Of a stretch of DNA of 64,000 bases, positions 1-64,000 are shown in pieces. This DNA is from Rhizobiaceae bacterium (lineage in GTDB: Bacteria; Pseudomonadota; Alphaproteobacteria; Rhizobiales; Rhizobiaceae). The number at the start of each line of letters is the position of its first letter. Positions within the stretch are counted from its first letter, which is position 1. Both the position numbers and the translations under genes were made by a program. The stretch covers positions 1-64,000 of the forward strand of contig JAMLJD010000008.1 of NCBI GenBank assembly GCA_023953775.1. The letters run 5' to 3'. The notes under the pieces were generated by a model. The model was given only the letters and a program-made list of their open reading frames with translations, made no database searches and was not told the DNA's origin.

Positions 1-274
1 CGCGATGCGCCAGGGCAGCGTCTTCATCAATGCCGGCCGCGGCGCCCAGTGCGACCAGCCGGCGCTGATCGCGGCGCTGCAAAGCGGCCACCTTGCCGCC
101 GCCACCCTCGATGTCCTGGCCGACGAGCCGCCGGCGCGGGACGATCCGATCTGGTTGGCGCCGAACTGCCTGATCACGCCCCATGTCGCGACGTCGCCGG
201 ATATCGAGACCGCCGCGAGGACCGTCGCGCAGAACATCCGCGATGCGCTCGCGGGACGGCTGACTGCGCGCTAA
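1..274 (+). CDS. D-2-hydroxyacid dehydrogenase, C-terminal part (glyoxylate/hydroxypyruvate reductase-like)
   Basis: This is the C-terminal ~91 residues of a NAD(P)-dependent D-2-hydroxyacid dehydrogenase, cut by the left window edge. The reading frame is open from base 2 and an internal ATG at base 5 is probably not the start. The family interconverts 2-oxoacids and D-2-hydroxyacids in the cytoplasm. Visible are the INAGRG turn of the Rossmann domain, the LDVLADEPP segment carrying the catalytic Glu, and TPHVATSPD carrying the catalytic His; the catalytic Arg lies outside the window. The short linker resembles the GhrA branch, but the substrate cannot be fixed from this fragment. It converges on the aminotransferase-like gene at 427-1335. 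Confidence 0.85.
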   Translation, partial: AMRQGSVFINAGRGAQCDQPALIAALQSGHLAAATLDVLADEPPARDDPIWLAPNCLITPHVATSPDIETAARTVAQNIRDALAGRLTAR

Positions 275-380
275 AGCTGCTGATCCAGGGCCGAGAATGA
301 CAGGAAAATCGTCAACGGGTACCGGAACCCGCGCAATTTCCGGCCGCCGAAACACGTTTTTCCGCGCTTTTTCCGGGTCG

Positions 381-396
381 CCGGCGTGGCCGCCGG
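381..396. terminator. Hairpin between convergent genes
   Basis: A 6-bp GC-only stem (CCGGCG/CGCCGG) with a TGGC loop lies between two convergent genes. There is no clear U-run, so a terminator role is inferred mainly from position. Confidence 0.3.
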
Positions 397-426
397 AGCC
401 TCTGGCGAACGCCGGAGATGCTTCTC

Positions 427-1335
427 CTAGCGCATGACCCAGGCCTCGTAGGCCTCGGCGACGCGGGCCGTCACGGGCCCTGGTTTTCCGCTTCCGATGA
501 CGCGGCCATCGACCCTGACGACCGGTGTGACCCCGCCCAGCGTTCCGGTCACGAATGCCTCTCCGGCCGAGTAGACCTCGGCGAGCGTGAAGTCCTTTTC
601 CAGAGCCCTTTGCCCCAGCCCGCGCCAGCTTTCGAGAACCGCCCGCTGGGTCAGGCCCTTGAACGAGAAGCTGCCGGTCGAGGTCCAGATCTCGTCGCCG
701 CGAGCAATGAAGAAGTTGGTCGAGTTGCAGCTTGCGACGAAGCCGCGCGGATCGAGCATCAGGGCTTCGTCGGCGCCGGCATTGATCGCCTGGATCAGCG
801 CCTGGATGAGATTGAGCCGGCTGTGCGAATTGAGCCGCAAATCAAAGACGTCCGGTCCGCTGGTGCGGAATGTCGAAGTGAAGAGCGACAGGCCCCTGGA
901 CTTGGACTCGGGTCGCGGCGTCTTGTACTCGGCGACGATGGCCAATGTGGCCTTGCCGATCACGAAGCGCGGATCCTGGTTGGGCGTGCTCTTCATGCCG
1001 CGCGAGACCATCAGGCGGATATGGGCGCCGTCCGCCATGCCGTTCGCCGCCAGCGTGTCGTTGATCGCCGCGCTGATCTCGTCGCGGCTGCGCCCGATGT
1101 CGAGCGCGATCGACCCGACGCCCTCGAAGAGCCGGTCGAGATGCGCCTCGAGCTGGATGATCCGGCCGCGCTTGAGGCGCAGTCCCTCCCACACGCCGTC
1201 TCCAAGCACGAAACCGCTGTCGAACACCGACACCATGGCACGGTCACGCGGAACCAGTTGGCCGTCGATGTAGACGAGGACCTTCTCGTTGCGGGGATCG
1301 GAAACATATCCCTGAGCACTGCCGTCTTCCTTCAT
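427..1335 (-). CDS. Class IV (fold type IV) aminotransferase-like protein
   Basis: A 302-residue protein of the branched-chain/D-amino-acid aminotransferase and aminodeoxychorismate lyase superfamily, close to the usual ~290-300 residues. Family hallmarks are YIDGQLVPRDRAMVSVFDSGF near the N-terminus (residues 22-42), the GADEALMLD segment (187-195) and the NSTNFFI motif (204-210). Where the PLP-binding lysine normally sits, just upstream of GADEA, this protein has LRLNSHSRLN (166-175) with no lysine, so activity or its lysine register needs checking. It lies downstream of the amino-acid ABC operon on the same strand, suggesting a role in metabolising the imported compound; that link is inferred. 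The start is an ATG with no better alternative. Confidence 0.8.
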   Translation of the reverse strand: MKEDGSAQGYVSDPRNEKVLVYIDGQLVPRDRAMVSVFDSGFVLGDGVWEGLRLKRGRIIQLEAHLDRLFEGVGSIALDIGRSRDEISAAINDTLAANGMADGAHIRLMVSRGMKSTPNQDPRFVIGKATLAIVAEYKTPRPESKSRGLSLFTSTFRTSGPDVFDLRLNSHSRLNLIQALIQAINAGADEALMLDPRGFVASCNSTNFFIARGDEIWTSTGSFSFKGLTQRAVLESWRGLGQRALEKDFTLAEVYSAGEAFVTGTLGGVTPVVRVDGRVIGSGKPGPVTARVAEAYEAWVMR

Positions 1336-1353
1336 CGAACCCGATCCTCGCTA

Positions 1354-1381
1354 GTGTCCCGTGCAGCGAGGTGAGGGACAC
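1354..1381. promoter_or_regulatory. Inverted repeat upstream of aminotransferase-like gene
   Basis: GTGTCCC and GGGACAC form perfect 7-bp arms separated by 14 bp, about 20 bp upstream of the aminotransferase-like start codon at 1335. It could be an operator or a leader hairpin. No regulator can be assigned. Confidence 0.3.
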
Positions 1382-1429
1382 CCGCGCCGCACAAATGCTT
1401 GAAAACCAATACTGCAGGCCATGCTTCCG

Positions 1430-1456
1430 CCCGGAAACCGGTGTCCGCTTTCCGGG
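1430..1456 (-). terminator. Hairpin after amino-acid ABC operon
   Basis: CCCGGAAA and TTTCCGGG form an 8-bp stem with an 11-nt loop, directly after the ATPase stop codon at 1465. A U-run is lacking. It may end or attenuate the ABC operon before the aminotransferase-like gene. Confidence 0.4.
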
Positions 1457-1464
1457 ACCATGGC

Positions 1465-2235
1465 CTAGAACTGAAACCGCCGGTGCTCGGCGAGAAACTG
1501 CCGGGTCAGCGGACGCTGCGGATTCTTGAGCACCTCGTCCGGTGTGCCGGTTTCGTAGATCCCGCCTTCGGCGAGAAAGACGATCCGCGTCGCGACATGG
1601 TAGGCGAAGCCGATCTCATGGGTGACGAGGAGCATGGTCCGGCCCTCATTGGCCAGTTGCTCGATGACGCTCAGCACTTCGCCGACGAGCGCCGGGTCGA
1701 GGGCCGACGTCGGCTCGTCGAACAGCAGGATCTCAGGGTCCATCGCCAGGGCGCGGGCAATCGCCACGCGCTGCTTCTGCCCGCCCGACAGCCTCGAGGG
1801 ATAGGTGTCGGCCTTGTCGGCGAGGCCCACCCGCTTCAGCTCGGCCAACGCGCGTTCCCGCGCCTGCCCGGCGGCCATGCCGCGGACCGTGACCAGCCCC
1901 TCGGCGACATTGCCGGCGACGGTCATGTGCGGGAACAGGTTGAACTGCTGGAACACCATGCCGACGCGCTGGCGCAGCGCACAGAGCTCACGCTCGGAGT
2001 AGCGCGTTCCCTTGCGGCCCGCTTCGCCGACGGCCGTGCCGCCGACCTCGATCTGCCCCGAATCCGGCGTTTCCAGCACGTTGATGCAGCGAAGCAGCGT
2101 GCTTTTTCCCGAACCCGATGCGCCGAGAATGACGATGCGGTCGCCCGGGTCGACCTCGAGATCGACGCCAGAAAACACGTCATTTCCGTCGAAGGTCTTT
2201 GCAAGAGCTTTCAGCCGAAGCGCCGGATTTGCCAT
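1465..2235 (-). CDS. Polar amino-acid ABC transporter, ATP-binding protein
   Basis: A 256-residue ATPase that powers import through the two membrane subunits encoded just upstream. It has Walker A GASGSGKST, a Q-loop in VFQQFNLFPH, the signature LSGGQKQR, Walker B ILLFDEPTSALD and the switch His in LVTHE. The LFPH Q-loop and overall length are typical of the GlnQ/HisP/AapP family. The ATG at 2235 was chosen because the protein then begins directly at the conserved N-terminal strand; the frame stays open further upstream only as antisense-type sequence over the permease gene. It sits 2 bp after the permease stop codon, consistent with one operon. Confidence 0.95.
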   Translation of the reverse strand: MANPALRLKALAKTFDGNDVFSGVDLEVDPGDRIVILGASGSGKSTLLRCINVLETPDSGQIEVGGTAVGEAGRKGTRYSERELCALRQRVGMVFQQFNLFPHMTVAGNVAEGLVTVRGMAAGQARERALAELKRVGLADKADTYPSRLSGGQKQRVAIARALAMDPEILLFDEPTSALDPALVGEVLSVIEQLANEGRTMLLVTHEIGFAYHVATRIVFLAEGGIYETGTPDEVLKNPQRPLTRQFLAEHRRFQF

Positions 2236-2237
2236 GG

Positions 2238-2903
2238 TCAGTCGCTCCGCGCGAGACGCCGCTCGACCGCATAGGTCACGCGCACGATCGGATACAGGAT
2301 GACGAGGAAGATCGCGGCGATGACCGTGTAGACTTCCAGCGGATTGAAGTTCAGCGAGGCGATCAGCTTGCCCTGCTGCAGGAGCTCCACATAGGCAACG
2401 ACCGAGGCAAGCGTCGACATCTTGAAGATCTCGACGCCCCGGTTGGTGAGCGCGGGAATGATCCGGCGGATTGCCTGGGGCAGGACGATGCGGCGAAGCG
2501 TCTGGAGACCGGACATGCCGATGGCGCGCGCCGCCTCCCACTGGCCGGGCTCGATGGACTGGATGCCGCCGCGATAGATCTCGGCGGAATAGGCTGCCGA
2601 ATTGAGCGAGATGCCGAGGATCGCCGCGGTGAACGGACCGATCTCGATCGGCACGATGATGGGCAGCGCGTAGTAGAACCAGAGGATCTGGACCAGCACG
2701 GGCGTGTTGCGGAAAAACTCGACGAAGGCCGTCGCCAGCCAGCGGACCGGCAGGTGCCGCGAGCGCCGGCCGAGAGCGATGACGAGCCCGAGGCTCATGC
2801 CGAGGACGAGGCAGACGACAAACAGGCGCAGCGTCCCGCCGACGCCGATTGCCAGCGCCCACCAGTTGTCGAAAACGCTCTCGAAGTTCCAGCGGTAGCT
2901 CAT
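2238..2903 (-). CDS. Polar amino-acid ABC transporter permease
   Basis: A 221-residue inner-membrane subunit of the HisMQ/GlnP type. It carries the conserved cytoplasmic coupling segment GQWEAARAIG (EAA loop) followed by LPQAIRR, and an FRNTPVLVQILWF helix typical of the family. Its ATG at 2903 overlaps the stop codon of the preceding permease by 4 bp (ATGA), indicating translational coupling. With 2900-3574 it should form a heterodimeric channel. Confidence 0.93.
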   Translation of the reverse strand: MSYRWNFESVFDNWWALAIGVGGTLRLFVVCLVLGMSLGLVIALGRRSRHLPVRWLATAFVEFFRNTPVLVQILWFYYALPIIVPIEIGPFTAAILGISLNSAAYSAEIYRGGIQSIEPGQWEAARAIGMSGLQTLRRIVLPQAIRRIIPALTNRGVEIFKMSTLASVVAYVELLQQGKLIASLNFNPLEVYTVIAAIFLVILYPIVRVTYAVERRLARSD

Positions 2904-3574
2904 GCCGTGAACTCCCCGCTTCGGGCGAAACGGCGTTCGATCCGCGACGCCAGGATGCTGATGAAGGAAATCGTCACGAAGTAGATGAGCGCCACCACCG
3001 TGAAGACCTCCAGCGGACGAAATGTCTTCTGCGCGAGCTCGTTGGCCTGGAACAGAAGGTCCGCGTAAGAGACCGTCGCGACGAGCGTCGTCGTCTTCAT
3101 GAGCTCGATCGACCGTTCCATCATCGAGGGGAACATGCGCTTGACCGCCTGCGGCAGGATGATGCGACGCATGCACTGGTTGTGGCTCATGCCGATCGCC
3201 CTCGCCGCCTCCCACTGCCCGCGCTCGATGGACACGATGCCGGCGCGAAAGATCTCGGCGAAGAACGCGCCGCTCTGGATCGTGAAGGTCAGCGCGGCGG
3301 CGATGAAGGGGGTCATCTGAACCGACAGGACGATCGGCAGGCCGAAATAGAACCAGAAGAGCTGGACGAGCGGCGGCGTGGTGCGGAAAACCTCGATCAC
3401 GCCGCCGGCCGGCGCGCTGAGCCAGCGCCGGCTGGAAAGTCGGGCCAGTGCAAGCACAAGACCCACGACGAGGCCGCCCGACAGGGCGGTCGCCGTGAGG
3501 ATTAGCGTGTTGCGGAAACCGGCGAGCAGGAAGCCGCTTTCCGCAAGCACCGGCGCGAAGTTCCATTCATACAT
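2900..3574 (-). CDS. Polar amino-acid ABC transporter permease
   Basis: A 224-residue HisMQ-type permease, the first membrane subunit in the operon. Signatures are FRTTPPLVQLFWFYFGLP, the EAA loop RGQWEAARAIG and LPQAVKRMFP. It follows the binding-protein gene after 15 bp. The two permeases are clearly homologous but divergent, as expected for a heterodimer. Substrate class (polar or charged amino acid, or opine-like compound) is inferred from family only. Confidence 0.93.
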   Translation of the reverse strand: MYEWNFAPVLAESGFLLAGFRNTLILTATALSGGLVVGLVLALARLSSRRWLSAPAGGVIEVFRTTPPLVQLFWFYFGLPIVLSVQMTPFIAAALTFTIQSGAFFAEIFRAGIVSIERGQWEAARAIGMSHNQCMRRIILPQAVKRMFPSMMERSIELMKTTTLVATVSYADLLFQANELAQKTFRPLEVFTVVALIYFVTISFISILASRIERRFARSGEFTA

Positions 3575-3589
3575 GACGGAACTGTAGCG

Positions 3590-4426
3590 TCAGAGCAGCT
3601 CTTTGATGATCGGCGGCGCCGATTTCGGGTCGAGGCCGAAGCCCGTTAGGAAGTCCTCGTACCAGATCTGGATCTTGCCGGACTGGTAGTATTCCTTGAG
3701 CTGACCGTCGACGAACGCGACGAACTCCGTGTCGCCCTTGCGGACGGCCGCGCTGGTAGGGTTGGACTTGACCGGCGAGGGCACGACGATCTTACCGGCG
3801 CCGAGCTTCTGGCGTGCCGCGATCAGGGGCGGATGGAACAGGCATACCGCGTCGACGCGGCCCGACTGGAATGCGGCGATTGCCTCCGTATTGCCGGGAA
3901 AGCGCTGGATGTCCGCATTGCCGACATTCTCGGTGAGGAACTTGTCCATGCTGGTCGCCTGCGGCACGGCGATCTTGATACCGGCCTTGTTCAGGTCTTC
4001 CCAGGTCGTCACCGCGAGATCGTCGCGAGCCAGAACGGCAAGCGAATAGTAGAGCAGAGGCGCATCCGGGAAATCCGCCGCCTGCTTCCGCTCGTCGGTC
4101 GCGTCGAGCACGAACATGATGTCGATCTTGTTGCTCTGGAGCGCCGCGACCGCGGTACCCCACGTCACCTCGACCGGCTCGAACGTCACGCCGAGCGCCT
4201 CGGCCATCGCCTTGCCCGCCGAAACGCCGACGCCCGAGGTCCATTCCCCGGTGGCCGGGTCCTTCGAGTACCATGGCGGGGCCTGGGTCACGCCGACGCG
4301 AAGCGTGCCGCGCGCCTTGATGTCCTCCATGCTGCCGGCAGCCAGCACCGGCGCGATGCCGCGCGTTGCCGCCACGGCAAGGGCGGTTCCTGCGATCAAT
4401 GAAAACTTCCTGCGGGTGATCATCAT
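3590..4426 (-). CDS. Amino-acid ABC transporter substrate-binding protein
   Basis: A 278-residue periplasmic binding protein of family 3 (SBP_bac_3), first gene of the operon. The N-terminus has TRRKFSLIAG followed by a hydrophobic stretch and AAG, a likely twin-arginine signal peptide. The mature part starts with the GTLRVGVTQAPPWYSKD strand and contains GVGVSAGKAMAEALG and AVPQATSMDKFL, all typical of the fold. Ligand is not predictable. The 279-bp gap to the divergent GntR gene contains a palindrome (4483-4496) that may control both directions. Confidence 0.93.
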   Translation of the reverse strand: MMITRRKFSLIAGTALAVAATRGIAPVLAAGSMEDIKARGTLRVGVTQAPPWYSKDPATGEWTSGVGVSAGKAMAEALGVTFEPVEVTWGTAVAALQSNKIDIMFVLDATDERKQAADFPDAPLLYYSLAVLARDDLAVTTWEDLNKAGIKIAVPQATSMDKFLTENVGNADIQRFPGNTEAIAAFQSGRVDAVCLFHPPLIAARQKLGAGKIVVPSPVKSNPTSAAVRKGDTEFVAFVDGQLKEYYQSGKIQIWYEDFLTGFGLDPKSAPPIIKELL

Positions 4427-4482
4427 GCGCCTCTCTCCTCAGCCAATCGCGCTTTCACGAGAATAGAATGCGAGTTATTGTC

Positions 4483-4496
4483 GATTGTCAACAATC
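4483..4496. promoter_or_regulatory. Candidate FCD-GntR operator
   Basis: GATTGTCAACAATC has perfect 6-bp arms around a CA centre, 57 bp upstream of the binding-protein start and about 210 bp from the divergent regulator gene. Its core TTGT-NN-ACAA fits the short palindromes bound by FadR/FCD-type GntR proteins, so the neighbouring regulator is the obvious candidate. The rest of 4497-4705 shows no convincing gene. Confidence 0.5.
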
Positions 4497-4705
4497 TTCC
4501 GAACTGCTATCCCATTGAGGTCCACGGGGAGACGGATCGGGAGTGGCCCGATGCCCGAATGGTGGTCACCGGCGAGCCGGACCTGTATCGTGCCGGAGGT
4601 GCGGCAACCCGAACCATATCTCCGCGACGAACGAGGGCAGGCTCGGGCCCGCCGACGGCCACGGGCAGCCTGGAATGACCGGTTCGCCGGGACTGACACA
4701 ACGAG

Positions 4706-5380
4706 ATGAGGACAATGGGTCAACTGGTCGATCTCCTGCCGCGCAGCACCTTCCGCGAGCAGATTTCCCTCAAGCTTCGGGAAGCGATCATGAACGGCAG
4801 TCTCGCGCCCGGAAGCCAGATCGTGGAATCGCGGCTGGCGAGCCAGTTCGGCGTCAGCCGCGGACCGCTTCGCGAAGCGATCCGCGAGCTGATCAATGAA
4901 GGCCTTCTCGTCTCGCGATCCTATACGTCGACCTTCGTCATCGACCTGTCGAAGGACGACGTGCAGGAGATCTATTCGATCCGCACCGCTCTGGAGACCT
5001 TCGCGTTCGAGCTCGTCTGGGAGACGCGCGACGACTGGTTCCGCGACGAGATCAGGAGGCGGCATGCGGCGCTGCTCGAGACGATCGACTGTGGAGCCGA
5101 CGACGAAAGCATCGCGGCCGAACTGTCGCTTCACTCGCTCGTCTACGAAGCCAGCCGGCACAAGCTGCTGGTTTCGATGTGGAACGGGCTGAAGGGACGG
5201 CTGCAGATCTACTGGGCGGCGCACCACCGCGCCCACGGCATACGCGGGCCGAAGCGGGAATCGCACGACCAGTATGTGGCACTGGCGCTGGGCGACGACC
5301 TGAACGCGATGAAAGCCGAAATTTCGGACCACATGAAACGCGGCGCGAAGGTCACGGAAGCGTTTCTGGAACGCGCGTGA
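4706..5380 (+). CDS. GntR-family transcriptional regulator (FCD subfamily)
   Basis: A 224-residue regulator with an N-terminal winged helix (about residues 12-75, including SRLASQFGVSRGPLREAIREL) and an all-helical C-terminal FCD ligand-binding domain. Candidate metal-ligand histidines are in LSLHSL, RESHDQY and SDHMKRG, the typical spacing for metal-dependent FCD proteins. It is divergent from the amino-acid ABC operon and probably represses it until a ligand binds. Two in-frame ATGs (4706 and 4715) are possible; the first is used because the second would leave only 2 bp to an AGGA. Confidence 0.9.
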   Translation: MRTMGQLVDLLPRSTFREQISLKLREAIMNGSLAPGSQIVESRLASQFGVSRGPLREAIRELINEGLLVSRSYTSTFVIDLSKDDVQEIYSIRTALETFAFELVWETRDDWFRDEIRRRHAALLETIDCGADDESIAAELSLHSLVYEASRHKLLVSMWNGLKGRLQIYWAAHHRAHGIRGPKRESHDQYVALALGDDLNAMKAEISDHMKRGAKVTEAFLERA

Positions 5381-5434
5381 GAACCCCCGCCGTCAAAGGC
5401 CAGACAAGCAGGGATTGAACCTCGCCACGCGAAG

Positions 5435-5456
5435 CGCCGCCCTGTCATGCGCGGCG
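5435..5456. terminator. Hairpin between convergent genes
   Basis: CGCCGC and GCGGCG form a 6-bp stem with a 10-nt loop between the gntR and GlsB-like genes, which converge. No U-run; weak support. Confidence 0.25.
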
Positions 5457-5470
5457 GCCATCCGGCTTCT

Positions 5471-5725
5471 TCAGGCCTGCTTCACGAGCCGGATCAGGAC
5501 CAGCAGGATGACCGCGCCTATGGTCGAGTGGATGATCGCCGCCAGGACGCCGCCACCGATCGAGATGCCGATCGCGGGAAACAGCAGGCCGGCGATGAAT
5601 GCGCCGACAATGCCGACGACGATGTTGCCGAGCAGCCCGAAACCGAACCCCTTGACGATCAGCCCGGCGAGCCAGCCGGCTATGGCGCCCACGATGATGA
5701 AGACGACCAGACTTTCGATGCCCAT
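5471..5725 (-). CDS. GlsB/YeaQ/YmgE family small membrane protein
   Basis: An 84-residue, glycine-rich protein with three hydrophobic segments, matching the transglycosylase-associated/GlsB family of inner-membrane stress proteins. The IVVGAIAGWLAG start and LLGNIVVGIVGAFIAG middle are diagnostic. The molecular role is not established; members are often induced by envelope, acid or osmotic stress. It follows the 48-residue membrane protein at 5727-5873 with a 1-bp gap, so the two are likely cotranscribed. Confidence 0.88.
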   Translation of the reverse strand: MGIESLVVFIIVGAIAGWLAGLIVKGFGFGLLGNIVVGIVGAFIAGLLFPAIGISIGGGVLAAIIHSTIGAVILLVLIRLVKQA

Positions 5726-5726
5726 C

Positions 5727-5873
5727 TTACTTGCCCTCGATCGATATGCCGTCCTCGTCGATCTTCAGCTCGACGCCTGACGGCTTGGTTTCCTCGCGAT
5801 AGACGTAGATCGCGAGCGCGACGACGACCACAGCGAGCGCACCGATAATCACGTAGAGCATGTTCCTGCTCAT
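5727..5873 (-). CDS. Small single-pass membrane protein (48 aa)
   Basis: A short open frame of 48 residues starting MSRNMLYVIIGALAVVVVAL. One transmembrane helix (about residues 5-24) is followed by a charged tail ending DEDGISIEGK. The start ATG at 5873 precedes an open frame ending at TAA 5727, one base before the GlsB-like start codon. The composition and tight spacing support a real gene. I recognise no function; small proteins of this form are common in Hyphomicrobiales. Confidence 0.65.
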   Translation of the reverse strand: MSRNMLYVIIGALAVVVVALAIYVYREETKPSGVELKIDEDGISIEGK

Positions 5874-5945
5874 CGACGCGGCACCCTCCGAATCGCAACC
5901 GCCAACGGTGGAAGACTAGATCATTTCCAGCGGGGAACCACTGTC

Positions 5946-6788
5946 TCAGGCGTTCTCCCGGGCTTTTTCACGCCGCGCGACGCGCGCCCGGATGCTGTCG
6001 ATGTCGGCGCGCGGCGTGGCGGCGAAAAGCGTACGCGTGTATTCGTGCTGCGGGTTCGAGAAGACCTCGTCGCGCGAGCCGTACTCCACCGCCTCACCGA
6101 AATACATGACCATCACATCGTCGGCGATGTAGCGCACCACGGACAGATCGTGGCTGATGAAAACGTAAGTCAAGCCGAACTCTTCCTGGAGGTCGGCGAG
6201 CAGATTGAGGACCTGCGCCTGCACCGACAGGTCGAGCGCGGAGACCGGTTCGTCGAGCACCAGCAGCGTCGGATTGAGCATCAGCGCGCGGGCGATCGCG
6301 ATGCGCTGGCGCTGGCCGCCCGAAAACATATGCGGATAGCGGCCGAAATGTTCGGGCGCCAGCCCGACCTTGAGCAGCATCTGCATCGCCCTGTCCCGGC
6401 GTTCTCCCGCTGGCATGTCGGTATTGATGATCAGCGGCTCGGCCAGGACGTCGGCGATCCTCTGGCGCGGATTGAGCGAGCCGTAGGGGTTCTGGAAAAC
6501 GATCTGGACCTTGCGGCGCATCTCGGCGTTGAGACCGGTTTGCGCGATGTCCACCTTCTCGCCCTCGATGAGAAGTTCGCCCGAGGTCGCCGGATCGATC
6601 ATCGTGATGATGCGCGCGAGTGTCGACTTGCCGCAGCCGCTCTCGCCGACGATGGCCAGCGTCTTGCCCTTCTCGACCTTCAGGCTGACGCCCTTGACGG
6701 CGCGCAGGGTCCTGGCGGCGCCGAACAGCCCGCCGCCAATATGATAGTCGCGGACGATGTCGCGGGTTTCGAGGACGATATCGCTCAT
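5946..6788 (-). CDS. dppF: Dipeptide ABC transporter ATP-binding protein DppF
   Basis: A 280-residue ATPase of the oligopeptide/dipeptide family. Walker A GESGCGKST, Q-loop FQNPYGSLNPRQ, signature FSGGQRQR, Walker B LLVLDEPVSALD and the switch His in FISHDLSVV are all intact, and the C-terminus has the HEYTRTLFAATP element near the usual family extension. Its ATG overlaps the dppD stop by 4 bp. It is shorter at the C-terminus than E. coli DppF (about 334 aa). It acts with DppD as the heterodimeric motor for DppBC. Confidence 0.93.
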   Translation of the reverse strand: MSDIVLETRDIVRDYHIGGGLFGAARTLRAVKGVSLKVEKGKTLAIVGESGCGKSTLARIITMIDPATSGELLIEGEKVDIAQTGLNAEMRRKVQIVFQNPYGSLNPRQRIADVLAEPLIINTDMPAGERRDRAMQMLLKVGLAPEHFGRYPHMFSGGQRQRIAIARALMLNPTLLVLDEPVSALDLSVQAQVLNLLADLQEEFGLTYVFISHDLSVVRYIADDVMVMYFGEAVEYGSRDEVFSNPQHEYTRTLFAATPRADIDSIRARVARREKARENA

Positions 6789-7642
6789 CGGACGGCCTCG
6801 CGCGCCGGCAGATCGGCGAGGAAGTTCTCGTCGGAAATGGTCGGCAGCCTGTCGCCGACGGCGTTTTCAGGCAGCGCGGAAAGCAACGCGCGGGTATAGC
6901 GGCTCTTCGGGTTTTCGAAGAGAGTCAGCACGTCGGCCTCCTCCATCATATGGCCCTTGTACTTGACGATCACCCGGTCGGCGGTCTCGGCGACCACGCC
7001 CATATCGTGGGTGATCATGATCATCGCCATGCCGGTCCGGGCCTGGAGCTTCATCAGCAGGTCCAGGATCTGCTTCTGAATCGTGACGTCGAGCGCCGTC
7101 GTCGGCTCGTCGGCGATGAGAAGCTTCGGATTGCAGGCGATCGCCATGGCGATCATGACGCGCTGGCACTGTCCGCCCGACATCTGGTGCGGGAAGGCCG
7201 ACAACCGGTCCGCGGGGTCGGGAATGCCGACGAGGCGCAGCAGCTCGACCGCGCGCTCGCGGCGCTGGGCGCGGCCCATGCCCATGTGGAAGCGCAATAC
7301 CTCCTCGATCTGGAAGCCGACCGTGAAGCACGGATTGAGGCTGGCGATCGGCTCCTGGAAGATCATCGCGATATCCTTGCCGACCAGCTTGCGCCGCTCG
7401 GCGGGATCGAGGTGGAGGATGTCGCGGCCCTGGAACGTCATCCTGTCGGCGGTCACCTTGGCGGTCCAGGGCAAAAGGCCCATCATCGCCAGCATCGACA
7501 CCGACTTGCCGGAGCCCGATTCCCCGACGATCGCCAGCACTTCGCGCTCGTCGACGGACAGCGACAGGCCGTCGACCGCGCGGAAAATTCCGCCGACCGT
7601 ATCGAACTCGACGACGAGGTTTTCGATTTCGAGCAGGGCCAT
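6785..7642 (-). CDS. dppD: Dipeptide ABC transporter ATP-binding protein DppD
   Basis: A 285-residue ATPase, partner of DppF. It has Walker A GESGSGKS, Q-loop FQEPIASLNPCFTVG, signature MSGGQCQRVMIA, Walker B LLIADEPTTALD, and ITHDMGVVAE. A cysteine replaces the more usual Gln/Lys in the signature region (GGQCQR), a tolerated variation. It lies 3 bp after dppC and overlaps dppF by 4 bp, fitting the order dppA-B-C-D-F of a single operon. Confidence 0.93.
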   Translation of the reverse strand: MALLEIENLVVEFDTVGGIFRAVDGLSLSVDEREVLAIVGESGSGKSVSMLAMMGLLPWTAKVTADRMTFQGRDILHLDPAERRKLVGKDIAMIFQEPIASLNPCFTVGFQIEEVLRFHMGMGRAQRRERAVELLRLVGIPDPADRLSAFPHQMSGGQCQRVMIAMAIACNPKLLIADEPTTALDVTIQKQILDLLMKLQARTGMAMIMITHDMGVVAETADRVIVKYKGHMMEEADVLTLFENPKSRYTRALLSALPENAVGDRLPTISDENFLADLPAREAVR

Positions 7643-7645
7643 CGG

Positions 7646-8563
7646 TCAGGACCTCTTCAGCTTCGGATCGAGCGCATCGCGCAGGCCGTCGCCCATCAGG
7701 TTGATGGCGAGCACCGTCACCAGGATCGCAATGCCCGGGAAGGTGACGACCCACCAGGCCCTGAGGATGAACTCGCGCGCCTCGGCGAGCATGGTGCCCC
7801 ATTCCGGCGTCGGCGGCTGCGCGCCCATGCCGAGGAAGCCGAGCGCGGCGGCGTCGAGGATGGCGGACGAGAAGGACAGCGTCGCCTGGACGATGAGCGG
7901 CGCAAGGCAGTTGGGCAGGATCGTCCTGAACATCAGGCGGATGTTGCCGGCGCCGGCAACGCGCGCCGCAGTCACGTAGTCGCGGGTCTTTTCCGACATC
8001 ACGGCGGCGCGGGTGAGGCGCACGAAATGCGGCTGCAGCACGAGCGCGATGGCGATCATCGCATTGAGCAGGCCGGGCCCGAGGATCGCGACGAGGACGA
8101 GCGCCAGGAGCAGCGAGGGAAAGGCGAGGATGATGTCCATCACGCGGGTGATGACCGTGTCGACCCAGCCGCGGAAATAGCCGGCGATGAGGCCGATGAT
8201 GACGCCGATGGATACCGATAGCGTCACGACCACCGCGCCGATGAACAGCGAGAAGCGGGCGCCGTAGATCAGCCGCGACAGGATATCCCGGCCGACCGCG
8301 TCTGTGCCGAGAAGGAACCGCCAGTCGCCACCGGTCTCCCAGACCGGCGGCACGAGGAACGAACCGCGGTTTTGGAGGCTCGGGCTGTGCGGCGCGATCA
8401 GCGGCGCCAGAACGGCGATGATGACGATGGCGACGAAGACGTAGAGACCGATCACCGCGCCGCGGTTCTGGCTGAAATAGTACCAGAACTCGGCCAGCAT
8501 GGCGCGCCGCTGGCCCTTCGTCGCGGCGGACGCGGTCCCGATCTGTGCATTGGTGCCGGCCAT
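7646..8563 (-). CDS. dppC: Dipeptide ABC transporter permease DppC
   Basis: A 305-residue inner-membrane permease of the OppC/DppC type. After a short cytoplasmic N-terminus it has the first transmembrane helix and a periplasmic segment containing LLGTDAVGRDILSRLIYGARFSL, a family hallmark. The EAA loop VAGAGNIRLMFRTILPN couples it to the ATPases, and the C-terminus has the GLRDALDPKLKRS ending. It is 4 bp downstream of dppB. Confidence 0.93.
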   Translation of the reverse strand: MAGTNAQIGTASAATKGQRRAMLAEFWYYFSQNRGAVIGLYVFVAIVIIAVLAPLIAPHSPSLQNRGSFLVPPVWETGGDWRFLLGTDAVGRDILSRLIYGARFSLFIGAVVVTLSVSIGVIIGLIAGYFRGWVDTVITRVMDIILAFPSLLLALVLVAILGPGLLNAMIAIALVLQPHFVRLTRAAVMSEKTRDYVTAARVAGAGNIRLMFRTILPNCLAPLIVQATLSFSSAILDAAALGFLGMGAQPPTPEWGTMLAEAREFILRAWWVVTFPGIAILVTVLAINLMGDGLRDALDPKLKRS

Positions 8564-8567
8564 CGCG

Positions 8568-9572
8568 TCAGTGCCTGATTCTGGGGTTGATGAGACCGTA
8601 GAGCAGATCGACGATCAGATTGACGAGCATGATGATCGCAGCGATCAGAAGCAGCCCGCCCTGGACCACGGCGTAGTCGCGCTTGAAGACGGAATCGACC
8701 ATCCACTTGCCGATGCCCGGCCAGGAAAAGATCGTCTCGGTCAGGATCGCGCCGGCCATCAGCACGCCGACCTGCAGGCCGATGGTGGTGATGACCGGGA
8801 TCATGGCGTTGCGCAGGGCATGGAGGCCGACGACGCGATAAGGCGACAGGCCCTTCGCACGGGCCGTGCGCACATAGTCCTCGCCAAGGACCTCGAGCAT
8901 CGCGGAGCGCGTCTGGCGCGCGATGACGGCGAGCGGGATCGTGGCGAGCACGACGGTCGGCAGGATGAGGTGCGAGGCGGCGGACTTGAACGCGCCTGAC
9001 TGGCCCGACAGAAGGCTGTCGATCAGCATGAAGCCGGTCGTCGTTGGAAAGAAGTAGATCAGCGAGATGCGACCCGACACCGGCGTCCACTGCAGGATGC
9101 CCGAGAACAGGATGATCAGGAGCAGGCCCCACCAGAAGATCGGCATGGAATAGCCGACCAGCGCGGTACCCATGACCGACTGATCGAGCCACGATCCGCG
9201 CCGGATGGCCGCGAGAACGCCGGCCGGAACGCCGATGACCGTCGCCACGATGATGGCGCAGAACGACAGCTCGAGGGTCGCCGGGAACAGGGTCAGGAAC
9301 TCCTCCAGCACGGGTCGCTTGGTGACGATCGAGGTGCCGAAATCGCCCTGGAGCAGGTTGACGAGGTAATCGAAGTACTGGACCACCAGCGGCTGGTCGA
9401 AGCCGTAGAGCTCGCGAAGCTGCTGGTAGCGCTCGGGCGACAGGCCGCGCTCGCCGGCGAGAAGCAGGATCGGGTCGCCCGGCAGCAGGCGGATGAAGGC
9501 AAAGGAAATGATCGAGACCCCGATGAAGGTCGGGATCAAAAGGGCCAAACGGGAAATCAGAAAACGCAGCAT
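8568..9572 (-). CDS. dppB: Dipeptide ABC transporter permease DppB
   Basis: A 334-residue inner-membrane permease of the OppB/DppB type, starting MLRFLISRLALLIPTFIGVS with the first membrane helix. Visible family features are FAFIRLLPGDPILLLAGERG, FDQPLVVQYFDYL, the EAA region YVRTARAKGLSPYRVVGLHAL, and ILTETIFSWPGIGKWMVDS. The ATG lies directly after the hairpin and U-run that follow dppA, so its translation or transcription could be attenuated relative to dppA. Confidence 0.94.
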   Translation of the reverse strand: MLRFLISRLALLIPTFIGVSIISFAFIRLLPGDPILLLAGERGLSPERYQQLRELYGFDQPLVVQYFDYLVNLLQGDFGTSIVTKRPVLEEFLTLFPATLELSFCAIIVATVIGVPAGVLAAIRRGSWLDQSVMGTALVGYSMPIFWWGLLLIILFSGILQWTPVSGRISLIYFFPTTTGFMLIDSLLSGQSGAFKSAASHLILPTVVLATIPLAVIARQTRSAMLEVLGEDYVRTARAKGLSPYRVVGLHALRNAMIPVITTIGLQVGVLMAGAILTETIFSWPGIGKWMVDSVFKRDYAVVQGGLLLIAAIIMLVNLIVDLLYGLINPRIRH

Positions 9573-9577
9573 GTGCC

Positions 9578-9609
9578 AAAAACCTCCGGCGGCCCTGAAG
9601 CCGCCGGAG
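9578..9609 (-). terminator. Intra-operon intrinsic terminator/attenuator after dppA
   Basis: On the minus strand a perfect 10-bp stem (CTCCGGCGGC/GCCGCCGGAG, 6-nt loop) is followed by five T residues, ending a few bases before the dppB ATG. Partial termination here would make binding protein in excess over permease, a common arrangement for ABC importers. Confidence 0.7.
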
Positions 9610-9629
9610 CCTTTTCGAGAGGAGCCGGC

Positions 9630-11225
9630 TTATTCGGCGATGTCGACGCCTTCGAAGGCGTGACCGCCGAGCGGGTCCATCTTGTAGCCGGTCACTTCCT
9701 TGCGCATCGGCATGAAGACGACCGAATGGGCGATCGTCGCCCACGGCGCCTCGCGCTTGAAGACGACCTGCGCCTCTTCATAGAGCTTGGCGCGCTCGTC
9801 CTGGCTGCTCAGCGTCTTGGCCTTCTGCACCAGGTCGTTGAACTCCTCGTTGCACCACTGGGCGCGGTTGGAGCCGCCGACGGCGTCGCAGCCGAGCAGA
9901 ACGGCGAGGAAGTTGTCCGGGTCGCCATTGTCGCCGGTCCAGCCGAGGAGAACCGCGCCGTCGCGGTCCGTCGCCTTGGAGCGCTCGAGATACTCGCCCC
10001 ATTCGTAGGAGACGACCTCGACCGTCACGCCGATCTTGGAAAAGTCCTCCTGGATCAGCTCGGCCATGCGGCGTGCGTTCGGGTTGTACGGACGCTGCAC
10101 GGGCATCGCCCAGACCTTCATCGACAGGTCCTTGACGCCTGCATCCTCGAGCATCTTCTTGGCTGCTTCGGGATCGTACTTGTCGTCCTCGACGGCGTCG
10201 TTATAGGACCACATGGTCGGCGGGATCGGGTTCTTGGCCGCCTGGCCCGCACCCTGGAACACCGCGTCGAGAATGGCTTCCTTGTTGATCGCCATGTTGA
10301 GGGCCTTGCGGACCTCGGCCTTGTCGAACGGCGCCTGCTGTGTGTTGTAGGCCAGATAGCCGACGTTGAGGCCTTCCTGCTCCATGACGTTGAGCGCCTC
10401 GTTGGCTTTCAGGCTCTCGATGTCAGCCGGGTTCGGATAGGGCGTGATGTGGCACTCGCCGGCCGTAAGCTTCTGCTGACGAACGGACGCGTCGGTCGAG
10501 ATCGCGAAGACGAGATCGTCGATCGGCTGCTTGCCGGCCCAATAGTCCGGGTTGGCCTTGTAGCGGATGACGGCATCCGGCTGATAGGCGACGAACTGGA
10601 ACGGCCCGGTGCCGACCGGCTTCTGGTTGAGATCGGAAATGCTCCCCGACTCGGTCAGCTTGTCGGCATATTCCTTGGACACGACCGATGCGAAATCCAT
10701 GGCCATGTTGGCGATGAACGGAGCCTCGGGCCTGTTGAGCACGAACTTCACCGTCATGTCGTCGACCTTCTCGATCGACTTGACCAGGTCAGGCATCGAC
10801 ATGGCGTTGAAGTATTCCCAGCTCGCGCCTTCGACATAGGCGTGGAACGGGTTGTCGGCCTTGAGCTGGCGCTCGAAGGTGAACAGCACGTCGTCGGCAT
10901 TGAAGTCGCGGGTCGGCGTGAAGAAGTCGGTGGTGTGGAACTTGACGCCCGAGCGGAGCTTGAAGGTGATCTCAAGGCCGTCGTCAGACACTTCCCAGCT
11001 TTCGGCGAGGCCTGGCACCGTCTTCGTCGTGCCGGGCTCGAACTGGACAAGCCGGTTGTAGATCGACTTGGAGGACGCGTCGAACGTCGTGCCAGCCGTG
11101 TACAGGGCGGGATCGAACCCCTCCGGCGAACCTTCCGAACAGTACACCAGCGTCTTCGCGCTGGCCGCGCCGCCAAGCATCGTGGCGGCGAGCAGAGCTG
11201 CCGCGAAAGTCATTTTGGTTTTCAT
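9630..11225 (-). CDS. dppA: Periplasmic dipeptide-binding protein DppA
   Basis: A 531-residue family 5 binding protein. The start MKTKMTFAAALLAATMLGG was chosen because it begins a classical Sec signal peptide (cleavage near GAASA-K) and has GGGAG-type spacing from an AGGGAG Shine-Dalgarno; an open frame continues 43 codons upstream but lacks a signal-like start. The mature region closely tracks E. coli DppA: TLVYCSEGSPEGFDPALYTAG, ARPEAPFIANMAMDFAS-like segment, PYPNPADIE, GLNVGYLAYN, PPTMWSYND, AMPVQRPYNPNARRMAE and GWTGDNGDPDNF. It delivers di- or tripeptides to DppBCDF. Confidence 0.94.
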   Translation of the reverse strand: MKTKMTFAAALLAATMLGGAASAKTLVYCSEGSPEGFDPALYTAGTTFDASSKSIYNRLVQFEPGTTKTVPGLAESWEVSDDGLEITFKLRSGVKFHTTDFFTPTRDFNADDVLFTFERQLKADNPFHAYVEGASWEYFNAMSMPDLVKSIEKVDDMTVKFVLNRPEAPFIANMAMDFASVVSKEYADKLTESGSISDLNQKPVGTGPFQFVAYQPDAVIRYKANPDYWAGKQPIDDLVFAISTDASVRQQKLTAGECHITPYPNPADIESLKANEALNVMEQEGLNVGYLAYNTQQAPFDKAEVRKALNMAINKEAILDAVFQGAGQAAKNPIPPTMWSYNDAVEDDKYDPEAAKKMLEDAGVKDLSMKVWAMPVQRPYNPNARRMAELIQEDFSKIGVTVEVVSYEWGEYLERSKATDRDGAVLLGWTGDNGDPDNFLAVLLGCDAVGGSNRAQWCNEEFNDLVQKAKTLSSQDERAKLYEEAQVVFKREAPWATIAHSVVFMPMRKEVTGYKMDPLGGHAFEGVDIAE

Positions 11226-11526
11226 TGAATACTCCCTGATTTTTATCTCGAGCCGCCCATTTTCGGCTCTCGGAACCCGCATATAAGCAAAACTGCCGAT
11301 CCATTGGAACTCCTCGTTTAAGTTCCGTAGCGGAAGTGGAATTTCGTTTCTCAAAACCGCCTGCTCAGGAACATTTCATTCAGGGACCGGCAATCGACAG
11401 ACATGTTTGGCAAGCCGGCACATCCGGGAGGGACGCGGCCGAGCGTCTATGGCGGAGCGCGCCGAAATTTCCTATGTGGAAAGCCTTGGCGCCGGCGCGC
11501 GGTGCGCCGTAAAGCGGAGATCGGCA
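11226..11526. other. Divergent intergenic region upstream of dppA and DUF924 gene
   Basis: About 300 bp without a supported gene, upstream of both flanking genes. It holds a GAGCCG/CGGCTC hairpin at 11250-11269 in the presumed dppA leader and an inverted repeat GGAACT-N9-AGTTCC at 11306-11326. An open frame runs through the right side in frame with the DUF924 gene, but its sequence before 11527 is not family-like. Promoters for both genes probably lie here; I cannot place them. Confidence 0.5.
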
Positions 11527-12072
11527 ATGGACAAGGCGTGGGCGAACGAGGTTCTGAGCTTCTGGTTCGACGAACTTACCCCGGAAGACTGGTACTCGGG
11601 AAAATCCGCCGTGGACGAGGCGATCGTCGACCGCTTTTCCGAGCTTTACGAGACGCTGAAGGCCGGCGCACCGACGTTCACGGACGGCAGGGAAGCGCTC
11701 GCGGCGGTCATCGTCTACGATCAGTTTCCGCGCAACATGTTCCGCAAACGCGCCGATGCCTTCGGCACCGACAACCTGGCCATCGGAATTGCGCGGGACG
11801 CGGTGCTGAAGGGATTTGACCGCGACATGACGGCGAACGAGAAGCAGTTCCTCTACATGCCCTTCATGCATTCGGAGATCCTCGCCGAGCAGGAACGGGG
11901 TGTCGATCTCTTCAAGTCGCTGGGCAACGAGAACGCGACCAAATATGCGATAGAGCATCGCGACATCATCGCGAAGTTCGGCCGGTTTCCCCATCGAAAC
12001 AAGGCGCTGGGCCGAACGAGCACGCCCGTCGAGGAAGAGTTCCTGAAGGACCATGGCGGGTTCGGGCAGTAG
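11527..12072 (+). CDS. DUF924 family protein
   Basis: A 181-residue all-helical protein of the DUF924 family, related in fold to tetratricopeptide-like helical bundles. Family landmarks are VLSFWFDELTPEDWY near the N-terminus, AAVIVYDQFPRNMFR, DAFGTDNLAI, QFLYMPFMHSE and KYAIEHRDIIAKFGRFPHRNKALGR. The function is unknown. The ATG at 11527 gives a normal family N-terminus and has GGAGA upstream; an upstream in-frame ATG at 11407 would add 40 unlike residues. No obvious operon partner. Confidence 0.9.
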   Translation: MDKAWANEVLSFWFDELTPEDWYSGKSAVDEAIVDRFSELYETLKAGAPTFTDGREALAAVIVYDQFPRNMFRKRADAFGTDNLAIGIARDAVLKGFDRDMTANEKQFLYMPFMHSEILAEQERGVDLFKSLGNENATKYAIEHRDIIAKFGRFPHRNKALGRTSTPVEEEFLKDHGGFGQ

Positions 12073-12270
12073 CCAAATCAGCCATTCGCGCGACGCGGCG
12101 TCAACGCAACCGCGCGGTGTCAGCCCTTGCGGTCAGGAACCGTCTCGCCATAGATAGTGGGCGGACAGGATGTCGCAGGCGGCCTCGGGCCATGCCGGCG
12201 GCGCGCATCCAGACAACGATACGATCCGGCTTCCGAAGAAAGGCCGGGCGTCAACCCCAGGGAGGACCAC

Positions 12271-14160
12271 TTGGCCAAGACGACCAGAAAGACGGCCGGC
12301 ACCGCCAAACCCAAGGAAGCCGCAGCACCCGCACGCACGAAGACCGCGGCTGCGTCCAAGGCCAAGGCTCCGACGGCTACCAAGACGGCTACCGCCGCAA
12401 AAGCCAAGGCGCCGGCAAAGGCAACCGCAAAAGCCAAGACGCCCGCGAAGAGCACGGCGGCAAAGGCGCGTTCCACTTCGGCACCGGCTGCGAAGGCGGG
12501 AGCCAAGCCGTGGCTGGCGAGCTATCCCGACGGCGTTCCGGCCGAGATCGGACCGCTCGCCGCGGACTCGATCGGCGACCTGCTCGTCGATACGTGCAAG
12601 ACCAATTCGGGCAAGGCGGCCTTCTCCTGCATGGGCAAGACGCTGACCTATGCCGAGATCGAAGAGAAGTCGCGGCAGCTCGGCGCCTACTTCCAGTCAA
12701 AGGGGCTGGCAAAGGGCGCGCGCGTCGCGATCATGATGCCGAACATCCTGCAGTACCCTATCACCATGATGGCGGTGCTGCGCGCAGGATACACCGTCGT
12801 GAACGTCAACCCGCTCTACACGCCGCGCGAACTCGAGCACCAGCTCAAGGATTCGGGCGCCGAGGCGATCGTCATCGTCGAGAACTTCGCGACGACCCTT
12901 CAGTCGGTGATCTCCAAGACACCGGTCAAGCATGTCGTCGTCGCCGCGATGGGCGACCTGATGGGCATCAAGGGCTATCTGGTCAATTTCGTCGTCCGGC
13001 GGGTGAAGAAGATGGTTCCCGACTGGTCGCTGCCCGGCCATGTCCGGTTCAACGATGCGCTGAAGGCCGGCGCGGGAAAGACCTTCCGCCCAGCCGACGT
13101 GAAGCCTTCCGACATCGCCTTCCTGCAGTATACGGGCGGCACCACGGGGGTCTCGAAGGGCGCCACGCTGCTGCACTCGAACGTGCTTTCGAACGTCGCG
13201 CAGAACCTCCTGTGGGTCGAGCCGCTGTTCAAGGAGCGCGGACGACCGGACCCGATCGTCTATATCTGCGCGCTGCCGCTCTACCACATCTTCGCGCTGA
13301 CGATTAACGCGCTGATGGGCATGCGGCTCGGGGCGCACAACATCCTGATCCCCAATCCGCGCGACATTCCCGGCTTCGTGGCCGAGATGCAGAAATACCC
13401 GTTCCACATTTTCCCGGGCCTCAACACGCTCTACAACGCGCTGCTCAACAACGAGGACTTCCGCAAGATCGACTTCAAGCCTCTGCTCCTGACGGTCGGC
13501 GGCGGCATGGCGGTACAGCAGGCGGTGGCGGAGCGCTGGCGCCAGGTCACCGGCTCGATCATCGCGGAAGGCTACGGGCTGTCGGAAACCTCGCCGGTGG
13601 CGACGGCCAACCGCTTCGACGGAAAGGAGTTCACCGGGACAATCGGCCTTCCGATGCCGTCGACGATCATCGCGATCCGCGACGAGGACGGCAAGGACGT
13701 CAAGCCCGGCGATGTCGGCGAGATCTGCATCAAGGGTCCCCAGGTGATGGCCGGCTATTGGAACAGGCCGGACGAGACCGCCAAGGTGATGACCAAGGAC
13801 GGGTTTTTCAAGTCCGGCGACATGGGCTTCATGGACGAGCGCGGCTACGTGAAGATCGTCGACCGCAAGAAGGACATGATCCTGGTTTCGGGCTTCAACG
13901 TCTATCCGAACGAGCTCGAGGACGTTGTCGCGCAGCATCCGGGCGTGCTGGAGGTCGCCGCGGTCGGCGTGCCGGACGAGCACTCGGGCGAGGTGCCGAA
14001 GCTGTTCGTCGTCAAGAAGGACGAGTCGCTGACGGAGAAGCAGATTCTCGACTTCTGCAAGGACAAGCTCACCGGCTACAAGCGGCCCAAGCATGTCGAG
14101 TTCCGGACGGAACTGCCGAAGACCAATGTCGGCAAGATCCTGCGCCGCGAACTGCGCTGA
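12271..14160 (+). CDS. fadD: Long-chain fatty-acid-CoA ligase with basic Lys/Ala-rich N-terminal tail
   Basis: A 629-residue AMP-forming acyl-CoA synthetase that activates fatty acids for beta-oxidation or lipid remodelling. The enzyme core starts near residue 80 (PWLASYPDG) and has the P-loop YTGGTTGVSKGA, GYGLSETSP, the SGDMGFMDERGYVKIVDRKKDMI hinge region and the catalytic-lysine end TNVGKILRREL. Residues 2-79 are almost only Ala, Lys, Thr, Pro and Ser, with AKAKAPAKAT-type repeats like histone H1 or AlgP tails. The start is taken as TTG 12271, preceded by GGAGG at ideal distance; the upstream ATG at 12157 lacks one. Substrate chain length is inferred from family. Confidence 0.9.
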   Translation: MAKTTRKTAGTAKPKEAAAPARTKTAAASKAKAPTATKTATAAKAKAPAKATAKAKTPAKSTAAKARSTSAPAAKAGAKPWLASYPDGVPAEIGPLAADSIGDLLVDTCKTNSGKAAFSCMGKTLTYAEIEEKSRQLGAYFQSKGLAKGARVAIMMPNILQYPITMMAVLRAGYTVVNVNPLYTPRELEHQLKDSGAEAIVIVENFATTLQSVISKTPVKHVVVAAMGDLMGIKGYLVNFVVRRVKKMVPDWSLPGHVRFNDALKAGAGKTFRPADVKPSDIAFLQYTGGTTGVSKGATLLHSNVLSNVAQNLLWVEPLFKERGRPDPIVYICALPLYHIFALTINALMGMRLGAHNILIPNPRDIPGFVAEMQKYPFHIFPGLNTLYNALLNNEDFRKIDFKPLLLTVGGGMAVQQAVAERWRQVTGSIIAEGYGLSETSPVATANRFDGKEFTGTIGLPMPSTIIAIRDEDGKDVKPGDVGEICIKGPQVMAGYWNRPDETAKVMTKDGFFKSGDMGFMDERGYVKIVDRKKDMILVSGFNVYPNELEDVVAQHPGVLEVAAVGVPDEHSGEVPKLFVVKKDESLTEKQILDFCKDKLTGYKRPKHVEFRTELPKTNVGKILRRELR

Positions 14161-14175
14161 CAATACAAAGCCGGC

Positions 14176-14199
14176 GCGGCCCGTTCCGTAACGGGCCGC
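14176..14199. terminator. Bidirectional hairpin between fadD-like and HAD genes
   Basis: A perfect 10-bp GC-rich stem (GCGGCCCGTT/AACGGGCCGC) with a 4-nt loop lies 15 bp after the ligase stop and 5 bp from the end of the convergent HAD gene. No strong U-run, but strength and position suggest a shared terminator. Confidence 0.55.
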
Positions 14200-14204
14200 C
14201 CGGC

Positions 14205-14912
14205 TCAGGACGACGACAGATAGGCCGGCAGTTCGGCGACGGAATCGAGCACGATATCGGCCAGCGGCTCCAGCGTGTCGCGCGTCCCTGTTCCGGAAAG
14301 AACGCCGACGACCAGCCCCGCCCCCGCCGCGCGACCGGTTTCGAGATCGTGCCTGTTGTCGCCGACCATGGCGATCTCAGACAGCCGCACGCCGATCATG
14401 TCGGAAAAGGCGACGAGCACGTCGGGCGCCGGCTTCGGGCGCGCGACCGCATCATATCCGTAAGCAGCAGCGAACATACCTGAGATCCCGAGCGCCGCGA
14501 GCGTCTGTTCGGCGCCGGAGGTGGAATCATTGGTCGCCACGCCGAGCGCGATCTGGCGTGCATGAAGCGCGCGTATCGCATCGACGATGCCGGGCAGCGC
14601 AACGGCGCTCGCGGCTCCCTCGCGTGCGGTGATCTCGTCATAGAGCGCCGTCACGCGACGCAGTTCCTCGCGCTCGAGGCCCGGATGCCATAGCTCCACG
14701 ACCTCGGCATTGGTGCCGGCGGCGAACACGGAATCGGCGAGGAAACGGCCCGACAGCAGGTCGTAGCCGCTGAGCGCCAGCAGCGCGTCGGCACGTTGCG
14801 TGTCGCCTTCGGCCGCCCGCATGGCGAGCTGCCGCGCGATCGCCGACCAGGTCGCGTTGAAGTCGACCAGCGTGCCGTCCTTGTCGAAGAGAACGCCGCG
14901 AATCGCCGCCAC
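14205..14912 (-). CDS. HAD-family hydrolase (phosphoglycolate phosphatase-like)
   Basis: A 235-residue haloacid-dehalogenase-type phosphatase. Motif I is LFDKDGTLVDFN (nucleophile Asp followed by Asp+2), motif II lies in GVATNDSTSG, motif III Lys in RPKPAPDVL and motif IV in IAMVGDNRHDLE. A helical cap is inserted between motifs I and II. It resembles phosphoglycolate or pyrophosphate phosphatases, but substrate is open. The GTG at 14912 is used because it has GGAG about 8 bp upstream and starts just before the first strand; it begins 5 bp after the pgi stop, so the two genes are likely cotranscribed. Confidence 0.87.
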   Translation of the reverse strand: MAAIRGVLFDKDGTLVDFNATWSAIARQLAMRAAEGDTQRADALLALSGYDLLSGRFLADSVFAAGTNAEVVELWHPGLEREELRRVTALYDEITAREGAASAVALPGIVDAIRALHARQIALGVATNDSTSGAEQTLAALGISGMFAAAYGYDAVARPKPAPDVLVAFSDMIGVRLSEIAMVGDNRHDLETGRAAGAGLVVGVLSGTGTRDTLEPLADIVLDSVAELPAYLSSS

Positions 14913-14917
14913 GCGCC

Positions 14918-16561
14918 CTACTCCGCCCTGAGCGCGCGGATGCGGGCGACGAGCCCGGCGGTGGAGGCATCCTTGTCGTCTGGGTCGGCCTTGCCCTCGA
15001 CGACAGGCAAGAGCGCGGTTGCGAGCTCCTTGCCGAGCTCGACGCCCCACTGGTCGAAGGCGTTGATGCCGAAAAGCTGCGCTTCCACGAAGACGCGGTG
15101 CTCGTAAAGCGCGATCAGGCGCCCGAAGGCGAAGGGATCGAGCCGGCGGTACAGGATGGTGAGCGACGGGCGGTTGCCGGGAAAGACGCGGTGCGGCGCC
15201 AGCCGGTCCACCTCGTCCTCCGGCAGTCCGTTGACGCGCAACTGCGTCCTCGCCTCGTCCAGCGTGCGGCCCCTCATCAGCGCTTCGGACTGGGCCAGGC
15301 AGTTGGCGATCAGCAGGTCCTGATGCCTGCGAAGCGCGGGTTCGTGGTTCTGCGCCGCGATGATGAACTCAACCGGAATGACGTCCGTGCCCTGGTGCAG
15401 CAACTGGAAGAAGGCGTGCTGGCCGTTGGTTCCCGGCTCGCCCCAGACGAGCGGGCCGGTCGGGGTAGCTATGGCCTCGCCGTCGAGGGTGACGCGCTTG
15501 CCGTTCGATTCCATGTCGAGCTGCTGGAGATAGGCCGGCAGGCGGGCGAGGCGCTGGTCATAAGGGATGACGGCGCGCGCCGGATATCCGCAGACCACGC
15601 GATGCCAGAAACCGACGAGGCCGAGAAGCATCGGCAGGTTCTGCTCGAGCGGCGCGGTCCGGAAATGCTCGTCGAGCGCATGGGCGCCGGCGAGCATGTC
15701 TTCGAAATTGTCTGCTCCGATGGCGATCATGACCGGGAGGCCGATCGCCGACCACAGCGAATAGCGACCGCCGACCCAGTCCCAGAAGCCGAAGATGCGG
15801 TCCTCGCGGATGCCGAAGGCGGCGACCTTGTCGAGCGCGGTCGAGACCGCGGCGAAGTGATCGGCGACCGCCGCCTCGCCAAGAGCGGCCGACAGCCAGT
15901 CGCGGGCGGTGGCCGCATTGGTCATCGTCTCGATGGTCGTGAAGGTCTTCGAGGCGACGATGAACAGCGTCGAGGCGGGATCGAGACCGGCGAGCGTGTC
16001 GGCGATGTGCGCTCCGTCGACATTGGAGACGTAGCGGACGCGCGGGCCGTCGTGACAGGGCGCAAGCGCCAGAGTGGCCATGACGGGTCCGAGATCGGAG
16101 CCGCCGATGCCGATGTTGACGACGTCGGTGATCGGCTTGCCGGTGGCGCCGCGGATCGTGCCGGCGCGGATGCCGTCGGAGTAGCGGCGCATGGCGTCGA
16201 GCACGGCGCGAACCTCCGGCATGACGTCGGCACCGTCGACGTGAATCGGCCGGTCGGGCCGGTTGCGCAGGGCGACGTGCAGCACGGCGCGGTCTTCGGT
16301 CGTGTTGATGCGCGCGCCGGCAAACATGGCGTCGCGGCGCTCCTCGACGCCGGCCGCTTTCGCGAGCGCAGCGAGGAGCCGCATCGTCTCGACGTCGACC
16401 GCGCATTTGGAGAAGTCGATCGACAAATCGTCCAGCGTGGCGGTGTCGCGATCGGCGCGGCCCGGATCGGCGGCGAAGACGTCGCGCATCGACATGGCCG
16501 CAGTTTCGGCGCGATGGCTGCGGAGCGCGTCGAGGGTCGTTTCGAAGGCGTTGCTGTCCAT
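14918..16561 (-). CDS. pgi: Glucose-6-phosphate isomerase
   Basis: A 547-residue cytoplasmic enzyme interconverting glucose-6-phosphate and fructose-6-phosphate, matching the usual ~549 residues. Signatures are [15 protein letters not shown] (sugar-phosphate binding), the [14 protein letters not shown] motif with the catalytic Glu/Arg neighbourhood, [20 protein letters not shown] and [17 protein letters not shown] with the catalytic Lys near the end. The ATG at 16561 has GGAG upstream and gives the canonical N-terminus. It is divergent from the MocR-type regulator. Confidence 0.96.
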
Positions 16562-16667
16562 GGTCGCTCCATCGTGCTGCGTTGCGCCGAGCCCCGCGGA
16601 CATAGGCCGGACGAGGGTCAAAGTGCAAGCGCGGCAACGCGTGCGGTGATCGATCAACGACACGAAC

Positions 16668-16709
16668 TGGTCCGATCAAATAATTTCATTGGAGCAAAGG
16701 ATTGGACCA
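16668..16709. promoter_or_regulatory. Repeat cluster, candidate MocR-regulator autoregulatory site
   Basis: Three related 9-mers: TGGTCCGAT (16668-16676, inverted), ATTGGAGCA (16688-16696) and ATTGGACCA (16701-16709); the last two are direct repeats 13 bp apart. Direct repeats plus one inverted copy are typical operators of MocR-type regulators. The cluster lies 55-95 bp upstream of the regulator gene, and very similar words lie before the downstream methyltransferase gene. Confidence 0.55.
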
Positions 16710-16763
16710 GATTATGAGCGTTTGTGCCAGAAACCCGTAAGCAGCGGCGATCGGAGGATCCAG

Positions 16764-18257
16764 ATGCCGACGCGAAACGACACGGCCATTTGGTCCGGCC
16801 TGTTCAGGATATCGCCCGATTCCGGCCAGACGCTGCAGGCCCAGATCCGGCAGGCGGTTGTGGCCGCGATCCTCGACCGGCAGATCGCGGCGTCGATGCC
16901 GCTGCCGTCCTGCCGTACGCTGGCCGAGAAGCTGGGCGTCGCGCGCGGCACGGTGGTGCTGGCCTTCCAGCAACTGGTCGACCAGGGTTTCCTGATCGCG
17001 CGCGAACGCCGCGGCCACTTCGTCAATCCGGACGTGCTCGCGACGCCGGCCAAGCCGTCGCAGAAGGCGAAGCAGGCCGGCACGTCGGTCGACTGGAAGG
17101 CGCTGCGCAAGATCGCGGCGAGCGACATGCCGGATCCGATCAAGCAGGACAACTGGATCAAGTCGTCCTATCCCTTCGTCTACGGGCAGTTCGACCCGGG
17201 CCTGTTTCCGACCGCCGAGTGGCGCGAGTGCAACCGCATGGCGCTGGCGGTGCTGGAAATCCGGAACTGGGCCGCCGATGTGGTCGACCGCGACGACCCG
17301 CTGCTGATCGAGCAGATCCAGGCACGGCTTCTGCCGCGCCGGGGCATCTTCGCCAATCCCGAGGAGATCATCGTCACGCTTGGCGCGCAGAACGCGCTCT
17401 ACATGCTGGCGACGCTGCTGATGGCGCGCGGCTCGAAGGTGGCGATGGAGGACCCCGGCTATCCCGACGCGCGCTCGATCTTCAAGCTGGCGGGCGCCGA
17501 CGTGCGGCCGGTGCCGGTCGATCCGGGCGGGATCAGGACGGACGCGATCCCGGCCGATACGGGCTTCGTGTTCGTGACGCCGAACCACCAGTGCCCGACC
17601 ATGGTGCCGATGAGCGTGGCGCGGCGGCGCGCGCTTCTCGCCGACGCGGAAGCCAATGACCGCATCATCATCGAGGACGGTTATGACAGCCAGCTCTTCG
17701 ACGACGCACCGCAGCAGGCGCTGAAGGGAACCGACCGCAGCGGCCGGGTGATCTATGTCGGCTCGATGTCGAAGACGCTCGCACCGGGCCTGAGGCTCGG
17801 CTACATCGTCGCGTCCGCCGAACTCATCGCCGAATTGCGGGCGCTGCGCCGCTTCATGCTGCGCCATCCGCCGGCGAACAACCAGCGCGCCGTCGCGCTG
17901 TTCCTGTCGCTCGGCCATCACGACGCGCTGGTGCGCAAGCTGTCCGCCGCCTTTTCCGAACGGCGCGAGCGCCTGCTCAACGCGATATCTGCGTTCCTGC
18001 CGGAATGGCAGCCGACGCAGTCGCCCGGCGGGACGTCGGTCTGGCTCGAAGGGCCGGGCGGCGTCGACGCGCGCCTGATTTCGGAAGCCGCGCAGGCACG
18101 GAGCGTGCTGATCGAATCCGGAGAGCGGTTCTTCCACGAACCGCGCGGACGCACCAACTTCATGCGCCTGGGCATTTCGTCGATCGCACTCCAGCACATC
18201 GAGCCCGGCATCCGGGAGCTGGCAACGGCCGCGCGGCGGCGGCCGGCGGCCGCCTGA
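16764..18257 (+). CDS. MocR-family regulator (GntR winged helix fused to aminotransferase-like domain)
   Basis: A 497-residue regulator. Residues ~10-85 are a GntR winged helix (LPSCRTLAEKLGVARGTVVLAFQQL); residues ~130-497 resemble fold type I PLP aminotransferases, with the PLP-lysine motif YVGSMSKTLAPGLRLGYI and ITLGAQNAL-like cofactor segment. In this family PLP bound to that lysine senses an amine or amino acid rather than catalysing transamination. The ATG at 16764 is preceded by GGAGGA; an earlier in-frame ATG lacks a site. It is immediately upstream of an MttB-like methyltransferase, its likely target along with itself. Confidence 0.93.
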   Translation: MPTRNDTAIWSGLFRISPDSGQTLQAQIRQAVVAAILDRQIAASMPLPSCRTLAEKLGVARGTVVLAFQQLVDQGFLIARERRGHFVNPDVLATPAKPSQKAKQAGTSVDWKALRKIAASDMPDPIKQDNWIKSSYPFVYGQFDPGLFPTAEWRECNRMALAVLEIRNWAADVVDRDDPLLIEQIQARLLPRRGIFANPEEIIVTLGAQNALYMLATLLMARGSKVAMEDPGYPDARSIFKLAGADVRPVPVDPGGIRTDAIPADTGFVFVTPNHQCPTMVPMSVARRRALLADAEANDRIIIEDGYDSQLFDDAPQQALKGTDRSGRVIYVGSMSKTLAPGLRLGYIVASAELIAELRALRRFMLRHPPANNQRAVALFLSLGHHDALVRKLSAAFSERRERLLNAISAFLPEWQPTQSPGGTSVWLEGPGGVDARLISEAAQARSVLIESGERFFHEPRGRTNFMRLGISSIALQHIEPGIRELATAARRRPAAA

Positions 18258-18270
18258 CAGGCGATTTTCC

Positions 18271-18313
18271 TGGCACAAGGGGCGGAATTCCCTGGCCCAA
18301 ACAGTGGCCCAAT
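18271..18313 (+). promoter_or_regulatory. TGGCCCAA repeats upstream of MttB-like gene
   Basis: TGGCACAA (18271-18278), TGGCCCAA (18293-18300) and TGGCCCAAT (18305-18313), spaced 22 and 12 bp. The last differs from the reverse complement of ATTGGACCA, found before the MocR gene, at one of nine bases. They lie 74-115 bp before the methyltransferase start and are a candidate activation site for the MocR-type protein. Confidence 0.5.
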
Positions 18314-18386
18314 AGCCGCTGCATAGTTCGCCGAACGGGACCGGCCGACGCGGCCGCTACCGGCACGTCGAACCAAGGGGTGGCGG

Positions 18387-19964
18387 ATGTCCGAAGCTCT
18401 CGATGGCGTTGCCGCAGCACGCAGCCGGCGCTCGGGCGGCAGGGAGGCACGCCGGGCCCTCAGGTCCGCGCCACTCGCAGACGATGTCCGCCCGATCCGC
18501 TCCGGCCTCGAGGGCGGCCGTTACCAGCCGCTGTCACAAGCCGACCAGGAGCGGATCCACGAGGGCGTGCTGACGATCCTCGAGACCGTAGGCTTCGCGA
18601 ACGGCATTCCGAGCTGCATCGAAGCCTGCACGAAGGCGGGAGCCGTTTACGGCGACGACGGACGCCTGCGCTTTCCGCGCCGCCTCGTCGAGGAGACGAT
18701 CCGCACCGCGGCCCGCCACTTCACGCTCCACGCACAGGACCCGAAGCACGACATGGTGGTGCAGGGTCGCCGTGTCCACTACGGCACGGCAGGTGCGGCG
18801 GTGCATGTCGTCGACATCGAGAAACGCGAGTATCGCGAGTCGCTGCTGCAGGATATTTACGACGCGGCCCGCATCGTCGACGTGATGGACAACATCCATT
18901 TCTTCCAGCGCCCCATGGTGGCGCGCGACATGGTCGACCCCGCCGATCTCGACCTCAATACGCTCTATGCCTGCGTGACGGGCACCTCCAAGCATGTCGG
19001 GACGAGCTTCACGGTTGCCGAAAATGTCGGTCCGGCGCTGGAGATGCTCTACGCAATCGCCGGCGGCGAGGAGAATTTCCGTGCCCGGCCGTTCGTCTCG
19101 AACTCCAACTGCTTCGTCGTGCCACCGATGAAGTTCGCCGAAGACGCCTGCGGCGTTCTGGAAGCTTGCGTCAAAGGGGGGATCCCGATCCTGCTTCTGT
19201 CCGCCGGGCAGGCCGGAGCGACCGCGCCCGCCGCGATCGCCGGCGCCGTGGTGCAGGCCGTGGCGGAGGTCCTTGCCGGGCTCGTCTACGTCAATGCGCT
19301 CAAGCCCGGCCATCCGGCGATCTTCGGCACCTGGCCCTTCGTGTCGGACCTGCGCACCGGAGCGATGTCGGGCGGCTCCGGCGAACAGGCGCTGCTGACG
19401 GCGGCCTGCGCGCAGATGGCCCAGTTCTACGACCTGCCGGGCGGTTCGGCGGCCGGCATGGCCGACGGCAAGCTTCCCGACATCCAGTCGGGCTACGAGA
19501 AGGGCATTACCGACGTGATGGCCGGGCTGTCGGGCCTGAACCTCGTCTACGAATCGGCGGGCATGCATGCCTCGCTGCTCGGCTTCTGCCTCGAAAGCCT
19601 GATCGTCGACAACGACATGATCGGGCAATGCCTGCGTTGCGTACGCGGCATCGAAGTGTCGGACACGACGCTGTCACTGTCCTCCATCACCGATGTCTGC
19701 CTCAACGGTCCGGGCCACTATCTCGGCCACGCGCAGACGCTCGAACTGATGCAGACCGAATATTTCTACCCGGCAATCGCCGACCGGTTCAGCCCCAAGG
19801 AATGGGCGGAGAAAGGCAAGCCGGACATCCTGCAGCGGGCCGCGGCGGAGAAGCGCCGCATTCTGGACAGCCATTTTCCGCGGCATGTCCCGCGCGGAAT
19901 CGACGACGCGCTGAGGGCGCGGCACGCCAATATCTACCTGCCGCGCGAAGCCATCGGCTACTGA
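18387..19964 (+). CDS. MttB-superfamily methyltransferase (non-pyrrolysine)
   Basis: A 525-residue member of the trimethylamine methyltransferase MttB superfamily, whose members move methyl groups from quaternary or tertiary amines to a corrinoid protein. The TIM-barrel core includes GTAGAAVHVVD, FVSNSNCFVVPPMKFAEDAC, SAGQAGATAPA, GTWPFVSDLRTGAMSGGSGEQ and YESAGMHASLLG. The frame is uninterrupted, so there is no amber codon and no pyrrolysine; this places it with the betaine-type demethylases such as MtgB or MtxB rather than trimethylamine MttB. No corrinoid-protein gene is adjacent. GGGG about 8 bp upstream supports ATG 18387. Confidence 0.88.
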   Translation: MSEALDGVAAARSRRSGGREARRALRSAPLADDVRPIRSGLEGGRYQPLSQADQERIHEGVLTILETVGFANGIPSCIEACTKAGAVYGDDGRLRFPRRLVEETIRTAARHFTLHAQDPKHDMVVQGRRVHYGTAGAAVHVVDIEKREYRESLLQDIYDAARIVDVMDNIHFFQRPMVARDMVDPADLDLNTLYACVTGTSKHVGTSFTVAENVGPALEMLYAIAGGEENFRARPFVSNSNCFVVPPMKFAEDACGVLEACVKGGIPILLLSAGQAGATAPAAIAGAVVQAVAEVLAGLVYVNALKPGHPAIFGTWPFVSDLRTGAMSGGSGEQALLTAACAQMAQFYDLPGGSAAGMADGKLPDIQSGYEKGITDVMAGLSGLNLVYESAGMHASLLGFCLESLIVDNDMIGQCLRCVRGIEVSDTTLSLSSITDVCLNGPGHYLGHAQTLELMQTEYFYPAIADRFSPKEWAEKGKPDILQRAAAEKRRILDSHFPRHVPRGIDDALRARHANIYLPREAIGY

Positions 19965-19967
19965 GGC

Positions 19968-20345
19968 TCATTCCTCGTCGGCGCGAAGGTCGTACCGTTC
20001 CACGAGCGCGGGGCTGACCAGCTTCGCATGCAGGGCGAGCAGGACAAGGTCGGCATCGAAGCCGTCCTCCTCCAGCGCGGTTTCCAGCCGCCGCTCGGCT
20101 TCCGCGAGGCGTTCCTCGGCATTGGCTGCCGCGAACGGTCCGGGTCCGAGCACGCAGTAGCCGAAGAGGGTGGCTACGAACGGATAGGCATGCGGCGGCG
20201 GTTCGCCGTCGTCCGGCTGACGGTCCTTCATCAGATTGACCAGAGCGAGCTTGACGCCTTCCGGCACCAGGGCGGGGTGAAGGTCCACCTCGCGAAGTGC
20301 GGCGTCGAGGCTGCGCAGGTCCTCCGACCGGCCGAACCGGCCCAT
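19968..20345 (-). CDS. Conserved hypothetical protein of Hyphomicrobiales
   Basis: A 125-residue, mostly helical, acidic protein starting MGRFGRSEDLRSLDAALREV. I recognise it as a small protein conserved in rhizobial genomes but know no function. It has no signal peptide or membrane segment. A GTG at 20384 would add 13 residues directly after the dehydratase stop; the ATG at 20345 is preferred because homologues recalled begin M-G-x-F-G-R. It sits 39 bp downstream of the dehydratase and converges on the MttB-like gene with a 3-bp gap. Confidence 0.7.
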   Translation of the reverse strand: MGRFGRSEDLRSLDAALREVDLHPALVPEGVKLALVNLMKDRQPDDGEPPPHAYPFVATLFGYCVLGPGPFAAANAEERLAEAERRLETALEEDGFDADLVLLALHAKLVSPALVERYDLRADEE

Positions 20346-20384
20346 GAAACCCAGTGACGACCTACGGCGCGCCAAAGCCGCCAC

Positions 20385-22187
20385 TCAGTGATTGTTGCGG
20401 GGGACGCCGTTTCTGGCCGCCACCCGCTGATAGGCAACCGCCGGCTTGAGCACCATGCCCGCCGACAGCTGATCGACCATCGAGCGCTGGATTTCCTGCC
20501 AGGGCGTCTGGTGCTCGGGGAAACGGTAGCCGCCGGCATTCTGCAATTCCGCGCGGCGCCGGGTCAGCTCGTCATCGGTAATCAGGATGTCGGCCGTGCC
20601 TTTCCTGAGGTCGATACGCACCCGGTCGCCGGTCCTCAGCACTGCGAGACCGCCACCGACAGCTGCCTCCGGCGAAGCGTTGAGGATCGAAGGCGACCCC
20701 GACGTGCCCGACTGGCGCCCGTCACCGATGCAGGGGAGCGACTTGATCCCCTTGCGGATCAGATAGTCCGGCGGCTGCATGTTCACGACCTCCGCGCCGC
20801 CGGGGTAGCCCACCGGACCGGTGCCGCGCATGAAGAGTATGCTGTCGGCGTCGAGGCCGAGCGCAGGATCGTCGATGCGGGCGTGGTAGTCCTCCGGCCC
20901 CTCGAAAACCACCGCATTGCCTTCGAAGGCCTCCGGGTCGCGCGGGTTGGAGAGGTAGCGGTCCCTAAACTCGTCCGAGATCACGCTGGTCTTCATAATC
21001 GCGCTGTCGAACAGATTGCCCCTGAGATTGATGAAGCCGGCATTGGTCTTCAGCGGGTCGTCGACCGGGCGGATGACCGCGGTATCCAGATTGCGGACGT
21101 CGCGGCAATTCTCGGCGATCGTCCTGCCGTTCGCCGTCTTCGCGTCCGGGTGCGGCAACAGCCCTGCCTTGAGCAGTTCCGCGACGACGGCAGGAACGCC
21201 GCCCGCGTGATGGTAGTCCTCGCCGAGATATTCGCCCGCCGGCTGCAGATTGACCAGCAGCGGAATGGCGTGGCCGATCGCCTGCCAGTCGTCATTGTCG
21301 AGCGCGACTCCGAGGTGGCGCGCGATCGCGTTGAGATGGATGGGTGCGTTGGTCGACCCGCCGATCGCCGAGTTGACCACGATGGCGTTCTCGAACGCCT
21401 CGCGGGTCATGATGTCGGAGGGCTTGAGGTCCTCTCGGACCATCTCCACGATGCGCCGGCCGGTATGGTAGGCGATCTGGCCGCGCTCGCGATAGGGTGC
21501 GGGAATGGCGGCGGAACCAGGAAGCTGCATGCCCAGCGCCTCCGCCAGCGAGTTCATCGTCGTCGCGGTGCCCATCGTGTTGCAGTAACCGACCGAAGGC
21601 GCCGACGAGGCGACCCGGTCCATGAACTCGTCATAGTCGATCTCGCCCGCCGACAGCAGCTCGCGCGATTCCCACACGACGGTGCCGGAGCCGGTGCGCT
21701 TGCCCTCGTGCCAGCCATTGAGCATCGGGCCGACCGACAGCGCGATTGCCGGAATGTCGACGGTCGCGGCACCCATCAGCAGAGCCGGCGTGGTCTTGTC
21801 GCAGCCGACGGTCAGCACAACGCCGTCGAGGGGGTAGCCGTAGAGCACCTCGACCAGCGAAAGATAGGCCAGGTTTCGGTCAAGCGCGGCGGTCGGGCGC
21901 TTGCCGGTTTCCTGGATTGGATGGCAGGGGAACTCGAGCGCCAGACCGCCGGCGGCCACGATGCCCTCGCGCACGCGCTTGGCAAGCTCGACGTGGTGGC
22001 GGTTGCAGGGCGACAGGTCCGAACCCGTCTGCGCTATCCCGATGATCGGCTTGCCCGACTGCAACTCCTCGCGGGTCAGTCCGTAATTGAGATAACGCTC
22101 GAGATAGAGCGCCGTCATGCCCGGATCGGCCGGGTTGTCGAACCATTGTTGCGATCGAAGTTTCGTGGTGGCCTTGGCGCTGCTCAT
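20385..22187 (-). CDS. IlvD/Edd-family sugar-acid dehydratase (L-arabinonate dehydratase-like)
   Basis: A 600-residue Fe-S dehydratase acting on aldonic acids. The three probable [2Fe-2S] cysteines are in [19 protein letters not shown] (which also holds the carbamylated lysine site) and [15 protein letters not shown]; the catalytic serine lies in [11 protein letters not shown]. The YCNTMG form and N-terminal RSQQWFDNP match L-arabinonate/D-xylonate dehydratases rather than IlvD, which has GSCSGMYTANSM. ATG 22187 is chosen over 22238 because GGAG lies 7 bp upstream. No other sugar-acid genes are adjacent, so the exact substrate is unresolved. Confidence 0.88.
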
Positions 22188-22324
22188 ATCATTCTCCAGA
22201 AGACACCGGACGATAGGGTTTCGGCCGTGACGCGGCAAGCCTGCGATCCGGCCCTGTCTTTGGTAGAATGGACTTTCGACCCCGCGTAAGCTACCTCACG
22301 GACCCGCAAGCAGGGAGAGCGTCA

Positions 22325-22774
22325 ATGGCAGTCAACATGGATGGCGAAGAGCGGATCGATGCACCGATCGGCAAGGTCTGGGAGGCGCTCAACGATCCCG
22401 AAATCCTGAAGGCCTGCATTCCGGGCTGCGAGAGCCTCGACAAGAAGTCGGAACGCGAACTGGCGGCAACCGTGGCACTGAAGATCGGGCCCATCAAGGC
22501 GCGGTTCAACGGCGAGGTCGAACTGAAGAATCTGAAACCGCCGCACTCCTACACGATCGAGGGCGAGGGCAAGGGCGGCATCGCCGGCTTCGCCAAGGGC
22601 GGCGCCGACGTCGTCCTGAAAGAAGACGGCGACGGAACCATCCTGTCCTACACGGCAAAAGCCGATGTCGGCGGCAAGATGGCCCAGCTTGGCAGTCGGC
22701 TGATCCAGTCGACATCCAAGAAACTTGCAGCGCAGTTCTTCGCCGACTTCAACAAGAAGGTAAGCGGCGACTGA
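22325..22774 (+). CDS. CoxG-like SRPBCC-fold protein
   Basis: A 149-residue protein of the CoxG (carbon monoxide dehydrogenase subunit G) family in the START/SRPBCC superfamily. Landmarks are MDGEERIDAPIGKVWEALNDPEILKACIPGCES at the N-terminus and GKMAQLGSRLIQSTSKKLAAQFF at the C-terminus. CoxG helps anchor or mature molybdenum hydroxylases, but no such enzyme is present nearby, so this copy stands alone. ATG 22325 has AGGGAG upstream. It is divergent from the dehydratase and convergent with the cytosine deaminase remnant. Confidence 0.87.
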   Translation: MAVNMDGEERIDAPIGKVWEALNDPEILKACIPGCESLDKKSERELAATVALKIGPIKARFNGEVELKNLKPPHSYTIEGEGKGGIAGFAKGGADVVLKEDGDGTILSYTAKADVGGKMAQLGSRLIQSTSKKLAAQFFADFNKKVSGD

Positions 22775-22781
22775 CATTCAA

Positions 22782-22797
22782 CCGGGCAGGTGCCCGG
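22782..22797. terminator. Hairpin between convergent coxG-like and codA genes
   Basis: CCGGGC and GCCCGG arms around AGGT form a compact stem 8 bp after the CoxG-like stop codon. It lies between converging genes and lacks a U-run. Confidence 0.45.
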
Positions 22798-22820
22798 CAT
22801 CGGTCCGTCGAGCCGGCGGA

Positions 22821-24100
22821 TCAGGGGGTGAAGCGCCGCGACACCGCCGCCGGACGGCCAGCCAGTGTCAATCGCGCGGGTGCCCTGTCGCGCTCCGAAA
22901 CCAGCCTGCCCGAGGCGATCACCGCAAGACGGGGCGCACGCAGGCGGACCGCCTCGATCGGATCGCCCGCGTCGAGCACGACGAGGCTGGCCTTCTTGCC
23001 GACGGCGAGGCCGTAATCGTCGAGCCCCATGATGGCGGCGTTCTCCGACGTCACCATCTCGAAGCATCTGCGCATGTCGGCCGGGCTCGACATCTGCGCG
23101 ACATGCAGGCCCATGAAGGCGACGTCGAGCATGTCGGCGGTCCCAAGCGAGTACCAGGGATCGAGCACGCAATCCTGGCCGAAGCCGACGCGAATTCCGA
23201 GCGCCTGCATCTCCTTCACGCGGTGAGCCCGCGGCGCTTGGGGAACGTGTCGTGGCGTCCCTGCAGCATGATGTTGATGAGCGGGTTGGGGATGGCAGCG
23301 ACGCCGGCTTCCGCCATCAGCGGCAGCAGCTTCGAGACATAATAGTTGTCCATCGAGTGCATCGAGGTGAGGTGCGATCCGGCAACGCGGCCGCCGAGGC
23401 CGAGACGCCGCGTCTCAAAGGCGAGCTGCTCGATATGGCGCGACATCGGATCGTCGGTCTCGTCGCAATGCATGTCGACCATCAGGCCGCGCGCGGCGGC
23501 GATCTCGCACAGTTCGGTGACGGAGCGCGTCCCGTCGGCCATGGTGCGCTCGAAATGCGGAATGCCGCCGACCACGTCGACGCCCATGTCCAGCGCACGA
23601 ATGGTGCAGTCGCGCGCGGCCGGCGACCGGTAGAAGCCATCCTGCGGGAAGGCGACCAGCTGCAGGTCGATATGGTCGCGGACCTTGTCGCGCACCGACA
23701 GGAGCGCTTCGACACCCTTCAGCCCGTGCTCGTCGGAGGTGTCGACATGGCTGCGGATCGCAAGCAGGCCCATCGAGACAGCCCAGTCGCAATAGTCGAG
23801 GGCGCGAGCCTCGATCTCGTCGACGGTCTGGAGCGGCTTCAATTCGCCCCACAGCGCAATGCCCTCGAGCAGCGTGCCAGACGCATTGATGCGCGGCGTG
23901 CCGTAGGAGAGCGTTGCGTCCATGTGGAAATGCGGGTCGACGAAGGGCGGCGCGACGAGACAGCCCGACGCGTCGACAATCTGCCCGGCCTCGGCGTCGA
24001 TTGCCGGCTCGACGGCGGCGATGCGACCCTTGGCGATCGCAATGTCGGCGGCCCGGCCGTCCGGCAGGACGCCGCCCCTGACGATCAGGTCGAAGCTCAT
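22821..24100 (-). pseudogene. codA: Cytosine deaminase-like amidohydrolase, interrupted by a frameshift
   Basis: Together the two frames make ~426 residues, the normal CodA length. Frame A (24100-23216, 294 aa) starts MSFDLIVRGG and holds the HFHMDATL metal site, HCDE and SHLTSMHS. After PKRRGLT it runs into a TGA. Frame B (to 22821) continues the family sequence as VKEMQALGIRVGFGQDCVLDPWYSLGT, including the metal-binding Asp. The family has T-R-V-K here; one C is missing from ACC(C)GCGTG at about 23219. Neither half has a full active site. A GTG overlaps the TGA (GTGA), but it has no Shine-Dalgarno site. It is the last gene of a nucleoside-type ABC operon. Real loss or sequencing error are both possible. 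Confidence 0.8.
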
Positions 24101-25041
24101 CTCTCTCCTTTCTGGTAGGGGATCATCAACGCCTTGGGATAGGTCGCACGGCGGGCGACGAGGATCAGCGCCAGGATCGACAGCACATAGGGCATCATCA
24201 GGAAGATCTGGTAGGGGATGGCGCCGCCGGTGAGCTGCTGGAGCCTGATCTGGTAGGCGTCGAATGCGGCGAACAGGATCGCGCCGAGCAGGGCCTTGCC
24301 CGGACGCCACGATCCAAACACGACCAGCGCGATGCAGATCCAGCCGCGGCCGTTGATCATCTCGAAGAAGAAGGAGTTGAAGGCGGACATGGTGAGGAAG
24401 GCGCCGCCGATCGCCATCAGCGCGCTACCGGCCATCACCGCGCCGATGCGGATGACGGCGACGCTGATGCCCTGCGCCTCTACCGCGGCCGGGTTCTCGC
24501 CCGCCGCGCGGACGGCGAGGCCGAGCGGGGTGCGGTAGAGGATCCAGGCGGTGAGCGCGACGACGACGAAGGCGAGGTAGGTCAGCGGCGTCTGCGCGAA
24601 CAGGGCCGGGCCGACGACGGGGATGTCGGAGAGAACCGGTATCGGCAGCGGCTGGAACGCCTCGATCTTGGGCGGCGACGTCACCTCGGGCAGGACGATG
24701 CGGTAGGTGAAATAGGTGAGGCTGGTGGCGAGCAGCGTGATGCCGATGCCGACGACGTGCTGCGACAGGCCGAGCGGTACCGTGAGCGTTGCATGCAGCA
24801 GGCCGAAGGCCGCACCGGCGAGCGCCGCCACCAGTACGCCGAACCACAGATCGCCGCCGGCATAGACCGTGACCCAGCCGGCGAAGGCGCCCGCGACCAT
24901 GATGCCCTCGATGCCGAGGTTGAGCACGCCCGCTCGCTCGCAGATCAGCTCGCCCATTGTCGCGAAGATCAGCGGCGAGGCGATGCGGATCGCGGCGACC
25001 CAGAAGGATGCGGTGAGCAGGATGTCGAAGGCTTCCATCAT
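24097..25041 (-). CDS. Nucleoside-type ABC transporter permease
   Basis: A 314-residue inner-membrane protein of the branched-chain/YufQ/NupQ-like permease family. Many hydrophobic helices are present, with family segments GELICERAGVLNLGIEGIMVAGAF near the start and AVRAAGENPAAVEAQGISV before the ATPase contact. The ATG at 25041 overlaps the stop of the preceding permease, and its TGA overlaps the codA ATG, both by 4 bp, so translation of the cluster is tightly coupled. Such permeases import purine or pyrimidine nucleosides or bases with a BMP-type binding protein. Confidence 0.92.
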   Translation of the reverse strand: MMEAFDILLTASFWVAAIRIASPLIFATMGELICERAGVLNLGIEGIMVAGAFAGWVTVYAGGDLWFGVLVAALAGAAFGLLHATLTVPLGLSQHVVGIGITLLATSLTYFTYRIVLPEVTSPPKIEAFQPLPIPVLSDIPVVGPALFAQTPLTYLAFVVVALTAWILYRTPLGLAVRAAGENPAAVEAQGISVAVIRIGAVMAGSALMAIGGAFLTMSAFNSFFFEMINGRGWICIALVVFGSWRPGKALLGAILFAAFDAYQIRLQQLTGGAIPYQIFLMMPYVLSILALILVARRATYPKALMIPYQKGER

Positions 25042-26087
25042 CGCCACCTCACCCGGAACCGCGTCAGCATGACCGCCACGACCATGGTCAGCAGGGCGGT
25101 CGCGACCATGACGTCGGCGATGTAGCTGGGCACGCCGGCGGCGCGGCTCATGGCGTCGGCGCCGACGAATATACCGGCGACGAAGATCGCGGCGATGACC
25201 ACGCCGAGCGGATTGAGCAGCGCCAGCATCGCCACCACGATGCCGGTGTAGCCATAGCCCGGCGACAGATCGAGCGTCAGGTTGCCCTTGAGGCCGGCGA
25301 CCTCGGAGAAGCCGGCCAGCGCCGCCAGCCCGCCCGACAGGAGCGCCGTCTTCATGAGGATGCGGTTGACCGGCATGCCGGCAAAGCGCGCGGCCTCGGG
25401 ATTGTGGCCGACGGCGCGCATCTCGTAGCCGAACACGGTCTTCTTCATGATCACCCAGGTCGCGGCCGCCGCCGCAAGCGCAATCACGAAGCCGAAATGC
25501 AGGCGCTTGCCCTGGATCAGTCGCGGCAGTTGCGCTTCGGCGATGACCTTCTTGGTCTGCGGCCAGCCGAGGCCCATCGGGTCCTTCAGCGGTCCCTCGA
25601 GAAGAAGCGAGACGAAGAGCAGCACGATGAAGTTCAGGAGCAGCGTCGTCACCACCTCGTCGACACCGAAGCGGACCTTGAGCGCGGCCGGGCCGAGCAG
25701 CAGCAAGGCGCCAGCGGCCATCGCGGCGATCATGATGAGCGGGATAAGGATCGGCGCCGGCAGCGGCAGGGCGCCGGTCCCGAGAACGATCGTCATCACC
25801 GCGCCGATATAGAGCTGCGCCTCGGCGCCGATGTTCCACAGCTTGGCGCGGAAGGCGACCGCGACGGCAAGACCTGTGAAGATAAGCGGCGTGGCCCGCG
25901 TCAGCGTCTCGACCAGCGCGAACTGCGACCCGGCCGCGCCCTTGGCGACCAGATAGATCACCGAGAAGGGTGACGCGCCGGCAGCAAGCACCAGAAGCGA
26001 TGCGAACAGCACGGTGACGAGGACCGCGCCCGCGGGATAGGCCAGCGTCTCGACCATGGTCGGTGACGGTTTCGGCTCAAGCCGCAT
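25038..26087 (-). CDS. Nucleoside-type ABC transporter permease
   Basis: A 349-residue YufP/NupP-like permease, heteromeric partner of the 24097-25041 product. It contains TLTRATPLIFTGLAVAVAFRAKLWNIGAEAQ, a hallmark of this branch, and AVGHNPEAARFAGMPVNRI before the coupling region. ATG 26087 is selected because GGGGGAG lies 7 bp upstream; it then overlaps the ATPase gene end by 11 bp. An earlier ATG at 26114 would add nine residues. Confidence 0.9.
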   Translation of the reverse strand: MRLEPKPSPTMVETLAYPAGAVLVTVLFASLLVLAAGASPFSVIYLVAKGAAGSQFALVETLTRATPLIFTGLAVAVAFRAKLWNIGAEAQLYIGAVMTIVLGTGALPLPAPILIPLIMIAAMAAGALLLLGPAALKVRFGVDEVVTTLLLNFIVLLFVSLLLEGPLKDPMGLGWPQTKKVIAEAQLPRLIQGKRLHFGFVIALAAAAATWVIMKKTVFGYEMRAVGHNPEAARFAGMPVNRILMKTALLSGGLAALAGFSEVAGLKGNLTLDLSPGYGYTGIVVAMLALLNPLGVVIAAIFVAGIFVGADAMSRAAGVPSYIADVMVATALLTMVVAVMLTRFRVRWR

Positions 26088-27642
26088 GGCCGCGCTCCCC
26101 CGCATCGAGACCATGACCGGCCATGAGCTCGCCCAGTTCCGCGACCGATCGCTCGCCGCGGGCCGACGGCGCCGACAGCCGACCGCGCGACATCACAACG
26201 ATACGGTCGGACAGGGTCAGGATCTCGTCCAGATCCTCCGAGATCAGGAGGATTGCCGCCCCGCGCCCGCGCGCCTCGAGAAGACGTTCGTGAACATAGG
26301 ACACCGCACCGACGTCGAGCCCGCGCGTCGGCTGGTTGGCGAGGATCAGCGACGGGTCGGGATCGAGCGCGCGGCCGAGAATGAGCTTCTGCATGTTGCC
26401 GCCCGACAGCAGCCTGATGCGCGCATCCGGTGACGGGCATTTCACGTCGTAGGCATCGACGATCGACTGGGCGAAGCCGCGCGCGGCGCTCCAGTCGAGA
26501 AAGCCGCGGCTGCTGAAGCGGGCGTCACGATAGCGCTCCGATATTACGTTTTCGGCGACGCTCATGTCACCGATCGTGCCGACCGCGTGGCGATTCTCCG
26601 GGATCCGCCCGACGCCGGCCGCGAGTGCCGCGCGCGGGGTCCAGGACGTGACCGGCCGGCCGCCGATCTCCAACGACCCGGAAGCGGGTGCGACCATGCC
26701 GGCGAGAAGGGCTGCGAGCGCCGCCTGGCCATTGCCCGAAACGCCAGCCAGGCCGACAATCTCGCCGCCGCGCAAATCGAGCGTGACGTCGTCGAGCCGG
26801 CCCGCATCCGAGCGCAGCGAAACGCCGGACAGCCGTGCAAGGACCGCCCCGGGCTCGACCGGCGCCGGCTGTGGCGGCGCCACCTCGCGCCCGACCATCA
26901 GGGCGGCGAGTTCCTGGCGGGTCGTGCCGGCGGTGGCGCGCTCTCCCGCGAGCCGGCCGCCGCGCAGGACAAGCACACGGTCGCTGACCGCCATAACTTC
27001 GTTGAGCTTGTGTGAGATGAAGATGATCGACAGTCCCTTCGCCACCAGCATCCTGAGCGTCGCGAAGAGCGCCTCGGTTTCGGCGGGCGTGAGAACGGCG
27101 GTCGGCTCGTCGAGGATCAGGATGCGTGCGTCGCGGTAGAGCGCCTTGAGGATCTCGACCCGCTGGCGCTCGCCGACCGAAAGCGCCGATACCAGCCTGC
27201 CCGGATCGACCGCCAGTCCAAAATCCGCGGAAAGTTCCGCAATTCGGGCACGGGCCCTGCCGCGATCGAGCCGGAGCGACCAGACCGGCTGCGTGCCGAG
27301 CGCGATGTTCTCCAATACGGTCATGTTGTCGGCCAGCGTGAAGTGCTGGTGCACCATGCCAATGCCAGCCTCGAGCGCAGCATGCGGATCGCCCGGCGGC
27401 AGCCTGTCGCCAAACACCTCGACGGTGCCCTCGTCGGCGACGTAGTGACCGAACAGGATGTTCATCAGCGTGGTCTTGCCGGCACCGTTCTCGCCGAGCA
27501 GGGCGACGACCTCACCGCGACCGAGCGCGAACGAAATCGCGTTGTTCGCGACCAGTGGTCCGAAGCGCTTGGTGATGCCGGACAGGCGCAGGACGGGCGT
27601 GCCCGCCTGCGCACCGGATGTCGTCGTCGCCTCGTCAGTCAC
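26077..27642 (-). CDS. Nucleoside-type ABC transporter ATP-binding protein (two ATPase domains)
   Basis: A ~521-residue tandem ATPase like RbsA/YufO. The first domain has Walker A GENGAGKTT, VHQHFTLADNMTV, signature LSVGERQR and Walker B ILILDEPTAVL; the second has a degenerate Walker A region (GVSGNGQAA), signature LLSGGNMQK and LILANQPTRGLD. The HQHF motif is typical of the nucleoside branch. The start is uncertain: GTG 27642 is used (AGGGG about 10 bp upstream); a TTG at 27678 would add 12 residues. Confidence 0.9.
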   Translation of the reverse strand: MTDEATTTSGAQAGTPVLRLSGITKRFGPLVANNAISFALGRGEVVALLGENGAGKTTLMNILFGHYVADEGTVEVFGDRLPPGDPHAALEAGIGMVHQHFTLADNMTVLENIALGTQPVWSLRLDRGRARARIAELSADFGLAVDPGRLVSALSVGERQRVEILKALYRDARILILDEPTAVLTPAETEALFATLRMLVAKGLSIIFISHKLNEVMAVSDRVLVLRGGRLAGERATAGTTRQELAALMVGREVAPPQPAPVEPGAVLARLSGVSLRSDAGRLDDVTLDLRGGEIVGLAGVSGNGQAALAALLAGMVAPASGSLEIGGRPVTSWTPRAALAAGVGRIPENRHAVGTIGDMSVAENVISERYRDARFSSRGFLDWSAARGFAQSIVDAYDVKCPSPDARIRLLSGGNMQKLILGRALDPDPSLILANQPTRGLDVGAVSYVHERLLEARGRGAAILLISEDLDEILTLSDRIVVMSRGRLSAPSARGERSVAELGELMAGHGLDAGERGHAA

Positions 27643-27781
27643 GCTGGTGCTGCCCCTCGCCGGCACCCCACTCGCCAAGGACGGAGAGAGGGAACGGTCA
27701 TGTCGCGGCCGGCCGGCCAGTCGCCGCCAGCAGGGAGACCATCCTGCGGGCGGACGAGCGGGCCGGCGGCCTGTGCCACGC

Positions 27782-28819
27782 CTAGCTGGACTTCGGTTCC
27801 TCGTCGTTGATCTCGACCGTGAAGGAGCCGTCCTTGATCGCGGCCTCCTTCTCGGCGACCAGCGCCATGACGTCGGCCGGCACCCTGCCTTCGAAGGTGC
27901 CGAGCGGAGCCAGCGAGCAACCGCCTTCCTTCATGAAGGAGTAGACGCCGTAATCGGCAGCCTTGAAGCTGCCGGCCATGACCTCGGCGATCGCCTTGTC
28001 GAGTGTCGGCTCGAAATGCCACAGCGCCGACGCAACGACGGTGTCGGGGTAGTCCGCCTGCGTATCGATGACATTGCCGATCGCCAGGATGTTGCGCTCT
28101 TTGGCGGCGTCGGACACGCCGAAGCGTTCGGCGTAGAGAATGTCCGCGCCGGCGTCGATCTGGGCAAACGCCGTCTCCTTGGCCTTGGGCGGATCGAACC
28201 ACGACCCGATGAAGGCGACCTGGAACTTGGTGTCGGGCGCCAGCTCGCGCACGCCGGCCATGAAGGCGTGCATCAGGCGGTTGACCTCGGGGATCGGATA
28301 GCCGCCGACCATGCCGATGTTCTTCGACTTGGTCATGCCGCCGGCGACGATGCCGCTGAGATAGGAAGCATCCTGGATGTAGTTGTCGAAGACCGCGAAA
28401 TTCGGAACCGCCGGATCTTCCTTGAAGCTCGATCCCATGAGGAAGGCGGTGTCGGGATAGTCCGCCGCGACCGTGCGGGCGGCATCCTCGACGGCAAAGA
28501 CCTCGCCGATGATCAGCTTGTGGCCGGCTTCGGCATATTCGCGCATGACGCGCTCATAGTCGTTGTTCGAGGTGTTCTCGGAGAAGACATATTCGATGTC
28601 GCCGCGATCCTTGGCGGCGTTCGCCGCCTTGTGGATACGGCTGACCCACTGCTGTTCGACCGGCACAGTGTAGATCGCGGCGACCTTCAGCGGATCGGCG
28701 GCCAGAAGGCGCCGCGGAAAGGCCGGAACGGCGGCAAGCGCGGCGCCGGCTCCCGCTGTCTGAATGAGCCTGCGGCGGCTGATCGGGGCAAAAGGCGAAT
28801 GACTGGATTTCTTCGACAT
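27782..28819 (-). CDS. BMP-family ABC transporter substrate-binding protein
   Basis: A 345-residue periplasmic binding protein of the BMP/PnrA (basic membrane protein) family, which binds purine nucleosides or related ligands. The N-terminus has SRRRLIQTAGAGAALAAVPAF, a twin-arginine signal. Family segments are AAIYTVPVEQQWVSRIH, FMLGSSF-like LMGSSFKED, GMVGGYPIPEVNRLMHAF, GSWFDPPKAKETAFAQIDAGADILY and IGNVIDTQADYPDTVVAS. First gene of the importer operon that ends with codA; this pairing suggests a pyrimidine base or nucleoside substrate. Confidence 0.92.
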   Translation of the reverse strand: MSKKSSHSPFAPISRRRLIQTAGAGAALAAVPAFPRRLLAADPLKVAAIYTVPVEQQWVSRIHKAANAAKDRGDIEYVFSENTSNNDYERVMREYAEAGHKLIIGEVFAVEDAARTVAADYPDTAFLMGSSFKEDPAVPNFAVFDNYIQDASYLSGIVAGGMTKSKNIGMVGGYPIPEVNRLMHAFMAGVRELAPDTKFQVAFIGSWFDPPKAKETAFAQIDAGADILYAERFGVSDAAKERNILAIGNVIDTQADYPDTVVASALWHFEPTLDKAIAEVMAGSFKAADYGVYSFMKEGGCSLAPLGTFEGRVPADVMALVAEKEAAIKDGSFTVEINDEEPKSS

Positions 28820-29036
28820 GTGACGACCTCTGGAGTTGACGGTTCCGGGTTATCCCGCTCGTTTTTTTTATCGTTTGGTCAACATTAGGCGAAAAGCGGA
28901 TTGGCGGCAATCGGAACCGAGCCCGAGGCGGGTGTTTGTTTCCGAGCTTTCACGCGCTTGGGATGGCGGTTCCGAAACATTGCCAGCCGGTCCCGGTACC
29001 AATAGAACGAACCAGCGAAGAGGGGCCGCAAGCGAC

Positions 29037-30044
29037 GTGAAGGCCATTGTTGTTCTGTCCGTGCTGAGCTTGGTCAGCGTTCTTGCACTTCTGGCGGCAT
29101 TGGCGCGCCTGCTTGCCCCGGACTTCCTCGCCGCCGGCACGAATGCGCGGTCCAACCATCGCGCGCCGGCGCGCCAGATCGGCGGACTGGCAATCATACC
29201 GGTATCGATCGCCTCGCTCCTGGTCGCCGCCTTTGTCGATCCCGGATCGACACGAGCCTGCCTCGCGATCGGTGCCTCGATGGCGATGCTGATGGCAGTC
29301 GGCTTCATAGACGACGCGCGCGACCTCAGCGCCATGCCCAAGCTCGGCATCCAGCTCGCCGCGGCGGCCATCGCATTGTGGGGCGCAGCACCCTCGCCCG
29401 GCCTGTTTCATCTTGGCCTGCCCCAGCCGGTCGAACTGGCCCTGCTGTTCATTGTCCTGGTCTGGTTCGTCAATCTCACCAATTTCATGGACGGGCTCGA
29501 CCTGATGGCGGTGAGCGGGCTGGGCGTCCCGCTGCTGATCGCGGCCGGACTGCTTGCCGGCCTCGGCACCACGGCCGGCTGGGCTATCGCGCTGTCTGCT
29601 GCGACCGGTGCGGGCTTCGCGGCCTTCGCCATCTTCAACCGGCCGCCTGCAAAGCTCTTTCTCGGCGACAATGGAAGCCTGCCGGCAGGATTGGCAGCCG
29701 GCATCGTGTTTCTCGCGCTCGCCGAGCAAATTTCGGTGTGGAGCGCCTGGATCCCGTTCGGCTATTTCATTGTCGACGCCACCTCGACCGTGGTTCTGAG
29801 GCTTGTACGCGGGCGCAACGTCTTCCAGGCGCATTCGGAACATGCCTACCAGATCGCCTTCCGGGCCGGCCGCAGCGTGCCGTGGATCTGCGTCCGGGTG
29901 ATCGCCGCGACGCTTGCGGCAACAGCCGTTCTGGTCGTCGCCACCATCCTTGGCTGGAGCCCCGCCGTGCCGTTTGTCGCCGGGCTCGCGATCCACGCGC
30001 TGCTGTGCGCCGGCTTCCGCCGCCAGCGGCCCGAAGGCCACTAG
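29037..30044 (+). CDS. Glycosyltransferase family 4 (WecA/MraY-type) sugar-1-phosphate transferase
   Basis: A 335-residue polytopic membrane enzyme that transfers a sugar-1-phosphate from a UDP-sugar to undecaprenyl phosphate, starting O-antigen, exopolysaccharide or a related glycan. Conserved elements are GGLAIIPVS, the FIDDARDLS Asp pair, LVWFVNLTNFMDGLDLMA and the LFLGDNGSLPAG motif. About ten membrane helices are apparent. GTG 29037 is chosen because the first helix follows at once; an open frame extends upstream without family sequence. No other polysaccharide genes are adjacent. The 217 bp before it show no gene; an A/T-rich stretch near 28861 may hold promoters. Confidence 0.85.
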   Translation: MKAIVVLSVLSLVSVLALLAALARLLAPDFLAAGTNARSNHRAPARQIGGLAIIPVSIASLLVAAFVDPGSTRACLAIGASMAMLMAVGFIDDARDLSAMPKLGIQLAAAAIALWGAAPSPGLFHLGLPQPVELALLFIVLVWFVNLTNFMDGLDLMAVSGLGVPLLIAAGLLAGLGTTAGWAIALSAATGAGFAAFAIFNRPPAKLFLGDNGSLPAGLAAGIVFLALAEQISVWSAWIPFGYFIVDATSTVVLRLVRGRNVFQAHSEHAYQIAFRAGRSVPWICVRVIAATLAATAVLVVATILGWSPAVPFVAGLAIHALLCAGFRRQRPEGH

Positions 30045-30128
30045 CGAGCGTGGCCCGATGCCGCGACGGCACCGTTTTTCGGACTTGCGGTGCCAGGGTG
30101 GCAACGTTATAAGCCCGCGGTCTGGTAT

Positions 30129-30205
30129 CGGAGTGTAGCGCAGCCTGGTAGCGCACATCGTTCGGGACGATGGGGTCGCAGGTTCAAATCCTGCCACTCC
30201 GACCA
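30129..30205 (+). tRNA. tRNA-Pro (anticodon CGG)
   Basis: A 77-nt cloverleaf: acceptor arms CGGAGTG/CACTCCG, D arm containing AGCCTGGTAGCGC, anticodon stem CATCG/CGATG with loop TTCGGGA (anticodon CGG, reading CCG), T arm GCAGG-TTCAAAT-CCTGC and an encoded ACCA end. All stems pair. Confidence 0.97.
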
Positions 30206-30317
30206 GTTCTCCCCGACATGCGGAAATGCTCTTCGCGCCATTAGTGGCGCGCGATGGCGTTTGACACCAAGCCAAAGAAAGTTACCGTCGCAACGACCAT
30301 ATCGCGGAGACGGACCG

Positions 30318-30776
30318 ATGAATGACGGCGACGGATCGCCGCTCGAGACGCTCGATCTCGAGAGCTTCCTTCCCTACCGGCTGAACCGCATCGCCGACGT
30401 GGTGAGCCGCCGGTTTGCGGCGGTCTATCGAGAACGGCACGGACTCACCCGCCCCGAGTGGCGCGCGCTGGCGACCATCGGCCAGTTCGGCACCGTCACC
30501 GCGTCGCGGATCGTCGAACATTCGGCCATGCACAAGACGAAGGTCAGCCGGGCGGTGGCCGCGCTCCACAAGCGCGGCTGGCTGGAGCGCGTGACGGACA
30601 GCAGCGACCGCCGCGTCGAGCACCTGCGCCTCACCGCGCGGGGCCGCAAGGCCTATCGCGGGCTGGTGCCGGTCGCCAAGTCGTACGAAGCAGAGCTGCT
30701 CGCCATGCTGACGCCTGCCGACGGCAAGGCGCTGCTTGCCGGTCTCGACGCGCTCGAGGGCAGCACGCGGTCCTGA
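30318..30776 (+). CDS. MarR-family transcriptional regulator
   Basis: A 152-residue winged-helix regulator. The dimerisation helix (residues ~10-35) is followed by [41 protein letters not shown] and the wing [20 protein letters not shown], the textbook MarR DNA-binding region. Ligand and targets are unknown; the next gene is an EAL protein. ATG 30318 has GGAGA 9 bp upstream. It lies 112 bp after tRNA-Pro on the same strand. Confidence 0.92.
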
Positions 30777-30936
30777 CCGGAGACTGGCGGACACCTGAAG
30801 GGGCGTACGTTCGATCCTTCTCGGAGCTTAACGGTTTCTATCAAATTTTAGCCGACACTCGAACGGTCCTGCATCCGCGGGACACGGGTCCGTTCATGCG
30901 GCGGGTCCGGCAGTTCGAAGGCGAGTCGATACGGCA

Positions 30937-31803
30937 ATGGAATTTGACGGCGGGCACCGGACGGGCACAGCGGACGACCGAACCGGCTCCCCGGACGCGG
31001 TGATCGGAATGTCCGCCGACCGCCAGGCGCGGGCGGATCAGGTTCTGCTGCGCGACCTGCGGCATGCCATCCATTTCGGCGCGCTGGAACTGCATTACCA
31101 GCCCCAGGTCGGCGCCGACGGCGCTGTGATCGGGTTCGAGGCGCTGGCGCGCTGGCCTCACCCGTCGCGCGGCACGATCGGCCCCGATGTCTTCATCCCG
31201 CTCGCGGAGCAGCATGGCGGCATCCAGGCACTGACCGAATGGACACTGAGCGAAGCCTGCCGCGAGGCGGCGAGCTGGCACTTCCCGCTGACGGTGTCCG
31301 TGAACATCTCGCCGGAGGAATTCCGCAACGGCGATCTCGCGGCCCTTGTCCACACCACGCTTCTGCGTACCGGGCTTGCCGCCGCGAGGCTGGAACTCGA
31401 GATCACCGAAAAGATCATGATCGAGGATTTCGACCTTGCGATCTCGATCGTCCGCCGCCTTCGCGCGCTGGGCGTCAGGGTCGTACTCGACGACTTCTGC
31501 AAGGGCTATTCGTCGCTCTCCTGCCTCGAAGCGTTTCCACTGACGCGGCTGAAGGTCGACCGCAGCTTCACCGCCAATATCGGCCGCAAGGCCGAGTCCG
31601 CCGCGGTCGTCCGCTCGATCATCGGCCTTGCCCATGCGCTCGGCATGGAGGTGACGGCGGAAGGCGTGGAGCGCCAGGACCAGCTCGACATCCTGCTGCG
31701 CGAAGGCTGCGACGCGATGCAGGGCTTTCTGATCGGTCGGCCGCGCGACATCGCCACCTACGCCGAGATGACCGGCGCGCAGCGGCTGCGCAAATCAGCC
31801 TGA
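30937..31803 (+). CDS. EAL-domain protein (candidate cyclic-di-GMP phosphodiesterase)
   Basis: A 288-residue stand-alone EAL domain. Key residues appear retained: EAL at 68-70, VNIS Asn (123), the ELEITEK glutamates (155/158), DD (185-186), Lys206 and AEGVE Glu242, then QGFLIGRP. Loop 6 normally reads DDFG(T/A)GYSSL; here it is DDFCKGYSSL, so the Gly and Thr are changed to Cys and Lys, which could weaken activity or dimer control. No sensor, GGDEF or membrane domain is present. The start at 30937 lacks a strong ribosome site; Met25 (ATG 31009) is an alternative. Its end overlaps the convergent gene by 9 bp. Confidence 0.88.
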   Translation: MEFDGGHRTGTADDRTGSPDAVIGMSADRQARADQVLLRDLRHAIHFGALELHYQPQVGADGAVIGFEALARWPHPSRGTIGPDVFIPLAEQHGGIQALTEWTLSEACREAASWHFPLTVSVNISPEEFRNGDLAALVHTTLLRTGLAAARLELEITEKIMIEDFDLAISIVRRLRALGVRVVLDDFCKGYSSLSCLEAFPLTRLKVDRSFTANIGRKAESAAVVRSIIGLAHALGMEVTAEGVERQDQLDILLREGCDAMQGFLIGRPRDIATYAEMTGAQRLRKSA

Positions 31804-32640
31804 GCCGGACCCCACGTCGCGGTGTTCCGCGGCTGCCGGACGTTCGGCCATATCGGCTTCGGACGCGACGCCGCCCCAGTTCACGGTCTTGTAGTCGAAG
31901 CCGTAGACCAGAGTCGGCTTGACGATCTGGAAATAGGGCGAGAGGTCGAAGTCACGCGGCGTGTAGAGCGAGTGGTGCTTGATGTGCAGGATCTCGTCGC
32001 GCGAGAAGGTCGATTGCGCGGATGCCCGCCCGGGGCGCGCATCGACATCGGGCAGGATCGGGTAGCGGATCTGCTCGAAGGCCTGGGCGATCAGCGACGA
32101 ACAGATGGCCCGGGTCGGGTCGCCGGAACCGAAGGCGATCATGCGCCGGCGCCACCTGACCGGGACCGGCGGAGTCGGCAGGAAATAGCGCAGCATGTCG
32201 AAGATGTTCTTCAGGTCGTATTTCAGGCCGAGCCGGTCGACAAGGAACCTGACCACCGTGTCGCGGTCGTCGGGGACGAGTCCGACCGGCCGGCAGATGC
32301 GCGTGTTGTAGGTCCGGTACTTCGACAATGGAACCGCGACACAGCCCTCGCCGAGATTGACCTCGATGAGCCGCGGGCGTTCCGAACCGTCCTCCGGCTC
32401 GGGCATCAGATCGCCGACGTAAAGGGCGGCGTGGCTCCAAGTCGACTGCGTCAGATATTTGATCGCAGCCGAGACGCGCTGGTTGCCCTCGACGAGCAGG
32501 ATATCGCCGGCACGCAAGGTGCGCAGCAGCGTTTCGGGATCGGAGGGCGTGTATGGCCGGTAGCCGGACGATTCGGACTGCAGGCGGCCGGCAAGAAAGC
32601 GGCCGAGCCTGTCCAGAAACGTATCCTTCGCCTGTTGCAT
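31795..32640 (-). CDS. YiiX/YebB-like permuted papain-fold cysteine hydrolase
   Basis: A 281-residue protein of the permuted NlpC/P60 (YiiX/YebB-like) superfamily. The fold signature GDILLVEG is followed by STWSHAALYVG with the putative catalytic His70, LIEV (Glu93) and AICSSLIAQAFE with the putative nucleophile Cys180; the order His before Cys is the circular permutation. Substrates of this group are unknown lipids, peptides or amides. No signal peptide is visible. It converges on the EAL gene with a 9-bp overlap. Confidence 0.78.
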   Translation of the reverse strand: MQQAKDTFLDRLGRFLAGRLQSESSGYRPYTPSDPETLLRTLRAGDILLVEGNQRVSAAIKYLTQSTWSHAALYVGDLMPEPEDGSERPRLIEVNLGEGCVAVPLSKYRTYNTRICRPVGLVPDDRDTVVRFLVDRLGLKYDLKNIFDMLRYFLPTPPVPVRWRRRMIAFGSGDPTRAICSSLIAQAFEQIRYPILPDVDARPGRASAQSTFSRDEILHIKHHSLYTPRDFDLSPYFQIVKPTLVYGFDYKTVNWGGVASEADMAERPAAAEHRDVGSGSG

Positions 32641-32683
32641 CAGTCCGGCATGCCCTGTTCCGTCGCGATCCGACGCGTCTTAC

Positions 32684-33670
32684 CTAGGACATGTTGCCCG
32701 GCATTTGAACCTTGCCGGATTTTCTGGCGGTTCCGTCGCGCGCCCCGGCGCGGCCGGATCGCGCTGTGGAACGATCCCGCCTCCGGTGTGGACGGATGCG
32801 GGCTCCGTCATCGACCGGTTCGGCAAACAACGCGTCGGCTTCGGCGACCGTCGAGGCCCGCAACTCGTGCTCCTTGCGGTCGAGAAGCGACATGAAAAAG
32901 GCGATGTCGGCCCCGGCCGCGAGCTTTTTTCCCTTGCGGTCGACCAGATCGCGCATGACGCCTATGTCGTTCAGTTCGCCAAGCATTTCGCCGAGGGATT
33001 TGAGCGCGGCGCGGCGACCGGAGGCGTGACCCGTGAAACGGCGCGGCAGCAGGCGGTCGTGCATCCAATGGTATTTCACGGATTTTCGCAGCTCGTGGAA
33101 ATCCTCCGTGCGAGCGAACGCGTTCGCGTCGCTGAGCGCGGCGCATGCACGCGCACGTTCCCGCTCGAACCCGTGCCGGACGATCTTGCGTGACCGCGCG
33201 CCATCGGCGGGCATGTCCAGTGCCGCGAAGCGCTTGCGGATACGACGGCACGCCGACACGGCGTCGCGGGCGCGTTTGCGGACGCCACCGGACCTGTCGG
33301 ACGCCGCTCGCATGCGGCGCACCAGCGCGACACGAATGCGGTCGAGCCGACCATCCTCGTCCGCATCGCCGAACTCGTGCCGGAACCTGTCGACCGTTTC
33401 GACAAGAGCGGAAGCCTCGCGCATGTCGGCGAGCGCGCGCGCGACATCACGCAGGCGCCCGTTCATGTCGCGATAGAAACGCCGATCGTGACCGCGTATG
33501 AGGCGCAGGAGACCGCGCAGCTTCTTGAAGCGCTTGCGCGCCAGATGAAAGCCCTTGCGCCTCGTCCTGGAGACCGTCCGCAACTCGTCGATGGCCGCGT
33601 CGATCTCGGCCAGCGCCACCCGGCGGACCTCCCTGCCAAGAGGTGCCGCCACGTCGACGCGGTAGGTCAA
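32684..33670 (-). CDS. CHAD-domain protein
   Basis: A 328-residue, strongly basic helical protein with the CHAD domain: conserved basic residues recur in VRRVALAEIDAAIDELR, FHLARKRFKKLRGLLRLIR, FHELRKSVKYHWMHDRLL and LKSLGEMLGELNDIGVMRD. CHAD proteins bind inorganic polyphosphate through such Lys/Arg surfaces. There is no ATG before residue ~80; TTG 33670 overlaps the CYTH stop as TTGA and has GGAG 8 bp upstream, so translational coupling to CYTH is likely. The C-terminus ends in a basic tail. Confidence 0.82.
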   Translation of the reverse strand: MTYRVDVAAPLGREVRRVALAEIDAAIDELRTVSRTRRKGFHLARKRFKKLRGLLRLIRGHDRRFYRDMNGRLRDVARALADMREASALVETVDRFRHEFGDADEDGRLDRIRVALVRRMRAASDRSGGVRKRARDAVSACRRIRKRFAALDMPADGARSRKIVRHGFERERARACAALSDANAFARTEDFHELRKSVKYHWMHDRLLPRRFTGHASGRRAALKSLGEMLGELNDIGVMRDLVDRKGKKLAAGADIAFFMSLLDRKEHELRASTVAEADALFAEPVDDGARIRPHRRRDRSTARSGRAGARDGTARKSGKVQMPGNMS

Positions 33671-34140
33671 TCCGTCGTCTCCGGCAGACCCTTGAGCGCC
33701 AGCACGGCGTTGTAGTAGGCCTCGATCCCGGTCACCTCTCGCCCGACCCAGCAGGGCAGCCGGTCGTCCGGAATGTCGTCCTCGGTCTCGAGCTCGGCCA
33801 TGACGAGACCCGAAAGGGCACCCTCGAACACGTCGATCTCCCAGGTCAGGCCATCGTGCCTCGCGATCCAGCGCGTCTTCTCGACGACCGTACCGACCGC
33901 GAAGGCCTGAAGATCCTCGACGTCGCCGACCGGTATCTCGTATTCGAACTCGTCGCGCGAGAGCCGCGCGCCGCCGATCTTGATCGTCAGGACGGCCTTT
34001 TTGCCATCCTTGAGCCTGACCCTGACCGTCTTGGCGTCGTGTGCCACCAGGTAGAACTGGCGCATCTTCGAGCCGACTTCTGCGCCGTCGCGCCAACTGT
34101 CGTCGGCGATCATGAATTTGCGTTCGATTTCCTTGGCCAT
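33667..34140 (-). CDS. CYTH-domain triphosphate-tunnel protein
   Basis: A 157-residue single-domain CYTH (triphosphate tunnel metalloenzyme) protein starting MAKEIERKF, the diagnostic ExExK motif. Alternating charged strands follow, such as TVRVRLKDGKKAVLTIKIGG and EFEYEIP, that line the tunnel binding triphosphate and Mg2+. Bacterial members hydrolyse tripolyphosphate. It is coupled to a CHAD protein; in many bacteria the two domains are fused (YgiF). Confidence 0.9.
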   Translation of the reverse strand: MAKEIERKFMIADDSWRDGAEVGSKMRQFYLVAHDAKTVRVRLKDGKKAVLTIKIGGARLSRDEFEYEIPVGDVEDLQAFAVGTVVEKTRWIARHDGLTWEIDVFEGALSGLVMAELETEDDIPDDRLPCWVGREVTGIEAYYNAVLALKGLPETTD

Positions 34141-34194
34141 CGCTCATAAAAGCGCGGGCGCCGCGACAAGGCAAGGCGGATATTGGCACTTGAT

Positions 34195-34214
34195 TTAATC
34201 AATCGATTGATTAA
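34195..34214. promoter_or_regulatory. 20-bp perfect palindrome, candidate TetR operator
   Basis: TTAATCAATCGATTGATTAA is fully self-complementary and ends 10 bp before the regulator ATG (34225), between divergent cyth and tetR genes. A/T-rich palindromes placed here are typical TetR-family autoregulatory operators. It could also affect the cyth promoter. Confidence 0.7.
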
Positions 34215-34224
34215 AAATCGTCGC

Positions 34225-34914
34225 ATGACCGAGAAACGCAAGCTGCCGGACAGCCGGCCTTCGGAACAGACACGCCAGGCCCTGATCGGCGCCGGGCTCG
34301 CCCTGTTCGGCGAAAAGGGGTTCGACGCGACCTCGACGCGCGAAATCGCTGCCGCCGCGGAGGCGAATATCGGGTCGATCGCCTACCACTTCGGCAACAA
34401 GCAGGGCCTGCGGATCGCCTGCGCGAACTACATCGTGGATACCGTGGCCGGCGTCGCCGGGCGCGCCCTTTCCAGACCCGGCGACCTGCCGCAGGACCCG
34501 GAGGCCGCACGCGCCGCACTGGCGTCCATCATCGAGACGATGGCGGCGTTCCTGCTGACGCGGCCGGAAGCAGACGCCTTCGTGCAGTTCCTGCTGCGCG
34601 AGATCGCCCAGCCGGGCAAGACCGTCGAGATCATCTATGACGGCGTCTTCTTTCCGGTCCATTCGCGGCTGTGCCAGCTCTGGGAGGACGCGACCGGCGA
34701 ACCCGCGGAAAGCGAGGCCGCCCGGATCACCGTCTTCACGCTGATCGGGCAGGTGATCTACTTCCGTATCGCCAAGCCCATCGTCCTGAAACGCATGGGC
34801 TGGTCACGCTTCGGCGCGCAGGAAGTGGCGAAGATCGTCGCCGTGGTGGCCGCGTCGATGCATCTACTGGCAGCCGACCGGGCCGGCGAGACAAATCCGG
34901 AGTCGGATCGATGA
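34225..34914 (+). CDS. TetR-family regulator, CecR-like
   Basis: A 229-residue TetR regulator: helix-turn-helix in the first ~60 residues (ALFGEKGFDATSTREIAAAAEANIGSIAYHFGNKQGLRIAC), followed by the DUF1956 ligand domain of the CecR/YbiH group, with FLLTRPEADAFVQFLLREIAQPG and RITVFTLIGQVIYFRIAK. E. coli CecR controls the ybhGFSR exporter, and here the gene directly precedes a HlyD/ATPase/permease set, a matching layout. ATG 34225 was chosen over 34183 because the latter lies inside the palindrome region. Its stop overlaps the next ATG. Confidence 0.9.
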   Translation: MTEKRKLPDSRPSEQTRQALIGAGLALFGEKGFDATSTREIAAAAEANIGSIAYHFGNKQGLRIACANYIVDTVAGVAGRALSRPGDLPQDPEAARAALASIIETMAAFLLTRPEADAFVQFLLREIAQPGKTVEIIYDGVFFPVHSRLCQLWEDATGEPAESEAARITVFTLIGQVIYFRIAKPIVLKRMGWSRFGAQEVAKIVAVVAASMHLLAADRAGETNPESDR

Positions 34915-35861
34915 GCTTCGTCTGCAGCATTCCCGTGATCGCGTCGCTGTTTTCATGCACCCCCGCAACGCCCCGGGCCGTCGGCTATGTCGAGGGCGAA
35001 TACGTGCTTCTGGCGCCAATCGAGACGGCTCAGGTCGTCTCGGTCATGGTCCGGCGCGGAGACCGTTTCGACAAGGGCGCCGAGCTTGCCCGGCTGGAAG
35101 ACCGCGACACGGAGATCGCCGTCGCGCAAGCGCAGGCCGCCCTGGCACAAGCGAAGGCGCAGCTCGCGGACCTGCGAAAGGGCAAGCGGCCGGAAGAGAT
35201 GGCGGTGCTAGAAACGACATTGCGCTCAGCCGAGGTACAGGCGGACGATGCGAAGCGCACGCTGAAGCGGACCACCGACCTCAACAAGCGCGGCATCGCC
35301 ACGCAGGCCGAGCTCGACAAGGCCAGGACGGCGGCCGACCTCGCCGATGCGCGGGTCGGCGAAGCCAAGGCCAACCTCGCCGTCGCCGCGCTTCCGGCGC
35401 GGGCCGAGACGATCGAGGCGGCCGAGAGCCAGGTCGAGCAGGCCAAGGCGACGCTGGAACAGGCCGAATGGCGACATGCGAACCGGACGATCGTCGCCCC
35501 CGCTGCGGGGCGCATCTTCGACGTGATCCGCGATGCAGGCGACATTGCCGGACCTGCCGCGCCCATGCTGTCGATGCTGCCGGACGGCGCCGTGAAGCTG
35601 AAGCTCTATGTTCCCGAAGCGCTGTTTTCCTCCGTTGCGGTCGGCGACGTGATACCGGTTTCCTGCGATGGCTGTCGCGGCGGTCTCACGGCGCGGGTCA
35701 GCTACGTCTCGCCCGATCCCGAGTTCACGCCGCCAGTGATCTATTCGCTCGAAACGCGCCAGAAACTCGTGCATCTGATCGAGGCACGCCCCGAAGACGG
35801 CGCCGACGCATTGAAGCCCGGACAGATCGTCGACGCTCGGCTGCCGGAACCGCGGCAGTGA
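34911..35861 (+). CDS. HlyD-type membrane-fusion/adaptor protein
   Basis: A 316-residue periplasmic adaptor, YbhG-like. A short signal ending LFSC (Cys16) suggests a lipoprotein. A lipoyl-like barrel half (VEGEYVLLAPIETAQVVSV) is followed by a long coiled coil (about residues 60-165, rich in AQAQAALAQAKAQ heptads), then the second lipoyl half TIVAPAAGRIFDVI. It links the ABC exporter to an outer-membrane channel, not encoded here. ATGA overlap with tetR and GTGA overlap with the ATPase gene show coupling. Confidence 0.88.
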   Translation: MSFVCSIPVIASLFSCTPATPRAVGYVEGEYVLLAPIETAQVVSVMVRRGDRFDKGAELARLEDRDTEIAVAQAQAALAQAKAQLADLRKGKRPEEMAVLETTLRSAEVQADDAKRTLKRTTDLNKRGIATQAELDKARTAADLADARVGEAKANLAVAALPARAETIEAAESQVEQAKATLEQAEWRHANRTIVAPAAGRIFDVIRDAGDIAGPAAPMLSMLPDGAVKLKLYVPEALFSSVAVGDVIPVSCDGCRGGLTARVSYVSPDPEFTPPVIYSLETRQKLVHLIEARPEDGADALKPGQIVDARLPEPRQ

Positions 35862-36775
35862 GCGCCATCGACGTTCACGGGCTGGTCAAGCGCTTCGGCG
35901 ACAAGACCGTCGTCGACCATGTCTCGATGAGCGTCGAGAAAGGCGAGATCGTCGGTTTCCTGGGCCCCAACGGCTCCGGCAAGACAACGACGATCCGGAT
36001 CATGTGCGGGCTGCTGACGCCGGACGAAGGCGGCGGCACGGTGTTGGGGTACGACCTGGCAACGCAGGCGCTGACGATCAAGCGCGAGGTCGGCTACATG
36101 ACCCAGCGCTTTTCCTTCTACGAAGACCTCACGATCGCCGAGAACCTCAACTTCGTCGCCCGGCTCTACCGGCTGAAGCCGGTGAAGGAGCATGTCGACC
36201 GCGCGCTGGAAGAACTCGGCATGACGAGCCGACGCAACCAGCTCGCCGGCACGCTGTCGGGCGGCTGGAAACAGAGGCTGGCGCTCGCCGCCTGCATCAT
36301 GCATTCGCCGAAGCTGCTGCTTCTCGACGAGCCGACGGCCGGCGTAGATCCCAAAGCGAGGCGGGAATTCTGGGACGAGATCCACCGGCTGGCGGCCGGA
36401 GGGCTGACTGTCCTGGTGTCGACCCACTACATGGACGAGGCCGAGCGCTGCCATCGCATCAGCTACATCTCCTACGGCAAGATGCTGGCGACCGGTACGG
36501 TGGAGGAGGTGGTTCGCGATGCCGGGCTGACGACCTTCGTGATGCGCGGACCCGGCCTCGAGAAGATTGCCCGCGAGCTCGCCGGCCGTGACGGCGTCGA
36601 CCAGGTCGCGCCGTTCGGCACGACGCTGCATGTCGTGGGCGCTGACGAGGACCTGCTGGAAACCGCGCTGGACGACATCCGCGCGCGCGACGGCGTCACG
36701 GTCGAGCGGGGCGAAACCAGCCTCGAAGACGTGTTCATCCAGTTCATGGCCGGGTCGAAGGACAATATGGGATGA
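35858..36775 (+). CDS. ABC exporter ATP-binding protein
   Basis: A 305-residue single ATPase of the ABC-2/DrrA-like class. Walker A GPNGSGKTT, Q-loop YMTQRFSFYEDLTI, signature LSGGWKQR and Walker B LLLLDEPTAGVDP are intact, and a C-terminal ~75 residues (after SISYGKMLATG) resembles the DrrA extension. E. coli YbhF carries two such ATPase units in one chain; this is half that size, so it probably works as a homodimer. GTG 35858 overlaps the HlyD stop. Confidence 0.92.
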   Translation: MSAIDVHGLVKRFGDKTVVDHVSMSVEKGEIVGFLGPNGSGKTTTIRIMCGLLTPDEGGGTVLGYDLATQALTIKREVGYMTQRFSFYEDLTIAENLNFVARLYRLKPVKEHVDRALEELGMTSRRNQLAGTLSGGWKQRLALAACIMHSPKLLLLDEPTAGVDPKARREFWDEIHRLAAGGLTVLVSTHYMDEAERCHRISYISYGKMLATGTVEEVVRDAGLTTFVMRGPGLEKIARELAGRDGVDQVAPFGTTLHVVGADEDLLETALDDIRARDGVTVERGETSLEDVFIQFMAGSKDNMG

Positions 36776-36866
36776 GCGCGCCCAGGCGTGGTGGGATGGC
36801 CGGCAGGCCGGAGAGGGGTGCAGCCGCAGCACCATTCCCGACTCCTTGTCGGACAGGAGCAACGCC

Positions 36867-38003
36867 ATGAGCCGGCTGTTCTCCTGGAGCCGCCTGGCGG
36901 CATTGCTGATCAAGGAATTCATCCAGATGCGGCGCGACCGCATCACGTTCGGCATGATGCTCGGCGTGCCGATCATCCAGCTCGTGCTGTTCGGCTATGC
37001 GATCAACAACGACCCGAAAAGCCTGCCGGCCGCGCTGGTCGCTGTCAGCCAGGACCACTACACCCGCCCGATGGTGTCGGCGCTGGAGCTCACCGGCTAC
37101 TATCGCTTCGACCACGTGACCCCGAGCGCTGAAGAGGCCGATGACCTGATGGCATCCGGCACCGTCGCCTTCATCGTCACCATCCCGTCGGACTTCGCCC
37201 GCCGCGTCGACCGCGGCGACAACCCGCAGATCCTGATCGAGGCCGACGCGACCGACCCGGCCGTGGCATCCGGCGCGATCTCGACGCTCGGCACGGTGGC
37301 CAACCAGGCGCTGTTGCGCGAGCGTGGCATGCAGGCGGTCGCGCACAAGGGCGTCAACGCCAATCTCGAGGTCGTGGTGCACCGGCGCTACAATCCCGAA
37401 GGCATATCGCAGTACAACATCGTGCCGGGCCTGCTCGGCGTCATCCTGCAGATGACCATGGTGATGATGACCTCGATCGCGCTGACGCGCGAGATCGAGC
37501 GCGGCACGATGGAAAACCTGCTCGCCATGCCGGCGAGCCCGGTCGAGATCATGCTGGGCAAGATCCTGCCCTATCTCGTCGTCGGCGCGGTGCAGGTGAT
37601 CGTGATCCTGTCGGCGGCGAAGCTGCTGTTCGGCGTGCCGTTCATCGGCAGCATGTCGCTGCTGTTCTTCGCGATCCTCGCCTTCGTGCTCGCGCTGGTG
37701 CTGCTCGGCTACTTCATCTCGACCGTCGCGCGCACACAGATGCAGGCGCTGCAACTCACCTTCTTCTTCTTCCTGCCGTCGATCCTGCTGTCCGGCTTCA
37801 TGTTTCCCTTCCGGGGCATGCCCGACTGGGCGCAGTGGGTCGGCGAAGTCTTCCCTCTGACCCACTTCCTGAGGATCGTGCGGGCAGTGATGCTGAAGGG
37901 CGCCGAATTTCCCGAGATCGCGTTCGAGACCATGATACTCGGGGTCTTCATTCTCGCCTATGGCGGCATTGCGCTGGCGCGTTTCCGGCGCACGCTCGAC
38001 TGA
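36867..38003 (+). CDS. ABC-2 type exporter permease (YbhS/YhhJ-like)
   Basis: A 378-residue permease. After RRDRITFGMMLGVPIIQLVLFGYAIN (first helix) comes a large extracytoplasmic domain (residues ~45-180) and then five C-terminal helices with NIVPGLLGVILQ, REIERGTMENLLAMP and SGFMFPFRGMPDWAQWVGEVFPLTHFLRIVR, characteristic of ABC-2 drug or macromolecule exporters. The E. coli YbhGFSR system uses two such permeases; only one is present. AGGAG lies 7 bp before ATG 36867. A 91-bp gap separates it from the ATPase gene. Confidence 0.92.
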   Translation: MSRLFSWSRLAALLIKEFIQMRRDRITFGMMLGVPIIQLVLFGYAINNDPKSLPAALVAVSQDHYTRPMVSALELTGYYRFDHVTPSAEEADDLMASGTVAFIVTIPSDFARRVDRGDNPQILIEADATDPAVASGAISTLGTVANQALLRERGMQAVAHKGVNANLEVVVHRRYNPEGISQYNIVPGLLGVILQMTMVMMTSIALTREIERGTMENLLAMPASPVEIMLGKILPYLVVGAVQVIVILSAAKLLFGVPFIGSMSLLFFAILAFVLALVLLGYFISTVARTQMQALQLTFFFFLPSILLSGFMFPFRGMPDWAQWVGEVFPLTHFLRIVRAVMLKGAEFPEIAFETMILGVFILAYGGIALARFRRTLD

Positions 38004-38008
38004 AACAT

Positions 38009-38296
38009 TCAGCTTTGGGGCGCAGCAGTCCTTGCAAGCAGCGAGCATAAAAGACGGATGATCGCCGCGTTGATCGCCATGCCAAACCCCATGAGCGCCA
38101 GATTCCACCAGACGTCGTCGGACATCAGCGCCGCACCGAGATAACTCCACGGCGTGGACAGCAGCACTGCATAAACTCCGGACAGGGGGTCCGGCGTCAT
38201 GCCGAAAGCTCCGGCAGCGCTCAGTGGCACCAGTGCCAGCGATGCCAAAGCGACCGCGACATAGAGCCAGAAAACGACCCGGCAGGCCTTCCTCAC
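38009..38296 (-). CDS. Small integral membrane protein, unknown function
   Basis: A 95-residue protein with three predicted hydrophobic helices (about residues 7-28, 45-62 and 65-85). GTG 38296 overlaps the stop of the preceding LprI-MliC gene (GTGA), so it is probably translated with it. I do not recognise a named family. It converges on the exporter permease with 5 bp between. Confidence 0.6.
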   Translation of the reverse strand: MRKACRVVFWLYVAVALASLALVPLSAAGAFGMTPDPLSGVYAVLLSTPWSYLGAALMSDDVWWNLALMGFGMAINAAIIRLLCSLLARTAAPQS

Positions 38297-38943
38297 TGGC
38301 GGACGGTGCAGGAGAACGCATTGCCCTGAGGCCACTCGACCTGGGCTTCGTCCCCTTTCGTCCAGAAGCTTATGCCGAAATCCGCGACATATTTCGAGCC
38401 GGACCCGGAGGGTTCGAGCCAGGCGACCTCCATCGAATCGCCGCGCTCGAGCCTGGCCGTTGGCGGCTCGGTCGGCACGAAGGTCGCCACGATCTCGGCA
38501 TTGTCGTCACAGGCAAAGAAGACCGGATCCTGGGCTTCGACGAGGAAATATCGCGCCTGAAGACCGGCGATGCGCCGATCGTAGCTGTCGAGCGTACACT
38601 GGCGCTTGTCGTCCGCCTTCCAGCAGTCGTTGCGGCCGCCGACCCAGCCGCGCTGATAGGCCTTGAGTTCGGCGGTCGCGTCCGTGGCATCGGCGACGCC
38701 CTTCAAAACGGCAAGCGCCTGCTCGTAGACATCGGCAAGCTTGCGATCCCTGGCGGCGAGTTCGTCGTGCTGGCAGATCAGCACCTCGATCTCGTGCGAG
38801 GCCTTGGAGCAGTCGAAGGCCGGTCCCTCGGCTGCCAGGGCGCGACCAGACGACAGGGACGGCGGAACGAGCAGGGCGAAGAGGAGCATGGCCGAGGCGG
38901 AGACGCGTATCGTACCATGTCCGCATGTGTGTGCACGGTTCAT
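38293..38943 (-). CDS. Secreted LprI-like/MliC-like lysozyme-inhibitor protein
   Basis: A 216-residue exported protein. A Sec signal (VSASAMLLFALLVPPSLS...ALA) is followed by an LprI/DUF1311 domain with FDCSKASHEIEVLICQHDELAARDRKLADVYEQAL and a WVGGRNDCW motif, then a C-terminal MliC/PliC-like domain with FFACDDNAEIVATF, ARLERGDSMEVAW and GNAFSCTVR. Cysteines are paired in the order expected for both. Each domain type blocks or is linked to lysozyme; the combination suggests periplasmic protection. ATG 38943 was chosen because it starts the signal peptide. Confidence 0.8.
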   Translation of the reverse strand: MNRAHTCGHGTIRVSASAMLLFALLVPPSLSSGRALAAEGPAFDCSKASHEIEVLICQHDELAARDRKLADVYEQALAVLKGVADATDATAELKAYQRGWVGGRNDCWKADDKRQCTLDSYDRRIAGLQARYFLVEAQDPVFFACDDNAEIVATFVPTEPPTARLERGDSMEVAWLEPSGSGSKYVADFGISFWTKGDEAQVEWPQGNAFSCTVRQ

Positions 38944-39130
38944 TGCGGTGATCCTTTCAACGACTGTGCCGGCACCGATAGTCACCCAGTTGCCGCTTCG
39001 TGGCAATATCGACTCCGCCGCCTCGCCGGTATCGGCTTTCGTGGCATGTGTGTTCACTGTCCGTGATACTTGCCTCGATTGTGCAATGCACGCTATCCCA
39101 GGGACGAGCCAGCAATTGGGGAACAGCACC

Positions 39131-39901
39131 ATGCCCAGGCCGGTCGTCGGCGTCATCGGCAATCACATGATGGTGGAGAACCGCTTCGCCGTGCAGATGG
39201 TCGGGGAGCGCAACATGCAGGCGGTGGCCGATGTCGCCGGCGCGCTGCCGCTGATGTTCGCGGGTAACCCGGTGACCACGGATATCGGCGCGCTGCTCGA
39301 CGCGGTGGACGGCATCCTGCTGACAGGCGCGCGCGCCAACGTGCACCCGACGCGGTTCCGCACCGAGGCCAACGCCAAGCACGAACCCTATGACGAGAAC
39401 CGCGACGCGATGGCTCTCGAGCTGATCGAGGCCTGCGTGGCGCGCGGCGTACCCGTCTTCGGCATCTGCCGCGGCTTTCAGGAGATGAACGTCGCCTTCG
39501 GCGGCTCGCTGCATCCAGAGATCCGCGAGCTGCCGGGCCGCATGAACCATCGCATGCCGCGGCTCGAGAATGGCGAGATCCACCCCGACCCGACGGTCGT
39601 TTTCGCCGACCGTCACGAGGTGCGGCTGACGCCGGGCGGGGCATTCGCGACCCTGTTCGGCAAGGACGTGATCCGCGTCAACTCGCTGCACGGCCAGGGC
39701 ATCCTGGAACTCGGCTCGCGTGTCGTCGCCGAGGGTATCGCCGAAGACGAGACGATCGAGGCGATCCGCATCGAGGGAGCGGAAGGCTTCGCTTTGGGCG
39801 TTCAGTGGCACGCCGAATACGACCCGGAGCGCAACCCGATCAACCGCGCGCTGTTCGAAGCGTTCGGCGACGCGCTGAGAGAGTATCAATCGGGGCGGTA
39901 G
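39131..39901 (+). CDS. Gamma-glutamyl-gamma-aminobutyrate hydrolase family protein (peptidase C26)
   Basis: A 256-residue class I glutamine amidotransferase-like hydrolase, similar to PuuD, which releases GABA from gamma-glutamyl-GABA in putrescine breakdown. The nucleophile is in VFGICRGFQEMNVAFGG; the His-Glu part of the triad is in GVQWHAEYDPE; NSLHGQGI is a family motif. The natural substrate is uncertain because no other polyamine genes are adjacent. GGGGA is 9 bp before ATG 39131. The 187-bp gap to the divergent gene shows no further open frame. Confidence 0.87.
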   Translation: MPRPVVGVIGNHMMVENRFAVQMVGERNMQAVADVAGALPLMFAGNPVTTDIGALLDAVDGILLTGARANVHPTRFRTEANAKHEPYDENRDAMALELIEACVARGVPVFGICRGFQEMNVAFGGSLHPEIRELPGRMNHRMPRLENGEIHPDPTVVFADRHEVRLTPGGAFATLFGKDVIRVNSLHGQGILELGSRVVAEGIAEDETIEAIRIEGAEGFALGVQWHAEYDPERNPINRALFEAFGDALREYQSGR

Positions 39902-40008
39902 GCGGCTGCAAACGATTGCGAGCTCAGCACCGGACACACGGCGCCGAAGTGGAAATTGTGATCCGTTCGCCCCTGCCCCGCATTGCCATTTCACGCCAAA
40001 CATCTTAG

Positions 40009-40025
40009 TTTAGAACTCTTCTAAA
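40009..40025. promoter_or_regulatory. Iron control element (Irr-binding ICE box)
   Basis: TTTAGAACTCTTCTAAA is a perfect 7+3+7 palindrome matching the known ICE consensus TTTAGAA-N3-TTCTAAA. A plausible promoter is TTGCCA (39983-39988) with 17 bp to TAGTTT (40006-40011), so the box overlaps the -10 region, fitting Irr repression when iron is low. Confidence 0.85.
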
Positions 40026-40041
40026 CTAGAGACTGCCGCTC

Positions 40042-41025
40042 ATGCTTTCCCGTGTCTTCGGCCTCGGCCGCCGCTCCTTCGACAGCCTGTCGGAACAGGA
40101 GGTTCTCGCGCTCGCCATCTCGTCGGAAGAGGATGACGGGCGGATCTACCGCGCCTATGCCGACGGGCTGCGCGACGCCTATCCCGCTTCGGCGAAGGTG
40201 TTCGACGAGATGGCGGAGGAGGAGGACCATCACCGCGCCATGCTGATCGAGAAGCACCGGCAGCGCTTCGGCGAGACGATCCCGCTGATCCGGCGCGAGC
40301 ATGTGCGCGGCTATTACGAGCGCAAGCCGGACTGGCTGGTGCGGCCGCTCGGGCTCGACCAGGTGCGCGGCCAGGCCGAGGCGATGGAGGCGCAGGCGCA
40401 CCGCTTCTATGTCGAAGCGGCAAAGCGGACCACCGACGCCTCGACCCGCAAGCTGCTCGGCGATCTCGCAGCGGCCGAAAAGGGACATGAGTCTCTGGCG
40501 CGGCGCCTTGCCGGCAAGCATCTGACCGAGGATGTCCGCGCCGAAGAGGACGAGGGCGAACGGCGGCAGTTCATCCTGACCTATGTCCAGCCGGGGCTGG
40601 CCGGGCTGATGGATGGCTCGGTCTCGACGCTGGCGCCGATATTCGCGGCGGCCTTCGCGACCGGCGACACCTGGCAGACCTTCCTCGTCGGCCTGTCGGC
40701 CTCGGTCGGCGCCGGCATCTCGATGGGCTTCACCGAGGCCGCCCATGACGACGGCAAGCTGTCGGGGCGCGGCTCGCCGGTGATCCGCGGCCTCGCCTCG
40801 GGCATCATGACGATGCTCGGCGGGCTCGGCCACGCGCTGCCCTATCTCATCCCGCATTTCACGACGGCGACGATCACCGCGGTCGTCGTCGTGTTCTTCG
40901 AATTGTGGGCGATCGCCTTCATCCAGAACCGCTACATGGAGACGCCGTTCCTGCGCGCCGCCTTCCAGGTGGTGCTGGGTGGCGGGCTGGTGCTGGCAGC
41001 GGGCATCCTGATCGGCAATGCCTGA
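40042..41025 (+). CDS. mbfA: Membrane-bound ferritin MbfA (ferritin-like domain fused to VIT/CCC1 transporter)
   Basis: A 327-residue inner-membrane iron exporter. The N-terminal ~165 residues form a rubrerythrin/ferritin-like helical bundle with EEDHH and ELAAAEKGHESLA-type iron ligands (FDEMAEEEDHHRAML, LLGDLAAAEKGHE); residues ~175-327 are a VIT1/CCC1 transporter (GLAGLMDGSVSTLAPIFAAAFAT, LSASVGAGISMGFTEA, five helices). MbfA exports iron and protects against iron and peroxide stress in rhizobia and Agrobacterium. The perfect ICE box 17 bp upstream matches known Irr control. Confidence 0.96.
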   Translation: MLSRVFGLGRRSFDSLSEQEVLALAISSEEDDGRIYRAYADGLRDAYPASAKVFDEMAEEEDHHRAMLIEKHRQRFGETIPLIRREHVRGYYERKPDWLVRPLGLDQVRGQAEAMEAQAHRFYVEAAKRTTDASTRKLLGDLAAAEKGHESLARRLAGKHLTEDVRAEEDEGERRQFILTYVQPGLAGLMDGSVSTLAPIFAAAFATGDTWQTFLVGLSASVGAGISMGFTEAAHDDGKLSGRGSPVIRGLASGIMTMLGGLGHALPYLIPHFTTATITAVVVVFFELWAIAFIQNRYMETPFLRAAFQVVLGGGLVLAAGILIGNA

Positions 41026-41028
41026 ACG

Positions 41029-41373
41029 CTAGCCGTGCTGCGCCCGGCTGTCGGTTGGCGCGCCGTCGCGTTCGGTCATGCCGTAGTCGCGGATGACTTG
41101 CGCAATACGCAGGCGGTAGCCGGCGAAGACACCACCGCGCCCCGCCTTCTGCGCCTGACGGTGCTCCTCGGTGTTGCGCCACGCCCTGATGGCCTCCTCA
41201 TCGCGCCAGAAAGACAGCGAAAGCACGCGCTGCGAATTTGCAAGGCTCTGGAACCGCTCGACGGAGATGAAGCCGTCGATCCCGTCGAGCAGCGGCTTCA
41301 GATCGGCGGCGATGCCGAGATAGGCGCCGCGCTTTCCGTCGGCCGGTTCGACCTCGAAGATGACCGCGATCAT
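41029..41373 (-). CDS. Antibiotic-biosynthesis-monooxygenase (ABM) domain protein
   Basis: A 114-residue ferredoxin-like-fold protein of the ABM family: [53 protein letters not shown] and the C-terminal [14 protein letters not shown] are typical. Members act as small oxygenases or bind hydrophobic metabolites. ATG 41373 overlaps the NIPSNAP stop by 4 bp. It ends 3 bp from mbfA on the opposite strand. Confidence 0.85.
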
Positions 41374-41702
41374 TGCGCCTCCCTCTCCGCATGCGGCGTG
41401 GAGGCGAGCTTCAGGAAGATACGGTCTTCCTTGAGAATGAACCGTTCGCGGCGGGCGAAGTCGTAGTTCTCGCGCCCGAGCGGATCAGCGGCAAGCCGCG
41501 CCCGATAAGCCTCGTATGCCGCCAGGCTGGCGATGTTGTAAACGCCGTAGGCGATGGTGGCCGAGCCTTCATGCGGCGCGAAGTAGCCGATAAGGTCGGC
41601 GCCGCAGCGCGGGATCGCCTGCCCCCAGTTGCGGGCGTATTGCCCGAAAGCGTCCTTGCGGAACGGGTCGATCTCGTAGCGGATGAAGCAGGTGATTGTC
41701 AT
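41370..41702 (-). CDS. NIPSNAP family protein
   Basis: A 110-residue dimeric alpha-beta-barrel protein of the NIPSNAP family: [58 protein letters not shown] and [17 protein letters not shown]. Function is unknown. It is cotranscribed with the ABM gene, and TTCGA-N6-TCGAA (41734-41749) lies 32 bp upstream. Confidence 0.85.
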
Positions 41703-41733
41703 CGGGATGCCTTTCAGGAAATGACGATGACGC

Positions 41734-41749
41734 TTCGACGTTCATCGAA
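41734..41749. promoter_or_regulatory. TTCGA-N6-TCGAA palindrome before NIPSNAP-ABM operon
   Basis: TTCGACGTTCATCGAA, extended by GC/GC to CGCTTCGA...TCGAAGCG, lies 32 bp upstream of the NIPSNAP start. It has the same spacing as the site next to the ArsR-type gene at 42056-42071, so it is a candidate operator of that regulator. Confidence 0.55.
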
Positions 41750-41786
41750 GCGATGGGATTTGCACATGGGGTACGATACTCCTTTG

Positions 41787-42002
41787 CTAGTCCCAGTACG
41801 AACGCGCGCATTCGCGCCGCGCCTGCGCCGGCGTCACGCCGATGTCGGCGAGCATGCGATCGTCGAGTTCGGCCAGGTCGAGGCGTTGCTGATAGCGATC
41901 GTGCAGGCGCACCAGCCGGGCAAGCAGGCCGGCAAGGGTCGCGACCGGAAGCGAGGGGCCGGGCACGAAATCGGCAATCGCCTTGCGGAGGATGATGGAC
42001 AT
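41787..42002 (-). CDS. DUF1127 small protein
   Basis: A 71-residue protein ending in the DUF1127 signature LDDRMLADIGVTPAQARRECARSYWD. These small Arg-rich proteins in alphaproteobacteria influence RNA turnover and phosphate or carbon metabolism; exact role here is unknown. The N-terminal half is longer than in the ~47-residue class. It begins the leftward side of the divergent region with the ArsR-type regulator (start at 42002, 71 bp between start codons). Confidence 0.85.
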   Translation of the reverse strand: MSIILRKAIADFVPGPSLPVATLAGLLARLVRLHDRYQQRLDLAELDDRMLADIGVTPAQARRECARSYWD

Positions 42003-42055
42003 GAACCTATCTCCGTTTCGATGCGGGCATCATAGCGATTGAACGACGACGATAC

Positions 42056-42071
42056 TTCGATTATGATCGAA
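42056..42071. promoter_or_regulatory. TTCGA-N6-TCGAA palindrome before ArsR-type gene
   Basis: TTCGATTATGATCGAA ends 2 bp before the ArsR-type ATG at 42074 and lies in the divergent promoter region with DUF1127. Position over the translation start fits autorepression. A second copy with the same spacing is at 41734-41749. Confidence 0.6.
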
Positions 42072-42073
42072 CC

Positions 42074-42757
42074 ATGAAAGACACGCCCGACCTTGCCCGT
42101 ATTGCGACGCTCGTCGGCGACCCGGCAAGGGCATCGATGCTCGACGCGCTGATGAATGGCGGCGCGCTGACCGCCAGCGAGCTGGCGCTCGAGGCCGGCG
42201 TCACGCTTCCGACCGCGAGTTCGCATCTCGCCAAGCTGACCGAGGGCGGCCTGACGAAGGTCGCGAGCCAGGGCAGGCACCGCTACTACGCGCTTTCAGG
42301 CCCGCAGGTCGCGGCGATGCTGGAATCGATCGCAGGGGTCGCCGCGGCCGTCGGGCCGAAGCGGGTGCGGCCCGGCCCGCGGGACGGCGCGCTGCGACAG
42401 GCCCGGGTCTGCTACGATCATCTCGCCGGCGACCACGGCGTCGCGATGCTGGATGGTTTCGTGGCGCGCGGGCTGATCGACGGCGATGATGCGGGGCTCG
42501 CCGTGACGGCCAAGGGCGATGCCTTCTTCCGCGCGCTAGGCGTCGACATGGACAGGCTGGCCAGAAGCCGCCGCCCGGTCTGCCGCGCCTGTCTCGACTG
42601 GAGCGTGCGCCGCACGCATCTGGCAGGCGGCCTCGGGGCCGCGCTCTACGAACTCATGCTCGAACGCCGCTGGGCGCGGCGCGATCCGCAAAGCCGGGCC
42701 GTGATCTTCTCGCCGTCGGGCGCCAACGCCTTCCGCAGGGACTTTCTGGCCGCGTGA
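42074..42757 (+). CDS. ArsR-family transcriptional regulator with long C-terminal domain
   Basis: A 227-residue protein: ArsR winged helix in the first ~90 residues (IATLVGDPARASMLDALMNGGALTASELALEAGVTLPTASSHLAKL), then an ~130-residue domain with RPVCRACLDWSVRRTHLAGGLGAALYELML. The C-x-x-C-LDW-S element recurs in long ArsR-type regulators, and may bind metal or sense redox state; this is inference. It is divergent from DUF1127, NIPSNAP and ABM genes, which carry matching palindromes. Confidence 0.88.
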   Translation: MKDTPDLARIATLVGDPARASMLDALMNGGALTASELALEAGVTLPTASSHLAKLTEGGLTKVASQGRHRYYALSGPQVAAMLESIAGVAAAVGPKRVRPGPRDGALRQARVCYDHLAGDHGVAMLDGFVARGLIDGDDAGLAVTAKGDAFFRALGVDMDRLARSRRPVCRACLDWSVRRTHLAGGLGAALYELMLERRWARRDPQSRAVIFSPSGANAFRRDFLAA

Positions 42758-42981
42758 TACGCCGCTGTCGCGCATTTGCTGCGGTTTTTACGAAAGCTTT
42801 ACCAACCGGACGGATAGAGTCCTATCCGTCACCTACGCGCCCCATTTTGCCCGGAATTCCGCCACTCTCGGCTGGCTTTTGCCGGTGAGCCTGCTTCCAC
42901 ATTCACCGGGCATTCACGAAGTGCTGCTAGGGTGATCGGATAGGCTGAAGGGACAACCAAGTCTGTCACGGGTACGGGACA
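42758..42981. other. Intergenic region with two stem-loops (possible small RNA)
   Basis: A 223-bp gap with an 8-bp perfect stem ACGGATAG/CTATCCGT (42810-42829, AGTC loop) and a CCGGTGA/TCACCGG inverted repeat (42882-42909). No gene is supported on either strand. Terminator of the ArsR gene and a small RNA or leader of the next small frame are both possible. Confidence 0.35.
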
Positions 42982-43122
42982 ATGGAATACTGGAACCAGC
43001 TCACGCGCTGCACGCGTGCCATCCGCGAATTCGTGGTGCCGAGCTATCGGCCCGAGCGCCACTACATGCGTGGACCGGGGCCGGCCTGCGCGCGACGCGG
43101 CGGCACCGTTCAGTTTCAGTGA
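42982..43122 (+). CDS. Small hypothetical protein (46 aa)
   Basis: An open frame of 46 residues starting MEYWNQLTRCTRAIREFVVP and rich in aromatic and Arg residues (SYRPERHYMRGPGP). GGGTACGGGAC precedes the ATG. I know no named family; the N-terminus reads like a conserved small rhizobial protein, but this is from memory. Its end overlaps the convergent DUF1850 gene by 7 bp. Confidence 0.35.
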   Translation: MEYWNQLTRCTRAIREFVVPSYRPERHYMRGPGPACARRGGTVQFQ

Positions 43123-43487
43123 TCGGTCCCTTCGCAGGCCGCCAGCCTTACAGGCTCGCCTGCCTCCGCGCCGATTTCCGTGCATTGACCAGCGGCGCAC
43201 AGCCGCCAACCGCTCACTGTGGCTCCTGACGCGGCCAGCACCAGTTCCTCGAGCGGCGCGATCTCAGGTTCGTAAATCCACCACCCGTCGCGGAAGACCG
43301 CGCCCTCCGGCGGATCCATTCCGGCTCCGGATCCCATAACGCGCCCCTCGACGAGGACGAGCCTTCCGGCATCGATCCGCCAATCCTCTTCCCAGCGCGT
43401 CTTCTCCACCGAATGCGTCCACGACAGCGTGAAGGCGGCCACGGCGATCGTCATCGCCTTGGCACCCGCAGCGATGCACAGGCTCAT
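43116..43487 (-). CDS. DUF1850 protein, TRAP-associated
   Basis: A 123-residue exported or membrane-anchored DUF1850 protein with a short hydrophobic N-terminus (AGAKAMTIAVAAF) and the family sequence FTLSWTHSVEKTRWEEDWRI, GSGAGMDPPEGAVFRDGWWIYEP. DUF1850 genes commonly sit next to TAXI-type TRAP transporters and may assist assembly or substrate specificity. ATG 43487 overlaps the TRAP permease stop by 4 bp. Confidence 0.85.
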   Translation of the reverse strand: MSLCIAAGAKAMTIAVAAFTLSWTHSVEKTRWEEDWRIDAGRLVLVEGRVMGSGAGMDPPEGAVFRDGWWIYEPEIAPLEELVLAASGATVSGWRLCAAGQCTEIGAEAGEPVRLAACEGTDH

Positions 43488-45592
43488 CCGCCCTGCACGG
43501 ACGCCGACACCGCGCGGACGCGGTACCAGCGTAGCGCGAGGAACGCCGCTGCGAGCCCGAAGCCGATCTCGTCGGTCGCGGGCAGGGCTGCAATCAGCGT
43601 GAAGGCGGCGGCGGCGGCGAGCAACCGCTCCCAGACCGCCAGATGCCCGCGCAGGAAGCCGATGACCGCCGCACCCCACAGGCCGATGGACAGCGCTGCC
43701 TTGAACACGATGTAGGCGACGGCGGGCCAGTAGCCGACCGCTTCGGCGAGCGGACCGCCGTCCTGAAGCATCAGCGCCGGCGTATAGACCGCCATGAACG
43801 GGATGACGAAACCGGCGGCCGCCACCTTCAGCGCCTCGAAGGCGATCTTGAGACCGCTCTCGCGCGCGATCGGCGCGGCCGCGAAGCAGGCCAGCGCAAC
43901 AGGCGGTGTCAGATCAGCCAGGATGCCGAAATAGAACACGAACATGTGGCTGACGATCAGCGGAACACCGAGTGCCAGAAGCGCCGGACCGGCAATGGTC
44001 GAGGTGATGATGTAGTTGGGAATCGTCGGAATGCCCATGCCGAGGATCAGGCACGTCACCATCGTGAGGAGCAGCGACAGGAACAGCGAGTTCTGACCGA
44101 CGGAAACGATGTACTGCCCGAACGTGTTGGCGACGCCGGTCAGCGTCATCGTGCCAATGATGATGCCGACGACGGCGCAGGCGACGCCGACCGGCAGCGC
44201 CGTCTTGGCACCCTCGGCGAGTGAGTCGCGGCACACGGCCAACGTCTCCTTACCACCGGCGACGAACAGGTTGGCGAGGATCAACAGGATCGCCGCGACA
44301 AGGATCACGTTGATGCCGTAGCGGAAGAAGCTGGCCGCGACGACCCCGAGCAGCACCCAGAAGATCACACGCAGGATCGTCGACGGGAGCCCGAGCGCGA
44401 TGGAGCCGCCGAGGATCAAAAGCGCGGTGAAGGACAAGCCGACCGTGCCTGCGAAAAGCGGCGTATAGCCGGAAAACAGCAGGTAGACGAGCGCTGCCAG
44501 CGGCAAAATGAGATACCAGCCGTTGCGCAGGGCCGCCATCGCCGAGGGCAGTTCGTCGCGCGGCAGGCCGAGCAGGCCGCGCTTGCCGGCTTCCAGATGC
44601 ACCATCCAGAACGCCGAGCTGAAATAGAGCAGCGCGGGAATGATCGCCGCCTTGACGACCTCGTAATATTCGACGCCGAGGGTCTCGGCCATGATGAAGG
44701 CCACTGCGCCCATGACGGGCGGCATGATCTGACCGCCCATGGACGATGTCGCCTCGACGCCGCCGGCAAAGGCCGCGCGGTAGCCGAACCGTTTCATCAG
44801 CGGAATGGTGAACTGGCCGGTGGTGACGACATTTGCGACGCCCGAGCCCGAGATCGTACCCATCAGCCCGGACGAAATGACCGAAACCTTGGCGGGGCCG
44901 CCGCGGGCATGGCCGACCAGGCCTAGCGACACGTCGGTGAAGAGCTTGATCATGCCCGCCCGTTCAAGGAAGGAGCCGAACAGGATGAACAGGAAGATAT
45001 AGGTGGCCGAGACATAGGTCGGGATACCGTAGATCCCTTCGGTACCGTATGCCATGTGCTCGACGACCTGCTCGAAATCGTAGCCGCGATGGGCGAGCAT
45101 TCCGGGCAGATAGTTGCCGAACAGACAGTAGAGCAGGAACGCGCCGGAGATGATCGGCAAGGCGGGTCCCATGATGACCCAGGCGGCGGCGAATACCGTG
45201 ACCAGAGCAACAACGCCGACGACGAGATCGAGGGTCAGCGGAAAGCCGGCGCGCAGGATCAGCGGCGCGTACTCGATCCACTGGTAGAAGGCCACGCCCA
45301 TGCCTGCCAGGCCGGCCGCCCAGGCGATCGAGCGGACCGGCATCGTCCCTCCCCTCATCGAGGCGACGAGCGGAAAGGTCAGCAGGATCAGGAAGCCGAC
45401 GTGGAAGGCACGCACGACCTGGCTCGGAAAGTTTATGAGATGAGCCGAGACACCGATCTGATATGCCGAGAAAGCGACGGCGATCCAGAACAGGATGCGA
45501 CCCTCGCGGCTCGACGGAAAGCTTCCGTGTGTTGGATCATGGATCGCGGCGCTGGTCTGCGCCGCATCGCCGTGCGTTTCGACGGTGGACAT
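43484..45592 (-). CDS. TRAP transporter fused permease (4TM plus 12TM), TAXI type
   Basis: A 702-residue inner-membrane protein fusing the small (DctQ-like) and large (DctM-like) TRAP subunits, about 16-18 hydrophobic helices. Large-domain marks are SSGLMGTISGSGVANVVTTGQFTIPLMKRFGY, GVEATSSMGGQIMPPVMGAVAFIMAE and LGMGIPTIPNYIITSTIAGPAL. It uses a sodium or proton gradient for import together with the TAXI binding protein upstream. It is separated from that gene by 97 bp holding a strong hairpin. Confidence 0.94.
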   Translation of the reverse strand: MSTVETHGDAAQTSAAIHDPTHGSFPSSREGRILFWIAVAFSAYQIGVSAHLINFPSQVVRAFHVGFLILLTFPLVASMRGGTMPVRSIAWAAGLAGMGVAFYQWIEYAPLILRAGFPLTLDLVVGVVALVTVFAAAWVIMGPALPIISGAFLLYCLFGNYLPGMLAHRGYDFEQVVEHMAYGTEGIYGIPTYVSATYIFLFILFGSFLERAGMIKLFTDVSLGLVGHARGGPAKVSVISSGLMGTISGSGVANVVTTGQFTIPLMKRFGYRAAFAGGVEATSSMGGQIMPPVMGAVAFIMAETLGVEYYEVVKAAIIPALLYFSSAFWMVHLEAGKRGLLGLPRDELPSAMAALRNGWYLILPLAALVYLLFSGYTPLFAGTVGLSFTALLILGGSIALGLPSTILRVIFWVLLGVVAASFFRYGINVILVAAILLILANLFVAGGKETLAVCRDSLAEGAKTALPVGVACAVVGIIIGTMTLTGVANTFGQYIVSVGQNSLFLSLLLTMVTCLILGMGIPTIPNYIITSTIAGPALLALGVPLIVSHMFVFYFGILADLTPPVALACFAAAPIARESGLKIAFEALKVAAAGFVIPFMAVYTPALMLQDGGPLAEAVGYWPAVAYIVFKAALSIGLWGAAVIGFLRGHLAVWERLLAAAAAFTLIAALPATDEIGFGLAAAFLALRWYRVRAVSASVQGG

Positions 45593-45635
45593 GTGGCTCT
45601 CCGATCAAAGCCAGCCTGCTTGATATCGCGCGGAA

Positions 45636-45663
45636 TTCCGGCGCGGGATCGCCCGCGCCGGAA
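45636..45663 (-). other. Strong hairpin between TAXI and TRAP permease genes
   Basis: A perfect 12-bp stem (TTCCGGCGCGGG with its complement) around a 4-nt ATCG loop, 27 bp after the TAXI stop. No U-run follows on the minus strand, so mRNA 3'-end stabilisation, giving more binding protein than permease, is likelier than full termination. Confidence 0.55.
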
Positions 45664-45689
45664 GGGTCATGCCCCTGAACCGCTCGGGC

Positions 45690-46646
45690 TCAGAGCAGCC
45701 CCTTTTCCTTGTAGTAGCGCTCGGCGCCGGGATGCAGCGGGATCGGAAGGCCCATTGCGCCCTTTTCCGCACTGATGGCCTTGGCGGCTGCATGGGCCGC
45801 GACCATCTCGTCGAGGTTCTCGAAGAGCTGCTTGGTCATCTGGTACGCGGTTTCCTCCGAGACGTCCGAATGCGTCACCAGAACGTTCGTGATGGCAAGC
45901 GTCGGCACGTCGGCGGACTGACCCTCATAGGTCCCGGCCGGGATGGTCGCGGCGAGGAACGGTGCGCCAAGCGTCTCGGCAACCGATTCCGGTACCGACA
46001 CCATGGTGATCGGAAGCGATACCGAAAGGTCCTTGATGGAGGCGACGCCAAGACCGGCCGACTGCAGGGTCGCATCGAGCTGGCGGTTCTTGATCAGTTC
46101 GACGGACTCGCCGAAGGGCAGGTATTCGGTCTTGCCAAGATCGTCGTAGCTCATGCCCATCGCCTGGAAGATGCGGCGCGCATTGAGCTCGGTACCCGAC
46201 TTCGGCGCGCCGACCGAAAGGCTCTTGCCCTTGAGGTCCGCGAACTCCTTGATACCGGATTCCTGCGAGGCGACGATCTGGATGTAGTTCGGGTAGATCG
46301 CGGCGATCGCGCGCAGCTTCTCGAGCTTCTGCGGGAAGCCGGCTTCGCCATCGCCTTCCCAGGCCGACTTGACGGAATCGCCGAGCGCGAAGGCGATCTC
46401 GCCACGGCCCTGCTGCAACAGGTTGAGGTTCTCGACCGAGGCCTTGGTCGACTGGACCTGGGTCTTCACGCCCTCGATCTTGTCGCCGTAGATCTTCGCC
46501 AGCGCCGCGCCGAGCGGATAGTAGACGCCCGACGTGCCGCCGGTGAGGACGTTGATGAACTCCTGCGCCTTCGAAGCCGTTGCGCCCACGCCGAGCGACA
46601 GCGCGACCGTCCCGGCGACAATCAGATTCCGGGTGAGATGTTTCAT
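45690..46646 (-). CDS. TAXI-family TRAP transporter substrate-binding protein
   Basis: A 318-residue periplasmic binding protein of the TAXI family. The Sec signal (NLIVAGTVALSLGVGATASKAQ) is followed by FINVLTGGTSGVYYPLGAALAKIYG, KLRAIAAIYPNYIQIV, GKSLSVGAPKSGTELNARRI and the C-terminal HPGAERYYKEKGL. Family members bind glutamate, glutarate or other small acids; ligand not predictable. ATG 46646 has GGGAGG upstream. First gene of the importer operon behind a sigma-54-type promoter (46710-46725). Confidence 0.93.
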   Translation of the reverse strand: MKHLTRNLIVAGTVALSLGVGATASKAQEFINVLTGGTSGVYYPLGAALAKIYGDKIEGVKTQVQSTKASVENLNLLQQGRGEIAFALGDSVKSAWEGDGEAGFPQKLEKLRAIAAIYPNYIQIVASQESGIKEFADLKGKSLSVGAPKSGTELNARRIFQAMGMSYDDLGKTEYLPFGESVELIKNRQLDATLQSAGLGVASIKDLSVSLPITMVSVPESVAETLGAPFLAATIPAGTYEGQSADVPTLAITNVLVTHSDVSEETAYQMTKQLFENLDEMVAAHAAAKAISAEKGAMGLPIPLHPGAERYYKEKGLL

Positions 46647-46709
46647 GGATGCAATCCTCCCTGTGTTCACACGCCGGCACTCTCCTCTCCGGCGCTCGAT
46701 GATCTTATT

Positions 46710-46725
46710 GGCACATATCGTGCCA
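46710..46725 (-). promoter_or_regulatory. Sigma-54 (RpoN) type promoter for the TAXI-TRAP operon
   Basis: On the minus strand TGGCACGATATGTGCC has the essential GG (46724-46723) and GC (46712-46711) with exactly 10 bp between, close to TGGCACG-N4-TTGCW. Transcription would start near 46700, leaving a leader of about 54 nt. The same bases are a TGGCAC-N5-GTGCCA palindrome, so an operator function is an alternative. Confidence 0.65.
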
Positions 46726-46799
46726 GTTCGGGCAACCGATAAGTTTCCCCTTTATTCCAGACAGATAGCGTCAGGCAGCGAGTGGACCGGCATCCCGCG

Positions 46800-46849
46800 T
46801 TCGGCGGATTTCCGCCGAAACCGGCCTCGGTATGGCGGATTATTGCCGA
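46800..46849 (-). promoter_or_regulatory. Tandem palindromes, candidate enhancer sites for the DctD-like activator
   Basis: Site 1, TTCGGCGGATTTCCGCCGAA (46800-46819), has perfect 9-bp arms. Site 2, TGGCGGATTATTGCCGA (46833-46849), shares GGCGGATT and GCCGA. Their centres are about 110 and 141 bp upstream of the predicted sigma-54 start, the usual range for enhancer-binding proteins. Site 2 overlaps the stop codon of the activator gene. Confidence 0.6.
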
Positions 46850-48204
46850 CTTCGCGCGCCTTCAGCCGCGCTCTCGTCGCCGCGCAACCCGTATCGCGCG
46901 ATCTTCTCGCTAAGCGTCCGGCGTGGCAATCCGAGACGGTTGGAGGCCTCGCGCACATTTCCGCCGACGGCTTCGAGCGCCTCGGCGATCAAAGCGGCCT
47001 CGAATGCCGAAACGGCATCGGACAGATTTGTTTCGCCGGTTGCATCCGCTTGCCCCGTCACCGCGGGACGGACCTGAAGGCCGAGCACGAAGCGTTCGGC
47101 CGCCCCCCTCAGTTCGCGCACATTGCCTTCCCACCGCCCCATGCCCAGGCCGGCGAGGACCGCCTGCGGAATGTCGCGCGGGGCGAGCCCGTGTTTGCGC
47201 GCCGCCTCGGCGGCGAAATGGGCGAAGAGCAGCGGAATGTCCTCGCGGCGGCGATCGAGCGGCGGCAGTTCGAGCGTCACCGTCGCGAGCCGGAAGTAGA
47301 GATCCGAACGGAAGCTTCCATCGCGGGCAGCGGCCGCGAGCGGCGTCTTGCTGGCAGCCACAAAGCGGACGTCGACAGGCAGTTCCCGGTTCGAACCGAT
47401 CGGCTCGACGACGCGCTCCTGGATGACCCGTAGAAGCTTCGCCTGAAGTGCCGCGGGCATGGACTCGATCTCGTCGAGGAACACCGTGCCGCCATTGGCG
47501 TGCGCGATGCGCCCGGTACGCCTGGCAACGGCGCCGGTGAAGGCGCCGCGCTCATGGCCAAACAGCTCGCTTTCGAAAATGGTCTCCGGCACGGCGGCGC
47601 AGTTTATCGCGACGAACGGCCGTCCTGCACGCTTGCCGCAGTCGTGGAGCGCCCGCGCGGCCACCTCCTTGCCGGTGCCGGTCTCGCCCTGGATCAGGAC
47701 ATCGACGTCGATGTCTGCGAGTTGCAGCAGCCGTTCGCGCAAACGAACGATCGCCGGGGCGTTGCCGATCATCCGGGCCTCAAGATCGACCGCGCGGCCC
47801 TCCACTTGCCGCAGCCGTTCCAACTCGCCACGAAGCCGGCGCGCCTCTACTGCCCGGTCGAGGACCGCGACAAGGTGATCGGCATCATATGGCTTTTCGA
47901 GGAAGTCGTGGGCGCCGCGACGCATGGCATCAACGGCCAGCGCGACATCGCCATGGCCCGTCAACAGCACGACCGGCAGGTCGGGATTGTCGGCACGCGC
48001 GGCATCGAGCAGCGCCATGCCGTCCATCCCGGGCATGCGAATGTCGGTAACAAGGGCGTCGAAGCGCCGCCCGCCAAGGACGGCAATCGCATCCGCGGCG
48101 CTCGCGGCCGACGAGACCTCGAAGCCTGACAGGGAGAGCCACTCCACCGCGGAATCGCGGAGGTCCTTCTCGTCGTCGACGAAAAGGATCGCGCCGCGGC
48201 TCAT
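46840..48204 (-). CDS. Sigma-54-dependent response regulator, DctD-like
   Basis: A 454-residue NtrC-family activator: receiver (Asp54 in ALVTDIRMPG), AAA+ domain with Walker A GETGTGKE (173-180), GAFTGA sigma-54 contact loop (220-225) and FLDEIESMP, and a C-terminal Fis-type helix-turn-helix (NVREASNRLGLPRRTLSEKI). ATG 48204 overlaps the sensor-kinase stop by 4 bp. Located directly upstream of a TRAP-TAXI operon with sigma-54-type promoter, it is the likely activator. Confidence 0.95.
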   Translation of the reverse strand: MSRGAILFVDDEKDLRDSAVEWLSLSGFEVSSAASAADAIAVLGGRRFDALVTDIRMPGMDGMALLDAARADNPDLPVVLLTGHGDVALAVDAMRRGAHDFLEKPYDADHLVAVLDRAVEARRLRGELERLRQVEGRAVDLEARMIGNAPAIVRLRERLLQLADIDVDVLIQGETGTGKEVAARALHDCGKRAGRPFVAINCAAVPETIFESELFGHERGAFTGAVARRTGRIAHANGGTVFLDEIESMPAALQAKLLRVIQERVVEPIGSNRELPVDVRFVAASKTPLAAAARDGSFRSDLYFRLATVTLELPPLDRRREDIPLLFAHFAAEAARKHGLAPRDIPQAVLAGLGMGRWEGNVRELRGAAERFVLGLQVRPAVTGQADATGETNLSDAVSAFEAALIAEALEAVGGNVREASNRLGLPRRTLSEKIARYGLRGDESAAEGARSRQ

Positions 48205-49997
48205 TCCGCGGCCTCGCGAAGGCTGTCGGCGGCGGAGGGCAGCCGAACCGCGAATGTCGAGCCATCGCCTTCGCGGGACGCAAATGTCAGCGTGCCGCCG
48301 AACTCGGTGACGATGGCGCGCGATATCGACAGGCCGAGGCCCAGCCCCTCGCCGGTCTCCTTGGTCGTGAAGAAGGGTTCCGCGATACGGTCGCGCAGTT
48401 CGTCGGCCACGCCCGCGCCATTGTCCGAAACCTTCAGGATCACATCTTCGCCGACCCGTTCCGCCGACACGGAAACCGCCGGGCGCTCGCGACCCGAAAC
48501 GGCGTCGAGTGCGTTGGCGAGGAGGTTGAGGATCACCTGCTCGAACTGGACCGGATTTGCCTTGACCGAATAGGCCTCGAGGCCGGGCATGATTTCGAGC
48601 TCCACCTTCTCAGCTTCGGCGCGATGGGCGACGATCTCCACCGCGGCGCGGACGCAGCGATCGAGCCGGACCGTTTCGCGGGCGCCGCCGTCCTTGCGCG
48701 CGAAGGATCGCAGCAGCTTGACCGTACGCTGGATGCGCCGCACCAGATCGCGCGCCGCGCCGACCTTGTCGCCTATCGCCTCGTCGCCACCGCGCCGGGC
48801 CAGCAGCCCGGTCGAGGCCAGGGTGTTTTCAAGCGCCGACAGCGGCTGGCTGACCTCGTGCACGATGGCCGCCGACATGCGGCCGAGCGCGGCGAGCTTG
48901 GCAGTCTGAATCAGCGTCACCTGCGCTTCGCGCAGGTCGTATTCGGCACGCTTGCGCTCTTCCACTTCGCGGTTGAGTTCGGCGGTGCGCTCGACGACGC
49001 GCCGCTCGAGACGGTCATGCTCGTCGAGCTTGGCCCGGACCAGTTGCCGGCGCTGGTGCAGGTAGAGTGCTGCGCCGGTGACCAGCATGCCTGCCAGCGC
49101 GGTGATCAATCCGAGCAGGGAGGCATTGGCGCGGATCGGCGTCAGATCTGTCGCGACGAACAGGGTCCAGCCGTCCGGTTCGATGTGCGCCGAGCGCAGC
49201 AGGTGGGCGCTTTCCCGCCCCTCCACCGCAACCTCGGTCGGCAGCGCGCCGGCGCCCGGAAATACGGGGGCGGCCTCGATGACCGCGATCCCGTCATATT
49301 TTCGCGCCGCGAGGATACTTTTCCTTGCATCGTCCGAAAGAGGCCTCAGCGGGCGGTACCGCCATGATGGGTGACCGGTGAGGAAGACGACACCGTCGGC
49401 ATCCGCCACCGAGACGAAGGCCCGACTGCCGGTCCAGCTCTTCTCGAGCCCGCTCATATCGACCTTCACAACCGCGACGCCGATCACGCGCTCGCCGTCG
49501 CGGATCGCCGACGACAGGAAATAGCCGGGAATGCCGGTCGTCGCGCCGACGGCATAGTAGCGCCCCTCGCCGGTTTCCAGCGCGTCGCGGAAATAGGGGC
49601 GGAAGGCGTAGTTCCTGCCGACGAAGCTTGTCGGTTCGTCGTAATTGCTGGCCGCCAGGGTCTCGCCGTCGAGCGCCATGACATAGAGTTCGTCGGCGCG
49701 CGATTCCGTCCTGATGTCATTCAGGTAGGCATTGGCCGCGCCGGTAGGGTAGGGCGCGGTGCCGATCAGGACGTCGCGTATCCGCGCGTCGTGGGCAATC
49801 ACGGCGGGAAGATAGCGGAAACGCTCGACTTCGCTGCGGATCGAACGCGCCAGAACCTGCAGCTCGCCATCGAGCACGACCGCCGCGCGGCGCTTGCCGG
49901 CCTCCAGCGCACCCATTCCGACGGCGACCGCCGCCACTACGATGACAATCGCGGCGAGGCCGACCAGGAAACCGCGGCTTCGCACGATCCGGCTCAC
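48201..49997 (-). CDS. Membrane sensor histidine kinase, DctB-like
   Basis: A 598-residue sensor kinase. A helix at ~10-30 and another near ~290-310 bracket a periplasmic Cache-type sensor (SEVERFRYLPAVIAHD, SNYDEPTSFVGRNYAFRPYF). Then a coiled coil, HisKA with H-box IVHEVSQPLSALENTL, and a HATPase domain with NLLANALDAV and DNGAGVADELRDRIAEPFFTTK. This is the DctB architecture; it presumably senses the acid imported by the TRAP system and phosphorylates the adjacent regulator. Confidence 0.94.
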   Translation of the reverse strand: MSRIVRSRGFLVGLAAIVIVVAAVAVGMGALEAGKRRAAVVLDGELQVLARSIRSEVERFRYLPAVIAHDARIRDVLIGTAPYPTGAANAYLNDIRTESRADELYVMALDGETLAASNYDEPTSFVGRNYAFRPYFRDALETGEGRYYAVGATTGIPGYFLSSAIRDGERVIGVAVVKVDMSGLEKSWTGSRAFVSVADADGVVFLTGHPSWRYRPLRPLSDDARKSILAARKYDGIAVIEAAPVFPGAGALPTEVAVEGRESAHLLRSAHIEPDGWTLFVATDLTPIRANASLLGLITALAGMLVTGAALYLHQRRQLVRAKLDEHDRLERRVVERTAELNREVEERKRAEYDLREAQVTLIQTAKLAALGRMSAAIVHEVSQPLSALENTLASTGLLARRGGDEAIGDKVGAARDLVRRIQRTVKLLRSFARKDGGARETVRLDRCVRAAVEIVAHRAEAEKVELEIMPGLEAYSVKANPVQFEQVILNLLANALDAVSGRERPAVSVSAERVGEDVILKVSDNGAGVADELRDRIAEPFFTTKETGEGLGLGLSISRAIVTEFGGTLTFASREGDGSTFAVRLPSAADSLREAAE

Positions 49998-50094
49998 GTT
50001 CGAACTGCCCTCATATACCCGGCTCCGCAGGGCGGCACCCGCGCCGCCGCCGCGATTGTGTCAGCAAGGCCGGAAGCTGGCAACGCGACAGGCG

Positions 50095-51072
<978 letters not shown>

Positions 51073-51195
51073 GCGAAAGGCCTCCTTGTCGTTCCCGCGC
51101 CGCCCCGCGCCGGCCGTGCATGGCCGAACGCCATTTCCCGATAACAGGTTCCTCGCCTGAGTCTAAGGAGAATTGGCCGCGAACGCCGCGCAGCC

Positions 51196-51999
51196 TCAGT
51201 ACGAAAACAGCTTCTGGAGTTCGTCGAACGGCATTCCGCCCGCTGCGATGTCGAACCGGCCTTCTTCGAGCATCTGGCGGGCAGCCTCCCGAACGGCGCC
51301 GAATGCCGCCGTTGTCAGCTTGGAGCCGAGCGAGATGCGCCGCGCACCCGCATCCGACAGCGCCGCGACCGTGAAACCCTTGATGGCCAGTACGTTGACT
51401 GGCTTCGACACCGACGCGCAGACCGTGCGAACCGCCTCGAGATCGGCGAGTCCGGGCGCGTAGAGCACGTCCGCGCCTGCCTTCTCGAAGGCCTGTAGGC
51501 GCTTGATCGTGTCGTCGAGGTCGTTGCGTCCCCAGAGATGGTTTTCGGCGCGCGCGGTGAAAACGAAATCGCGCTTGAGCGAGCGTGCCGCCTCGACGGC
51601 CGCCGACACCCGTTCGACGGCCTGTCCGAAATCGTAGATGGGATCACCGGGATCGCCGGTATGGTCTTCGATCGAGCAGCCGGCCAGTCCTGCTGCTTCC
51701 GCCGCGAAGATGGTCTCGGCGGCGCTGTCGGGACTGTCGCCCTTGCCCTTTTCCAGATCGGCCGAAACCGGCAAGTCGGTCGCGGCGACGATCTCGCGGC
51801 AATGGGCGATCATCGGCTCGAACCCGACATCCCCGTCAGCGAGACCGCGCGTGAAGGCGTAGCCGGCCGACGTCGTCGCGAGAGCCTTGAAGCCAAGCGA
51901 CGCGAGCAGCTTCGCCATGCCGATGTCCGACGGATTGGGGATGACGAAGGCTCCGGGGCCGCCGTGCAATGCCCGAAAAACCGATCCTGTCTCCGCCAT
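51196..51999 (-). CDS. Isocitrate lyase/PEP mutase superfamily protein
   Basis: A 267-residue TIM-barrel enzyme of the PEP mutase/ICL superfamily. It starts with FRALHGGPGAFVIPNPSDIGMAKLLASLGFKALATTSAGYAF and has the metal-binding SADLEKGKG-like loop and AGCSIEDHTGD catalytic region, plus ARAENHLWGRNDLDDTIKRLQAF. It lacks the KKCGH motif of isocitrate lyase, so it is more like oxaloacetate decarboxylase or phosphonomutase-type members. Reaction not assignable. GGAGGA lies before ATG 51999. Confidence 0.88.
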   Translation of the reverse strand: MAETGSVFRALHGGPGAFVIPNPSDIGMAKLLASLGFKALATTSAGYAFTRGLADGDVGFEPMIAHCREIVAATDLPVSADLEKGKGDSPDSAAETIFAAEAAGLAGCSIEDHTGDPGDPIYDFGQAVERVSAAVEAARSLKRDFVFTARAENHLWGRNDLDDTIKRLQAFEKAGADVLYAPGLADLEAVRTVCASVSKPVNVLAIKGFTVAALSDAGARRISLGSKLTTAAFGAVREAARQMLEEGRFDIAAGGMPFDELQKLFSY

Positions 52000-52098
52000 G
52001 GCGCATCCTCCACGTTTTGCGAAGCGTACCGCTCCCCGGCTCCGGATCACAAGACGGGGGGCTGGTCCACACGGACCGAGGCTGCGGACCAGATATGG

Positions 52099-52665
52099 CT
52101 ATTCCGCCGCGGCGCGGTGTCCGGTGTCGGCGTTCTCCACGGCCTCGACGATCGCGTTGCAAAAGGCCTTGAGATCGCCAGGGTTGCGGGCGGTGATGAT
52201 ATTGCCGTCTACGACCGTTTCTGCGTCCTCCCATTTCGCCCCGGCATTCTTCATGTCTGTCGCAATCGACTTGTATGACGTTGCACGCTTCCCTGCGACG
52301 ACACCGGCTTCGATCAGCAGCCATGGCGCGTGACAGATCGCGGCCAGCGGCTTGCCGGTGCCGGCAAAAGCCTCGACGAATTCGACAGCGTCCTTCTCGA
52401 CGCGCAGCAGGTCAGGATTGATCTGGCCGCCGGGCAGCACCAGCGCATCGTAGTCCGCAGGGTTCGCTGCTTCGAGCGTCCGGTCGACCTTGACGGCGGA
52501 GCCCCAGTCCTTCTTGTCCCAGCCGGTGATCTCGCCGTCCTTCAACGACACGACGTCGACTCTTGCGCCTGCGTCCTTGAGCGTCGTCAGCGGCACTTCG
52601 AGTTCGGATTGTTCGAAGCCGTCGGTCGCGAGGATCATAATACGGGATTTGCCTATGGAAGGCAT
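52099..52665 (-). CDS. DJ-1/PfpI family protein
   Basis: A 188-residue type 1 glutamine-amidotransferase-like protein of the PfpI/YhbO group. It begins SRIMILATDGFEQSELEVPLTTLKDAG (with the conserved Glu), and has ALVLPGGQINPDLLR and LAAICHAPWLLIEAGV with the nucleophile Cys and His. Members act in stress defence, for example as proposed deglycases or chaperones. AGGAG precedes ATG 52665; an open frame upstream is not family-like. Confidence 0.9.
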   Translation of the reverse strand: MPSIGKSRIMILATDGFEQSELEVPLTTLKDAGARVDVVSLKDGEITGWDKKDWGSAVKVDRTLEAANPADYDALVLPGGQINPDLLRVEKDAVEFVEAFAGTGKPLAAICHAPWLLIEAGVVAGKRATSYKSIATDMKNAGAKWEDAETVVDGNIITARNPGDLKAFCNAIVEAVENADTGHRAAAE

Positions 52666-52752
52666 GGTCGCATCTCCTTGTGTCTTGCGAGGATGTCTGT
52701 TCACCAACGCGCCACGACGCGTGTGGTTCGAGAGCAAGGAGAAAAATGAGGA

Positions 52753-53226
52753 TCAGCCGGTTCCGGTCGAACCGAACCCGCCACCGCCCCGCGCCGTCTC
52801 GCCGGCAGCCGAACGCTCCTCCAGCGCGAGGCGACTGACCGGGGCCAGCACGAGCTGTGCGATGCGCATGCCGCGCGATACGACGAAGTCCTCGTCGCCG
52901 AGATTGGCGAGAAGCACCTTCGCCTCGCCGCGGTAATCGCTGTCGATCGTGCCCGGCGAATTGAGGCAGGTAACGCCGTGCTTGAACGCAAGGCCTGAAC
53001 GCGGACGGACCTGTCCCTCGTAGCCATCGGGGATTTCCAGCACCAGTCCCGTCGGCACCAGAGCCCGCCTTCCCGGCGTGATGATCATTGGCCGGTCTTC
53101 GGGCACGGCAGCGCGCAGATCCATGCCGGCCGCACCCGCGGTCTCGTAGGCGGGCAACGCAAGGCCCGCTGCGTGCGGCAGCCTGACGACCCCCATAACC
53201 GGCGTGTTCTTCGAAACGACCTGCAT
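52753..53226 (-). CDS. dut: dUTP diphosphatase
   Basis: A 157-residue trimeric dUTPase that converts dUTP to dUMP and keeps uracil out of DNA. All five motifs are visible: [29 protein letters not shown] (catalytic Asp), [13 protein letters not shown] and the mobile C-terminal [10 protein letters not shown]. The length is normal. It lies 87 bp from the DJ-1 gene on the same strand. Confidence 0.96.
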
Positions 53227-53294
53227 GGCACAGACCCTATCAGCCGGCCGCCGCGCGGGGTCAATCGCCGACGCGCGCTATCAACCGGTTTCGT

Positions 53295-53765
53295 TCACCT
53301 GACCTCGACGGGCACCACAGTCGTCTCCTTGATCTCCTCCATCACGAAGGAGGCGGAAACATCAGACAACGGCACTTTCGCTATAAGCCGCTGATAGAGC
53401 CGGTCGTAGGATTTCACATCCGCGACACGCGCCCTCAAGACGTAATCCAGATCGCCGGACATCCGGTACACGCCGGTGATTTCGGGGAGCGAAACTACCG
53501 CCTCGCGGAACTTGCGCAACCAGTCTGGATCATGATTCGAGGTGCGGATGATGACGAAGACGGAAAGACCAAGTCCGACTTTCTCGGCGTCGACCAATGC
53601 CACGCGCCCGGTGATGACGCCCTGCTCCTCCAGCAGCTTCACGCGCCGCCAGCAGGCATTGCGCGACAGGCCCAGGCGATCGGAGAGCTGATCGACGGTC
53701 AGCGTCGCATCGAGTTGAAGCTCGGCCAGCAGCCGGCTATCGGTTGAATCCAGTTTCCCGCTCAT
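53295..53765 (-). CDS. Lrp/AsnC-family transcriptional regulator
   Basis: A 156-residue feast/famine regulator: N-terminal winged helix (TVDQLSDRLGLSRNACWRRVKLLEEQGVI) and C-terminal RAM domain (FVIIRTSNHDPDWLRKFREAVVSLPEITGVYRMSGDLDYVLRA), which binds amino acids at dimer interfaces. A perfect palindrome ATGGGACA-A-TGTCCCAT lies 2 bp before its ATG, over the expected ribosome site, suggesting tight autoregulation. It is divergent from the DUF6356/YafJ pair. Confidence 0.93.
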   Translation of the reverse strand: MSGKLDSTDSRLLAELQLDATLTVDQLSDRLGLSRNACWRRVKLLEEQGVITGRVALVDAEKVGLGLSVFVIIRTSNHDPDWLRKFREAVVSLPEITGVYRMSGDLDYVLRARVADVKSYDRLYQRLIAKVPLSDVSASFVMEEIKETTVVPVEVR

Positions 53766-53767
53766 GA

Positions 53768-53784
53768 ATGGGACAATGTCCCAT
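53768..53784. promoter_or_regulatory. Palindrome between lrp-like and DUF6356 genes
   Basis: ATGGGACAATGTCCCAT has perfect 8-bp arms with one central base. A related TTTGGGACAATT follows at 53808-53819. Such spaced sites are typical for Lrp-type regulators, which wrap DNA over repeated operators. Confidence 0.6.
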
Positions 53785-53871
53785 CAATTACACATTCTCA
53801 AGGACTATTTGGGACAATTCGCAGCAGGGAATGTGGCATCGTTCGTCATCCTGTCGAATTGGAGACACGCC

Positions 53872-54087
53872 ATGACTACTCGTATCGCCCGGCTTTTCAC
53901 CGACCATCCCGCCAGCATCGACGAGAGCTATTTCGAACATATGGCCTTTGCGGCCTGGTTCTCCTCCCGCCTTCTGATGGCGGCCGGAGCGGCGCTCGTC
54001 CACGCGATCCTGCCCTTCATGTTCGAAAAGACCGCGTCGACGATCATCCGCGAGCTTTACGAGCGAACCCACAATCGCGGGCGGTAA
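53872..54087 (+). CDS. DUF6356-like small membrane protein
   Basis: A 71-residue protein, MTTRIARLFTDHPASIDESYFEHMAFAAWFSSRL, followed by one hydrophobic segment (LLMAAGAALVHAILPFMF) and a basic tail. The LFTDHPAS...Y.EHM pattern matches the DUF6356 family as I recall it. Function unknown. GGAGA precedes ATG 53872, so the longer open frame from 53764 is not used. It lies 12 bp before the YafJ-like gene, probably in one transcript. Confidence 0.75.
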   Translation: MTTRIARLFTDHPASIDESYFEHMAFAAWFSSRLLMAAGAALVHAILPFMFEKTASTIIRELYERTHNRGR

Positions 54088-54099
54088 GGCAGAACCCAA

Positions 54100-54894
54100 A
54101 TGTGCCGCTGGGCCGCCTATCGAGGCGAGGCAATCTTCCTCGAGGACATCGTGTCCGCGCCATGCCACTCGCTCGTGGCGCAGAGCCATTGTGCGCAAGA
54201 GGCGAAAACCGCCACCAATGGCGACGGCTTCGGCGTCGCCTGGTATGGCGAACGCCCGGAACCGGGACTTTATCGTGACATCCTGCCGGCGTGGTCGGAC
54301 CCGAATCTGCGGCATCTGTGCCGGCAGGTACGGTCGCATCTTTTCCTGGCGCATGTCCGCGCATCGACCACGGGCGCAACCAGCCGCGACAACTGCCACC
54401 CCTTCGCCAGCGGCGCCTGGACCTTCATGCATAACGGGCAGATCGGCAGTTTCGAGCATATCCGCCGGAAGCTGGAAAGCAGCCTGCCCGACCAGCTCTA
54501 TTCCGAGCGCCATGGTTCGACGGATTCCGAACTTCTGTTCCTGATCATGCTGGCCGAAGGGCTCGAGACGGACCCGCATGGCGCGACCCGGCGTTCGGTC
54601 AGTCGCGTCATCGCGGCCGCGCGGCAGGCCGGCCTCGATCCGTTTCTTCGGCTGACCGCCGCCTTTTCCGACGGACGGTCGCTCTACGCCGTGCGCTACG
54701 CGACGGATCGTCTGGCGCCAACGCTCTACCTGTCAGCCGGCGCGCGCGGCCATTCGCTGGTTTCCGAGCCGCTCGACCGCGACGCGGCCACTTGGCAGCC
54801 CGTGCCCGCCGGGAGCTTCGTGCGGATCGGGACGGCGGGCTTAGATGTGAGCCCATTCACACCTGCCGAAGACATGCTGGCGATCGCGGTCTAA
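54100..54894 (+). CDS. Class II glutamine amidotransferase (YafJ/EgtC-like)
   Basis: A 264-residue Ntn-hydrolase with nucleophile Cys2 after removal of Met (MCRWAAYRGE). TNGDGFGVAWYG, FLAHVRASTTG, NCHPFASGAWTFMHNGQIG and HGSTDSELLFLIMLAEG are the family's conserved blocks. It lacks a partner synthase domain; YafJ-type proteins are putative amidohydrolases, and EgtC cleaves a gamma-glutamyl group in ergothioneine synthesis, but no egt genes are near. Substrate unknown. Confidence 0.9.
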   Translation: MCRWAAYRGEAIFLEDIVSAPCHSLVAQSHCAQEAKTATNGDGFGVAWYGERPEPGLYRDILPAWSDPNLRHLCRQVRSHLFLAHVRASTTGATSRDNCHPFASGAWTFMHNGQIGSFEHIRRKLESSLPDQLYSERHGSTDSELLFLIMLAEGLETDPHGATRRSVSRVIAAARQAGLDPFLRLTAAFSDGRSLYAVRYATDRLAPTLYLSAGARGHSLVSEPLDRDAATWQPVPAGSFVRIGTAGLDVSPFTPAEDMLAIAV

Positions 54895-54971
54895 GACGAG
54901 CGATCCAAAAACCCGTTCGACAGCCTCGACGCGCACCGCTATAAGCCCGCGCAACGAACGGAACTCCTGTT

Positions 54972-56570
54972 ATGGCCGAGACTCTCAAAGACGCGGTGGC
55001 GCGCCGCCGCACCTTCGCGATCATTTCGCATCCCGACGCGGGCAAGACGACGCTGACCGAGAAGCTGCTCCTGTTCGGCGGCGCTATCCAGCTTGCCGGC
55101 GAGGTCAAGGCCAAGAAGGACAAGATCCAGACCCGCTCGGACTGGATGAAGATCGAACGCGAGCGCGGCATCTCCGTCGTCACGTCGGTGATGACGTTCG
55201 AGTATGGCGACCATGTCTTCAACCTGCTCGACACGCCGGGCCACGAAGACTTTGCCGACGACACCTACCGGACACTGACTGCCGTCGATTCCGCCGTCAT
55301 GGTGATAGACGCGGCCAAGGGCATCGAGCCGCGCACGCTGAAGCTGTTCGAAGTGTGCCGCCTGCGCGACATCCCGATCGTCACCTTCGTCAACAAGCTC
55401 GACCGCGAGAGCCGCGACCCGTTCGAGATCCTCGACGAGATCGAACAGAAGCTGGCGCTCGACACCGCGCCCGTCACCTGGCCGATCGGGCGTGGCAAGA
55501 GCTTCCGCGGCACCTATCACCTCGCCGACAACATGATCCGGCATTCCGACGACGATGTTCGCCGCATACCGGTCAACGGGCCTGAATCCGAAGCGGTCTC
55601 CGGCCTTCTGCCCGAAAACGAGCGCGATGCCTTCGTCGAGGAGATGATGCTGGCGCGGGAAGCCTGCCGTCCGTTCGATCTCCAGTCGTTCCGGGAGGGT
55701 CATCTGACGCCGGTCTATTTCGGCTCCGCACTGCGGAATTTCGGCGTGCGCGACCTGATCGAGGCGCTGGGCCAGTTCGCACCCCAGCCCCGTGCCCAGG
55801 AGGCCGACACGCGCAAGGTCGAGGCGACGGAGGAGAAGATGACCTCCTTCGTGTTCAAGATCCAGGCCAACATGGATCCCAACCATCGCGACCGGATCGC
55901 CTTCGTGCGTGTGTGCTCCGGCAGGCTGCAGCGCGGCATGAAGGCCAAGCTGGTGCGCACCGGCAAGCCGATCGCGCTGTCTGCGCCGCAATTCTTCTTC
56001 GCGCGGTCGCGGATCACCGCCGACGAAGCCTTTGCCGGCGACGTGGTCGGGATTCCGAACCACGGCACGCTGAGGATCGGCGACACGCTGACCGACGGCG
56101 AGGACATCGTCTTCCGCGGCGTGCCGAACTTCGCGCCGGAGATCCTTCGCCGCGTGCGGCTGGGCGACGCGATGAAGGCCAAGAAGCTCAAGGAAGCGCT
56201 GCATCAGATGGCCGAGGAAGGCGTCGTTCAGCTCTTCTCGCCGGAGGACGGTTCGCCGGCGATCGTCGGCGTGGTCGGTGCGCTGCAACTCGACGTCCTG
56301 AGGGAACGGCTGAAGATCGAATACGGCCTTCCGGTCGACTTCGAAGTGGCGCGCTTCTCGGTCTGCCGCTGGATCTCGACAAGCGAGAAAGGCGAACTCA
56401 ACCGGTTCATCGAGACGCATCGCGGCGACATCGCCCGCGATCTCGACAATGACCCGGTCTTCCTAGCGCCACACGAGTTCGGCCTCAATTACGAGGCCGA
56501 CCGCTGGAAGGCGATCCGTTTCGACGCGGTGAAGGACTATCAGGTCGGCGCGAAGGACAAGGCTGCCTGA
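54972..56570 (+). CDS. prfC: Peptide chain release factor 3
   Basis: A 532-residue translational GTPase that recycles RF1/RF2 from the ribosome. G1 is SHPDAGKTTLTEKLL, followed by ERGISVVTSVMTFEY (switch I), LLDTPGHEDFADDTYRTL (G3) and FVNKLDRES (G4). Domain II and III run to the end with GVVGALQLDVLRERLKIEYGLP. The length is as in E. coli RF3 (529). It lies 77 bp after the YafJ-like gene. Confidence 0.96.
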   Translation: MAETLKDAVARRRTFAIISHPDAGKTTLTEKLLLFGGAIQLAGEVKAKKDKIQTRSDWMKIERERGISVVTSVMTFEYGDHVFNLLDTPGHEDFADDTYRTLTAVDSAVMVIDAAKGIEPRTLKLFEVCRLRDIPIVTFVNKLDRESRDPFEILDEIEQKLALDTAPVTWPIGRGKSFRGTYHLADNMIRHSDDDVRRIPVNGPESEAVSGLLPENERDAFVEEMMLAREACRPFDLQSFREGHLTPVYFGSALRNFGVRDLIEALGQFAPQPRAQEADTRKVEATEEKMTSFVFKIQANMDPNHRDRIAFVRVCSGRLQRGMKAKLVRTGKPIALSAPQFFFARSRITADEAFAGDVVGIPNHGTLRIGDTLTDGEDIVFRGVPNFAPEILRRVRLGDAMKAKKLKEALHQMAEEGVVQLFSPEDGSPAIVGVVGALQLDVLRERLKIEYGLPVDFEVARFSVCRWISTSEKGELNRFIETHRGDIARDLDNDPVFLAPHEFGLNYEADRWKAIRFDAVKDYQVGAKDKAA

Positions 56571-56678
56571 GCCGATCGAAGATTGCATCGATCGTGATGA
56601 ACCTTATCGGGCCTCGGCGCGACCCATAGACATGACTTCAACGATGCGCGGCGTGCAGCGCCGCCGATGGAGGCCGTC

Positions 56679-57041
56679 ATGTCCGGAATACGTTCGCTTG
56701 CCCTTGCCGTTTCGCTCACCGCGGTGTGTGGGATGCAGGCCGCGGAGGCCGCGTCGCCCTATGTGAAGACCTGCAAGTCGTCGATCACCACGGTCGGCCA
56801 GCACAAGGTCAAGAAGATCGCCCGCCGTATCGCCATGCAGAGCTGGGGCCAACAGGCGGCCGCCCTCTACGGTGCAAGCTGGGCCGATTTCGGCAACGCC
56901 ACCGTTTCACAGAACGGATGTTCGTTCCAGGCACCCAACTGGACCTGCATCTATGCCGCCAAGCCCTGCCGCATCACCGACACACGCGGGATTACGTCGC
57001 GCAAGCCGGGCCTGATGCCGCGCATCAAGCCGATCTGGTGA
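56679..57041 (+). CDS. Secreted protein, first of two tandem cysteine-containing paralogues
   Basis: A 120-residue exported protein: Sec signal (SLALAVSLTAVCGMQAAEA) and a mature part with four cysteines in TCKSSITTVGQHKVKKIARR, NGCSFQAPNWTCIYAAKPC. The pattern (C...TxVG.H...W...ALYG..W.....C....W.C...PC) is repeated in the next gene. No named family recognised. ATG 56679 is preferred to 56667 because GGAGG is 5 bp upstream. Confidence 0.75.
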   Translation: MSGIRSLALAVSLTAVCGMQAAEAASPYVKTCKSSITTVGQHKVKKIARRIAMQSWGQQAAALYGASWADFGNATVSQNGCSFQAPNWTCIYAAKPCRITDTRGITSRKPGLMPRIKPIW

Positions 57042-57092
57042 TCGACAACAATGACGATGCTTGTTCAATCCGCACACAACAGGGAGGGAGTC

Positions 57093-57488
57093 ATGCCATT
57101 GTTCAAGGCTTTCGGATGTATCCTTGCGGTCGCTGCAGCGATGGCAGCGTCTTCGGCAACCGCGGCAAGCTATGCCCAGAAGCACTGCAAGGGGCCGGTC
57201 ACGGGTGTCGGCGTCCATACGTATGAATATATCGCGGTAACCAAGGCGCGCGCCGACTGGTCGACCAAGGTGAAGGCCCTGTACGGCCCCGTCTGGACCG
57301 ATCCGGGACAGATGAAGGTCCATGCCGCCTCCTGCATGCCCCATCGCGGTCCGAAGCCGGGACAAAACCACTGGGCCTGTCAGTTCATTGCATCCCCGTG
57401 CAAGGTCGTGAACAATCAGCTTTCGCCATTCGCCCCTGGCGTGAAACCACGTGTCGGGCTGCCCGGTACATCGCTTCGCAAGCGATAG
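57093..57488 (+). CDS. Secreted protein, second of two tandem cysteine-containing paralogues
   Basis: A 131-residue exported protein: Sec signal (FGCILAVAAAMAASSATA) and mature part HCKGPVTGVGVHTYEYIAVTKARADWSTKVKALYGPVWTDPG with matching cysteines at SCMPH, WACQF and SPCKVV. Only 52 bp separates it from its paralogue, so tandem duplication is likely; the sequences have diverged outside the shared frame. The start at 57093 has GGGAGGGAG. Function unknown. Confidence 0.78.
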   Translation: MPLFKAFGCILAVAAAMAASSATAASYAQKHCKGPVTGVGVHTYEYIAVTKARADWSTKVKALYGPVWTDPGQMKVHAASCMPHRGPKPGQNHWACQFIASPCKVVNNQLSPFAPGVKPRVGLPGTSLRKR

Positions 57489-57634
57489 GCTCCCTGCCGA
57501 GGCGAACGTATCCGTCGCGACCGCTTCACCGGTCCGGCGAAGCCAACGTTCGAAACGTCGCTTCATCCCTCGAAAGCAACCTTCCACCCGCCGAAGTCGT
57601 TATCTTCGCGATCGCTTCTATGAGAGGGAGTAGT

Positions 57635-57793
57635 ATGGACGTCGTTCGGATTCTTTGCGCCATAATCCTGCCGCCGCTCGGCGTGTTCCTCCAGGTGGGG
57701 CTGGGCCTGCACTTCTGGCTGAATATCCTTCTGACGCTGCTCGGCTACATTCCGGGGATCGTCCACGCCGTCTGGGTCGTGTTGCGCAAGTGA
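57635..57793 (+). CDS. Pmp3/YqaE family small membrane protein
   Basis: A 52-residue protein with two hydrophobic helices: LCAIILPPLGVFLQVGLG and FWLNILLTLLGYIPGIVHAVWVV. ILPPLGVFLQVG is the Pmp3/YqaE signature. Members affect membrane potential and salt or cation stress in bacteria and eukaryotes. GAGGGAG is upstream of ATG 57635. Its stop overlaps the next gene's GTG. Confidence 0.9.
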   Translation: MDVVRILCAIILPPLGVFLQVGLGLHFWLNILLTLLGYIPGIVHAVWVVLRK

Positions 57794-58230
57794 GTCAGGT
57801 ATCGGAAACCGGGCACCACGACGCGGACCCGCACCTTGCCTCACTTGATGCGCTCGCGAAGCTCCTCGATTCGCGGTGGCGAATTCCCGGCACCGGTATC
57901 CGCTTCGGCATCGACGCCGTGGCCGGACTGTTGCCGGGCATTGGCGATGCGGCAACGGGGCTGGTTTCGGCCTATATCGTTCTTCACGGCGTACGCCACC
58001 GCGTACCCGGGCGTGTGATCGCCCGCATGATCGGCAATGTCGCGCTTGATACCGTGGTCGGCAGTGTGCCCATTGTGGGGTCGCTGTTCGATGTCTTCTT
58101 CAAGGCGAACAACCGCAATGTCGGACTTCTGCGCCAGCATCTGGAACGGATAAAGTCCGATGTCGACACGGCAACGCCAGACGAAACTGGCGCCGGATCC
58201 CGACGCGACACGGCCACAACCGCAAAATAA
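57790..58230 (+). CDS. DUF4112 membrane protein
   Basis: A 146-residue protein of the DUF4112 family: SLDALAKLLDSRWRIPGTGIRFGIDAVAGLLPGIGDAATGLVSAYIVLHG followed by a second amphipathic/hydrophobic part (ARMIGNVALDTVVGSVPIVGSLFDVFFKANNRN). Function is unknown. GTG 57790 overlaps the YqaE stop as GTGA, indicating that the two small membrane proteins are translated together. Confidence 0.88.
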   Translation: MSQVSETGHHDADPHLASLDALAKLLDSRWRIPGTGIRFGIDAVAGLLPGIGDAATGLVSAYIVLHGVRHRVPGRVIARMIGNVALDTVVGSVPIVGSLFDVFFKANNRNVGLLRQHLERIKSDVDTATPDETGAGSRRDTATTAK

Positions 58231-58360
58231 TTGCGCAAATCCCTGCGCTGACCGGAAAATATCCCATGGGCTGCGCCAATTTGGCGCGCGCCGAGACTGA
58301 AAATCAGCAGCCCAATAGCTTATCTAGGGGAAAGCGGAAACAAACTCAGGGAGCCGTATC

Positions 58361-59014
58361 ATGGGCCTGCGCATCAACGACACCATTCCGAACCTGACCG
58401 TCGAGACCGACCAGGGCAGCTTTGCCCTCCATGACTATATCGGCGATTCCTGGGCGATTCTGTTTTCCCACCCGAAAGACTTCACGCCCGTCTGCACGAC
58501 CGAGTTCGGCGCCGTCGCCCAGCTCAAGGACGAATGGGAGAAGCGCGGCACCAAGGTGATCGGCATCTCGGTCGACGGCATCGAGGACCACAAGAAGTGG
58601 AAGGGCGACATCGAGAAGGTCGGCGGCGCCCAGGCGTTCTTCCCGATCATCGCCGACAAGGGCCTGGCCGTTTCCAAGGCATTCGACATGCTGCCGGCGG
58701 AAGCCTATCTGCCCGACAACCCCACCCCGAACGACAGCCAGACGGTGCGTTCCGTCTTCATCATCGGACCCGACAAGAAGCTGAAGCTGTCGATGACCTA
58801 TCCGATGAATGTGGGACGCAATTTCGCGGAAGTCGTGCGCGCGCTCGACGGACTGCAGACGGCAGCGAAGCATACAGTTGCGACGCCGGCAAACTGGAAT
58901 GTCGGAGACGACGTCATCATCCCGACAAGCGTCAACAATGACGACGCCACGACGAAGTTCGGTACGTTCGAGACCGTGCTGCCCTATCTGCGCAAGACGA
59001 AGGTTCCGGGCTGA
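58361..59014 (+). CDS. 1-Cys peroxiredoxin (Prx6 type)
   Basis: A 217-residue thiol peroxidase. The peroxidatic Cys is in SHPKDFTPVCTTEFGAVAQL, with conserved Thr and Arg; the long C-terminal arm (YPMNVGRNFAEVVRALDGLQ, ATPANWNVGDDVIIPTSVNND) is characteristic of the Prx6/AhpC1 branch. No resolving Cys is visible, so it is a 1-Cys enzyme needing external thiol. It reduces H2O2 or lipid peroxides in the cytoplasm. Confidence 0.95.
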   Translation: MGLRINDTIPNLTVETDQGSFALHDYIGDSWAILFSHPKDFTPVCTTEFGAVAQLKDEWEKRGTKVIGISVDGIEDHKKWKGDIEKVGGAQAFFPIIADKGLAVSKAFDMLPAEAYLPDNPTPNDSQTVRSVFIIGPDKKLKLSMTYPMNVGRNFAEVVRALDGLQTAAKHTVATPANWNVGDDVIIPTSVNNDDATTKFGTFETVLPYLRKTKVPG

Positions 59015-59020
59015 CCGGCC

Positions 59021-59033
59021 GCGGGCATCCCGC
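59021..59033. terminator. Hairpin between convergent prx and GNAT genes
   Basis: GCGGG-CAT-CCCGC, a 5-bp stem with 3-nt loop, fills the 19-bp gap between two converging genes. No U-run; tentative. Confidence 0.3.
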
Positions 59034-59588
59034 CTATGATGCGTTCGGGATCGCGGCGCTTTCGGGTGCCGCGATCCGCATCATTCTAATATCCTTGTCC
59101 TGATAGACAGCAGGTCCCGCATCGCGGAACCCGAGCTTGTGCGCAAGTGCCAGAGACGGACCGTTCTCGGGATCGATGATGCAGGTCACCGTCATCGCGG
59201 GGAAGCGCCGCTCGCACCATACGAGCACCGCGCTCATCGCCTCGGCGGCATATCCGCGTCCGTGCCAGGCGGGAGCAAATATCCAGCCTGCTTCAAGAGT
59301 CCCGGCCAGGGACGGCTCGATCTGCCGTTTGCCTTCCATGACGCCGGCATCGCCGATGTGATCGCCGGTTGCCTTGTCCTCGACCGCGAAATAGCCGAAG
59401 CCCATCAGGCTCCACATGCCGCGATAGAACACCAGCCGCCGCCAGCTTTCCTCGCGCGACAGGGGCCTGCCAGCCGTGAAGCGCACGACTTCAGGGTATG
59501 ACCACAAGGCGGCCATAGACTCGAAATCGGTCTCTCTGTGGCCGCGCAGGACGAGCCTCTCCGTCGTAAGTACGGGAATGTCGGTCAT
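59034..59588 (-). CDS. GNAT-family N-acetyltransferase (RimJ/RimL-like)
   Basis: A 184-residue GNAT acetyltransferase. Start TTERLVLRGHRETDFESMAALW is typical of RimJ/RimL/YoaA relatives; the acetyl-CoA loop is in AGWIFAPAWHGRGYAAEAMSA and the C-terminal NGPSLALAHKLGFRDAG. Target unknown. It starts 5 bp after the coaBC stop on the same strand; ATG 59588 chosen for that reason and because the family sequence starts there. Confidence 0.9.
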   Translation of the reverse strand: MTDIPVLTTERLVLRGHRETDFESMAALWSYPEVVRFTAGRPLSREESWRRLVFYRGMWSLMGFGYFAVEDKATGDHIGDAGVMEGKRQIEPSLAGTLEAGWIFAPAWHGRGYAAEAMSAVLVWCERRFPAMTVTCIIDPENGPSLALAHKLGFRDAGPAVYQDKDIRMMRIAAPESAAIPNAS

Positions 59589-59593
59589 GCGAT

Positions 59594-60802
59594 TCAGCCG
59601 CCGAGCCTCCGGGCGACAAGCGCGGCCAGCTTGACGGCGACCTCGTCCTTGCTCATCTCGTCCCACGTCTCGACACCGGTGGCCGAGACGATTCGCACGG
59701 TATTGCGGTCTCCGCCCATCACGCCGCCTTCCGGCGACACATCGTTGGCGACGATCAGGTCGGCGCCCTTCTTCGCGAGCTTGGCCTTCGCATTGTCGAC
59801 GACGTTCTGGGTTTCCGCGGCGAAGCCGACCACCAGCCCGGGGCGCATCGCGTGATGGCCGATCGTCGCGAGAATGTCCGGGTTCTCGACCATCTTCAAA
59901 GCAGGCGGCCCCTCGCCGGCGACCTTCTTGATCTTCTCACCCGCCGCGTCGGTCGTCCGCCAGTCGGCAACCGCCGCGACGAAGATACCGGCATCGGCGG
60001 GAAGAAGCGCCTCGACGGCCGCAAGCATCTCGCGCGCCGTCTCGACGCGCGTTACCGTGACGTCGCGTGGATCGGGTATGGTGACGGGGCCCGAAACGAG
60101 CCGCACGTCCGCGCCGAGACGGGCGAGCGCGGAAGCGATGGCGTGGCCCTGCTTGCCGGACGACCGGTTGGCGATATAGCGGACCGGATCGATCGGCTCA
60201 TGGGTCGGGCCGGACGTCATGACGATCCGTCGCCCGGCGAGCGGCCTGGATCGATCATCGAGCATCGCCTCGACCGCCGCGACGATCTCGAGCGGTTCGG
60301 CCATGCGGCCTTCGCCCGCCTCGCCGCTTTCGGCCATCTCGCCACGCGCCGGCCCGACGAATGCGACCCCGTCGCGCTCCAATGTCCCGCGGTTGCGCTG
60401 CGTTGCCGGATGGTCCCACATCTTCGGGTTCATGGCCGGCGCGACGAGCACCTTCTTGTCGGTCGCCATCAGGACGGTGGAAGCGAGGTCATTGGCGAGC
60501 CCAGACGCCATCTTGGCCATCAGGTCGGCAGTCGCAGGGGCCACCACCAGGAGATCGGCCTCGCGCGACAGCCTGATATGGCCGACATCGTGCTCGTCAT
60601 GGCGATCGAACAGGTCGGTGAAGACATGATCGGCCGTCAGCGTGCCGACGGACAGCGGCGTGACGAACTCGGTCGCCGCCTTCGTCAGAACGCAACGGAC
60701 ATGGGCACCGCGCTCGCGCAGCCGGCGGATCAGATCGAGGCATTTGTAGGCGGCGATGCCACCGCCGATGATGAGCAGGATGCGCTTGTCCGAGAGGGTC
60801 AT
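59594..60802 (-). CDS. coaBC: Bifunctional phosphopantothenoylcysteine synthetase/decarboxylase
   Basis: A 402-residue flavoprotein of coenzyme A synthesis. The N-terminal CoaC domain has GGGIAAYKCLDLIRRL, the flavin-binding TADLMAKMASGLA and APAMNPKMWDHPATQRN; the C-terminal CoaB domain has TSGPTHEPIDPVRYIANRSSGKQG, AAVADWR and the K-x-K-KG-DL-type segment AKKGADLIVAND. It makes 4'-phosphopantetheine from phosphopantothenate and cysteine. Located next to ubiB and ubiE, an order common in Hyphomicrobiales. Confidence 0.95.
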   Translation of the reverse strand: MTLSDKRILLIIGGGIAAYKCLDLIRRLRERGAHVRCVLTKAATEFVTPLSVGTLTADHVFTDLFDRHDEHDVGHIRLSREADLLVVAPATADLMAKMASGLANDLASTVLMATDKKVLVAPAMNPKMWDHPATQRNRGTLERDGVAFVGPARGEMAESGEAGEGRMAEPLEIVAAVEAMLDDRSRPLAGRRIVMTSGPTHEPIDPVRYIANRSSGKQGHAIASALARLGADVRLVSGPVTIPDPRDVTVTRVETAREMLAAVEALLPADAGIFVAAVADWRTTDAAGEKIKKVAGEGPPALKMVENPDILATIGHHAMRPGLVVGFAAETQNVVDNAKAKLAKKGADLIVANDVSPEGGVMGGDRNTVRIVSATGVETWDEMSKDEVAVKLAALVARRLGG

Positions 60803-60845
60803 TGGCCTGTCCCCATGTTCACGGTCTTTACGCCAGCCATGATCT

Positions 60846-62420
60846 TCATATCAACTTCCACGCGATCACGATCAACGCGGCCGCGATCGCCCAAAGGGCC
60901 ATCCGTCCCGACCGCGTATGCCGGGCCTCCGCCTTGCCGATCTTGCACGCGGTCTCGTCGTCGAAGCGCAGGCCGTGCTCGGCCATCTGGTCTATCTCGA
61001 GCGACAGCTTTTCCGCACGCGCGGCCAGTTCCGGCGCCTGGCGCGCGAGCGCCATCACGGCCTGAACACCTTCGCGCGCATCAGACAGCATCCCGCGCGG
61101 TCCGAGATTCTCGGCGATCCAGTGGGAAACGACCGGTTCGGACGTCTTCCACATGTTGAAGGCCGGATCGAGTGTCCGGGCGACACCCTCGACGACCACC
61201 ATCGTCTTCTGCAGCAGGAGGAGTTCGGGCCGCGTCGCCATGTCGAACAGCTCGGTCACCTCGAACAACAGCGTCAGAAGCTTGGCCATCGAAATCGTTT
61301 CGGCCGGCTGTCCGTGGATCGGCTCGCCGATGGCGCGGATCGCCTGCGCGAAGGCCGCGACATCGTGATGCGAGGGGACATAGCCGGCCTCGAAATGCAC
61401 CTCCGCCACGCGGCGATAGTCACGGGTGATGAAGCCGTAGAGGATTTCGGCGAGGAAGCGCCGTTCCTTCTTGCCGAGCCGCCCCACGATGCCGAGATCG
61501 ACGGCAACGATCGTACCGTCGCGTTCGACGAACAGGTTGCCGGGATGCATGTCGGCGTGAAAGAAGCCGTCGCGCAAAGTGTGCCGCAGGAAGTTCTGGA
61601 CGAGGTTGGCGGCAAGCTTCGGAAAATCGTGGCCGGCTGCCCGCAGCTCGTCCAGCTTCGACATCTTGACCCCGTCGACCCATTCCAGCGTGAGCACGTC
61701 GCGGCCGGTCCGCTCCCAGTCGACCCACGGGACGCGAAACCCCGGATCGTCGCGCGTGTTCTCGCCGAGCTCGGACAGCGCAGCCGCCTCGAGCCGGAGG
61801 TCCATTTCGATCTTCGTCGTCTGCGCCAGGGTTTCCGTCACCGCGACCGGCTTCAGGCGGCGCGACGATGGCATGAAGCGCTCCTGGAGGCGCGCGGCCA
61901 GAAAGTAACTCTCCAGATCGTGAAAGAAGCGCTTTCGCACGCCGGGCCTGATGACCTTGACGGCGACCGCCTCCTCGCGACCGCCGCGCAGGATCACCGC
62001 CGGGTGAACCTGGGCGATCGACGCGGCGGCGACCGGTTCGGCGAATTCGACATAGAGTTCCTCGATCGGCCTGCCGAGCGACAGCTCGATCTCGGCCCGC
62101 GCCTCGGCGGTTGGGAACGTCGCCATGCGATCCTGCAGCGAAGCGAGATCGAGCGCCATGTCATGGCCCACCACGTCCGGACGCGTCGCCAGGAACTGGC
62201 CGAGCTTGACGTAGGACGGTCCGAGCCTCTCCACGGCACCGGCGATCCGTTCGGTGCGGTCGCGCCGCTTGCTGCGCGCGCGCGCCAGCGCTTTCGCGAC
62301 CCGCCAGCCGAGTTTGGGCGCACCCTCGAGCTGGTCACCCGGCAAAGCCGCGATGACGCCCTCGCGAACGAGAACCCAGCCGGCCCGTCCGAGCCGCAGA
62401 TAGGCTCCAAGAGTGCTCAT
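60846..62420 (-). CDS. ubiB: UbiB (ABC1/ADCK-like) ubiquinone biosynthesis protein
   Basis: A 524-residue atypical kinase-like protein of ubiquinone biosynthesis. Marks are the KxGQ motif in [17 protein letters not shown], the AAAS(A-rich) loop [12 protein letters not shown] replacing the normal P-loop, the VKVIRPG lysine, [11 protein letters not shown] (catalytic loop) and VDLGIVG (DFG equivalent). Two C-terminal helices ([18 protein letters not shown]) may anchor it in the membrane. ATG 62420 gives the family N-terminus, 13 bp after ubiE. Confidence 0.94.
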
Positions 62421-62433
62421 GCTTCGCGAAGCC

Positions 62434-63210
62434 TCAAATCTTCCAGCCCGAATGGGCGGCGGCCACACCGGCGGTGTAGTCGCGCCATGTCACGCGCTCG
62501 AAGCCGGCACGGCCGATCATCGATGCGAAATCGCGCTGATTGGGAAACTTGCGGATCGACTCGACCAGATAGCGATAGGGCTCGGCGTCGCCGGTAACCG
62601 CCTGTCCGATGCGCGGAATGGCATCGAACGACCATCGCTCGTAAATCTTGTCGAGAAACGGCATCGCGATCTCAGAAAATTCCAGGCACATGAAACGGCC
62701 GCCGGGCTTCAGGACCCGGAATGCCTCGCCAAGGGCCCTGGGGATATCCGGCACGTTGCGGATGCCGAATGCGATCGTGTAGGCGTCGAAGCTGGCGTCC
62801 TCGAATGGCAGCGCCTCGGCATTCGCCTCGACGAAGGAGACCGATCCGCCGAGCCCGCGCTTTTCCGCGCGATCCTCGCCGACCTTCAGCATCGAGCCGT
62901 TGATGTCCAGAATGGTCGCCTGCGCCGTCCCGCCGGACGCCTCGACGACGCGGAACGCGATGTCGCCGGTGCCGCCGGCCACGTCGAGCACCGACCAACC
63001 GGCCCGCTTTGGGGGATTGAGCCAGGCGACGAAAGCATCCTTCCACAACCGGTGAAGACCGCCCGACATCAGGTCGTTCATCAAATCGTAGCGTCCGGCG
63101 ACCCGATGGAACACCTCGTCGACCAGAGGCTGCTTCTCGCCCGGGCCGACTTCACGGAAACCGTACGACGTTTCCATCCCGCCCCGCGCGGTCGTCCTCT
63201 CAGCCGGCAT
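62434..63210 (-). CDS. ubiE: Ubiquinone/menaquinone C-methyltransferase UbiE
   Basis: A 258-residue SAM-dependent methyltransferase acting on the benzoquinol ring in ubiquinone synthesis. The N-terminal [35 protein letters not shown] and SAM site [14 protein letters not shown] are diagnostic, followed by AFGIRNVPD and [16 protein letters not shown] 63210 was chosen because family sequence begins soon after; the open frame upstream is antisense to add. Cotranscribed with ubiB. Confidence 0.95.
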
Positions 63211-63324
63211 CGCCTTGCCTTTCCTTCGAAATTTGGCCGGACCATAGCCGATCGAACTGCCAGGCGCTATTGTCTTGGCCGCGATCAAGAGCCGCGCCTG
63301 CCGCGGATGGAGGGGAGGTCCGCA

Positions 63325-64000
63325 ATGGTGCTGAAAGCCGAACTGCATTGCCATATCGAGGGTGCCGCGGCGCCCGAGCTCGTCGAGGAGCAGGCCCGTA
63401 AATATGGCAAGGACGTATCGGATTTCATCCGCGACGGGTCGTTCGTCTGGCACGACTTCACCAGCTTCCTCGCCGCCTATGACGCAGCGGCCGACCTGTT
63501 CCGCACGGAGGAGGACTACGCGCTCCTCGCCGAATATTATCTGACCGGGCTTGCACGCGACGGCGCGATCTATTCGGAAGTCTTTACCTCGCCCGACCAC
63601 GCCCGCAAGGCGGGGCTTTCGCCCGAGGCATACACCGACGCACTGGGCGAAGGTATGCGGCGCGCCGGGGAAAAGACCGGCATCGAAGGCCGCATGATCG
63701 TGACCGGCGTCAGGCATTTCGGACCGGAATCGGTCGAGGACGCGGCGCGCTTCGCGGCGACGTGCGGCCACCCTCTGGTTACCGGCTACGGCATGGCGGG
63801 CGAGGAGCGCATGGGCCACGTCAAGGATCATGTCCGCGCTTTCGAAATCGCGCGGGATGCCGGCCTCGGCATCACGGTCCATGCCGGAGAACTCGCCGGC
63901 TGGGAAAGCGTCGCGGGGGCGCTGGATCATCTGTCGCCGAGCCGCATAGGCCATGGCGTGCGCGCCATCGAGAATCCCGATCTGGTGCGCCGCATTGCCG
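63325..64000 (+). CDS. add: Adenosine deaminase (N-terminal part)
   Basis: The first ~225 residues of a metal-dependent adenosine/adenine deaminase, cut by the right window edge. The zinc His pair is in [11 protein letters not shown] (HxH), the substrate and zinc region [11 protein letters not shown] holds the next His and catalytic Glu, and [11 protein letters not shown] the following His; the last Asp lies outside. Start ATG 63325 has GGGGAGG upstream. It is divergent from ubiE (114-bp gap) and converts adenosine to inosine for purine salvage. Confidence 0.93.

Follow-up and report, generated by a model that had tools for sequence, protein, structure and literature searches.

Two matched palindromes in a Rhizobiaceae genome are very probably the operators of the adjacent ArsR-like regulator, which, judged from sequence and its comparison, would act as the autorepressor of a small detoxification-type unit (Table 1). 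Within the window, the whole 64,000-nucleotide stretch that was analysed, the pattern TTCGA-N6-TCGAA has two exact matches only, TTCGACGTTCATCGAA and TTCGATTATGATCGAA, hereafter operators 1 and 2, and the first can be extended to 8-bp perfect arms as CGCTTCGA-N6-TCGAAGCG. Both stand exactly where the original prediction had placed them, with the same arms and spacing: operator 1 starts about 32 bp upstream of the NIPSNAP start codon (minus strand), and 2 bp separate operator 2 from the ATG of the regulator. The gene identities proposed there, namely the regulator (HTH_20/HTH_5), DUF1127, NIPSNAP, ABM and MbfA, also hold. In the proposed mechanism, a dimer of the regulator's N-terminal winged helix-turn-helix (HTH) domain would bind TTCG-N8-CGAA. 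Binding at operator 2 would cover the -10 box of the regulator's own, probably leaderless, promoter and adjoin the divergent DUF1127 promoter, while binding at operator 1 would block transcription of the overlapping NIPSNAP and ABM genes, and a signal acting at the C-terminal domain (C113/H116 and C173/H182) would release the regulator. In this scheme we infer the binding itself, repression as the sign of control, the co-control of DUF1127 and the effector, for which a thiol-reactive or a metal signal is the likeliest choice.

Table 1. Positions of the regulator locus and its neighbourhood in the window
Feature	Position	Strand	Remark
Candidate Irr (ICE) box, perfect palindrome TTTAGAACTCTTCTAAA	40009..40025	.	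upstream of mbfA
mbfA, iron exporter	40042..41025	+	convergent neighbour, outside the unit
ABM-domain protein, 114 aa	41029..41373	-	start overlaps NIPSNAP stop by 4 bp
NIPSNAP-family protein, 110 aa	41370..41702	-	first gene of the presumed target operon
Putative operator 1, CGCTTCGACGTTCATCGAAGCG	41731..41752 (core 41734-41749)	.	upstream of NIPSNAP-ABM; kept 19-42 bp before NIPSNAP across loci
DUF1127 small protein, 71 aa	41787..42002	-	possible co-target; between both operators in this lineage
Putative DUF1127 -10 box, TATGAT	42029..42034	-	inferred; its -35 would touch operator 2
Sigma-70-like arsR promoter, TTGAAC-N17-TATGAT	42039..42067	+	-10 box 42062-42067 inside operator 2
Putative operator 2, TTCGATTATGATCGAA	42056..42071	.	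covers arsR -10 box; kept at -18 in orthologues
Two-domain ArsR-like regulator, JemC-type, 227 aa	42074..42757	+	winged HTH and C-terminal tandem repeat

The pair is rare by composition. Shuffling of the window gives an expected count of 0.16, and two or more matches arose in 2 of 100 shuffles. The whole assembly (4.23 Mb) contains six such palindromes and none of a reversed control pattern; two of the six are the pair at the arsR locus, with some 300 bp between them, and the remaining four fall within long reading frames (three) or in a hairpin-like stretch (one).

The position of operator 2 bears directly on the proposed mode of control. A search of 41600-42200 found a single sigma-70-like promoter, that of arsR. 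Its -10 box stops 6 nt short of the ATG, which makes a leaderless mRNA probable; since this box lies inside operator 2, occupancy of the site would block the arsR transcript. In a set of 119 distinct upstream regions, all with the operator at -18, a TANNNT in the operator centre is accompanied by TTG at -35 in 53 of 55 cases, and a Shine-Dalgarno-like centre, found mainly in core Mesorhizobium, lacks TTG at -35 in 55 of 59, although the regions are related and these counts are therefore not independent events. Loci with the Shine-Dalgarno-like centre seem to use a different promoter, and in the core Mesorhizobium clade the right arm of operator 2 is often degenerate as well, so promoter occlusion is not universal. 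On the DUF1127 side, AGAATA-like conservation at -45 to -40 of arsR matches the putative -10 box of that gene, and many loci keep the operator without DUF1127. Co-control of DUF1127 through operator 2 is no more than plausible, its one support being that operator 2 would touch a poor putative -35 region. The original prediction of one regulator acting on both palindromes fares differently in its parts: the tie of the ArsR-like protein to NIPSNAP and ABM is strongly supported by the comparative data, and the tie to DUF1127 is weaker.

These comparative data come from 80 named loci of GTDB genomes, mostly Mesorhizobium and other Rhizobiales, to which further loci were added from relatives, from the class and from the phylum. 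The regulator-NIPSNAP-ABM neighbourhood recurs across the gathered loci, as do the palindromes. Orthologous loci lacking both sites would have spoken against the prediction, and the comparative search proposed at the outset did not refute it in this way. At 88 distinct loci, NIPSNAP and the regulator are separated by a long gap. Of these, 58 have the strict palindrome no more than 70 bp from NIPSNAP and 35 have it no more than 45 bp from the regulator; it is absent from 630 kb of DNA flanking these loci. In lineages without DUF1127, arsR and NIPSNAP-ABM point away from each other across some 70 bp and have one operator in common; the simplest history would be that a second operator arose by duplication or de novo when DUF1127 came between them. 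Covariation of the operator arms was tried as a further line of evidence and gave no information, there being too few different sites and almost no variation in their arms. At two loci (L015 and L043), NIPSNAP and ABM were not detected and an operator persists between mbfA and the regulator, at about -320 of the latter, as if NIPSNAP-ABM had been deleted.

ArsR-family proteins are usually repressors that an effector releases, and the outgroups have a single operator for the two divergent genes, lying over the arsR -10 box. Both points make unlikely the alternative of operators through which NIPSNAP-ABM would be activated, with or without repression of the regulator gene itself, a mode of action known from some ArsR-type proteins. 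What speaks for activation is the placing of operator 1, 19-42 bp before the NIPSNAP start codon depending on the locus and with no consensus promoter overlapping it, together with a report that Brucella ArsR6 activates omp25D while also regulating itself (PMC8509827).

The reading of the palindromes as operators of the adjacent regulator gains from the much wider distribution of the site. Among 91 representative homologues less than 80% similar to one another, TTCG-N8-CGAA occurs between -160 and +20 of the regulator start in 73, whereas each of the 11 other arm permutations is found in none, other spacings from 0 to 20 in 0-2, and the site itself once in a downstream control stretch; with one mismatch allowed, the count rises to 85 of 91 as against 9 in the control. 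The plasmid-borne homologues examined, 15 in number and drawn from Proteobacteria, Actinomycetota and Bacillota, all carry the site, those of Streptomyces clavuligerus, Corynebacterium aurimucosum and Staphylococcus epidermidis included, where about 0.01 sites per homologue would be expected from base shuffling. In 12 of the 15 its distance from the regulator start is about 70 bp or less, and those of R100/Tn10, Cronobacter and Pantoea dispersa have it before the first gene of the operon (ABM). The site thus tracks the regulator gene even where the neighbours (MFS, ABM, NIPSNAP and others) differ. For about 40% of the representatives, the flanks that were retrieved show no ABM and no NIPSNAP gene, and therefore the targets vary; a Pfam scan of the neighbours in diverged lineages returned MFS (4), EamA (3), TauE (2) and GST (2), with no single constant partner among them.

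It is this tracking across phyla, mobile plasmids and a transposon, despite differing neighbours, that renders very improbable the idea of another, unlinked transcription factor controlling the locus and its relatives, an idea left some room by the fact that the tie between protein and site is itself read from sequence. An accidental pair, in a genome where TTCGA/TCGAA palindromes are simply common, has a practically negligible chance of being the explanation: the looser form TTCGR-N6-YCGAA does occur at 29 places against 9 for its reversed control, mostly inside reading frames where examined, but the strict form is found 6 times in 4.2 Mb with 2 of these here, orthologous conservation and spacing specificity tell against composition, and the cross-phylum conservation refutes it. 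A wider regulon in the window's own genome was considered and is not claimed, because of that same location of the examined TTCGR-N6-YCGAA places inside reading frames.

The regulator itself combines a familiar domain with an unfamiliar one. Its N-terminus scores 38.8 bits for HTH_20 (cut-off 27) and 27.7 for HTH_5 (cut-off 22) in Pfam, and its best PDB matches are ArsR/SmtB proteins (SmtB, CmtR and ArsR), which places it in the ArsR/SmtB fold as an ArsR-type winged HTH protein. The marks of classical metalloregulators are nevertheless missing: the NCBIfam model NF033788 is just missed (54.7 vs 55 bits), and the alpha3 ELCVCD-type metal motif is replaced by ALTASELALEAGVTLPTASSHL, a segment without Cys. 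The C-terminal part has no match in Pfam or NCBIfam. When the profiles of residues 105-163 and 164-227 were compared by hhalign, the two halves matched with a probability of 98.2 and an E value of 3.7e-14, neither resembling the N-terminal domain; by this comparison the C-terminal domain is an internal tandem repeat. Each unit opens with C-x-D-(0 or 6 residues)-H-L-A-G, followed in the predicted structure by helix, strand, strand and helix. C113, H116, D175 and H182 are present in all 91 representatives and C173 in 90, while C170 is often substituted; the C-x-x-C-LDW-S motif noticed previously in the long C-terminal domain is indeed there, as C170-RA-C173-LDWS. We use the term JemC-type for a group of two-domain regulators defined in this analysis by a tandem repeat with C-Y-x-H-x-A-G and C-x-D-W-x-x-R-x-x-H and by TTCG-N8-CGAA at the start of the regulator or its operon, all of which the window regulator has.

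From its conservation, C113/H116 together with C173/H182 is plausibly a metal or thiol sensor site. A pseudo-symmetric Cys2His2 site formed by C113, H116, C173 and H182 is the natural guess, with a thiol sensor as the alternative. The absence of C173 from the S. epidermidis homologue speaks against a Cys2His2 metal site as an obligatory feature. The AF2 model has a mean pLDDT of 67.7, lowest at the Cys/His segments, and for this reason we make no claim on the distance between these residues. The metalloregulators SmtB, CzrA and CmtR share the N-terminal winged HTH, but the window regulator has about 130 additional C-terminal residues, and its TTCG-N8-CGAA operator differs from the AT-rich imperfect 12-2-12 repeat of SmtB-type operators. 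BigR, SqrR and HlyU, single-domain ArsR folds found among its fold matches, offer a possible analogue in their Cys-based sensing; these thiol-based proteins sense through cysteines of the single ArsR-fold domain itself, whereas the conserved Cys residues of the window regulator belong to a separate C-terminal domain. Two candidates for close relatives were rejected: Bacillus CdsR, a 95-aa single-domain protein, and Brucella ArsR6, for which neither a stated palindrome nor a tie to NIPSNAP could be found.

A close known counterpart is carried by Tn10, whose published gene order is tetA-tetR-jemC-jemB-jemA (PMC7767384). The R100 annotation gives no gene name for the regulator beside tetR(B), which we identify as JemC by that order. 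It is a full-length homologue, identical to the window regulator at 84 of 218 aligned positions, and both proteins carry C-Y-D-H-L-A-G and C-x-x-C-LDWSERR-x-H. Its locus likewise includes an ABM gene, the product of which is 47% identical to the window ABM protein over 97 aa, and a TTCG-N8-CGAA site, TTCGTTGCTTATCGAA, 53 bp before that gene. The arrangement differs in that the ABM gene is co-directional with JemC, in a same-strand operon ABM - ACT-like - regulator with the regulator last, without NIPSNAP and without DUF1127; this gene order is also found on a plasmid of Cronobacter, which carries a site of its own. The protein between ABM and the regulator in R100/Tn10 (L188, 3571-3954) has weak ACT-domain matches (E 0.0003), its Cronobacter counterpart an ACT match at E 5.7e-6, and a role as ligand-binding partner is possible. 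The jem genes have been described as unrelated to tetracycline resistance (PMC9412624), and no functional study of them was found in the literature searched. The description of the window locus as a small local regulon of unknown purpose is fair as far as it goes, but the system extends across the regulator family, with a gene of Tn10 among its members.

With regard to the likely role, NIPSNAP and ABM proteins have a common ferredoxin-like dimeric fold, and in the PDB, YqjZ (entry 2go8) is a weak relative of the window ABM protein. Elsewhere the regulator neighbours MFS and other exporters as well as glutathione S-transferases, and an ABM protein of Pseudomonas aeruginosa, ArqI (PA0709), is induced by glyoxal (PMC12274486). 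Taken together, these neighbours and the glyoxal-induced ABM gene point to a unit that would respond to toxic small molecules. The induction of ArqI by a toxic electrophile is a possible guide to inducers, although its operon partner is the glyoxalase GloA2 and the term ArsR is absent from that paper (PMC12274486). No paper joining ArsR with NIPSNAP, ABM or DUF1127 was found in the literature searched; a local ArsR-type regulon is of a known kind, and the regulator type, the sensory domain and the cross-phylum operator appear undescribed there. A bolder reading, to which we give an even chance, is that of a pan-bacterial JemC-type family in which a C-terminal tandem-repeat sensor with a pseudo-symmetric Cys/His site and a TTCG-N8-CGAA code, extending from rhizobia to Streptomyces, Staphylococcus and Tn10, control ABM/NIPSNAP or MFS genes under one common chemical stress. 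If true, it would account for the jem genes of Tn10, which have long lacked an explanation. A testable operator and likely targets are now available for a widespread family annotated only as 'winged helix-turn-helix protein', which includes the cargo regulator of a heavily used transposon and the C-terminal domain of which, being without a Pfam or NCBIfam model, looks like an undescribed sensory module.

The iron exporter gene mbfA, to which the locus had earlier been linked, is an incidental neighbour outside the regulator unit. It is convergent to ABM, it was not detected beside the regulator in outgroup loci, and it has a palindrome of its own, TTTAGAACTCTTCTAAA (TTTAGAA-N3-TTCTAAA), 16 bp upstream, where 0.01 would be expected. 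We take this palindrome to fit the Irr (ICE) box consensus; it is likely an Irr site, one that concerns mbfA alone, and its presence suggests separate control of mbfA.

Some minor observations concern neighbouring or unrelated sequences. Downstream of the regulator, at 42982-43122 of the window, lies a 46-aa frame (MEYWNQLTRCTRAIREFVV...) with no Pfam match. On the Vibrio coralliilyticus plasmid (L187), a second palindrome, TTCGATGCCCATCGAA, at 819-834 lies 59 bp before a DUF6058 natural product biosynthesis gene, possibly a further JemC-type target. Lastly, near 6.3-6.8 kb of another contig (L005; G000:C94), two short minus-strand frames encode similar peptides of about 23 aa (M-x-YEAPKAKEVKLPA...); they resemble tandem small peptide precursors, with a hairpin-like TTCGA palindrome between the two.
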